Assembly: GCA_025449645.1 (NCBI GenBank)
Contig: JANWIY010000013.1
Location: 1-32,809 of the forward strand
From: Chitinophagaceae bacterium
Lineage (GTDB): Bacteria; Bacteroidota; Bacteroidia; Chitinophagales; Chitinophagaceae
Length of the DNA: 32,809 nucleotides
Reading direction: 5' to 3'
Shown here: piece by piece, positions 1 through 32,809 of the stretch
How positions within the stretch are numbered: position 1 is the stretch's first letter
Layout of the letters: the number at the start of each line of letters is the position of its first letter
Position numbers and translations under genes: made by a program
The notes under the pieces: model-generated
What the model saw: the letters and a program-made list of their open reading frames with translations, nothing else
Told to the model about the DNA's origin: nothing
Databases searched by the model: none

Positions 1-2
1 CG

Positions 3-665
3 CAGGAAATAGATTTCAATGATATTCGCACAACCCTGCAGGCACTTTATGCCATTTACGATAATTGCAATTCACTTCACACCAATGCATACGACGAGGC
101 CATCACGACGCCGACGGAAGAAAGTGTGCGCAGGGCGATGGCCATTCAGCTCATCATCAACAGGGAACTGGGAACCGTGAAAGTGGAAAATTTTATTCAG
201 GGTTCTTTTTTAATTGAAGAACTGACTAACCTCGTGGAAGAAGCTGTTATGACTGAATTTGACCGGTTAACTGAAAGAGGTGGTGTAATGGGCGCCATGG
301 AGCGCATGTACCAGCGTAATAAGATCCAGGAAGAAAGTTTGTTGTATGAAAGCCTGAAACATACCGGCGAGCTTCCGATCATCGGCGTAAATACATTTTT
401 AAACAAGTCGGGTTCTGCCACCGTTGTTCCTCATGAAATCATCCGGAGCAATTCCGCAGAAAAAGACAGCCAGATAGAAAATCTCCAATATTTCTGCAAA
501 CGGAATTCAGCTGAACGGGAATCAAGTCTCCAAACATTAAAAAAGATAGCACTGGAGAACGGAAACCTGTTTGAAGGTCTGATGGAAACCGTAAAATACT
601 GCAGCCTGGGTCAAATTACGCATGCACTTTATGAAGTTGGAGGGCAGTATAGACGAAATATGTAA
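3..665 (+). CDS. icmF: Fused isobutyryl-CoA mutase IcmF, C-terminal fragment (5' end outside window)
   Basis: The reading frame is open from base 3 to the TAA after RRNM, giving 220 residues of a protein that begins before the window. It matches the catalytic mutase end of IcmF-type enzymes: an early [20 protein letters not shown] stretch, then [26 protein letters not shown], and a closing [20 protein letters not shown]. IcmF is an adenosylcobalamin-dependent enzyme that interconverts isobutyryl-CoA and n-butyryl-CoA. It carries a B12 domain and a MeaI-like G-protein chaperone domain in the same chain, and those would lie upstream of the window. The GTG at 126 is internal and not a start. The gene faces the small minus-strand membrane protein at 703-906, with a GC-rich hairpin between them. 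Choosing IcmF over a separate MutA-type subunit rests on recognising the C-terminal sequence, not on seeing the fusion. Confidence 0.85.
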
Positions 666-670
666 ACAAC

Positions 671-684
671 CATCAACCATCAAC
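671..684. repeat. Half-copy of the GTTGATG heptamer repeat
   Basis: Two tandem CATCAAC heptamers (reverse complement GTTGATG) lie six bases after the icmF stop. They are the same unit that builds the long inverted repeats near 2.6, 22.6 and 25.9 kb. No matching GTTGATG arm is present here, so this looks like a solo arm. Confidence 0.7.
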
Positions 685-703
685 GCGCCGGCGAAGCCGG
701 CGC
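685..703. terminator. GC-rich hairpin between convergent genes
   Basis: GCGCCGGC, loop GAA, GCCGGCGC forms a perfect 8-bp stem directly after the heptamer pair. Its last base is also the last base of the stop codon of the minus-strand membrane protein. There is no U tract on either side, so a role in ending both convergent transcripts is inferred from position and stability only. It could equally be a REP-like palindrome. Confidence 0.5.
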
Positions 704-906
704 TATTCCCTGTTCGATAAATCCCTTGTGCCGCGGATCAGACCGATACCTGCAAAAAAGAAAATTAATCCAAGAATTCCATATACAGTTATGGAGCGGA
801 TACTGTGGTTGGTTGATGCATTTCCCTGTACAAATTGATAGGCCGCCAGGATGAGTCCAGCGATACCCAAAACAGTTAGTATGACGCCGAATACCCGTTT
901 TTCCAT
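703..906 (-). CDS. Small two-helix membrane protein
   Basis: The 67-residue protein has two hydrophobic segments (about residues 5-27 and 41-59), separated by a short polar loop (GNASTNHSIRS), and a charged tail. This layout, MEKRVFG-(helix)-loop-YGILGLIFFFAGIGLIRGT, is common in small Bacteroidota inner-membrane proteins of unknown function. The start ATG at 906 is the only reasonable one, because the first helix begins right after it. It is convergent with icmF and has no operon partner. No function can be assigned. Confidence that it is a real gene comes from the well-formed helices and family resemblance. Confidence 0.7.
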   Translation of the reverse strand: MEKRVFGVILTVLGIAGLILAAYQFVQGNASTNHSIRSITVYGILGLIFFFAGIGLIRGTRDLSNRE

Positions 907-1008
907 GTGTTAGGTTTATGGGAGAGGATCAAAGAACGTGCCGTGCCAACCTGATTGGATAGTTGTCAGCTATTCATTCACATTGAAAAACTGTAGAACT
1001 TTTGCCCC

Positions 1009-1740
1009 TCAATCATAAAGAATCTGACATTGATTGCAGAAAAAGGTTCTTCTTTTTCCGGTGCCAAGATATTCTTTCGTTACAGGATTATGATCCCTCG
1101 GGCAGGTTTTCTTTGTATAGATTTGCCAGTGTTTTCTCAGTTCAAAATTCCGTTTCCATGCCAGGAAATCAAAGCTGTATTTACGCGCCTCACGAATTAA
1201 TTCAGATTTCTTTTTGGCTGGCAGTTTTCCTACAATGGATTTAGGATGAACGCGTATCCGAAACAAGACTTCGTTCTTGATGATGTTTCCGGCTCCGGCA
1301 AAAATATTCTGGTCCAGCAGGATATCACAGACCGACCGGATCGGATCTGCTCTCAGTTTGTATGCAGCTTTCCGGGCATTCCAATGCTCGTTTAAAACAT
1401 CCGAGCTAAAATCGTATACCTCATCCAGTGGATCCGTGATCAATCTGACGGAGCAGGTATAAAAATTCAATTCTCCTTTTTTGAATTTCAGGGAAAGCCT
1501 AAGAGAGCTTGGTTTTCTTTCATTGACCAGGTAAGTGCCAAACATCAAAAAATGAACGCGCACGCTGAATGTTTTAAAGCAAATAAGGAGGTGCTTTCCC
1601 CAGGTCCTGATATCTGTAATGGTTTGATTGACTAGTAATGACTTGTCAATTTTGGCATTTCCTTTGGCATCAGTCACTTTTTTCCCGATAAATGCAAGCA
1701 TGTTTTCTTTTGCTATCACCAGGGAAGGCCCTTCAGGCAT
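1009..1740 (-). CDS. nei: Endonuclease VIII-like DNA glycosylase (Fpg/Nei family)
   Basis: This is a 243-residue base-excision repair enzyme that removes oxidised bases and nicks the abasic site. The N-terminus is MPEGPS, so after Met removal Pro is the Schiff-base nucleophile and Glu the catalytic acid, as in the Fpg/Nei family. The helix-two-turn-helix region is at about residues 143-167 (QNIFAGAGNIIKNEVLFR). The C-terminal zinc finger is C213, H217, C235, C238, so one ligand of the usual four-Cys finger is His and the first pair has CxxxH spacing. This C-H-C-C form recurs in Bacteroidota Nei-like proteins. Length is slightly under the usual 260-270. It is transcribed divergently from the DUF72 gene across a 67-bp gap. 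Confidence 0.87.
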   Translation of the reverse strand: MPEGPSLVIAKENMLAFIGKKVTDAKGNAKIDKSLLVNQTITDIRTWGKHLLICFKTFSVRVHFLMFGTYLVNERKPSSLRLSLKFKKGELNFYTCSVRLITDPLDEVYDFSSDVLNEHWNARKAAYKLRADPIRSVCDILLDQNIFAGAGNIIKNEVLFRIRVHPKSIVGKLPAKKKSELIREARKYSFDFLAWKRNFELRKHWQIYTKKTCPRDHNPVTKEYLGTGKRRTFFCNQCQILYD

Positions 1741-1807
1741 AAATAAATTTCTTTTACCCTTTACAATTCATTTGCCATGTGTGGCTTGTGTTTTTCATTC
1801 TAAGTGC

Positions 1808-2521
1808 ATGAAGTATTATATCGGCTGTTCCGGATTTTCATATAAAGAGTGGAAGCCGGAATTCTACCCGGCGAAATTGCCCCAAAGGCAATGGTTTGAA
1901 TTTTATACATCCCAGTTCAACACGGTTGAATTGAATGTCAGCTTTTACCGTTTTCCTCAGCTCTCGATGTTGCAGGGCTGGTATAACAGGAGCCCGGATG
2001 ATTTTCTTTTTGCAGTAAAGGCGCCGCGTCTTATTACGCATTACAAGAAGTTCAATGATTCCGAGAGACTGCTCCAGGATTTCTACGGATCGATCGGGAA
2101 TGGATTAAAATCCAAACTGGGACCTGTTCTTTTTCAACTTCCAAGGGAATTGGTCTATTCTGAAGAACGCCTGGAAACGCTTATCCAATCTATAGATAAG
2201 AAATTTATCAATGCAATCGAATTCAGGGATCCGAGCTGGTGGATACCATCCGTTCAGAAATTGCTGAAAATGAATAAGATTATTTTTTGCGGGATCAGTC
2301 ACCCAACGCTCCCTGCTAATTTTATTTCCGGCCCGGATGTTTATTGCCGCTATCACGGCGTTCCCAGGTTATATTATTCTGAATACGGGCTTCCTGCAAT
2401 GAAGGCCATGGCTGAAAAATTACGGTCACCTTCCGTAAAGCATGCATATATCTATTTTAACAATACTGCGAATGGCTCAGCTATTCACAATGCCAGGCAG
2501 CTGCAATACCTGATGCTTTAA
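1808..2521 (+). CDS. DUF72 (YecE-like) family protein
   Basis: The 237-residue protein has the classic DUF72 opening, MKYYIGCSGFSYKEWKPEFY, followed by FNTVELNVSFYRFP, a FAVKAPRLITH strand, LGPVLFQLP, an AIEFRDPSWW motif and a closing HAYIYFNNTANGSAIHNARQL. The family folds as a TIM barrel with a conserved pocket, and its biochemical activity is not established. The reading frame is open back to 1628, but that 60-residue extension lies inside the nei gene and has no family resemblance, so the start is placed at the ATG at 1808, where homology begins. The gene is followed by a GTTGATG inverted repeat. Confidence 0.87.
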   Translation: MKYYIGCSGFSYKEWKPEFYPAKLPQRQWFEFYTSQFNTVELNVSFYRFPQLSMLQGWYNRSPDDFLFAVKAPRLITHYKKFNDSERLLQDFYGSIGNGLKSKLGPVLFQLPRELVYSEERLETLIQSIDKKFINAIEFRDPSWWIPSVQKLLKMNKIIFCGISHPTLPANFISGPDVYCRYHGVPRLYYSEYGLPAMKAMAEKLRSPSVKHAYIYFNNTANGSAIHNARQLQYLML

Positions 2522-2543
2522 AGGTTGAGACGTCTTAGGATTT

Positions 2544-2677
2544 GTTGACGGTTGATAGTTGATGGTTGATTGACTTATTTGCAAGTTCAAAATAGAGAAG
2601 ATACAGTTGATAGTGGATGGACTTCTATTTCGAATCTGCACCTGAAGTCCATTAACCATCAACTATCAACCATCAAC
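2544..2677. repeat. GTTGATG heptamer inverted repeat, copy 1
   Basis: The left arm (2544-2577) reads GTTGACG, GTTGATA, GTTGATG, GTTGATT, GACTTA. The right arm (2644-2677) is the reverse complement of GTTGATG, GTTGATA, GTTGATG, GTTAATG, GACTTC. A third partial copy, GTTGATA, GTGGATG, GACTTC, lies at 2606-2625 inside the loop. The element fills most of the space between the DUF72 stop and the amidase promoter. The arms could form a long hairpin in RNA. See the separate finding for the family. Confidence 0.85.
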
Positions 2678-2690
2678 CAATTCAGTCAAC

Positions 2691-2698
2691 TATATTTG
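2691..2698 (+). promoter_or_regulatory. Bacteroidota-type -7 box for the amidase gene
   Basis: TATATTTG is an exact match to the TAnnTTTG consensus and lies 16 bases before the amidase ATG at 2715, predicting a leader of only about 10 nt. No TTG is seen at the expected -33 distance, because that stretch is occupied by the end of the heptamer repeat. Confidence 0.5.
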
Positions 2699-2714
2699 CA
2701 TTTCAACCTGAACA

Positions 2715-3518
2715 ATGCTCAACAGATCTTTCTTTTTTATTATCCTGGTTCTTTTTAGTTGCCGTACCAATCCCTACAGGTCCACTAACAAAGATTATAG
2801 GAAAGAGGCAAAGCATCTCAGCAATATCCTGAGGGACCAGCCGCCAAATTATTTTCCCGGGCAACAAATGGAATGGGCGGGAACGGTAAACTTTGATCTG
2901 CGCCGGCCAAATTTTATCATTATCCATCATACGGCACAGGAGGGTTGTCCGCAAACGCTTAAAGCATTTACCACGACAAGCTCAAAAGTGAGCGCACACT
3001 ACGTGATTTGTAAAGACGGGACAGTGCATCATATGCTCAATGATTTATTGCGTGCATGGCAGGCTGGCGTAAGTAAATGGGGCAACAATACGGATATCAA
3101 TTCCTCCAGTATCGGCATCGAACTGGATAATAATGGCTTTGAAGATTTCAGCCTTCCACAAATCAACAGCCTGCTGATCCTGCTGGATACACTTAAAACA
3201 AAATATCATATTCCGGAGGCGAATATTATTGGTCATGGTGATATTGCGCCGGGAAGAAAAGTGGATCCGAACTGGCATTTTCCATGGAAATTATTGGCTG
3301 AACACGGGTTTGGGGAATGGTTTGATGATACAACCTATACCGTCGTTCCTACTGGATTCAATGAATACCAGGCATTGAGAATTATCGGCTACAACTTAAA
3401 AGATACTGTTGCGGTGATAAACGCCTTCCGCAGGCATTGGCTTCAGGATACGGTTTATCGTGCGCTGGACAGTTCCGATGATAAGATTCTCTACAATCTT
3501 TCACAGAAATATCAATAA
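2715..3518 (+). CDS. N-acetylmuramoyl-L-alanine amidase (Amidase_2/AmpD-like), predicted lipoprotein
   Basis: The 267-residue enzyme should cleave the bond between N-acetylmuramic acid and L-alanine in peptidoglycan or its fragments. A short hydrophobic leader ends in LFSC (Cys16), a lipoprotein-type signal, so it is probably anchored in the periplasm or outer membrane. The Amidase_2 fold covers about residues 55-195. Zinc ligands are H71 or H72 (in HHTAQEGC), H174 (GHGDIAPGRK) and D184, and the catalytic pair corresponds to E136 (GIELDNNG) and K182. The last 60 residues resemble a small helical, peptidoglycan-binding-like tail. It is followed by a strong bidirectional terminator. It might release anhydro-muropeptides for recycling, which fits the kinase/MurU pair further along, but that link is inference. 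Confidence 0.87.
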   Translation: MLNRSFFFIILVLFSCRTNPYRSTNKDYRKEAKHLSNILRDQPPNYFPGQQMEWAGTVNFDLRRPNFIIIHHTAQEGCPQTLKAFTTTSSKVSAHYVICKDGTVHHMLNDLLRAWQAGVSKWGNNTDINSSSIGIELDNNGFEDFSLPQINSLLILLDTLKTKYHIPEANIIGHGDIAPGRKVDPNWHFPWKLLAEHGFGEWFDDTTYTVVPTGFNEYQALRIIGYNLKDTVAVINAFRRHWLQDTVYRALDSSDDKILYNLSQKYQ

Positions 3519-3547
3519 AAAAAACCACCGCCGGGTGGTTCTTTTTT
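3517..3547. terminator. Bidirectional intrinsic terminator
   Basis: An A run is followed by AACCACC, loop GCCG, GGTGGTT (stem 3523-3540), then CTTTTTT. With A tracts on one side and T tracts on the other it can stop transcription of both the amidase (plus strand) and the PfpI gene (minus strand, ending at 3589). Confidence 0.85.
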
Positions 3548-3588
3548 ACGATAAATCCCTGTGTATAGAAATGGGTCGGATTTCCAGA

Positions 3589-4149
3589 TCAGAATGCGGA
3601 CTGCGCGTGTGCCCCTTCCGCGATTTCTTCAATCATCTTTTTATTGAATGCTTCGAGGTCATCCGGACTGCGGCTGGTTACCAGGCCATTGTCAACCACT
3701 ACCTCGAGGTCAGCCCAACTAACACCTGCATTTTCAAGATCGGTACGAATGGAAGGAAAGGAAGTCATGTTTTTCCCGCTCAGCATTCCTGTTTCAATTA
3801 ATAATTGCGGACCATGACAAATGGCTGCAACAGGCTTGCCTTCTTCGAGGAATTGTTGCGCAAAATCCACACAATCGGGATTTGCGCGCATCTGATCAGG
3901 GTTCATTACACCACCAGGAATCATCAGCGCATCATAGTCTTCGGGATCCGCATCATCCAGGTTTACATCTACAGGCAACTCGATGGACCAGTGATCATGT
4001 TTCCAGGCTTTGACTTTATCTTTTTGAGGAGATACAATCTCAACTGTTGCTCCTGCATCCAGCAGGGCCTTGCGGGGACTGGTTAATTCAGCTTCTTCAA
4101 AACCATTTTCCGTAAGTATCGCTACTTTCTTGCCACTTAACTTTCCCAT
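3589..4149 (-). CDS. PfpI/DJ-1 family protein (YhbO-like)
   Basis: The 186-residue protein belongs to the PfpI branch of the DJ-1 superfamily. It opens with GKKVAILTENGFEEAEL (acidic residue of the active site at E18), then DALMIPGG, and the nucleophile elbow AAICHGPQ with Cys111-His112. Members have been described as stress proteins, proteases or glyoxalase/deglycase-like enzymes, and the true substrate is disputed, so no specific reaction is claimed. The C-terminal TSRSPDDLEAFNKKMIEEI fits the family. It is a single-gene unit, convergent with the amidase over a shared terminator and divergent from the glucosidase. A TTG-N21-TATTTTTC promoter candidate lies just upstream. Confidence 0.88.
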   Translation of the reverse strand: MGKLSGKKVAILTENGFEEAELTSPRKALLDAGATVEIVSPQKDKVKAWKHDHWSIELPVDVNLDDADPEDYDALMIPGGVMNPDQMRANPDCVDFAQQFLEEGKPVAAICHGPQLLIETGMLSGKNMTSFPSIRTDLENAGVSWADLEVVVDNGLVTSRSPDDLEAFNKKMIEEIAEGAHAQSAF

Positions 4150-4169
4150 ACAGATTGATTTTTAATAAT

Positions 4170-4201
4170 GAAAAATATTCGATTCAGGTAATTGAATTCA
4201 A
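4170..4201 (-). promoter_or_regulatory. Promoter candidate for the PfpI gene
   Basis: On the minus strand TTG (4201-4199) is followed after 21 bases by TATTTTTC (4177-4170), one mismatch from the TAnnTTTG -7 consensus. The box is about 20 bases before the ATG at 4149. Spacing agrees with Bacteroidota -33/-7 promoters. Confidence 0.45.
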
Positions 4202-4212
4202 AAACGATACCA

Positions 4213-4232
4213 ATCCGGGTGGCTTCCCGGAT
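4213..4232. other. Perfect hairpin in the pfpI/glucosidase divergent spacer
   Basis: ATCCGGG, loop TGGCTT, CCCGGAT forms a 7-bp perfect stem midway between two divergent starts (4149 and 4266). It is not followed by a U tract. It could be an operator or a 5'-UTR structure of the glucosidase. No regulator is identified. Confidence 0.4.
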
Positions 4233-4265
4233 CCGTTAAAGAACTAATCCGTAATTTTAAACCGG

Positions 4266-6938
4266 ATGTCTTCACTTATGACCATTGAGCAGAAACGCCT
4301 TCTTTTAAATTCCTACAGAAAAATACCCCTGGAACAATGGGGACCTTACCTGAGCGAAAGGCAGTGGGGAACCGTGAGAGAGGATTATGGCCCCTACGGC
4401 GATGCATGGAATTATTTCCCTTACGATCATGCCCATTGCAGGCAGTATCAATGGGGGGAAGACGGATTGGCAGGCATCTCCGATTTTTTTCAAAACCTCT
4501 GCTTTGCTGTTGCCCTGTGGAACGGAAAGGATCCCATATTAAAGGAAAGATTATTCGGCCTTGGAAATACGCAGGGAAACCATGGTGAAGATGTAAAGGA
4601 ATTATATTATCATTTGGACAATATTCCTTCACATTATTATATGGAATATCTGTATAAGTACCCCCAGCAGGCATTTCCATATGAGAAACTGCGGAAAGAG
4701 AATGCGCTACTTTCAAAACAGGATCCTGAATATGAAATCCTGGACACCGGCATTTTCGACAATAATGAATATTTTGATGTGCTGGTGACTTATGCAAAAG
4801 TCAACTCAAAAGATATTTTTATCAGGATCGAGATCACCAACCGTTATCTGAAGGCGGCGGAGATCTCCGTTCTGCCCACCCTGTGGTTTTACAATAAGTG
4901 GAAGAATGATCCCGAACAAAAGCCGCGGATCAGCCAGCGAAATAAGAACTCGGTAAAGGCGGACCATAGCCGGCTGGGAAGTTATTATCTCTATTTTCAA
5001 ACTCCGAAAGATAAATGGTTCACTGAAAATGAAACCAACCAGGAAAAGATTTCGGGCGTTCCGAATGAAAGCATTTTTGTAAAGGATGCTTTTCATGACG
5101 CCCTGGTTCATGGGAAAAATGTGGAAGCCTTAAGAAAAATCAAAAAGGGAACTAAATTCTCTTCTGTTTATCAATTTACTATTGAAGGCGGCAAATCCCA
5201 GACGCTTTTTCTCCGCCTTTCAAATAAATCCATTGAGAATCCATTCACTTTTGGATTTGAGAAAATATTCGAACAGCGGAAAGAAGAAGCCAATGCTTTT
5301 TATGATGAGATCCTGGATCCCGGGAGCGTTGATCACCTGAAGGTGTTGCAGCGGCAAGCCCTTTCCGGATTGCTTTGGAGTAAACAGTATTATCATTTTG
5401 ATGTGGAGAAATGGCTTGGCGGTAGCGATGGGATCACACCGGTTAATGCAGGAAAGCTGGCCGGGAGGAATCATGACTGGAAGCATCTTAAAAACCAGGA
5501 TATCATTGCTATGCCCGATAAATGGGAGTACCCCTGGTATGCCGCCTGGGATATGGCATTTCAAAGTATTCCGATGTCCATGGTGGATCCCAGCTTCGCC
5601 AAGCATCAGTTGCTGCTCATTATGCGCGAATGGTACATGAAACCCGACGGACAGCTGCCTGCCTATGAATGGAATTTCAGTGACGTGAATCCACCGGTGC
5701 AGGCCTGGGCTGCGCTCCAGGTTTACAAGATAGAAAAAGAAAAAAGCGGACATGGCGACATTGATTTCCTGAAACGGATCTTTCAGAAATTACTGATCAA
5801 TTTTACATGGTGGGTAAACCGGAAAGATCCGAACGGCAACAATATGTTTGAAGGAGGATTCCTGGGCCTCGATAATATCGGCGTTTTTAACCGGAGTATT
5901 GAATTGCCAGGGCAAATGCAGCTGGAACAGGCCGACGGTACCAGCTGGATGGGCATGTATGCGCTGAACATGATGGACATGGCGCTGGAGATTGCGATGA
6001 AAGATGCGGCTTTTGAAGATACGGCCACCAAATTCTTTGAACAGTTCGTGTTAATTGCCGAAGCTTTGAATGAGCAGGGTATGTGGAATGAAGAAGATAA
6101 GTTTTTCTATGATACGCTGGCGATTGCCGGATCCGTGCCCTTGCAGCTTCGCATTCATTCAATCGTAGGCATCACGACACTTTTTGCGGTCTCCGTGATT
6201 GAAAAGAAAAAGCTGGATAAGCTCGCTGATTTCAAAAAACGGATCAGTTGGTTTGAAAACTACCGGTTGAAAAATAAAAAGTTCTGGCCAAATGAAGAAA
6301 AGACTGATGGGGAAACCATCCTGCTTTCGCTCGTTCCGCGCGGACGCCTAGTGAGTCTGCTCGAAAGATTACTCAATGAAGAAGAATTCCTTTCACCCGG
6401 CGGAATCCGTGCACTTTCCAAATACCATGAGAAAAATCCATATTCCGTAACCATCGATAATATCAATTATACTATTCAATATGATCCGGGTGATTCCACT
6501 TCCAGTCTTTTTGGCGGCAATTCAAACTGGCGCGGACCCATATGGATGCCCATTAATTATCTGATCATTCAGTCAATCCGGAAATATGGCATTTTTTATG
6601 GCAATGCCCTGAAAGTAGAGTGCCCTGTGGGTTCCGGCAATATGCTTAACCTGGAGGAGGTCGCGAATTTCCTCACCCGGCGTGTTATCAGTCTGTTTCA
6701 GCCGGACTTGTCCGGGGCCATTCCGCAATACGGCAAATACAACTGGTTTTATCAGCAGCCCGGAAATGAGCATCTCAATCTTTTTTATGAATACTTTCAC
6801 GGAGATAACGGCCAGGGTCTCGGCGCATGCCAGCAGACCGGCTGGACCGCCCTGCTTGCGGAACTGATCAATGAGCAGCAACAAAGAGCAGGGGAAAATA
6901 TTCCTGCGGAACCCCCCGAAATCACGGTGGTTAACTGA
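4266..6938 (+). CDS. GH63-like glucosidase (MGH1-type glycoside hydrolase)
   Basis: The 890-residue protein contains the long conserved opening seen in bacterial GH63 'glucosidase' proteins: WGPYLSERQWGTVREDY, YRWGEDGLAGISD-like (YQWGEDGLAGISDFFQNLC), LALWNG-like FAVALWNGKDP, LKERLFGLGNTQGNHGEDVK and LYKYPQQAFPY. The second half is the (alpha/alpha)6 barrel with HDWKHLKN, PDKWEYPWYAAWDMAFQ, LPAYEWNFSDVNPPV and SLFGGNSNWRGPIWMP. There is no signal peptide, so it should act in the cytoplasm on an alpha-glucoside or alpha-mannoside-type substrate that the sequence does not identify. The start at 4266 is an ATG, with a second ATG at 4278 equally possible. The kinase/RapZ-C gene follows after 25 bp on the same strand, so the two are probably co-transcribed. 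Confidence 0.85.
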   Translation: MSSLMTIEQKRLLLNSYRKIPLEQWGPYLSERQWGTVREDYGPYGDAWNYFPYDHAHCRQYQWGEDGLAGISDFFQNLCFAVALWNGKDPILKERLFGLGNTQGNHGEDVKELYYHLDNIPSHYYMEYLYKYPQQAFPYEKLRKENALLSKQDPEYEILDTGIFDNNEYFDVLVTYAKVNSKDIFIRIEITNRYLKAAEISVLPTLWFYNKWKNDPEQKPRISQRNKNSVKADHSRLGSYYLYFQTPKDKWFTENETNQEKISGVPNESIFVKDAFHDALVHGKNVEALRKIKKGTKFSSVYQFTIEGGKSQTLFLRLSNKSIENPFTFGFEKIFEQRKEEANAFYDEILDPGSVDHLKVLQRQALSGLLWSKQYYHFDVEKWLGGSDGITPVNAGKLAGRNHDWKHLKNQDIIAMPDKWEYPWYAAWDMAFQSIPMSMVDPSFAKHQLLLIMREWYMKPDGQLPAYEWNFSDVNPPVQAWAALQVYKIEKEKSGHGDIDFLKRIFQKLLINFTWWVNRKDPNGNNMFEGGFLGLDNIGVFNRSIELPGQMQLEQADGTSWMGMYALNMMDMALEIAMKDAAFEDTATKFFEQFVLIAEALNEQGMWNEEDKFFYDTLAIAGSVPLQLRIHSIVGITTLFAVSVIEKKKLDKLADFKKRISWFENYRLKNKKFWPNEEKTDGETILLSLVPRGRLVSLLERLLNEEEFLSPGGIRALSKYHEKNPYSVTIDNINYTIQYDPGDSTSSLFGGNSNWRGPIWMPINYLIIQSIRKYGIFYGNALKVECPVGSGNMLNLEEVANFLTRRVISLFQPDLSGAIPQYGKYNWFYQQPGNEHLNLFYEYFHGDNGQGLGACQQTGWTALLAELINEQQQRAGENIPAEPPEITVVN

Positions 6939-6963
6939 GCTTGCAGTAGTTTCATAAATAAAT

Positions 6964-8415
6964 ATGGACAGCATTAACCATGATATAGCGGCCCTTTTTT
7001 CCGGTTACAGCAAAGAGCCTGTTGTTTCCGTCAAAAAGATTCCTCAGTCAGGAAGCATCCGGACCTACTACCGCATCCATACTTCAAAGCAAAGCTATAT
7101 CGCTACCTATGGCCTGAATATTAAAGAAAACCAAACATTTATCCTGTTCAGCCGCCATTTTAAGAGCAGGGAATGTCCGGTGCCGGATATTTATGCAGAG
7201 AATGAGGAATGCACACTGTATATCCAGCAGGATTTCGGAGATGTTTCGCTGTTAAACAAACTGGAAGAACAAGGCTTCACACCCTATATTTTCGATCTGT
7301 TCAAACAGAGCCTGAAGACACTGGCCCACCTGCAGATCCGGGGTGACGAAGGCCTTGACTATGAAAACTGGTGTCTCACTTCGAGCGAGTTCGGGAAGCA
7401 GGCCATTATGAGCGATCTGTTGTATTTCAAATATTATTTTCTCGACACACTTCAGCTTCCATATGATAAGGAAAAGCTCATTGCTGATTTTGAAGCATTC
7501 GCTTCTGATCTCAGTAGCGTTGATCATAAATACTTCATGTTCCGGGATTTTCAAAGCCGGAACATCATGATTGAAAACGAAAAAGTTCATTTTATCGATT
7601 ATCAGGGCGGCATGAAGGGCGCTCTTCAATATGATGTAGCGTCCATGCTTTGGCAGGCAAAGGCAGAACTTCCGGATGAATGGAAAAATGGGTTGCTTGA
7701 ATATTATATGGATTGCGTGGAAGAAATGCTGGCGGGGAAGATTGACCGGCATCGCTTTTTCAGGCAGTACCGCGGCTATGTGCTGATCCGGCTGATGCAG
7801 GTGCTGGGCGCCTACGGATTCCGCGGATTGTTTGAACGCAAGGCGCATTTTCTGATCAGCATTCCACTAGGGTTAAAGAATCTTCGGGATTTTTTGCAAA
7901 ATCATTTTTCAGGAAGGGATTTGCCGGAATATGAAAGAGTTCTTCATCTGATCGTGGAGGACCAGGTGATCCAGCGATTCGTACCGTTGAGGGCTGGTCC
8001 GGAGACTCCCCTGGTGGTTCATATCAACAGCTTTTCTTACAAGAGATCCATCCCCGAAGATGATGGAGGCAATGGTGGCGGATTTGTATTTGATTGCCGC
8101 GGAATTTTAAATCCCGGGCGCCAGGATGCATTCATGTCTAAAACAGGTAGAGATAAAGAAGTAAGGGAATTCCTGGAGCAGGAAACCAAAATGCCGGAAT
8201 ATCTCAACAGTGTATTTGATCTCGTGGATATTTCCGTGGAAGAATATATCAAGCGCGGATTCAAAAGCCTGATGGTGAGTTTCGGCTGCACCGGCGGCCA
8301 GCACCGGAGTGTATATGCTGCAGATGCGCTGGCAAGACATCTTAAGAATAAATTCGGAGTGCAGATAGAGCTCAAACACGTGGAGCAGGATCTGAAGGGA
8401 TGGCTGAATGCGTGA
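6964..8415 (+). CDS. AmgK-like sugar kinase fused to a RapZ C-terminal domain
   Basis: The 483-residue chain has two domains. Residues about 1-310 form an aminoglycoside-phosphotransferase-type kinase resembling AmgK, the anomeric MurNAc/GlcNAc kinase. It has a catalytic loop FRDFQSRN (D195, N200), a metal-binding IDYQGG (D212), and the AmgK-like GALQYDVASMLWQAKAE segment. Residues about 350-476 match the RapZ C-terminal domain: INSFSYKRSIPEDD, FVFDCRGILNPG, KTGRDKEVREFLE and GCTGGQHRSV (441-450). In E. coli that domain binds glucosamine-6-phosphate. The RapZ P-loop domain is absent, and so is the basic RNA-binding tail. The gene follows the glucosidase by 25 bp and meets the MurU-like gene tail to tail with 21 bp between. 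The domains are secure; the AmgK specificity and the sensing role are inferred. Confidence 0.85.
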   Translation: MDSINHDIAALFSGYSKEPVVSVKKIPQSGSIRTYYRIHTSKQSYIATYGLNIKENQTFILFSRHFKSRECPVPDIYAENEECTLYIQQDFGDVSLLNKLEEQGFTPYIFDLFKQSLKTLAHLQIRGDEGLDYENWCLTSSEFGKQAIMSDLLYFKYYFLDTLQLPYDKEKLIADFEAFASDLSSVDHKYFMFRDFQSRNIMIENEKVHFIDYQGGMKGALQYDVASMLWQAKAELPDEWKNGLLEYYMDCVEEMLAGKIDRHRFFRQYRGYVLIRLMQVLGAYGFRGLFERKAHFLISIPLGLKNLRDFLQNHFSGRDLPEYERVLHLIVEDQVIQRFVPLRAGPETPLVVHINSFSYKRSIPEDDGGNGGGFVFDCRGILNPGRQDAFMSKTGRDKEVREFLEQETKMPEYLNSVFDLVDISVEEYIKRGFKSLMVSFGCTGGQHRSVYAADALARHLKNKFGVQIELKHVEQDLKGWLNA

Positions 8416-8436
8416 AAATTTTTGCTGACGCTACCA

Positions 8437-9150
8437 CTAATTAAACAATGCTTCTGCCAACGCTATGGCTTCCGTTTTGCCCACGTCGATGAATTTTGAT
8501 CCGGAATGGTCAAATCCTTTGATGATGCGGGATGCGGCAAGCTGAAGGTAAACTTCGACAATTGAAAATTTTCCTTCATGCAGCATTAGCGGAAAAATCC
8601 CGGGCGAAATGATATGTATTCCACTAAATGCCTTTTCAGAGGGCGTGGAACTAGGGGGAAAAGCCAGCCGTTTCTCGTTCGTTTTTGTATTACGCCAACC
8701 GCATAACCGGTCTTCATCAAAAAGAAAATACCGGGATGATTTCCTTTTTGCCACAGCAAGCGTCACCAGCGGTGCATTTTTGTTGTGAAAAGATATCAGG
8801 GTACTAAGGTTCAGGTCGGTCAGGATATCGGCATTCATCACAACAAAGGGCGCACCGGTAAAAAACCAGGATGCTTTTTTTATTCCGCCACCGGTCTCAA
8901 GCACTGCATCCCTCTCATCGCTGATGGTAATTTTACTTCCCCATCCGTCGTTCGTTTCTATCGCTTCAATGATCTGATCAGCGAAGTGATGTACATTCAC
9001 CATCACTTCTGAAATTCCGAAAGATTGGAGGTAGAGCAGGTTCCTCTCTAAAAGGCTCTTTCCATTCACCTCCGCAAGTGCCTTGGGATGTTTTTCCGTC
9101 CATGGCTTAAACCTGGTGCCCAGTCCCGCAGCGAGGATCATTGCTTTCAT
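8437..9150 (-). CDS. murU: MurU-like sugar-1-phosphate nucleotidyltransferase
   Basis: This is a 237-residue nucleotidyltransferase of the short single-domain type. The start is placed at the ATG at 9150, where the family begins (MKAMILAAGLGTRFKPWT). The longer frame to 9240 adds 30 residues that run into nadB and resemble nothing. Motifs follow MurU (MurNAc-1-phosphate uridylyltransferase): nucleotide loop LAAGLGTR, KHPKAL, LETGGGIKKA, APFVVMNADI, FSGIHIISP, FSIVEVYLQ and FIDVGK. There is no C-terminal left-handed beta-helix, unlike GlmU or glucose-1-phosphate thymidylyltransferases. With AmgK-type kinases MurU makes UDP-MurNAc without passing through MurNAc-6-phosphate. It lies downstream of nadB on the same strand and is convergent with the kinase gene. 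Mannose-1-phosphate guanylyltransferase-like activity is the main alternative. Confidence 0.78.
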   Translation of the reverse strand: MKAMILAAGLGTRFKPWTEKHPKALAEVNGKSLLERNLLYLQSFGISEVMVNVHHFADQIIEAIETNDGWGSKITISDERDAVLETGGGIKKASWFFTGAPFVVMNADILTDLNLSTLISFHNKNAPLVTLAVAKRKSSRYFLFDEDRLCGWRNTKTNEKRLAFPPSSTPSEKAFSGIHIISPGIFPLMLHEGKFSIVEVYLQLAASRIIKGFDHSGSKFIDVGKTEAIALAEALFN

Positions 9151-9229
9151 AAGCGAAACATATTTATACCAAAATGATTCCGGGCATTTTGATTGTGCAA
9201 ATAAATTTCCCCGTATATTCCTATCATGA

Positions 9230-10831
9230 TCAGAGAACAATATTTTGTATCAGCCTGCTCTTTTTTGGATAGTCAGTATTATAGTGCAGGCCGCGGCTCT
9301 CTTTCCGGAACTGCGCTCCTTTTACAATAAGGTAGCCGGTGGTGATCAGGTTCCTTACCTCACATAATTGTGGAGATACGTCCGTGGTTTCATAAAGGGC
9401 CTCTATTTCTTCATGGAGCAGATCCAGGCGTTTCATTGCTCTTTCAAGACGGATATTGGTCCGCACGATACCCACATAATCACTCATGAGCAACTGAAGT
9501 TCCTTGATGCTTTGCGTGATCAGGATCATTTCGTGGGGAGCCGTGGTGCCTTCCGCATTCCAATCCGGAATATTCTCGTTGAAAGAAATTCCTTTTATTT
9601 TTTTAGTGCTGTCCTGGTAACACCGGTGAGCGAACACAAGCCCTTCCAGAAGAGAATTGCTGGCCAGGCGGTTTGCGCCGTGAAGTCCGGTGGAAGCACA
9701 TTCTCCGCAGGCATACAAATGCCTGATGGAAGTACAGCCCCATTCGTCTGTTTTAATTCCGCCGCAGCTGTAGTGGGCTGCGGGGGCAACAGGAATCATT
9801 TGTTTGATTATATCAATGCCGATGGATTTGCATTTTTCATATATATTCGGGAAGTGCTCCTTGAATTTTTCGATATCCATGTGCCGGCAGTCCAGGTAAA
9901 CATGCTCGGTACCCGCTTTTTTCATCTCGCTGTCGATGGCCCTGGCGACAATGTCCCGCGGTGCAAGGTCCCGGCGCCCGTCGTATTTAATCATGAAGGC
10001 TTCTTCGTTTTTATTCCGGAGAATTCCACCGTCTCCGCGAACCGCCTCGGTAATAAGGAAGGACGGGCTTACGCCCTGCTGATACAATGCAGTGGGATGA
10101 AACTGGATAAACTCCATATTCTCGATCCTTCCTTTTGCGCGGTAGACCATCGCTATCCCATCCCCGGTAGCGATCACAGGATTCGTTGTAGTGCGATAAA
10201 CCTGCCCATTCCCTCCAGTGGCAAAAACAGTGACGCGCGATAAGATTTTGACAATATGATTAGCCATGAGGTCAAGGGCATAAACGCCGAAGCATTCAAT
10301 ATCCGGAGTTGACTTTGTTACGAGGTACCCCAGATGATGCTGGGTAAGGATGTCAACCACAAAACAGTGCTTGATGATCTCGATATTTTTCTCTGAAGCA
10401 ACCGTACTCAGCAGCGCACGTTCCATTTCCATGCCTGTGACATCCTTATGGTGTAAGATCCGGAATTCTGAATGCCCGCCTTCTTTTCCGCGTTTAAATT
10501 CACCTTCTTCGTCTTTATCAAATTCTGTTCCCCATTCAATCATTTCCTTAATCCGTTCAGGACCTTCCTTCACAACCATGTCTACGATTTTCGGATTGCA
10601 GAGTCCGTCACCTGCAACCAGGGTGTCTTCGATATGCTTTTCGTAACTGTCGTGTTCCAGATCCGTCACCCCGGCAATGCCGCCCTGTGCGTACTTGGTA
10701 TTGGTTTCATCGGCAATGGTTTTGGTGATCACGAGTACATGCTGATCCGGACAGGCTCTTGCAACCTTCAACGCATAAGTTAATCCGGCAATTCCGGAAC
10801 CAACTACCAGGAAGTCCGTTTTTTTAATCAT
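9230..10831 (-). CDS. nadB: L-aspartate oxidase
   Basis: The 533-residue flavoprotein oxidises L-aspartate to iminoaspartate, the first step of de novo NAD synthesis. The FAD-binding GxGxxG motif is at residues 11-16 (VVGSGIAGL), followed by the TNTKYAQGGIAGV segment, HHKDVTGMEMERAL, EFIQFHPTALY, ITEAVRGDGGILRN, LAPRDIVARAID and the active-site HYSCGGI region, then YACGECASTGLHGANRLASN. These together distinguish NadB from succinate dehydrogenase flavoprotein. Length is typical (about 530). The ATG at 10831 begins MIKKTDFLVVGSG. It follows the lipoprotein gene with a 15-bp gap and precedes the MurU-like gene, so lipoprotein-nadB-murU may be one transcript. nadA and nadC are not in the window. 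Confidence 0.95.
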   Translation of the reverse strand: MIKKTDFLVVGSGIAGLTYALKVARACPDQHVLVITKTIADETNTKYAQGGIAGVTDLEHDSYEKHIEDTLVAGDGLCNPKIVDMVVKEGPERIKEMIEWGTEFDKDEEGEFKRGKEGGHSEFRILHHKDVTGMEMERALLSTVASEKNIEIIKHCFVVDILTQHHLGYLVTKSTPDIECFGVYALDLMANHIVKILSRVTVFATGGNGQVYRTTTNPVIATGDGIAMVYRAKGRIENMEFIQFHPTALYQQGVSPSFLITEAVRGDGGILRNKNEEAFMIKYDGRRDLAPRDIVARAIDSEMKKAGTEHVYLDCRHMDIEKFKEHFPNIYEKCKSIGIDIIKQMIPVAPAAHYSCGGIKTDEWGCTSIRHLYACGECASTGLHGANRLASNSLLEGLVFAHRCYQDSTKKIKGISFNENIPDWNAEGTTAPHEMILITQSIKELQLLMSDYVGIVRTNIRLERAMKRLDLLHEEIEALYETTDVSPQLCEVRNLITTGYLIVKGAQFRKESRGLHYNTDYPKKSRLIQNIVL

Positions 10832-10846
10832 AACTGCAATTCGATC

Positions 10847-11629
10847 CTAGTAAACAATTGTGTATTCAAATTTTTCAGGATGTTGAAACACTTCAGCGAG
10901 GTTGTATTGGATCACGACCTGCTTTTTATCAGGAGATAATTTGGCCAGGATATTATCCACTTTCTTTACCGGCCGCGGCAGGTTAATCGTCAGCGTATAA
11001 GGAATTGAAATGCCCATATTGCCGAGGTCTTTCATTTGACTGAACTGCGGGTTCTGCTGAAGGGCCTTCCACTTCTGGTCATCCAGTTTCCGCGAAATTA
11101 ATCCGTTACGGCTCTTGAAATCATAAATGGCATTAAACTGATTCATGTCAGGCATATTATTACTGTTATCGCCTTGCATTCCCGAAGAATCCGATTTCCC
11201 GGTCATCCCCTTGAAAAGTTGAGTGAAGCCAAGCGACTGGTTATTCATCGAATTATACAATTTCTGAAGATTTTCCTGACTGCTGAAAGGGATGTGAATA
11301 TTGCTCTTAAAAATCTTTTGCTCCATATTCAGTTTCACTTGCACAGTACCGTCTTTCACGAGTTCCTTATTTTCAGGGCTTAAGTCCTTGGAAGTGTCCG
11401 TCAGGCTTTTCATCATAACTGTGGTATCAACATTTCCTGCGGGCATTTGCTTTGCCATTTCTTCCTTGCCCAGGTAACTTTCCATGCCATTCAGCAGTTG
11501 GCTCATGTCTGTTGAAATAGACAGGTCTCCCTTTCCATCCGCGCCGATGTTGATTTGTTCCTGAATTTCAAAACAGCCTGCCAGGGATAGAACAAGCAAG
11601 CCGCAGAATAAATACTTGAGACGCTTCAT
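10847..11629 (-). CDS. Predicted lipoprotein of unknown function
   Basis: The 260-residue protein has a clear lipoprotein signal: MKRLKY, a hydrophobic stretch, and LAGC with Cys19 as the acylated residue. The mature part starts FEIQEQINIGADGKGDLSIS. It has a low-complexity central part rich in Asn, Met, Ser and Gly (GKSDSSGMQGDNSNNMPDMN), and ends with beta-strand-like segments (TLTINLPRPVKKV, KQVVIQYNL, FEYTIVY). The alternating pattern suggests a periplasmic beta-rich domain. No family is recognised from sequence. It is 15 bp upstream of nadB on the same strand and 56 bp downstream of galM, but no functional link to NAD synthesis is evident. Confidence 0.75.
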   Translation of the reverse strand: MKRLKYLFCGLLVLSLAGCFEIQEQINIGADGKGDLSISTDMSQLLNGMESYLGKEEMAKQMPAGNVDTTVMMKSLTDTSKDLSPENKELVKDGTVQVKLNMEQKIFKSNIHIPFSSQENLQKLYNSMNNQSLGFTQLFKGMTGKSDSSGMQGDNSNNMPDMNQFNAIYDFKSRNGLISRKLDDQKWKALQQNPQFSQMKDLGNMGISIPYTLTINLPRPVKKVDNILAKLSPDKKQVVIQYNLAEVFQHPEKFEYTIVY

Positions 11630-11685
11630 CTATGTAAATTTTTTGATTGATGAATCCTGAAAAATTTCGGTCGAAAGGTACGTGT

Positions 11686-12639
11686 TTACTGCAAACCAAG
11701 CTGGTAATGTACTGTAAAACTTTCTGTATCTCGGGGGTTCAAAACGATGAGGCCAAGACCATTATTAAAGCAGTTTGGAGCAGCACTCAGATTCTCAATC
11801 GCTATGCTTTTTCGATCTCCGGGCGTGTAAACCTGGAGATAAGGATAAGTCTTTTCCGGGAAGAACGACAGGGACATCTGATTGGCCGGATTGAATAATA
11901 CACAGGCAGCCTTCCCTGAATGAAATTCCGGCAGGAAACAGTGATCCAGTTCTGTGGTATGCAAACCCGCCGACTTGTAAAAATGATCAAAGGGAATCCT
12001 CTTGCCTGTGGGAATCAGTTTTTCATCAAAGGCCAGGATTTCTTTTGCGTCAATGGTTAAGATCCAGTCGTTCACTTTACCACCCAGGCTGAAATAGGGA
12101 TGCCAGCCATCGGCAACAGGCATTCGCCCCACAGATAAATTCTTTACTGTTGTTTCCAAACTAAGTATGCCGTCATGTTTTAATGTATATCTGACACTTA
12201 TTTTATAAGTAAATGGATAAGCCGGATCTTCTTTATCATAGAGATGCTCCAGTAGCAAGGAAGCCATATGATCATCTGCGTATGCCTCCCGGGTGGTAAA
12301 GGGTTTGTTAAACAGGATACCGTGGATGGCCGATCCGTCAACAAATTTTTTTTGGAATTCGTATGCTTTCCCTTCAAATTCATATTTACCGTTTTGGATC
12401 CGGCAGGGGAAGGGAGAAAGCTTGGCGCTGCGGTAGAAAAGGGAATGATGTGTGAGGAGGTCAGTAAGATCCTCATAACTGCTTACCGCCTGCAAACGCC
12501 CCCCACCGAGGGGAATTGAAAATTCGTGCAGGAGCGCGCCATATTCAGGCAGTACCTTTACCTGTATGCCGGAACTTGCGTCTGACAACTGCAACAGGTT
12601 CAGATCCTTCTCTTTTGTTTTGGATATCCCAAATGGCAT
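11686..12639 (-). CDS. galM: Aldose 1-epimerase family protein (GalM-like)
   Basis: The 317-residue protein has the mutarotase fold signatures: PEYGALLHEFSIP near the N-terminus, LSPFPCRIQNGKYEFEGK, IHGILFNKPF with the first active-site His, DGWHPYFSLGG with the second His, and IAIENLSAAPNCFNNG carrying the catalytic Glu near the C-terminus. Aldose 1-epimerases interconvert alpha and beta anomers of hexoses such as galactose and glucose. The gene is divergent from galK with only 10-25 bp between starts, which supports a galactose role, although the HPYF form also occurs in mutarotase homologues of other specificity (YeaD-like). No signal peptide is present, so it is cytoplasmic. Confidence 0.87.
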   Translation of the reverse strand: MPFGISKTKEKDLNLLQLSDASSGIQVKVLPEYGALLHEFSIPLGGGRLQAVSSYEDLTDLLTHHSLFYRSAKLSPFPCRIQNGKYEFEGKAYEFQKKFVDGSAIHGILFNKPFTTREAYADDHMASLLLEHLYDKEDPAYPFTYKISVRYTLKHDGILSLETTVKNLSVGRMPVADGWHPYFSLGGKVNDWILTIDAKEILAFDEKLIPTGKRIPFDHFYKSAGLHTTELDHCFLPEFHSGKAACVLFNPANQMSLSFFPEKTYPYLQVYTPGDRKSIAIENLSAAPNCFNNGLGLIVLNPRDTESFTVHYQLGLQ

Positions 12640-12649
12640 TGGCTAAAAA

Positions 12650-13810
12650 ATGATAATTTTCCGCATGGAAAAGCAGATTCGCCGGCAATTTCAGCAATAT
12701 TTCGGAAAGGACACCCTGATCTCTGCGGCCCCCGGCCGGGTGAACCTTATCGGCGAACATACAGATTATAATGAAGGCTTTGTATTGCCCGGCGCCATTG
12801 ACCGGAATATCTATACGGGCATCGCTTCCAATACTGACAGGGTCCTGAATATTTATGCCGAACAATACCAGGAGAAATTCACTTTTCCTCTTGATGATGT
12901 GCATCCGGTAAAAGGATGGCCCACCTACCTGCTCGGCATGATCTATTTCCTCATTCCAAATAAGCAATTACCCCTGGGCATGGATGTAATTGTTTCCGGG
13001 GATGTGCCCGTCGGTGCCGGCATGAGTTCTTCTGCTGCACTTTGTTCTGCTTTCGGACTTGCCCTGAATGAAATATTCAGACTTGGTTTGTCCCGCATGG
13101 AAATTGCCCTTGCTGCACAAAAAACGGAACACCAGTTCGCAAACCTGAATTGCGGGATCATGGATCAGTTTGCCAGCCTGCATGGCAAGGCCGGGCAGGT
13201 GATGAAGCTTGACTGCCGCAACCTGGAATATGAATATATTCCGTTCGCCTTTCCGGAATATTGTATTGTGCTTGTGAATACGATGGTAAGTCATTCCCTG
13301 GCTTCTTCAGCCTACAATGAAAGGCGAAGCCAGTGTGAAGAAGGTGTTTCCTTCCTCAATAAATTCTATCCGGAGATTCATTCTTTAAGGGACGTGAAAA
13401 TTGAACAACTGGAACAGCACAGGAATGAAATAAATGCCGTCGTATTTAAACGGTGTCTTTTTGTTTTGGAAGAAAACCAGCGTTTGCTCGAGAGTTGTGA
13501 TTTTCTGGAAGCAGGGAACCTCCAGGCCTTCGGCAAACTCATGTATGCGTCCCACGCAGGATTAAGCAGGGATTATGAAGTAAGCTGTGCAGAATCGGAT
13601 TTTCTGGTGAACGTTGCGAAAACCTTTCCCGAGGTGAAGGGCGCAAGGCAGATGGGAGGCGGCTTTGGTGGTTGTGTCATTACCCTGGTGGAAAAAGACC
13701 GTGCAGCCTCTTTCACAAAAGCCATTCAGGAGCAATATGAAAGAAGGTATGGAAAAACACCGGATAGTTTTGTCATGCACATTGCCGAAGGAGCGCACCT
13801 GGTCGGCTGA
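12650..13810 (+). CDS. galK: Galactokinase
   Basis: This GHMP kinase phosphorylates alpha-D-galactose at C1 with ATP, in the Leloir pathway. The galactokinase signature is present: APGRVNLIGEHTDYNEGFVLPGAID near residues 26-50. The GHMP ATP-binding motif is VPVGAGMSSSAALCSAF, and the third motif is GARQMGGGFGGCVI near the C-terminus. The chain has 386 residues from the ATG at 12650, or 381 from the ATG at 12665 (MEKQIRRQF), and the family average fits either. Neither has an obvious Shine-Dalgarno sequence. It is divergent from galM and ends 2 bp before the stop of the minus-strand barrel gene. Confidence 0.95.
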   Translation: MIIFRMEKQIRRQFQQYFGKDTLISAAPGRVNLIGEHTDYNEGFVLPGAIDRNIYTGIASNTDRVLNIYAEQYQEKFTFPLDDVHPVKGWPTYLLGMIYFLIPNKQLPLGMDVIVSGDVPVGAGMSSSAALCSAFGLALNEIFRLGLSRMEIALAAQKTEHQFANLNCGIMDQFASLHGKAGQVMKLDCRNLEYEYIPFAFPEYCIVLVNTMVSHSLASSAYNERRSQCEEGVSFLNKFYPEIHSLRDVKIEQLEQHRNEINAVVFKRCLFVLEENQRLLESCDFLEAGNLQAFGKLMYASHAGLSRDYEVSCAESDFLVNVAKTFPEVKGARQMGGGFGGCVITLVEKDRAASFTKAIQEQYERRYGKTPDSFVMHIAEGAHLVG

Positions 13811-13812
13811 TT

Positions 13813-15081
13813 TCAGAATACCTCTCCAAGATTTACAAAGAATCCCCTGGATCCATCTATTCCCACCCCGTAATCAATGGCGATATTGGTATCGGAATGC
13901 TTGTTCACCTTGATCCGCAATCCGGCTCCTGCGGCGGGCCAGAGCTTGGTGAACTGATTCGATGGATAATCGGAAAAGCTTTGGACGTTCGCAAAAGCAA
14001 CACCTCCGAAAAGTCCGTTTCTGCTGATCACAAACCGGTATTCTGATTCCAGATAAAGCATATTTTTCGAGCGGAACCTGCCCTGAATATATCCTCTTCC
14101 GGTATTGTTATAGGTATCCCAACCCGTTGAAGGCAGATCCAGGTAAGGTGGTTTCCCTGAAGGGGTGAGCCAGTCATAACTCCAGAATGCGAGGATATTC
14201 CTATAATCGGGCGTAAGGAGAAAATACTTTCTCAGATCGATCGTAAGGGATTGCCAGTTGGAATCACTTCCCAGGGATTTCAGATTGTCACGGTATAGTA
14301 TATTCGCATAAAGACCACCTTTCGGATTGATCGAATTTTTCCTGTTGTCAAACAATAAATTTAAAACAGGTCCGGAAGAAATTGTTTTCGGTGCCAGCCC
14401 GTAAAGGAATGCGTCTGATGGCTCTCCATTGGGTTGCCCGCTTTCTTTCACATTCCAATGATAGTCGAGGAAATATCCTGCTCCGGCATAAAAATTTTTC
14501 ATTACTTTTTTTAGTACTGCCTGATGGATACGGAATTGGGAATAGTCAAGTTCATCGTCATTTTCCAAGGAACTGTGACCGCCGAGCCCATACGTATCCT
14601 GCGGATATTTGTAATAGCGCCAGTCTGCAATAATATTATATTCATTGTCAGTGGTCCACCAGTTCACCAGTATCGGAATGGTGAGCTGCTGATATTGAGA
14701 ATAAACAAGCTGGACTGCAATATTGGACACATTGGTCCTCTCCGGATCTTTGGCTATAAAAGCCACATTGGAGGCGAGAATGCCGGCCAGCCCGGTGCTG
14801 AGTGTGTATCCGATAGCGGGAACAAATGAAAAATGATATTTAACCGGATTCATATTCCCGGCAACAACAGTATCCTTCTTTTTTTTTGTGATCGAATAGT
14901 AAACGTCAGTCAGATCTTTTTGAGGATAGACCGGACGCATGCCAGAGTCTGAAAAGATTATGCTGCGGCCGGGGACGACCCAGATGCTGTCTGTTTGGGC
15001 AGACAGTTCCGTGGACGCGAGGATGAACCCGGTAAGGCATGAAATAATTAAGATCCGGCAACTTCGCCTGGTTCGATCCAC
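13813..15081 (-). CDS. Omp85-type outer-membrane barrel protein (BamA/TamA-like, no POTRA seen)
   Basis: The 422-residue protein has a signal peptide (positively charged MDRTRRSCR, then a hydrophobic run ending about ELSAQ at residue 29). After roughly 60 linker residues comes a beta-barrel of alternating strands. Recognisable Omp85 'surface antigen' barrel features are SGPVLNLLFDNRKNSINPKGGLY, the GRGYIQGRFRSKNMLYLESEYRF segment equivalent to the VRGF loop, and the closing DGSRGFFVNLGEVF with a terminal aromatic. No POTRA repeats fit in the short N-terminus, so it is unlikely to be the core BamA and is better seen as a small Omp85-like porin or secretion barrel. Its start lies 34 bp inside the 3' end of ispG, which indicates co-transcription. 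Confidence 0.8.
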   Translation of the reverse strand: MDRTRRSCRILIISCLTGFILASTELSAQTDSIWVVPGRSIIFSDSGMRPVYPQKDLTDVYYSITKKKKDTVVAGNMNPVKYHFSFVPAIGYTLSTGLAGILASNVAFIAKDPERTNVSNIAVQLVYSQYQQLTIPILVNWWTTDNEYNIIADWRYYKYPQDTYGLGGHSSLENDDELDYSQFRIHQAVLKKVMKNFYAGAGYFLDYHWNVKESGQPNGEPSDAFLYGLAPKTISSGPVLNLLFDNRKNSINPKGGLYANILYRDNLKSLGSDSNWQSLTIDLRKYFLLTPDYRNILAFWSYDWLTPSGKPPYLDLPSTGWDTYNNTGRGYIQGRFRSKNMLYLESEYRFVISRNGLFGGVAFANVQSFSDYPSNQFTKLWPAAGAGLRIKVNKHSDTNIAIDYGVGIDGSRGFFVNLGEVF

Positions 15082-17060
15082 TCGTTGTTTTCTTTTAACA
15101 AATTGATTAATTCATCTACGGCTGTTTCGCTATTCACCCCACGCTTCACCACTTCTTTCCCTTTGTACAAGGTGATCTTTCCGGTTCCGCTGCCTACGTA
15201 TCCGAAATCTGCATCGGCCATTTCCCCGGGCCCGTTAACAATGCAACCCATCACGGCAATCTTTAAGCCTTTAAGATGGCTGGTGATTGAGCGAATTTTT
15301 GCGGTGGTTTCCTGAAGGTCAAAAAGTGTTCTTCCGCAGGAAGGGCAGGAAATGTATTCTGTTTTAGAGATCCTGGTCCTTGCAGCCTGAAGAATGGAAA
15401 ATGCGGTGTTGTTCAGAAATTGCTGATTATTCCCGGATTGGAGATAGGTCCTTCCGGTTACCTGCCGGTTTACGATCTTTTCCGGATCATTCTTTAAAAA
15501 GAGACCGTCTCCCATCCCGTCGGTTAGCAAGGCGCCGGATTCAATGGCAAAATGAATCAGCTGTTTGTCGATGCTGGTTTCGAAACATTGAATGGCCAGG
15601 ATCACCGGGAACTGGATATTCCGGTTCATCATTTCCACTATGAATCTCCTGGTATCCTGCAAGGGATTCCGGGTTGATGAATATACGCAAAGAACGACTC
15701 CCGGGATGCCTTTGACCTCTGAAAGCAAAGTCAGACTTTCCGCCTTGCTGGTATCCAGCATGAGGAAATTTATTGAGCCAGAATATTGTTCTGCTGCAAC
15801 TATCTCTGGTCCGGCAAACAGGGGAAAATATTTCTCTTCTCCCGTGTTGAATTTTTGTGTTTCCGGCTTTTTCCAGCAGGCAAAATCACAAATTACCTTG
15901 AGTGTTCCCGGCAAAGCAAAATCAGGAACACGGTCTCCTGTATACAAATAATCTGCCGCAGCGTCGCCGATATTCCATTTACCAGCTCCGGGCTCATACT
16001 GATACCCGATGCTCTGCAGGGATTCTTTTGTGAGCGTCTTCGTTTGTGAGAAATCGGCCACTACGACCGGCGGGTGCGGGATCCCGATATTATTCTGATG
16101 AATTGTCGTTCTCCTTTTGTATTCGAATGGCGAATAAGGAATTTTTGCAAGCGGCGGAATGGACCTGTCTGCTTTCCTTGAAGCATACCGCGCCACAATG
16201 TCCTGGCAGACCGGAATTTCAAATTCCGGATCTTCAGTCAGGGAAACACGTATCGTATCGCCGATACCGTCTTCCAGCAAAGTGCCGATCCCGATGGCAG
16301 ATTTAATCCTTCCGTCTTCTCCATCCCCGGCTTCTGTAACGCCGATATGTAAGGGATAGAGCAGCCCGAATTCATCCTGCATATTGCGGACGAGCAACCT
16401 GTAAGCCTGCACCATGACCAACGGATTGCTTGATTTCATACTGAGTACAATACTATGATAGCTTTCACTCCGCGCAATACGGAGGAACTCCATGGCACTT
16501 TCCACCATGCCCATCGGCGAGTCGCCATACCGGCTCATGATCCTGTCGCTTAATGAACCATGGTTGGTCCCAATGCGCATCGCGGTTCCATATTCCTTGC
16601 AAATACGGATCAGCGGCACAAACCGGTCCCGGATTCGCCCGATCTCCGCGGTATATTCCTGATCGCTGTATTCAATGAACTGAAACTTTTTTTTGTCGAC
16701 GTAATTGCCCGGATTCACTCTTACTTTTTCTACTATGCGTGCGGCAATCTCTGCGGCGTTTGGTGTAAAATGAATATCCGCAACAAGAGGCGTATGGTAT
16801 CCTCTTTTTCTGATTTCGTTTTTAATATTCAGCAGGTTTTCCGCTTCTGTTTTGCTGGGCGCGGTAATGCGGATAAGCTCGGCTCCCGCTTCAATGCAGC
16901 GGATGGACTGCTCCACAGTCGCCCTGGTATCCATGGTGTCCGGCGTGGTCATGGTCTGGACCCGGATCGGCGCATCGCCTCCGATAATCAGGTCGCCCAC
17001 CTTTACGGGCAGGGTTTTGAGCCGTTCAAATTGTGTAAGCGAAGTGGTGTATAATTGCAT
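15048..17060 (-). CDS. ispG: 4-hydroxy-3-methylbut-2-en-1-yl diphosphate synthase, long three-domain form
   Basis: IspG (GcpE) converts MEcPP to HMBPP in the MEP isoprenoid pathway using a [4Fe-4S] cluster. The N-terminal TIM barrel is marked by GGDAPIRVQTMTTPDTMDT, VADIHFTPNAA and VRVNPGNYVDKKKF. The C-terminal domain carries cluster ligands C572, C575 (SCPSCGRTLF), C606 and E613 (MGCIVNGPGEM). At 670 residues it is much longer than the E. coli enzyme (372). The extra 250-odd residues lie between the two domains, as in Bacteroidota, Chlamydia and plant IspG. The ATG at 17060 is chosen over a TTG at 17084, because a -7 box lies between 17082 and 17089. The Omp85-type gene overlaps the 3' end. 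Confidence 0.95.
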   Translation of the reverse strand: MQLYTTSLTQFERLKTLPVKVGDLIIGGDAPIRVQTMTTPDTMDTRATVEQSIRCIEAGAELIRITAPSKTEAENLLNIKNEIRKRGYHTPLVADIHFTPNAAEIAARIVEKVRVNPGNYVDKKKFQFIEYSDQEYTAEIGRIRDRFVPLIRICKEYGTAMRIGTNHGSLSDRIMSRYGDSPMGMVESAMEFLRIARSESYHSIVLSMKSSNPLVMVQAYRLLVRNMQDEFGLLYPLHIGVTEAGDGEDGRIKSAIGIGTLLEDGIGDTIRVSLTEDPEFEIPVCQDIVARYASRKADRSIPPLAKIPYSPFEYKRRTTIHQNNIGIPHPPVVVADFSQTKTLTKESLQSIGYQYEPGAGKWNIGDAAADYLYTGDRVPDFALPGTLKVICDFACWKKPETQKFNTGEEKYFPLFAGPEIVAAEQYSGSINFLMLDTSKAESLTLLSEVKGIPGVVLCVYSSTRNPLQDTRRFIVEMMNRNIQFPVILAIQCFETSIDKQLIHFAIESGALLTDGMGDGLFLKNDPEKIVNRQVTGRTYLQSGNNQQFLNNTAFSILQAARTRISKTEYISCPSCGRTLFDLQETTAKIRSITSHLKGLKIAVMGCIVNGPGEMADADFGYVGSGTGKITLYKGKEVVKRGVNSETAVDELINLLKENNEWIEPGEVAGS

Positions 17061-17081
17061 GGGGATCCAGGATAATATTGG

Positions 17082-17113
17082 CAAAATTAACGATTCGGAC
17101 CGGTGCCTACCAA
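17082..17113 (-). promoter_or_regulatory. Promoter for ispG (-33/-7)
   Basis: On the minus strand TTG (17113-17111) is followed after 21 bases by TAATTTTG (17089-17082), an exact TAnnTTTG. The start ATG at 17060 is 21 bases beyond the box. The -33 element lies in the last codons of batC, so ispG probably has its own promoter as well as read-through from the bat genes. Confidence 0.6.
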
Positions 17114-17781
17114 TCCTTATCCGGCTGGTTGGGAGCTGCCGTCTTGTTCTGATTCATTTTATCCTGCACATCTTTTTCCCGCTGAATGAGTGAACGCAGG
17201 TATTGTTCCACCTGCTGCGGGCTCAGTTTGCTTTGCTGGGGTTTGGGATGGTTGTCCTGCTGGCTTTGCTGTTGCTTTTGTTGTTGTTTGTTCTGCTTTT
17301 GTTTTTTATCCTTTTTATCCTTTTTATTATTTTGCTGCTGATCCCTGTTCTTTTTTTCGAGCAGCGCTTTCACAAGATTTGCCCGCGCTTCATTGTCGTC
17401 AGGATTTAATTTCAGTGCATTCTCCCAGGCATCGATACTTTCCTCCAGTTTTTTCTGTTTGATCATCGCAACACCTTTATTGTAGAATGCGCCTTCTCTC
17501 GTAGCGGGATCGGTATTTGCCTGCAGGACCTGGTCAAAAGCGGAGGCAGCGTGTTCATAGTCATTTTTTCTGAATTCGGCATTGCCGAGATTAAACTGGG
17601 CATTTGTATTGGAGGGAGCCTTCTTCAATGCCTCCTGGTAGCTGTCTTTTGACTGATCGTATTCCTGCGATTTATAGTAGCGGTTACCCTTCCGTATGAT
17701 GGCGTCAACCGGCTGTGCGAGAACCCTGGAACTAACCGGCAGCACCACCGTGAGGGCAAATATGTATTGAAAAGTTTTCAG
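17107..17781 (-). CDS. batC: TPR protein BatC, probably starting at CTG
   Basis: This is a tetratricopeptide protein of the Bat group. TPR units cover about residues 25-125 (IIRKGNRYYKSQEYDQSKDS, AQFNLGNAEFRKNDYEHAAS, EGAFYNKGVAMIKQKKLEES, AWENALKLNPDDNEARANLV). A Lys/Gln low-complexity stretch follows (about 135-175), then a short coiled tail. The usual gene-caller start would be the GTG at 17748. That cuts a signal peptide in half: the frame continues upstream as L-K-T-F-Q-Y-I-F-A-L-T before VVLPVSSRVLAQ. The only plausible initiator giving a full signal peptide is the CTG at 17781-17779, which forms CTGA with the batB TGA. The protein would be 224 residues and exported to the periplasm. 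Initiation at CTG is inferred; the frame and overlap are seen directly. Confidence 0.8.
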   Translation of the reverse strand: MKTFQYIFALTVVLPVSSRVLAQPVDAIIRKGNRYYKSQEYDQSKDSYQEALKKAPSNTNAQFNLGNAEFRKNDYEHAASAFDQVLQANTDPATREGAFYNKGVAMIKQKKLEESIDAWENALKLNPDDNEARANLVKALLEKKNRDQQQNNKKDKKDKKQKQNKQQQKQQQSQQDNHPKPQQSKLSPQQVEQYLRSLIQREKDVQDKMNQNKTAAPNQPDKDW

Positions 17782-18773
17782 ATTGTTTTTGCTTTTCTTT
17801 CGGTAATGAATATTTCAATGATCAGCAGGACCAGTGCAGCGCCGATGAACCACGGAAAATAATTTTTATAGTTGATAAATTCACTTTCTGTCAGGGCCCG
17901 CTTCTCCATTCCGTCGAGCCTTTGTGAAAGTGTTATCGTTGCATCTTCAAGATTATCCAGCCTGATATAAATGCCATTGGTTTCATCGGAAATCCCTTTG
18001 AGTTCCGCTTCGTTCAGTTTGGAGATTACGATATTCCCTTTTTCATCCCGTTTCGGCTCATTGGTAGTTGGATCGATGATAATGGAACCATCCGGCGAAC
18101 CAATGCCTACCGTATTGACCATTACCCCGTCATCCGCCAATTGTTTTGCTGTTTTCAGGCCCTCCGGATCATGATCTTCCCCGTCTGATATAAGAACAAC
18201 GGCTTTGTACTTGTGTTCATTGCGGTTGAAGGAATTATTGGCCATATCAAGTGCATCTGAAAAAACTGTTCCCTGGGTTGGTACTACCGCAGGTCCGGCT
18301 TCCGAAATATACATTTTTGCTGCACCATGGTCGGGGGTTAGCGGCATCTGCATATAGGCCCTTCCCGCGAAAAGAATGATCCCCAGGCGGTCGTTCTGCA
18401 GCCTGTCTACTAATTTGTACAAGAGTTGTTTAGCCTTATCCAGCCTGCTGGGTTTAATATCCCTGGCCAGCATACTTTTGCTTACGTCCAGTACAATCAT
18501 TACATCCACGCCCTGCCTTGTAAAATTTTCTGCAGCGCCGCGGGCCCTTAAATTAGCCATCCCGGCAATGAGCAGAAAAACGACCAGCAGGATCAGAACA
18601 AACTTGGCAATGAATTTTCCTGGCGAGAAGGATTTGACCAGTTGTTTTACAAGCTGAGGATCCCCGATACGTTTACCCACCTTTTCCTTCCAGCGAATCA
18701 ACCGGTTGAACAAAAAGATCAGCCCGGGAATCACCAGCAGTGCAATAAGATATTCAAGATTTTCAAAATGCAT
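17778..18773 (-). CDS. batB: VWA-domain membrane protein BatB
   Basis: The 331-residue protein has two N-terminal transmembrane helices (about 8-23 and 54-72), a von Willebrand factor A domain, and a C-terminal helix (about 305-325). The metal-ion adhesion site is intact: DVSKS at D96, S98 and S100, a Thr in PTQGTVFSDAL, and an acidic ISDGEDHD. The family belongs to the Bat (Bacteroides aerotolerance) operon, whose products form a membrane-associated complex linked to oxygen tolerance in Bacteroides fragilis; the mechanism is not settled. Its TGA stop overlaps the proposed CTG start of batC. Upstream lies an A/T heptamer repeat and then the beta-lactamase, so moxR, the DUF58 gene and batA are not adjacent as they would be in a full cluster. 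Confidence 0.88.
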   Translation of the reverse strand: MHFENLEYLIALLVIPGLIFLFNRLIRWKEKVGKRIGDPQLVKQLVKSFSPGKFIAKFVLILLVVFLLIAGMANLRARGAAENFTRQGVDVMIVLDVSKSMLARDIKPSRLDKAKQLLYKLVDRLQNDRLGIILFAGRAYMQMPLTPDHGAAKMYISEAGPAVVPTQGTVFSDALDMANNSFNRNEHKYKAVVLISDGEDHDPEGLKTAKQLADDGVMVNTVGIGSPDGSIIIDPTTNEPKRDEKGNIVISKLNEAELKGISDETNGIYIRLDNLEDATITLSQRLDGMEKRALTESEFINYKNYFPWFIGAALVLLIIEIFITERKAKTI

Positions 18774-18783
18774 TTGCTGTAAG

Positions 18784-18858
18784 TAAAAATTAAAAATTAA
18801 AAAATGGAGACCGGCCTGTTTTTAATTTTTAATTTTTAATTTTTAATTTTTAATTTTT
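18784..18858. repeat. TTTTTAA heptamer inverted repeat
   Basis: A left arm of AAAAATT heptamers (18784-18804) and a right arm with five TTTTTAA units plus a partial one (18819-18858) flank a 14-base spacer containing GGAGACCGGCC. The element lies between the beta-lactamase stop and the batB start on the minus strand, and could act as a terminator for the first gene and as the leader of the second. Confidence 0.85.
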
Positions 18859-18898
18859 CCTTTCCGCCCTGCAATTTACCAAACCAGCACCCTAATCA

Positions 18899-19708
18899 TT
18901 ATTTCTTTCCGTTAAAAAATCCAAAATGAGAAAGGATTTCTTTAAGGAGTTTAAGTCGCACGGTTTTCATGTCCATATTATTATCAGCAGATTCCAGGTT
19001 AAGCACAAAGAAATAGGGATGCTTATTTTCTTCGATCCAGCCTACTATCCAGCCTATCTCGTCGCCGTTTTCCCTGGTTCCGAGGCCGGTCTTATAGCTT
19101 AGTTTGTAATTCGAATTTTGTTCCCGCAACATGACTTGTTTCACCATCTCCTGGGTACGGTGGAAGAAAGGCAACTGGTCAAAATATAATTTCTTTACCA
19201 GTCCCAGTTCTTCATCAGGTTTCACTTTAAGGGTATTGTTCAGCCAGAAAGAATCGATGGGACCGCTGATGTCCCGGTTTCCATATCCGAGAGAGTCGAT
19301 CCAGTGTTTCATCGCGTCGTGGCCGATCCGTCTGGCCACTTCCTGATAATAAGGGACTGCGGAAACGGCAAAAGCTTCTTTCATACTAAGGTCCTTGTTC
19401 CAATCCGCGTTTGGCCGCACAACAGCATCCCATTTAATGACCATATTTTCATCGCTGATCTTTCCGGTCTGAATCCCGATCAGCGAGTTCACGATCTTAA
19501 AAGTGGACGCAGGTGTATAGGAACTATCCCGGTAGCGTGACAAATTATAAATGGTAAAATCATTCTGTCCGTTGTTGAACAAGGCAAAGCAACCGGTGAC
19601 CCCATTGGAATCGAAATAGGTCCCAAGGCTTTCGTCTTCTTTCACATTATTACTTGTGCAAGCCAGGAGAAAGAGAAGGGAGAGGGTTGAAATGTGGAAC
19701 CGGCGCAA
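18899..19708 (-). CDS. Class D beta-lactamase, predicted lipoprotein
   Basis: The 269-residue serine beta-lactamase has every class D motif in order: S68-T-F-K71 (PASTFKI), S116-A-V118, Y142-G-N144, W155, and K206-T-G208 (YKTGLG). K71 is the residue that is carboxylated in OXA enzymes. The N-terminus is MRRFHIS, a hydrophobic stretch and LLAC, so Cys17 is a lipobox Cys and the enzyme is probably membrane-anchored. No in-frame ATG exists near the signal; the start is a TTG at 19708, supported by a -7 box 14-21 bases upstream. Substrate range cannot be read from the sequence. The neighbours (bat genes, a small membrane protein) and normal base composition suggest a resident chromosomal gene. 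Confidence 0.88.
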   Translation of the reverse strand: MRRFHISTLSLLFLLACTSNNVKEDESLGTYFDSNGVTGCFALFNNGQNDFTIYNLSRYRDSSYTPASTFKIVNSLIGIQTGKISDENMVIKWDAVVRPNADWNKDLSMKEAFAVSAVPYYQEVARRIGHDAMKHWIDSLGYGNRDISGPIDSFWLNNTLKVKPDEELGLVKKLYFDQLPFFHRTQEMVKQVMLREQNSNYKLSYKTGLGTRENGDEIGWIVGWIEENKHPYFFVLNLESADNNMDMKTVRLKLLKEILSHFGFFNGKK

Positions 19709-19721
19709 GATTAAATTTTGG

Positions 19722-19729
19722 CAAAAATA
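19722..19729 (-). promoter_or_regulatory. -7 box for the class D beta-lactamase
   Basis: The minus strand reads TATTTTTG, an exact TAnnTTTG, starting 21 bases upstream of the TTG start codon. The predicted leader is only about 6-8 nt. No TTG is found at the -33 position. Confidence 0.45.
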
Positions 19730-19780
19730 AGAATAAGGGAACGAACGGGATATTGGTTATATTTAAAGTGAAATTTTTAC

Positions 19781-20302
19781 ATGCTGACCAAGGCCGACAT
19801 AGAGAAATATTTTATTGCGGAGAAACATGAAAGTCTGCTTTTTTTGGTCGTCGGACTGGCAGCTATTTTTCTTGCACTTATTTTTTATTTCTCCATAAAA
19901 ACGCCAGGCTACCGGGGAGCCGCGATTCCTCTGATTATATTCGGATTGATGCAGGCCGTTGCCGGATATACCGTTTATCAGCACAGTGACGACCAGCGCA
20001 TCAACCAGGTATATGCCTACGATATGAATCCAGGCCAGTTGAAATCTTTGGAGCTGGCCAGGATGGCAAGGGTAAACCGCAATTTCAATATCTATCGCTG
20101 GATTGAAATTGGTGGCGTAATCGCAGGGGTGCTTCTGATGCTTGTTTTCCGGCGTGAGCCTAAAGCCCATTTTTGGGTGGGCCTGGGCATCGCCCTTGCA
20201 TTAATGACAGCTGAACTGTTTGTAGCAGATTTTATTGCAGCCAGGAGAGCGTTGCTGTATACGGGGCAGTTGGAGAAATTTGAGGGTAATTTGAGTATTT
20301 GA
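19781..20302 (+). CDS. Four-helix membrane protein of unknown function
   Basis: The 173-residue protein has a short cytoplasmic N-terminus (MLTKADIEKYFIAEKHES) and then four predicted membrane helices: about 18-38, 46-64, 107-122 and 129-150. The second and third are separated by a polar loop of about 40 residues (YQHSDDQRINQVYAYDMNPG onward). No family is recognised. The last residues (EGNLSI) and the stop codon are encoded by the first units of an ATTTGAG octamer repeat, so the C-terminus may be a recent product of repeat insertion. It starts 72 bp from the divergent beta-lactamase and converges on dusB. Confidence 0.7.
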   Translation: MLTKADIEKYFIAEKHESLLFLVVGLAAIFLALIFYFSIKTPGYRGAAIPLIIFGLMQAVAGYTVYQHSDDQRINQVYAYDMNPGQLKSLELARMARVNRNFNIYRWIEIGGVIAGVLLMLVFRREPKAHFWVGLGIALALMTAELFVADFIAARRALLYTGQLEKFEGNLSI

Positions 20303-20427
20303 GAATTTGATAATCTGAAAACATTGTCTATTTAGAATGAAGGACAGGAGGGAATCTACATTAAACAAATACAATGGATCTTGAAGCATGCATCAGCTCT
20401 TCTTATTTTCAAATTTTCAAATTGCCT
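20289..20427. repeat. ATTTGAGA octamer inverted repeat between convergent genes
   Basis: The left arm (about 20289-20322) is AATTTGAG, TATTTGAG, AATTTGAT, AATCTGAA. The right arm (about 20404-20427) is TATTTTCAAATTTTCAAATTGCC, whose reverse complement carries AATTTGAA twice. The left arm contains the stop codon of the membrane protein and the right arm the stop codon of dusB. A half-copy lies at 25142-25163. Confidence 0.75.
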
Positions 20428-21427
20428 TCAAGTTAGCCTCAAATTCCCCAGAGTATTCTCCTACCACCGCATCCAGCACCAAATCAATTTCTTCCAATGA
20501 ATTTTTCTGTACAAGCCTGTTTCGGAATTCTTTGATATTGGGAAAACCGCGAAGATAATTGCTGTAATGCCGGCGCATTTCCAAAATACCAAGTGTTTTT
20601 CCCTTCCATTCGACCGACCTGTACAAATGCTCCCTGATAGCTCCAACCCGTTCTTCTATGGGCGGAGGTTCAAGATGCAGCCCTGTTTTAAGAAAATATT
20701 TTATCTCTTTAAAGATCCAGGGATATCCGATGGCGGCTCGACCGATCATGATCCCATCAACGCCGTATCGGTTCTTGTATTCCAGGGCTTTCCCGGGTGT
20801 ATCGATATCTCCGTTTCCGAATATGGGGATTTGAATCCGCGGATTATTCTTAACACGGGCGATCAGGCGCCAGTCGGCTTCGCCTTTATATAACTGTGCA
20901 CGCGTCCTTCCATGGATAGTAAGTGCAGAGATCCCTTCATCCTGCAAACGCATGGCAACTTCCTCAATATTTTTTGACTGGTCATCCCAACCCAGCCTGG
21001 TTTTTACGGTTACGGGAAGACGTGTGGATTTGACCACGGCCCGCGTTAAGCGAACCATGGCATCAATATCTTTGAGAACGGCAGCGCCGGCTCCTTTGCA
21101 AACAACCTTCCTGACGGGACAACCGAAATTAATATCTACCAGATCCGGATTGGTGGCATCAATAATCCTGGCACTGAGGGCCATGGCTTCTTCATCACCA
21201 CCGAAGAGCTGAATGCCAAAGGGCCGCTCATATTCAAAGAAATCCAGTTTCTGCCTGCTTTTGATCGCGTCCCGGATAAGTCCCTCGCTGGAAATGAATT
21301 CACTAAACATCAGGTCCGCCCCATACATCTTGCACAAATAACGGAAAGGTGGGTCGCTCACATCCTCCATGGGTGCGAGCAACAGGGGAAAATCCGGTAA
21401 TAGTATGTTTCCGATCCTGATTGCCAT
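20417..21427 (-). CDS. dusB: tRNA-dihydrouridine synthase
   Basis: This 336-residue FMN enzyme reduces uridine to dihydrouridine in tRNA. It opens with the FMN-binding LLLAPMEDVSDPPFRYLCKM, then the catalytic-Cys motif VDINFGCPVRKVVCKGAGAAVL (C103), VKTRLGWDDQSKNIEE, ALTIHGRTRAQLYKGEADW, and the phosphate-binding GNGDIDTPGKA and DGIMIGRAAIGYPWIF. Length and motifs match DusB more closely than DusA or DusC. The protein ends LKAI, with the stop codon inside an octamer repeat arm. It is divergent from the CPBP protease with a 136-bp gap. Confidence 0.93.
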   Translation of the reverse strand: MAIRIGNILLPDFPLLLAPMEDVSDPPFRYLCKMYGADLMFSEFISSEGLIRDAIKSRQKLDFFEYERPFGIQLFGGDEEAMALSARIIDATNPDLVDINFGCPVRKVVCKGAGAAVLKDIDAMVRLTRAVVKSTRLPVTVKTRLGWDDQSKNIEEVAMRLQDEGISALTIHGRTRAQLYKGEADWRLIARVKNNPRIQIPIFGNGDIDTPGKALEYKNRYGVDGIMIGRAAIGYPWIFKEIKYFLKTGLHLEPPPIEERVGAIREHLYRSVEWKGKTLGILEMRRHYSNYLRGFPNIKEFRNRLVQKNSLEEIDLVLDAVVGEYSGEFEANLKAI

Positions 21428-21563
21428 CCTTAAAAATTAGGGAAAATCATAAATAAGCCCTTCAGGCTCCGGCCATGCCTTAAATTGATGCCGTGTTGCT
21501 TAATTTCGCTCAACTTTCTGAACGCAAAGATAATTATTTAATCAGAAGCAGAAAGCCCCGCCA

Positions 21564-22526
21564 ATGCATACCTATCTCAGAAATAAACCCGCCTGGATTC
21601 AGCTGATCGTATTTGGTGGATTGGTCGGGGTGACCGTCTTTTTCGGGTTAATTATTGGGGTATGGCTGGTTGCTCATGCCAATGAACTGACCGTACTTCA
21701 AGTCGTTTCTATGACTCCCGAAGATTCAGCCAGGCCTGAATTGGCCGGAGTGGTTCGCGGATTGCTCATCGTTCAGTTTTTCGCTATATTCCTTCTGCCC
21801 TCCCTGATCTTTGCTTATCTGGCCGATCCCCATCCAATGAATTATGCAGGATTAAAAGCTCCGGATAAAAAGTCTTTTATCTTATTGGGAATCCTGGTTA
21901 TTGTTGCCGCCTTTTTTATGGTAGGCTGGCTTTCTTTCCTTAATCAGGAACTGGTTTCCCGGCTTCTGGGAAAATCTGCACAGCAATGGATTGAGAAAGG
22001 AGAGACCGAAACGGATAATACGCTCAGGAATATTATAACCATGAGGAGCGCAGGAGAATTGTTGAAATCACTCCTGCTGGTCGGCATCCTGGCTGCTGTA
22101 GGTGAAGAGTTATTTTTCCGCGGCATTTTGCAAAGGCTTTTTATCCAGATTTTCAGAAGTGTATGGCCGGGAATTATTTTCACGGCAGTTCTTTTTTCGG
22201 CTATCCACGGGCAGTTCATGGGGTTTATTCCCCGCATGATCCTGGGCATCGTTCTGGGTGCATTGTACTGGTATAGCGGAAGCCTCATTCCGGCTATTGC
22301 CGGCCATTTCATTTATAACAGTGTTCAATTGGTCCTGATTTATTTTAAGGTATTGGATGCGGATTCAAAAGCTAATTCGAATGGCATCATCACCGTAGTC
22401 GGGATCTGCTCGCTGGCTGCCGTTATTTTTTTACTCAACTATATGAGAAAACATTCGCTGACAACATATGCAAAAGTATATCCGCCGAGGAAGGAGGAAA
22501 GCCCTTTTGATGAAGAGCGAGAGTGA
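21564..22526 (+). CDS. CPBP-family intramembrane glutamic protease
   Basis: The 320-residue protein has about eight hydrophobic segments and all CPBP (CAAX protease/bacteriocin-processing, Abi) motifs: E181-E182-xxx-R186 in GEELFFRGIL, F-x-x-x-H215 in VLFSAIHGQF, and H248-xxx-N252 in GHFIYNSVQ. Proteins of this family cleave within or next to membranes; bacterial substrates are mostly unknown. The N-terminal extension of about 100 residues with two helices and a periplasmic loop is usual in Bacteroidota members. The gene is followed by a GTTGATG inverted repeat starting four bases after its stop and then by cdsA on the same strand. Confidence 0.88.
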   Translation: MHTYLRNKPAWIQLIVFGGLVGVTVFFGLIIGVWLVAHANELTVLQVVSMTPEDSARPELAGVVRGLLIVQFFAIFLLPSLIFAYLADPHPMNYAGLKAPDKKSFILLGILVIVAAFFMVGWLSFLNQELVSRLLGKSAQQWIEKGETETDNTLRNIITMRSAGELLKSLLLVGILAAVGEELFFRGILQRLFIQIFRSVWPGIIFTAVLFSAIHGQFMGFIPRMILGIVLGALYWYSGSLIPAIAGHFIYNSVQLVLIYFKVLDADSKANSNGIITVVGICSLAAVIFLLNYMRKHSLTTYAKVYPPRKEESPFDEERE

Positions 22527-22529
22527 AGA

Positions 22530-22642
22530 GTTGATGGTTGATAGTTGATGGACTTATATTTAACACTCAAACGTGAATCTGACACTATTAATGTAGGCTT
22601 TTACCAGCTAAGTCCATCAACCATCAACTATCAACCATCAAC
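22530..22642. repeat. GTTGATG heptamer inverted repeat, copy 2
   Basis: The left arm (22530-22556) is GTTGATG, GTTGATA, GTTGATG, GACTTA. The right arm (22609-22642) is the exact reverse complement of GTTGATG, GTTGATA, GTTGATG, GTTGATG, GACTTA, so it matches the left arm perfectly except for one extra heptamer. The 52-base loop is unrelated to copy 1. It occupies nearly the whole CPBP-cdsA spacer. Confidence 0.9.
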
Positions 22643-22674
22643 TAAATTATGCGTCATTTCCGTAACTTCACTCC

Positions 22675-23550
22675 ATGCCAATTCACGCAGTCAATTTCAG
22701 AATCCGGGCACTGACATCCCTGGTGTTTGTCGCTGTGATGCTGTTTGGATTGCTTTGGGATCAATGGAGTTTTTTTGTATTGTTTTCCATCATCCATTTC
22801 GGATGCTGGATCGAATACCAGAGATTATTGTCGAAAATAGATCAGGCGTATACAGGGATCAGCTCCTTTCAAAAGTACGGAGTCATGATTGCCGGATGGT
22901 GTGTTATGATGTACTGCAGCAAACAGGGTTATGATTCGGAAAATTTTTCGCTTCATAACGCAGGCCTCTACGGTTGCATACTTTTTCTGTTTATCCTGCC
23001 GGTTGCGGAGATTTTGTATGTGCGCAAGCCCCATCTCCGAACAATGGGTTATTCTGTGCTCGGGCTCATTTATATTTCCCTGAGTCTCGGTCTGCTAATG
23101 AATCTCCGGACTTACTATCCTGCACCTGTGCTGGACGATGTGAATAAAATTCTGGTCATCATGATCGTGTTCAGCTTGTGGGTGAATGACACGATGGCCT
23201 ACCTGACCGGTTCAGTCTTTGGCAAAACGCCGTTATCCACCATTTCTCCGAAAAAAACCTGGGAGGGGACCATCGGAGGTATTGTAAGTTCCATAGTCAT
23301 TATGGGAGTGGTCGGTTATTTTCTGAACAGCGGTTTTGAAATGCAAACTGTTGCCCAATGGATGATCGTCGCTGCAATCGCTTCTGTGTCCGGCACGTTT
23401 GGTGATTTGCTGCAAAGCAAACTGAAACGGATGGCGGATGTCAAGGACAGCGGCCATATTATGCCAGGGCATGGAGGGTTTCTCGACCGGTTTGACTCCC
23501 TGCTTTTTGCTACACCCTTCATTTGGCTTTACATTGCTATGTTTGCATAA
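22675..23550 (+). CDS. cdsA: Phosphatidate cytidylyltransferase
   Basis: This 291-residue integral membrane enzyme makes CDP-diacylglycerol from CTP and phosphatidate, the entry point to phospholipids. It has about seven or eight membrane helices. The family signatures are in the C-terminal half: FGKTPLSTISPKKTWEGTIGG and the cytidylyltransferase signature GDLLQSKLKRMADVKDSG, continuing HIMPGHGGFLDRFDSLLFA with the catalytic Asp residues. The ATG at 22675 gives an N-terminus just before the first helix. psd follows 27 bp downstream on the same strand, forming a phospholipid pair; phosphatidylserine synthase is not in the window. Confidence 0.95.
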   Translation: MPIHAVNFRIRALTSLVFVAVMLFGLLWDQWSFFVLFSIIHFGCWIEYQRLLSKIDQAYTGISSFQKYGVMIAGWCVMMYCSKQGYDSENFSLHNAGLYGCILFLFILPVAEILYVRKPHLRTMGYSVLGLIYISLSLGLLMNLRTYYPAPVLDDVNKILVIMIVFSLWVNDTMAYLTGSVFGKTPLSTISPKKTWEGTIGGIVSSIVIMGVVGYFLNSGFEMQTVAQWMIVAAIASVSGTFGDLLQSKLKRMADVKDSGHIMPGHGGFLDRFDSLLFATPFIWLYIAMFA

Positions 23551-23577
23551 TATCTTAGCGCAAACTTTACAAGTTCA

Positions 23578-24234
23578 ATGACAATCCACAAAGAGGGATA
23601 TAAAACAATTGCAATCTGTGCGATTGTATTTGCATTAGTGAACCTGGGATCTTTTTATTTTATCAGTTTTCATCAGCCCTGGCTGACCTGGCTGATTTTT
23701 ATAATCTGCCTGACGCTCCTCCTCTTTATTATTTCTTTTTTCCGCGTCCCTTCACGGAAACTTACCGTGAATGATAATTGGATTGTTTGCCCGGCAGACG
23801 GCAAAGTGGTGGTCATAGAAGAGATTACTGATGAAGAATATTTTCATGACCCACGCATTCAGGTTTCCATATTCATGAGCCCCGCCAACGTGCACCGAAA
23901 TGTGAATCCAATTGGCGGAGAAGTGATTTACAGCCAATATCACCCGGGAAAATACCTGGTGGCCTGGAACCCAAAATCGTCTGCGGAAAATGAACGGCAC
24001 AGCATCGTCATTAAAGGAAATAAGGGTGAGGTCATGGTAAAGCAAATTGCCGGGGCACTGGCCAGACGCATCGTCAATTACCTGACCGTCGGACAAACGA
24101 TAAAACAATCTGCGGAAATGGGATTCATCAAGTTCGGGTCAAGGGTGGATACGCTGCTTCCCCCGCAAGCGAAGGTGAAAGTTGAGCTGAATCAGGCGGT
24201 TAAGGGCGGTGTTACCGTGCTTGCGGAGTGGTAA
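23578..24234 (+). CDS. psd: Phosphatidylserine decarboxylase, short type
   Basis: The 218-residue proenzyme converts phosphatidylserine to phosphatidylethanolamine. Two hydrophobic segments (about 10-30 and 35-55) anchor it. The catalytic part has CPADGKVV, IFMSPANVHRNVNP, the AWNPKSSAENERH segment and the self-cleavage site in KFGSRVD: cleavage between G187 and S188 would give a beta chain of about 187 residues and an alpha chain of about 31 with an N-terminal pyruvoyl group. This is the short FGS type, also called archaetidylserine decarboxylase-like, not the long LGST type of E. coli. It ends 3 bp before the convergent HAD gene. Confidence 0.94.
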   Translation: MTIHKEGYKTIAICAIVFALVNLGSFYFISFHQPWLTWLIFIICLTLLLFIISFFRVPSRKLTVNDNWIVCPADGKVVVIEEITDEEYFHDPRIQVSIFMSPANVHRNVNPIGGEVIYSQYHPGKYLVAWNPKSSAENERHSIVIKGNKGEVMVKQIAGALARRIVNYLTVGQTIKQSAEMGFIKFGSRVDTLLPPQAKVKVELNQAVKGGVTVLAEW

Positions 24235-24237
24235 ACA

Positions 24238-24933
24238 TCAAAAGATAGTTTCCAATTCCTTGAGCGAGGTTACCGTATAGGTGGCTTTTACCGGTTCAGG
24301 ATTTCGGATATGATTCACATATACCTGGTCTATTCCGGCATTGATTGCACCCAGGATATCCACTTCCGGCGTGTCGCCGATCATGATACTTTCTTTTTTT
24401 GCCGCACCGGTTTTCATGAGTGCATATTCAAATATTTCCGGGTGCGGTTTGAGACTGTTGGACCCTTCAGAAGTAATTACCTCATTAAAGAAAGACTCTA
24501 TTCCCGCGCTCTTCAGTTTTTGATGCTGCGTTTTTTCAAAGCCATTCGTGATGAGGTGAAGATGGTAATTTTTTGAACTGAGATACCGCAGAATATACTC
24601 GGTATCCGGGAACAGCAGGGTTTTAGTAGGCAGGGCCTCCAGAAAAGCAATTCCCATTTTCCGTGCAAGCGCTTCATCACTGACCTTAAAATCAAGCAGG
24701 GAGAGCCACATTCGTTTCCAGCGGAGCTCTTCTACTTTTATTTTTCCGTTCCTGTATTTATCCCAGAGCCGGTCGTTGTGGATGAGGTAGTTGGTATGAA
24801 AAATCGCGAAGTCGCTCACGCCCGCCTGTTGAAGTGACAAAGAAAGATAGATATCCTGCAGGGCCTCGCGGCTGTTGCTGTCAAAATCCCAAAGGGTATG
24901 ATCCAGATCAAAAAACAGATGATGATACCGCAT
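24238..24933 (-). CDS. YjjG-like HAD-family nucleotidase
   Basis: The 231-residue HAD hydrolase has motif I FFDLDHTLWDF (D9, D11), a helical cap, motif II LITNGF, a motif III Lys in SNSLKPHPEIFEYAL, and motif IV IMIGDTPEVDILGA. The sequence is of the YjjG type, noncanonical pyrimidine nucleotidases that dephosphorylate dUMP, dTMP and modified analogues. The start is placed at the ATG at 24933, directly before the conserved YHHLFFDLDHT; the frame extends to 24987 but the extra 18 residues do not look like family sequence. It is convergent with psd, with no room for a separate terminator. Confidence 0.88.
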   Translation of the reverse strand: MRYHHLFFDLDHTLWDFDSNSREALQDIYLSLSLQQAGVSDFAIFHTNYLIHNDRLWDKYRNGKIKVEELRWKRMWLSLLDFKVSDEALARKMGIAFLEALPTKTLLFPDTEYILRYLSSKNYHLHLITNGFEKTQHQKLKSAGIESFFNEVITSEGSNSLKPHPEIFEYALMKTGAAKKESIMIGDTPEVDILGAINAGIDQVYVNHIRNPEPVKATYTVTSLKELETIF

Positions 24934-25141
24934 CCTGCAATTTACTGCTTTCACAAGCCAGATCCGGTATGAGCTGCTTGCACGCACCCTCTTTCAAATG
25001 CCGGGTAAGAGCTCCATTGTATCCGGTATCCGCAAATAATTTCCAGGTTCGGCCAAGCAAAACATCAACGGTCACTTTCAACCTGTGAATCAGCCAGGCG
25101 CTCATTCGCTGAAGTCTGGAGAGCGATGCTCCGCAGGTCAT
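24908..25141 (-). CDS. Possible small ORF of unknown function
   Basis: A 77-residue open frame (ATG at 25141, second ATG at 25105) runs into the first 26 bases of the HAD gene in another frame. Content such as SAWLIHRLKVTVDVLLGRTWK is protein-like, with an amphipathic or basic helix, but no family is recognised. It is listed because the 267-bp gap between the HAD gene and the SDR otherwise holds only half of an octamer repeat. It could be a chance frame or a gene remnant. Confidence 0.25.
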   Translation of the reverse strand: MTCGASLSRLQRMSAWLIHRLKVTVDVLLGRTWKLFADTGYNGALTRHLKEGACKQLIPDLACESSKLQDAVSSSVF

Positions 25142-25163
25142 GAATTTTCAAATTTTCAAATTT
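25142..25163. repeat. Half-copy of the octamer repeat
   Basis: TTTTCAAATTTTCAAATTTG repeats the unit that forms the right arm of the inverted repeat at 20.3-20.4 kb. No complementary ATTTGAGA arm is present nearby. It lies about 40 bases before the SDR start. Confidence 0.6.
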
Positions 25164-25200
25164 GCTCTCCATTTTCACATTCACAGCCTAAATTGCACCT

Positions 25201-25902
25201 ATGAACGTTATTATAACCGGCGCATCCCGCGGGCTGGGCCTTACCCTGGCAGAAACATATGCGAGGGAGGGGCATAATTTATACCTCACTGCGCGAAATG
25301 AGGTTTCGCTGTACAATGCTCTGGAATCTCTCATGGGGCGGTTTCCAGATCAAAAGATCAAGGCCAAAGCATTTGATCTTTCTTTTAAAGAAGGGTCGGC
25401 CGGTTTTGGCAAATGGATATTGGATCAGCAGGCAGAGATAGACATACTAATCAACAATGCAGGCAATTTTATTCCCGGAAGTATTTACAATGAAGCGGAA
25501 GGGGTTTTGGAAAAGATGCTCGGCATCAATTTATTCAGTGCCTATCATCTGACGCGTGTGTTATTGCCTTCGATGATGAAGCGGAAAAGCGGACATATCT
25601 TTAATGTATGTTCCATTGCTGCACTGGCTGCTTATCCCAACGGCGGAGCATACAGCATCAGCAAATTTGCTTTGTCGGGGTTTTCAAAAAACCTGCGCGA
25701 AGAGATGAAACCCTACGGAATCAAAGTGACGGGCATCTATCCCGGAGCTATCAATACCGACTCCTGGTCAGGCAGCGGTGTGGACCCCAACCGGATCATG
25801 AAGCCCTCCGATTTGGCAGAAACCATTTTACAAATCAGCAAATTATCGCCGGCAGCCCTGGTGGAAGAATTGGTGATCAGGCCTTTGTTAGGGGACCTTT
25901 GA
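25201..25902 (+). CDS. Short-chain dehydrogenase/reductase
   Basis: The 233-residue classical SDR has a Rossmann cofactor motif TGASRGLG (6-13), NNAG (85-88) and the catalytic Ser138 with YSISK (Y151, K155). The residues after the first strand (TARNE) favour NADP(H). It is closest in style to 3-oxoacyl-ACP reductase-like or sepiapterin-reductase-like SDRs with a PGAINTDSW segment, but the substrate cannot be told from sequence. The ATG at 25201 begins MNVIITGASRG, the canonical position for the first strand. It stands alone between a repeat half-copy upstream and a heptamer inverted repeat downstream. Confidence 0.88.
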   Translation: MNVIITGASRGLGLTLAETYAREGHNLYLTARNEVSLYNALESLMGRFPDQKIKAKAFDLSFKEGSAGFGKWILDQQAEIDILINNAGNFIPGSIYNEAEGVLEKMLGINLFSAYHLTRVLLPSMMKRKSGHIFNVCSIAALAAYPNGGAYSISKFALSGFSKNLREEMKPYGIKVTGIYPGAINTDSWSGSGVDPNRIMKPSDLAETILQISKLSPAALVEELVIRPLLGDL

Positions 25903-25917
25903 GGATGAGCCTATTTG

Positions 25918-25989
25918 GTTGATGGTTGATGGTTGATGGCTCCCAGGAGCGGACTCGCCTCGAAAGTCCATCAACCATCAACTATCAAC
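25918..25989. repeat. GTTGATG heptamer inverted repeat, copy 3
   Basis: The left arm is three GTTGATG units (25918-25938). The right arm (25964-25989) is the reverse complement of GTTGATA, GTTGATG, GTTGATG, GACTT. The loop holds its own small hairpin, GCTCC CA GGAGC (25939-25950). It lies 15 bases after the SDR stop and about 70 bases before batD. Confidence 0.88.
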
Positions 25990-26047
25990 CCTTTATGTTT
26001 TAACGCATTTTTATTCAAAATTTCCTCACATCCCATATCCCTGTTTT

Positions 26048-26055
26048 TATCTTTG
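26048..26055 (+). promoter_or_regulatory. -7 box next to the batD start
   Basis: TATCTTTG exactly matches TAnnTTTG and ends only four bases before the GTG start at 26060, implying a transcript that starts at or almost at the start codon. No TTG is present at -33. Either the mRNA is leaderless or the real start codon lies further inside. Confidence 0.45.
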
Positions 26056-26059
26056 CCTT

Positions 26060-28018
26060 GTGAAGATTTATTCATTTAAATCAAGCGTTATCGGCTCATT
26101 TTTACAATTCCGGCGTCTTCTTCCTCTTTGGCTAAGCCTGATGGTGAATTCGGCAATGGCACAGGTGAGTTTTACGACTGAATCGAATACCAGGGATATG
26201 GGCAAATCCGACTATGTCCAGATCCAATATGTCATTGAGAATGCGAAACAGATCGATAACCTGCAAGCTCCTGCATTCCCTGACTTTACGATTGTTGAGG
26301 GTCCGAGCCAGTCAACCGGAATGAGCGTTATCAATGGAGCGATGAGCCAGAATAAATCCGTCAGTTATGTTTTGCAACCCAGGCATGCCGGCAAATTCAC
26401 GATCAAAGGAGCCACAGCAACGGTAGACGGGCAGCAAATGCAATCTAATCCGGTGACCATTCAAGTCCGGAATGTAAACAGCTACGGAAATCCGCAATCA
26501 ACAAATAATTTTAACCCGGTGCCGCTTCCTGATTGGCCCGCTCCGCAGCCGCAGGTGGAAATGGAAGAAGTAGTCAGGCCCGGTGAAAATATTGCTGATA
26601 AAATAAAGAAGAATTTTTTCATTAAAGTGGATGTCAGCAAAAAAGATTGCTATCTGGGCGAACCCATTGTGGTCACTTACAAACTATACTCCCGGCTGCG
26701 TTCCGATTCCAGGGTAATGACGAATCCCTCCCTGAATGGATTCAGTGTTTACGATATGATGGATCCGAGCAGCGATCAATCGACAATAGAAAAAGTAAAC
26801 GGTAAAGCTTTCACGGTGCATCTGATCCGGAAAGCACAGCTTATCGCTTTGCAGGCCGGAGATATATCCCTGGATCCTGTGGAAATAGACAACAATATTT
26901 ATTTCCTGAAATTGGATGCCAAACAATCTGCCGCTTCGGGCCATGGGCTCGGTAGTTTACTTGACAGAATATTTGAACCGGACCCTCAGGGCACTCCGTT
27001 CACCGAAAATCTTACATTGGATAGTAAGCCGGTTACAGTACATGTGAAGCCTTTACCCGAACTTGAAAAACCTGCGGATTTCAACGGTGCTGTGGGCCGG
27101 TATTCCATTCAGGCCGCGGTAGATTCAAAGGAAATTGATACCGGAGATGCTGCTATACTTACCGTTACTGTAAAGGGAACGGGTAACCTGCCAATGATCA
27201 ATGCACCAACTGTAAATTGGCCGGCCGAAATGGAATCATACGATGTCAGCAACAAAGAAAATATTAATAAATCAATTGCGCCGCTCAGCGGTTCGAAAAC
27301 ATTTTTTTATAGTTTCACCTGCTCCAAACCCGGGCAATTTACGTTGCCGCCGGTCAGGCTCAGTTTTTTCGACCCCGCTGCCAATGCATACAAAACCATT
27401 CAGTCCGATCCTTTACATATCCAGATCCACCATGCGGCCAGACGCAGATCCGCGCCGCTTCCGATGCCTGCCGCAACACTGGTTGAAGTAGGCTGGGCAA
27501 AAAATCTTGTCTGGATAATCTGCGGCGTACTGGCCGGAGCCATGGGGATTTATTTTTTAATGCGGAGAAAGTTCGTCAGCAATCCCGCAGCGGCTGGCGG
27601 AACAAAAACCCAGGGCCGGACAAAAGTAAACGGACTGCCCGGATCTCATGGAGCAATAACGGTACCCTCAGAAGCAGTTGCCGGTTCCCTGCAACTGCCA
27701 ACCAAACCCGATCCATTGAAGGAGTCCAGGGACCTGCTGATATCAGGTGACTATGGAAGATTCTATGCATCAGTAAACCGCGCTATCTGGAAATTAGTAT
27801 CAGATAAACTGCAGTTGCCCGGCAGTCAATTGAATAAGTTTAGTATTTCGGCCGTACTTAAATCCAAGGGATGGAATGAGGACGAGATCCTTCAGCTGAA
27901 AAACCTGCTGAATGAATGCGAAATGAAATTGTATACGCCTGAGTACAGCATCTCCGATGTAGCGAAGACGCTTGGGGAGGCTGAAATGGTAACGGGGAGA
28001 TTGGAGGTTAAAAATTAA
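26060..28018 (+). CDS. batD: BatD protein (oxygen tolerance family)
   Basis: The 652-residue protein has a signal peptide (about residues 1-35, ending SAMAQ), then a large beta-rich periplasmic region made of repeated Ig-like domains. Examples are VQIQYVIENAKQIDNLQAPA, FTIVEGPSQSTGMSVINGAM, SVSYVLQPRHAGKFTIKGAT and DCYLGEPIVVTYKLYSRL, with a second copy near GDAAILTVTVKGTGNLPMIN. One membrane helix follows at about 475-500 (WIICGVLAGAMGIYFLMRRK), then a cytoplasmic tail of about 150 residues. This is the BatD layout. Start is a GTG; no ATG lies before the signal peptide. The TAA stop is supplied by an A/T heptamer repeat. It is about 7.3 kb from batB/batC and has no batA, moxR or batE beside it. 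Confidence 0.88.
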   Translation: MKIYSFKSSVIGSFLQFRRLLPLWLSLMVNSAMAQVSFTTESNTRDMGKSDYVQIQYVIENAKQIDNLQAPAFPDFTIVEGPSQSTGMSVINGAMSQNKSVSYVLQPRHAGKFTIKGATATVDGQQMQSNPVTIQVRNVNSYGNPQSTNNFNPVPLPDWPAPQPQVEMEEVVRPGENIADKIKKNFFIKVDVSKKDCYLGEPIVVTYKLYSRLRSDSRVMTNPSLNGFSVYDMMDPSSDQSTIEKVNGKAFTVHLIRKAQLIALQAGDISLDPVEIDNNIYFLKLDAKQSAASGHGLGSLLDRIFEPDPQGTPFTENLTLDSKPVTVHVKPLPELEKPADFNGAVGRYSIQAAVDSKEIDTGDAAILTVTVKGTGNLPMINAPTVNWPAEMESYDVSNKENINKSIAPLSGSKTFFYSFTCSKPGQFTLPPVRLSFFDPAANAYKTIQSDPLHIQIHHAARRRSAPLPMPAATLVEVGWAKNLVWIICGVLAGAMGIYFLMRRKFVSNPAAAGGTKTQGRTKVNGLPGSHGAITVPSEAVAGSLQLPTKPDPLKESRDLLISGDYGRFYASVNRAIWKLVSDKLQLPGSQLNKFSISAVLKSKGWNEDEILQLKNLLNECEMKLYTPEYSISDVAKTLGEAEMVTGRLEVKN

Positions 28019-28143
28019 AAAGTAAAAATTAAAAATTAAAAATTAAAAATTAAAAAGTAAAAATAGGTCCCTCATAAGCCAGATGACCGGATCGGATGGC
28101 CTGTTTTTTACTTTTTACTTTTTACTTTTTACTTTTTAATTTT
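28008..28143. repeat. TTTTTAC/TTTTTAA heptamer inverted repeat between batD and the response regulator
   Basis: The left arm (about 28008-28064) is eight A-rich heptamers, mostly TAAAAAT with TAAAAAG at two positions. The right arm (about 28104-28143) is four TTTTTAC units, one TTTTTAA and a degenerate last unit. The 39-base loop contains CCGGATCGGATGG. The left arm encodes the last codon and stop of batD, and the right arm abuts the response regulator stop. It is well placed as a bidirectional terminator for the two convergent genes. Confidence 0.85.
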
Positions 28144-28850
28144 CACTCCGTATACTTATACCCCACGCCTCTTACTGAATGAAAGTGCTTGGGATTCCGG
28201 CTGTCGTCTTCAAAATATTTTCTGAAATTCAGAATAAAATTATCGATGGTGCGGGTGTTGGGATAAACCTGGTATCCCCAGACGGCCTGCAGTATCTTCT
28301 CGCGTTTTACCACTTCATTCTTATTTTCAATCAGCAATTTGAGTAACATGGTTTCTTTTTTGCTCAGACTGAAACGCTCGTTTTTTGTGTTGAATGCTTC
28401 CTGCGCCTTAAAGTCGATCGTATTTTTTCCGAAGCTATATTTTTCTGCGATATGATTTCTTTCCTGCAGCTTTTGATTCTTATCTATTAGTTTTTGCACG
28501 CGCAGAAGAAGCTCTTCCAGGTTAAAAGGCTTGTTGAGATAATCGTCCGCTCCTTTTTTCAATCCGAGAATGCGATCAGCGCTGGTATCCCGCGCGCTCA
28601 GCATCAGGATCGGAACAGGATTCTGCTGAACCCGGATGGTTTCGGCCACATTGATTCCATCGATACCGGGTAGCATAACATCCAGGATAACCAGATCGAA
28701 ATATTCGGCCTTGACTGCTTTCAGGGCTTGAGTGCCATCATATGCGGAAGTTACCTGGTAGTTTTCAAGCTCCAGATTCAGACGAAGCGCATCGTGCAGG
28801 TTCTCCTCGTCCTCAACAAGTAAAATGGACTTACGCGCCGTTTCCGTCAT
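28143..28850 (-). CDS. OmpR-type response regulator
   Basis: The 235-residue protein has an N-terminal receiver domain with the acidic pair in LLVEDEENLHD, phosphoacceptor D57 (VILDVMLPG), S85 and K107 (LNKPFN), and a C-terminal winged-helix DNA-binding domain (about 135-235) with SLSKKETMLLKLL, VWGYQVYPNTRTIDNFI and HSVRGVGYKY. It is the partner of the histidine kinase: the kinase stop lies 20 bp inside this gene, so translation is coupled. Its target genes are not evident. It is convergent with batD over the heptamer repeat. Confidence 0.94.
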   Translation of the reverse strand: MTETARKSILLVEDEENLHDALRLNLELENYQVTSAYDGTQALKAVKAEYFDLVILDVMLPGIDGINVAETIRVQQNPVPILMLSARDTSADRILGLKKGADDYLNKPFNLEELLLRVQKLIDKNQKLQERNHIAEKYSFGKNTIDFKAQEAFNTKNERFSLSKKETMLLKLLIENKNEVVKREKILQAVWGYQVYPNTRTIDNFILNFRKYFEDDSRNPKHFHSVRGVGYKYTE

Positions 28851-29835
28851 GCTGGGTCAAATTAAAATGGACGGTAAAAATACTACCCTGGGGCCGATTG
28901 GATGAAATGTGAATAATCATATTATGATCCCGCGCGATTTTACTGCATAAATAAAGTCCGAGCCCGGTTCCCTGCGTGGTGCGTGTATCTTCATTTCCTA
29001 CCCGGTAAAATTTTTGAAATACACGTTTACGTTCTTTCTCCGGTATTCCCATTCCTTCATCCTTCACTTCAAGGATGCCTTTATTCCCCTGCTTTTTCAG
29101 CGTAATAAAAATAGGTGTAGCGGGCTGCGAATATTTAACAGCGTTCTCTACCAGGTTGTTCACCAGGATCTGCATGAGAAGCGGGTCGCCTGTGAAAAAA
29201 ATGGCTTCCGTTATTTCCTTGTGCCAGGGCCTCGCTGGAAACCGGCTCATGAAATCCTGAGAAGATTCTTTGACGATGGCAGAAAGATCAAGGAATTCCT
29301 TTTCTAACCGGTAAGATCCGCCTTCGAGTTGAGCCGAGACGAGAATATTCCCGGTGAGGGCGTTTAACCTGTTGATTTCCTGTAGCGATGATTTCAGGAT
29401 CTTTTCTTTTTGAGCATCACTTAACACATGTTTTTGAAGGGTTTCCATATTTAACCTGGCAATTGAAATAGGTGTTTTCAATTCATGGGTTATGGCCATC
29501 ATGAAATTTTGTTGCTGCCGGTGAATCCTTGCCTGGCGGAGAATGGCCGTGTACAAAAAAACTGCTCCTACCAGGATCACGATCAGGATCAGCAGCCCCT
29601 CACCAATATTACGCGCCGCTTTGCGGTCTCGCTCATTATAAATCTTTTGCACTTTTTGAACATAAGCCGGGTCATTTCGGGATAGCATGCTGAGCCTGTA
29701 CCCGGTCATCTGCTGGTTTTGGATATTCAGTGCAATAAACCACCAACCCAGCGCGGCGATAATATAGAGTAATAGAAACCAGTAAACCAGGTTGGGCCGG
29801 GTTAACCTCTTTTTCTTATAAATGTTTATGGCCAT
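28831..29835 (-). CDS. Sensor histidine kinase
   Basis: The 334-residue membrane kinase has two helices (about 16-36 and 80-98) enclosing a periplasmic loop of only about 43 residues, and no HAMP domain between the second helix and the phosphoacceptor. The H box is MAITHELKTP with H117, followed by the N box NNLVENAVKY, G1 DEGMGI, F box FQKFYRV and G2 GTGLGLYL. The short loop means that it probably senses a membrane signal or works through a partner protein. It is encoded before the response regulator with a 20-bp overlap, and 36 bp after gldH on the same strand. Confidence 0.93.
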   Translation of the reverse strand: MAINIYKKKRLTRPNLVYWFLLLYIIAALGWWFIALNIQNQQMTGYRLSMLSRNDPAYVQKVQKIYNERDRKAARNIGEGLLILIVILVGAVFLYTAILRQARIHRQQQNFMMAITHELKTPISIARLNMETLQKHVLSDAQKEKILKSSLQEINRLNALTGNILVSAQLEGGSYRLEKEFLDLSAIVKESSQDFMSRFPARPWHKEITEAIFFTGDPLLMQILVNNLVENAVKYSQPATPIFITLKKQGNKGILEVKDEGMGIPEKERKRVFQKFYRVGNEDTRTTQGTGLGLYLCSKIARDHNMIIHISSNRPQGSIFTVHFNLTQHDGNGA

Positions 29836-29871
29836 GATGCTGCGCCGTTTTACCTTTTTGCAGCCAAGCTG

Positions 29872-30342
29872 TCATTGGATTTTTTCCACCCTTAATCCCA
29901 CGCTCAACACATTTTGCAGCGGATCCTCGCGCATGAGTTGCTCCATAACAAAATGGTAGGTACCGGGTCTCCTGAACCGTGTTTTGGGTTGTATCAGAAT
30001 TCGTGCATCATAGATATCATCCATGGCTGTGCCGATCCAACCCTTTTCATTTGTGGCCAGGAGCAGGTCGTAATCCCCTGTTTTGGTTTGGCTTTCGCCA
30101 GGTTCAAATACGGTTGCCCGCTCATAGATGTTATTGTAATGGTAGCCATCAGTGTGCCGGAGTACGATATATATATTATAAAGAGCATCCGTGTCCGTAA
30201 TGGTAAAAGCGATATCGGGCTTTACAGCTTCCGCCCATTGATGGTCTTTCAGTAATACCGTTTTTTCAAACACACCGGTCGTAAAAGAGCATGAGACCGC
30301 ACAAAAACAAATTAAGAGAAATAAAGGTATTTTTTTAACCAT
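29872..30342 (-). CDS. gldH: Gliding motility lipoprotein GldH
   Basis: The 156-residue lipoprotein has a signal ending FCAVSC with acylated Cys18. The mature protein matches GldH: AFTITDTDALYNIYIVLRHT, GYHYNNIYERATVF, YDLLLATNEKGWIGTAMDDIYD and a conserved end LMREDPLQNVLSVGLRVEK. In Flavobacterium johnsoniae GldH is needed for gliding and colony spreading. In other Bacteroidota it is kept without obvious gliding, so the presence of motility cannot be concluded from this gene alone. The ATG at 30342 follows an AT-rich leader. It lies between yicC and the histidine kinase, all on the same strand. Confidence 0.88.
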   Translation of the reverse strand: MVKKIPLFLLICFCAVSCSFTTGVFEKTVLLKDHQWAEAVKPDIAFTITDTDALYNIYIVLRHTDGYHYNNIYERATVFEPGESQTKTGDYDLLLATNEKGWIGTAMDDIYDARILIQPKTRFRRPGTYHFVMEQLMREDPLQNVLSVGLRVEKIQ

Positions 30343-30357
30343 AAAAAATATTATGTC

Positions 30358-30410
30358 AGGGCTTCGGAGAACGATGCCCGCCTTCGCTAAAGCTTCGCAG
30401 GGCGATGCGT
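30358..30410. repeat. REP-like palindromic element in the yicC-gldH spacer
   Basis: Almost the whole spacer between the yicC stop (30412) and gldH start (30342) is a GC-rich imperfect palindrome: CGATGCCCGCCTTCG, CTAAAG, CTTCGCAGGGCGATGCG. GATGCCC pairs imperfectly with GGGCGATG, and CTTCG is repeated in both arms. Its composition is unlike the AT-rich spacers nearby. It resembles the interspersed palindromes of other Bacteroidota genomes. No second copy lies in this window. Confidence 0.5.
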
Positions 30411-30411
30411 T

Positions 30412-31287
30412 TCAAAGTACATTCAATATTTGTTCCTTTGCTTTTTCCAATTCATCCTTCATCAATACCACGCATTTCTGGATAGTCACATCATATGCTT
30501 TGGAACCTGTCGTATTGATTTCCCTTCCGATTTCCTGAAGAATAAATGAGAGTTTTTTACCCTTGTTATCTTCCGGATCAGCCAGGACCTCCTTAAAATA
30601 GGAGCAATGATTTTTAAGCCTCACCTGTTCTTCGCTGATGTCAATTTTTTCCAGGTAATAGATCATTTCCTGTTCCAGGCGGTTATTATCGTAATGATCT
30701 TTGCCAACATACTCTTCGAGCAGCTTTTCGAGGCCGTCGCGGATTTTTTGCTGCCGAAGAGGTTGAAGTTTCACGATGTCTTCTTGTTGCAGGCAGATAT
30801 TGTCAATGCGCAGGATAAGGTCTTCTTCAAGCACTTTGCCTTCATTAAGCCGGTGGGCGTTGAGGTCATCAATTGCCATGAGCACCACCTTGCTGAATTG
30901 ATTCCACTCTTCATCCGTAAGCGTGTCTCCCGTCGGTGTGATCACTTCCGGTAACTTCACAAGTGTACTTAGGATTGCCGAGGGATCAAGGGAAAGTTCC
31001 CTGGATAATTCCGCGAGTGCTTCATAATAGGCTTTGGCCAGATCCGTATTAATACTAACAGGTTTTGCATTCCCTGTTTGTTTCAGGCTGATCGTACAGT
31101 CCAGCGACCCGCGGCCGAGTTTTTCCGAAAGTATTCTCCGGATATCGAATTCATAGGGTTTCAGGAAGCCGGGCAATTTCAACTGCAGTTCAAACTGTTT
31201 TCCATTCAATGATTTTATATCCACCAGAAAAGTCTTACCGCCAACCGTTTCCTCCGCTCTGCCAAAGCCCGTCATCGATTTTACCAT
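30412..31287 (-). CDS. yicC: YicC/YloC family endoribonuclease
   Basis: The 291-residue protein opens with the family signature MVKSMTGFGRAE and continues with VDIKSLNGKQFELQLKLPGFL, RGSLDCTISLKQTG and a C-terminal half with LEQEMIYYLEKIDISEEQVRLKNH, GKKLSFILQEIGREINTTGSKAYD and KDELEKAKEQILNV. YicC proteins have been shown to be endoribonucleases in E. coli and related bacteria. The start is set at the ATG at 31287 (MVKSMTGFG); the open frame to 31341 would add 18 residues not seen in the family. It is 31 bp downstream of rluE and probably co-transcribed. Confidence 0.93.
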   Translation of the reverse strand: MVKSMTGFGRAEETVGGKTFLVDIKSLNGKQFELQLKLPGFLKPYEFDIRRILSEKLGRGSLDCTISLKQTGNAKPVSINTDLAKAYYEALAELSRELSLDPSAILSTLVKLPEVITPTGDTLTDEEWNQFSKVVLMAIDDLNAHRLNEGKVLEEDLILRIDNICLQQEDIVKLQPLRQQKIRDGLEKLLEEYVGKDHYDNNRLEQEMIYYLEKIDISEEQVRLKNHCSYFKEVLADPEDNKGKKLSFILQEIGREINTTGSKAYDVTIQKCVVLMKDELEKAKEQILNVL

Positions 31288-31318
31288 ATGAACCTGTTTA
31301 TGACGGAAAGGTAATAAA

Positions 31319-31915
31319 TTAAATGAGCGTATCGAGTCCAAGCTTATGGCAGAAATCTCTTTTGTTCATCTCAACCAAATCACCGGGCAACATGGATTGG
31401 ATGCTTAGGGAGGAAATGCGATAGCGCAGCAAACGGAGGGTTGGAAATCCAACAGCGGCTGTCATTTTTCTTACCTGTCTGTTTTTACCTTCAGTTAAAG
31501 TGAGGCTGATCCAGGAAGTCGGAATATTTTTTCTGAAACGAATCGGTGGATGCCTTTCCGGTACAACGGGCATTGTCGCAAAGCGGTATGAATGGGCCTT
31601 TATGGTTTGATAGTTTTTTCCGTCGATGGAAATGGAAACACCCGAAGCTAACCCATCCACTGCCTGTGTTGTGATATCACCTTCAACCTGGACCCAGTAT
31701 TCCCGCTCATGGGCGAATGAAGGATGGAGAACGGGGTAATTCAGGCTTTTGTCGTTTGTGAGCAAAAGCAATCCTTCACTGTCAAAATCCAAGCGGCCCA
31801 GTGGGTATACATCGGCAGGCAGGTCCAAAAAATCCTTGAGGCAGGCTTTCCCCTTTTCCGCCGTAAAGCCCGAAATCACCTGGAAAGGTTTGTATATGAT
31901 AAAGTATCTGTGCAC
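31319..31915 (-). CDS. rluE: RluE-type rRNA pseudouridine synthase
   Basis: The 198-residue pseudouridine synthase belongs to the RsuA/RluB/E/F family. The catalytic motif GRLDFDSEGLLLLTND has its Asp at position 43. ISLTLTEGKNRQVRKMTAAVGFPTLRLLRYRI is the C-terminal family signature. There is no N-terminal S4 domain: the protein starts directly at RYFIIYKPF, as RluE does, which in E. coli modifies U2457 of 23S rRNA. The start is a GTG at 31915, with a stop two codons upstream and no in-frame ATG. It heads the rluE-yicC-gldH-kinase-regulator series on the minus strand. Confidence 0.88.
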   Translation of the reverse strand: MHRYFIIYKPFQVISGFTAEKGKACLKDFLDLPADVYPLGRLDFDSEGLLLLTNDKSLNYPVLHPSFAHEREYWVQVEGDITTQAVDGLASGVSISIDGKNYQTIKAHSYRFATMPVVPERHPPIRFRKNIPTSWISLTLTEGKNRQVRKMTAAVGFPTLRLLRYRISSLSIQSMLPGDLVEMNKRDFCHKLGLDTLI

Positions 31916-31969
31916 ATGAATTCAATGAAAGGCTTACAGGCAAAGGGTTTGAAAAGATTCTGAAAAATA

Positions 31970-31996
31970 AAAAGCCCCGCTGGCGGCGAGACTTTT
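31970..31996. terminator. Imperfect terminator-like hairpin upstream of rluE
   Basis: AAAAGCCCCGC, loop TGGCG, GCGAGACTTTT pairs at 9 of 11 positions, with A runs before and a T run after, like many Bacteroidota terminators but with two A-C mismatches. No plus-strand gene ends here and rluE starts just beyond, so it could be a decayed terminator or a structure in the rluE leader. Confidence 0.35.
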
Positions 31997-32022
31997 ACTA
32001 TTTGGATGGGTTAGTAAGTACA

Positions 32023-32038
32023 GGGAAATAAATTTCCC
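32023..32038. other. Palindrome upstream of the lpxD-like gene
   Basis: GGGAAAT AA ATTTCCC is a perfect 7-bp inverted repeat with a 2-base centre, in the 241-bp spacer between the divergent rluE and lpxD-like genes. The spacing suits a dimeric regulator site. Nothing else recognisable is in the spacer except an AT-rich tract. Confidence 0.35.
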
Positions 32039-32156
32039 TACACAATATTAGAAATAATTTTGTCGATCCGGAAAAATTTTCCAATAAATTTTATGCACAA
32101 TTTTTTTTAGGGTGTGGAAAAGCACTTTAATGTAGGTTTACGCAAATTTTCCAACC

Positions 32157-32809
32157 ATGAAATTTCCTTCCCCGGTATCATTGCCCTGGTTATCTGAATT
32201 TCTCGGCGCTTCCCTGAAGGGAGATGTAAAGGCTTTTGCAACTGGCATTAATGAGATACACAAAGTTGAAAGGGGCGACCTTGTTTTTGTGGATCATCCA
32301 AAATATTATGATAAGTGCCTTCAATCAGCAGCTTCTTTTATAATTATCAACCAGCTTGTGGAGTGCCCCCCGGGAAAGGCCTTGCTGATCGTTGATGAGC
32401 CTTTCGAGGCCTATCTGAAAATTGTAAAACACTTTCGTCCATTTGAAGTAGCGGTTCAGTTGCTGAGTCCGGATGCACAAATCGGTAGGACTACTTTTAT
32501 TTATCCCGGCGCATTTATCGGCCATCATGTACAGATAGGAGAGCGTTGCGTGATCCACCCCAATGTGAGTATTCTGGATCATTGCGTAGTAGGGAATGAC
32601 GTGATCATTCAGGCGGGAACGGTCATCGGCTCCGATGCTTTTTATTATAACACGAAAAAGAACCGGGAGGTCTGGTATAAAAAAATGTTGAGCTGTGGAA
32701 GGGTAGTGGTGGAAGACGAGGTGGAGATCGGTGCAGGATGCACGATCGACCGGGGAGTGACCGCTGATACCGTCATTGGTAAGGGATGCCGTCTGGATAA
32801 TATGATCCA
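32157..32809 (+). CDS. lpxD: LpxD-type UDP-3-O-acylglucosamine N-acyltransferase, 5' part (cut by window end)
   Basis: The open frame starts at the ATG at 32157 and runs off the end, giving 217 codons. The N-terminal uridine-binding domain (about 1-100) includes VERGDLVFVDHPKYYDKCL and KALLIVDEPFEAYLKIVKHF. From residue 105 left-handed beta-helix hexapeptide repeats begin (AQIGRTTFIYPGAFIGHHVQ, CVIHPNVSILDHCVVGNDVI), followed by SDAFYYNTKKN and the last coils VEIGAGCTIDRGV. LpxD adds the N-linked hydroxy-acyl chain in lipid A synthesis. The catalytic His region (after DNMI) lies just beyond the window. Many Bacteroidota carry two LpxD-like genes, and this one resembles the shorter type, so its role as main LpxD is not certain. 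Confidence 0.82.
   Translation, partial: MKFPSPVSLPWLSEFLGASLKGDVKAFATGINEIHKVERGDLVFVDHPKYYDKCLQSAASFIIINQLVECPPGKALLIVDEPFEAYLKIVKHFRPFEVAVQLLSPDAQIGRTTFIYPGAFIGHHVQIGERCVIHPNVSILDHCVVGNDVIIQAGTVIGSDAFYYNTKKNREVWYKKMLSCGRVVVEDEVEIGAGCTIDRGVTADTVIGKGCRLDNMI

Follow-up and report, generated by a model that had tools for sequence, protein, structure and literature searches.

A widespread fusion of an AmgK-like kinase with the C-terminal domain of RapZ in Bacteroidota, and its possible role as a MurNAc-6-phosphate phosphatase in cell wall recycling

Introduction

The anabolic route of cell wall recycling, in which AmgK and MurU act, circumvents the step that fosfomycin inhibits, and in Pseudomonas this route occurs where MurQ is absent. 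AnmK converts anhydroMurNAc to MurNAc-6-phosphate (MurNAc-6P), and to our knowledge the phosphatase of the anabolic route is known only as MupP of Pseudomonas and its relatives. Cysteine-based phosphatases such as PTP, LMW-PTP and ArsC are marked by a signature CX5R(S/T) loop that links a strand to a helix.

Tannerella forsythia has been described as possessing both an AmpG-MurK recycling cluster and the AmgK/MurU route; MurK there forms a catabolic branch with MurQ, and deletion of murK steers MurNAc to wall synthesis (extracts of PMC7670621). MurK alone is therefore no sign of an anabolic route. The C-terminal domain of Escherichia coli RapZ (RapZ-CTD) binds glucosamine-6-phosphate (GlcN6P; extract of PMC7073468), and its pocket can be occupied by sulphate and malonate (PMC5737377). 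RapZ crystals with GlcN6P contain what is likely a chemically transformed product, H190 is essential, and both C247A and C247S are inactive, from which a catalytic -SH has been suggested (PMC9841335). The RapZ loop has also been likened to that of cysteine phosphatases, with a guess that E. coli RapZ hydrolyses GlcN6P (extract of PMC7199280), and both NTPase and phosphatase activities have been attributed to YvcJ, a RapZ homologue, the phosphatase activity without an assigned domain (extract of PMC7525490).

The fusion gene and its convergent neighbour

The gene considered here lies at 6964..8415 on the forward strand of the window, the whole stretch of 32,809 nucleotides that was analysed, and encodes 483 residues from an ATG start. 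The first-pass annotation had placed a kinase and a RapZ C-terminal domain on one chain, and this is borne out: in the translation of the 6964-8415 reading frame the motifs FRDFQSRN, IDYQGG, FVFDCRG, TGRD and GCTGGQHRSV all share one frame, and Pfam recognises both APH (PF01636, residues 31-248, 31.3 bits against a cut-off of 23.2) and the RapZ C-terminal domain (PF22740, residues 351-474, 111.1 bits against 27, E 4.9e-32). The protein thus reads as an AmgK-like APH kinase (about residues 1-340) followed by RapZ-C (351-474; 8014..8385, forward strand), and its AF2 model has a pLDDT of 89.4 and a pTM of 0.74.

Within the kinase part (residues 1-339; 6964..7980, forward strand), D195, N200 and D212 are invariant (30/30) and, by analogy, would be the catalytic and metal-binding residues of the APH fold. 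The top structural match is 3csv (Z 29.6, rmsd 2.9 over 308), and N-acetylhexosamine 1-phosphate kinase 4ocv also matches (Z 20.5, rmsd 4.1 over 288). The top kinase profile is NF045759 (AmgK), aligned over fusion residues 58-308 (E 8.1e-13) at 48.2 bits against an equivalog cut-off of 550, and NF045698 reaches 31.2 bits against 500; judged by these sequence profiles, the kinase is AmgK-like and not assignable to AmgK by the equivalog cut-offs.

No match to the RapZ P-loop domain (PF03668) occurs in the fusion protein, where the kinase stands in its place as had been claimed, nor in the window genome, an assembly about 86% complete. The chain stops soon after RapZ-C, ending HVEQDLKGWLNA, so the basic RNA-binding tail is indeed missing. 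This end argues against a moonlighting regulator that binds RNA as in E. coli, where the same pocket contacts the GlmZ RNA (PMC9841335); so do the absence of any Rfam match at gathering threshold within the window and the restriction of the RNA-binding tail to Enterobacteriaceae (extract of PMC7073468), and we consider RNA binding highly improbable.

Downstream, on the reverse strand, lies a MurU-like nucleotidyltransferase gene. Its mechanically called frame spans 8437-9240 from a TTG, and the ATG at 9150 (MKAMILAAGLG), where the first-pass annotation also ended the locus, is the likely start, giving 237 residues at 8437..9150. The two best families listed for it are NF045761 (MurU), its top profile (E 1.2e-36, 126.7 bits against a cut-off of 250), and NF045697 (118.8 bits against 370). 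The two genes are tail to tail, and the gap between their stop codons (8416-8436) is the 21 bp first reported.

Distribution and gene order in Bacteroidota

The fusion family is widespread, and common rather than rare: the fused form is present in 37 of 395 genomes of the phylum and its parts occur as separate genes in 12 more. RapZ-C is always accompanied by the kinase (49/49 RapZ-C genomes among the 395). One entry in the kinase tally, from G328, was discarded as a weak 97-residue stretch (E 6.2e-4) that does not count as a kinase match. The earlier remark that no characterised example of the fusion was known holds within the literature searched. In the literature searched (titles and the starts of abstracts, partly the best matches listed) no RapZ-AmgK fusion is named and no paper treating RapZ and AmgK together was found; RapZ and 'peptidoglycan recycling' co-occur in PMC4908143, and extracts of PMC13232886 and PMC10216114 make no mention of a RapZ phosphatase or of AmgK.

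The proposal of an AmgK-type recycling kinase tied to MurU is supported by gene order, with murU within 2 kb of RapZ-C in 39/49 genomes and in the same direction in 38. A MurU-like match (E <1e-30) is found in 49/49 RapZ-C genomes against 0/7 of the no-kinase genomes tested, and MurU is the only widely recurring neighbour of the fusion (39/72 loci; 80 loci were named and 8 dropped because the kinase frame was not recovered). The window, with its convergent genes, is the exception to the co-directional murU order.

Where the parts are separate, the order kinase, rapZ-C, murU was read in five genomes, and is seen from coordinates in G210 and G308. G331 pairs rapZ-C with murU and has its kinase elsewhere, so the domain can act as a protein of its own. 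In G306 and G271 rapZ-C stands alone, apart from both kinase and murU, with an MFS transporter gene beside it. Such a position is unexpected if RapZ-C were a dimerisation or scaffold domain joining kinase and MurU; the E. coli RapZ-CTD is a dimer (PMC5737377), which would suit that role, but a scaffold has no need of the conserved CX5R loop described below, and we think it improbable. An AmpG identity for the MFS gene found no support: the best E in blastp with E. coli AmpG was 0.084, the gene has no NCBIfam match, and neither genome has a TIGR00901 match.

Fold, loop and pocket of RapZ-C

Modelled alone, RapZ-C superposes on E. coli RapZ-CTD (5o5s) with Z 19.8 and rmsd 1.6 over 123 residues at 31% identity. 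In the AF2 model, the segment G441-V450 (GCTGGQHRSV; 8284..8313, forward strand) forms a CX5R(S) phosphate-binding loop, with strand 435-442 before it and helix 448-464 after it. An earlier count of loop conservation used 150 loci, 80 of which had been retrieved by patterns including GCTGGQH and GGGFVFD, and conservation was therefore recounted on 46 RapZ-C genomes found without sequence patterns. In these, C442, T443, G444, G445, H447, R448 and S449 are kept in 46/46 and Q446 in 45, and D377 and H472 are likewise kept in 46/46. Among the pattern-selected sequences, R448 is replaced by His in one stretch and G385 by Tyr in one. With murU adjoining in 39/49 genomes and this loop conserved, neither a fusion that is never near murU nor an unconserved pocket is what the phylum displays.

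The E. coli RapZ pocket is kept only in part. Of the E. coli residues H190, T248, G249, H252, R253 and C247, five of six are retained; His190 corresponds to Gly385, which is Gly in 46/46 RapZ-C genomes, a change that lowers confidence in GlcN6P, bound by the E. coli domain, as the ligand of the fusion. The first-pass annotation had RapZ-C tune the kinase, and in its full form this reading casts the domain as a non-catalytic allosteric sensor: on binding an amino-sugar phosphate, be it GlcN6P, GlcNAc-6P or MurNAc-6P, it would switch the kinase, and perhaps also MurU, on or off. GlcN6P binding by the E. coli domain (extract of PMC7073468), the very similar fold, the constant link to kinase and murU, and the retention of the Cys and of four of the five pocket residues all agree with a sensor; the replacement of a histidine that is essential in E. 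coli (PMC9841335) does not, and the Cys would be left without a clear role. We find a sensor somewhat doubtful, the more so given the genome distribution considered next.

Co-occurrence with other recycling enzymes

AnmK is present without MurQ in 16/395 genomes, and 15 of these 16, in six of seven families, have kinase and RapZ-C; where AnmK and MurQ are both present, RapZ-C is found in 17/256 genomes. With AnmK present and MurQ absent, a MurNAc-6P phosphatase is needed for the AmgK-MurU route, and a sensor would leave that step empty unless a HAD phosphatase fills it. Among the 85 genomes with the kinase and no RapZ-C, neither AnmK nor MurQ is found at the cut-offs used, a lack that a GlcN6P sensor would not explain; 84 of the 85 belong to one family, with distant kinase matches (roughly 21-30% identity), so this lack amounts to two lineages. 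The Fisher values computed here take no account of kinship, and both the groups and the cut-offs were picked after the data had been seen.

AnmK is found in 32/49 RapZ-C genomes (in one, G216, as an 80-residue piece at a contig end) and MurQ is absent from 28/49. AnmK is lacking in the other 17 RapZ-C genomes, of which 13 encode a single-domain BadF-type kinase (E at most 7.7e-24) no more than 3 kb from an AmpG-like gene. One of these kinases, compared with the PDB, best matches an N-acetylmuramic acid/N-acetylglucosamine kinase (E 4.6e-40), and the best profile for the group is NagK, below its cut-off; they may act on GlcNAc. Next to MurQ, G230 encodes a protein related to 8ow9, a 'putative novel MurNAc kinase' (E 6.5e-117); G347 has MurQ only, its BadF match being a type II pantothenate kinase; and in G351 no enzyme making or using MurNAc-6P was found. 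No BadF-type kinase of the MurK/NagK type was found in the 13 kinase-only genomes tested, the strong BadF matches in G024, G048 and G098 (one match checked in each) being acyl-CoA dehydratase activases. TIGR00901 matches 19 of the 32 RapZ-C genomes tested, none above the family cut-off; an AmpG-family match is missing from 13/15 AnmK-positive RapZ-C genomes tested and, with TIGR00901 at E up to 1e-15, from the window genome.

A possible MurNAc-6P phosphatase step

A sensor that tunes the kinase has no specific support. The way in which AnmK, MurQ and MurK/NagK-type kinases are distributed, the separate RapZ-C genes and the CX5R(S) loop are compatible with one but fit a catalytic MurNAc-6P phosphatase step better. 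Our leading reading, to which we give a probability of roughly 45%, is that the fusion is a two-step enzyme of anabolic recycling in which RapZ-C may be an analogue of MupP. MurNAc-6P would arise from AnmK acting on anhydroMurNAc, or from a MurK-type kinase; RapZ-C, as a cysteine-dependent phosphatase, would convert it to MurNAc, with C442 of loop 442-448 as the putative nucleophile, the phosphate held by R448 together with amides of the loop, and either D377 or D397 as the candidate acid/base. The MurNAc would pass to the AmgK-like N-terminal domain for phosphorylation at C1, and MurU, encoded by the adjacent gene, would make UDP-MurNAc, so that RapZ-C would fill the place taken in Pseudomonas by the unrelated HAD phosphatase MupP. 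Substrate, catalysis and the identity of the acid are what we infer here.

Some results do not fit. AnmK is missing in 17/49 RapZ-C genomes, and the window genome itself has MurQ (E 1.3e-87) beside AnmK (E 2.1e-63). The nearest non-RapZ fold to the model appears to be phosphofructokinase and not a known Cys phosphatase; among the matches listed in a search for PTP-fold relatives by structure none stood out, with one DUSP10 chain at a Foldseek E of 3.4. RapZ-C might also be an enzyme acting on another sugar phosphate (e.g. GlcNAc-6P or GlcN6P), or by other chemistry, that feeds or protects the kinase. The suggested GlcN6P hydrolysis by E. coli RapZ (extract of PMC7199280), the transformed product in its crystals (PMC9841335), the GlcNAc-6P that BadF kinases may supply and the family name of AmgK, a MurNAc/GlcNAc kinase, all lend this some weight, but the AnmK/MurQ pattern points to MurNAc-6P and we judge another substrate unlikely.

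A wider and more tentative version of the phosphatase proposal extends it to RapZ-C domains in general, as sugar-6-phosphate phosphatases that depend on a cysteine and have a fold outside the Cys-phosphatase folds known so far. In Bacteroidota and relatives they would dephosphorylate MurNAc-6P during wall recycling, either fused to AmgK and MurU or encoded next to them, and E. coli RapZ would be a descendant of such an enzyme turned RNA adapter. Such an ancestry would explain the inactivity of C247S and the chemically changed GlcN6P in the pocket. New here are the MurNAc-6P substrate, the pathway role and the ancestry; loop likeness and GlcN6P hydrolysis were suggested earlier (PMC7199280). 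If RapZ-C is the Bacteroidota phosphatase, a widespread gene called 'RapZ' by profiles would gain a concrete reaction, and the role of RapZ's conserved pocket and essential cysteine would become a matter of a short enzyme assay. If it is a sensor instead, the fusion would offer a direct way into the balance of wall recycling and synthesis.

Comparison with known systems

AmgK of Pseudomonas, an anomeric kinase of MurNAc and GlcNAc, resembles the fusion kinase in its APH fold, as its top profile and in its link to MurU; the fusion differs in its additional C-terminal RapZ domain and in scoring 48 of 550 bits. MupP, the HAD MurNAc-6P phosphatase of Pseudomonas (extract of PMC5371407), has the reaction and the place in the route that are proposed for RapZ-C, which is itself unrelated to MupP, bears a CX5R cysteine loop and is fused to the kinase. 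The MurK/MurQ and AmgK/MurU routes of T. forsythia belong to the same phylum as the fusion protein, although MurK is catabolic there and the extracts of PMC7670621 do not mention RapZ-C. Cys-based phosphatases share with RapZ-C a CxxGxxR(S/T) loop between strand and helix, whereas its overall fold appears nearest to RapZ and then to phosphofructokinase (Z ~6.5). Finally, RapZ of E. coli and YvcJ of Bacillus subtilis have the C-terminal domain and its Cys loop in common with the fusion, in which a kinase replaces their P-loop N-terminal domain and the basic tail is lacking; relative to E. coli RapZ, H190 has become Gly and K251 Gln, and a five-residue Gly-rich insertion precedes FVFD.

Architecture of the fusion gene and its surroundings

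The motifs from which the first-pass annotation read a sugar kinase joined to a RapZ C-terminal domain (RapZ-C) all lie within a single frame of 483 residues (6964-8415, forward strand), in which Pfam places an APH domain at residues 31-248 and the RapZ C-terminal domain at residues 351-474. The top NCBIfam families are AmgK for the N-terminal part and RapZ for the C-terminal part, every score falling under the equivalog cut-off. A MurU-like gene (9150-8437, likely start ATG at 9150) occupies the opposite strand, and the two genes do stand tail to tail, with stop codons 21 bp apart. On the other side, a GH63/MGH1-like glycoside hydrolase gene (890 aa, 4266-6938, forward) reads in the same direction as the fusion gene and ends 25 bp ahead of it, and the two are possibly co-transcribed. 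A further recycling-type gene close by encodes an AmpD-like N-acetylmuramoyl-L-alanine amidase (2715-3518, forward; PF01510, E 3.6e-29; NF008758, 93/143 bits).

Elsewhere in the window, a 269 aa protein (18899-19708, reverse) carries a transpeptidase domain (PF00905, E 2.2e-30), is short for a penicillin-binding protein and could be a beta-lactamase-like protein. GcpE (IspG; 678 aa, 15048-17084, reverse) was matched in two stretches and is possibly a long form with an insert. The 422 aa ORF at 13816-15081 (reverse) had no Pfam match, and the 260 aa ORF at 10847-11629 (reverse) matched neither Pfam nor NCBIfam.

The whole fusion protein is predicted with confidence by AlphaFold2 (14 sequences; mean pLDDT 89.4, pTM 0.74). 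For the modelled kinase half, 3csv is the closest structure (Z 29.6, with 308 residues superposed at rmsd 2.9), and its score against the N-acetylhexosamine 1-phosphate kinase 4ocv (Z 20.5, rmsd 4.1 over 288) is on par with those of many choline kinases. RapZ-C modelled alone (pLDDT 91.5) matches the E. coli RapZ-CTD 5o5s (Z 19.8 and 31% identity, with 123 residues superposed at rmsd 1.6); the next matches, phosphofructokinases and a designed P-loop protein, reach Z 6.8 at most.

Distribution and association with murU

When the same two-domain architecture was sought in a sample of the phylum, 37 of 395 genomes were found to carry it fused. The whole-protein query matched 135 of the 395, and RapZ-C was detected in 49, all within those 135. 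By frame length the domain is fused in 37/49 and a separate short frame in 12/49; the kinase gene directly adjoins the separate frame in eight (G012, G031, G095, G210, G265, G277, G281, G308) and lies elsewhere in four (G180, G271, G306, G331). A scan of named genomes returned at least 589 related stretches, the best 80 of which, where titles inform, come mainly from Chitinophagaceae, Saprospiraceae, Bacteroidales and Ignavibacteria; among these 80, the near relatives of the window include Ferruginibacter and other Chitinophagaceae. The fusion is thus a widespread family of which the window holds an ordinary member. It is not named in the literature searched on RapZ, AmgK and Bacteroidetes, including RapZ papers since 2022, although most subscription journals lay outside that search and absence is not proven.

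The proximity to murU is conserved. A MurU-like match with E below 1e-30 is present in 49/49 RapZ-C genomes (that of G306 contains one stop codon) versus 0/7 kinase-less genomes tested, and the top match lies within 2 kb of RapZ-C in 39/49, co-directional in 38 and convergent in the window alone. Seven genomes with the kinase and no RapZ-C ("kinase-only") were also tested: G009 gave 2.2e-41, five genomes from family f18 lay near 1e-22, and the remaining one had 2e-6. Among the 80 named loci (the best of at least 589), MurU is downstream and co-directional in 48 and otherwise arranged in one; the other 31 showed no MurU, and some of these stop close to the fusion gene. Flanks of 1.5 kb contained it in 24/30 loci. 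In five genomes read closely the kinase, rapZ-C and murU are separate genes, in that order, while G331 pairs rapZ-C with murU, the kinase being absent from the pair, and G009 pairs the kinase with murU and has no rapZ-C.

Upstream and co-directional, a SixA-type histidine phosphatase-like gene occurs in 9/72 processed loci (e.g. L110 and L100) and a UDP-diacylglucosamine hydrolase-like gene in 8/72, both names being judged by eye on first residues. In two genomes of one genus a stand-alone RapZ-C gene has, directly downstream and in the same orientation, a gene for an MFS transporter (L145:12630-14441, L147:2776-4493) that is not AmpG-like in blastp.

Co-occurrence with MurNAc-6P metabolism

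The Pseudomonas route consists of AnmK, MupP, AmgK and MurU, with MurQ absent (PMC5371407). AnmK was found in 272/395 genomes and MurQ in 279/395 (E up to 1e-30). Sixteen genomes have AnmK and lack MurQ, and 15 of them carry both kinase and RapZ-C (families f1, f4, f16, f34, f41 and f47), the exception (G381, f25) having neither; RapZ-C occurs in 17/256 genomes with both AnmK and MurQ. Neither AnmK nor MurQ was found in any of the 85 kinase-only genomes, namely 84 of f18, whose kinases are distant from the query (roughly 21-30% identity), and G009; an 86th, G328, was a spurious match and was set aside. With it removed, wherever AnmK and the kinase occur together RapZ-C is present as well (32/32 genomes, in one of which, G216, AnmK is merely a fragment at a contig end). 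Fisher values for these tables (5e-15 and 2e-17) are descriptive only, since kinship was ignored and they were computed after the tables had been seen.

This pattern bears on what the domain does. The first-pass annotation took RapZ-C for a sensor of amino-sugar phosphate that tunes the kinase, and a pure sensor without catalysis is still the main rival. From sequence we favour a catalytic third step, because RapZ-C goes with MurNAc-6P metabolism, has its own gene next to murU in some genomes and bears a loop suited to phosphate chemistry. RapZ-C would then take the place of MupP as a putative MurNAc-6P phosphatase.

The main objection to a phosphatase was the 17 RapZ-C genomes without AnmK. 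A search for BadF-type kinases (PF01869, 46 genomes) found a single-domain member of 296-331 aa in 13 of these 17 (E 7.7e-24 or better); among 16 AnmK-positive RapZ-C genomes tested, G132 reaches that level, G180 has 1.8e-20, and G271 and G013 lie near 1e-18 (Fisher 6e-5, 4e-4 or 5e-3 depending on the cut). By coordinates an AmpG-like gene, none above the AmpG family cut-off, lies within 3 kb of the BadF-type kinase in 13/13, and one GH3-type cluster is represented in 5/10 fetched loci (Pfam was run on two of the five). The top PDB match of one such kinase is an N-acetylmuramic acid/N-acetylglucosamine kinase (E 4.6e-40), and NagK is the best NCBIfam family, under cut-off, for the three tested; GlcNAc instead of MurNAc is a possible substrate, and in T. 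forsythia MurK is described as part of the catabolic branch (PMC7670621). Of the other four genomes, G230 encodes, adjoining MurQ, a kinase related to 8ow9, a 'putative novel MurNAc kinase' (E 6.5e-117); the kinase of G394 is also related to the 8ow9 chain (E 2.6e-72) but closer to a protein of unknown function. G347 has MurQ and nothing else of the set, and in G351 none of the enzymes sought for MurNAc-6P (AnmK, MurQ, BadF-type kinase) was found. No kinase of this sort was present in 13 kinase-only genomes tested.

Against the phosphatase, too, is import. An AmpG-family match occurs in 17/17 AnmK-less versus 2/15 AnmK-positive RapZ-C genomes tested, being absent from the other 13 and from the window genome, so that the genomes that carry the argument are the very ones that offer no explanation of how anhydromuropeptides enter. 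The split looks as if there were two distinct sets of importer and kinase. The kinase-only group amounts to just two lineages, G351 is an exception, the window's own genome has MurQ, and a HAD-type MupP could be present in these genomes.

The RapZ-C pocket in the light of published work

The pocket of E. coli RapZ is formed by H190, T248, G249, H252 and R253, with C247 close by (PMC5737377, PMC9841335). These align with G385, T443, G444, H447, R448 and C442 of the window protein, five of the six being kept; at the H190 position the Gly may change the ligand. In one stretch each from 46 of the 49 RapZ-C genomes, found with no sequence pattern, C442, T443, G444, G445, H447, R448, S449, D377, R379, G385 and H472 are invariant (46/46), and D366, D397 and Q446 are each retained in 45. 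The picture is alike in the 80 named loci, where residue 448 is His once and residue 385 Tyr once; this set is no independent test, having been retrieved with patterns that contain the loop. In the AlphaFold2 model the loop (residues 442-449, C-x-x-G-x-x-R-S) follows strand 435-442 and precedes helix 448-464.

Several published hints point to catalysis. YvcJ is stated to act both as an NTPase and as a phosphatase (PMC7525490), and HpaP has phosphatase activity according to the title of its paper. In E. coli RapZ the C247S variant is reported to be no more active than the inactive C247A, and the density in GlcN6P-containing crystals has been interpreted as what is likely a chemically transformed product (PMC9841335). 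RapZ has been suggested to hydrolyse GlcN6P, and the resemblance of its loop to that of Cys-dependent phosphatases has been published for the E. coli protein (PMC7199280); this likeness, already in print and hence not new here, speaks for RapZ-C as a MurNAc-6P phosphatase.
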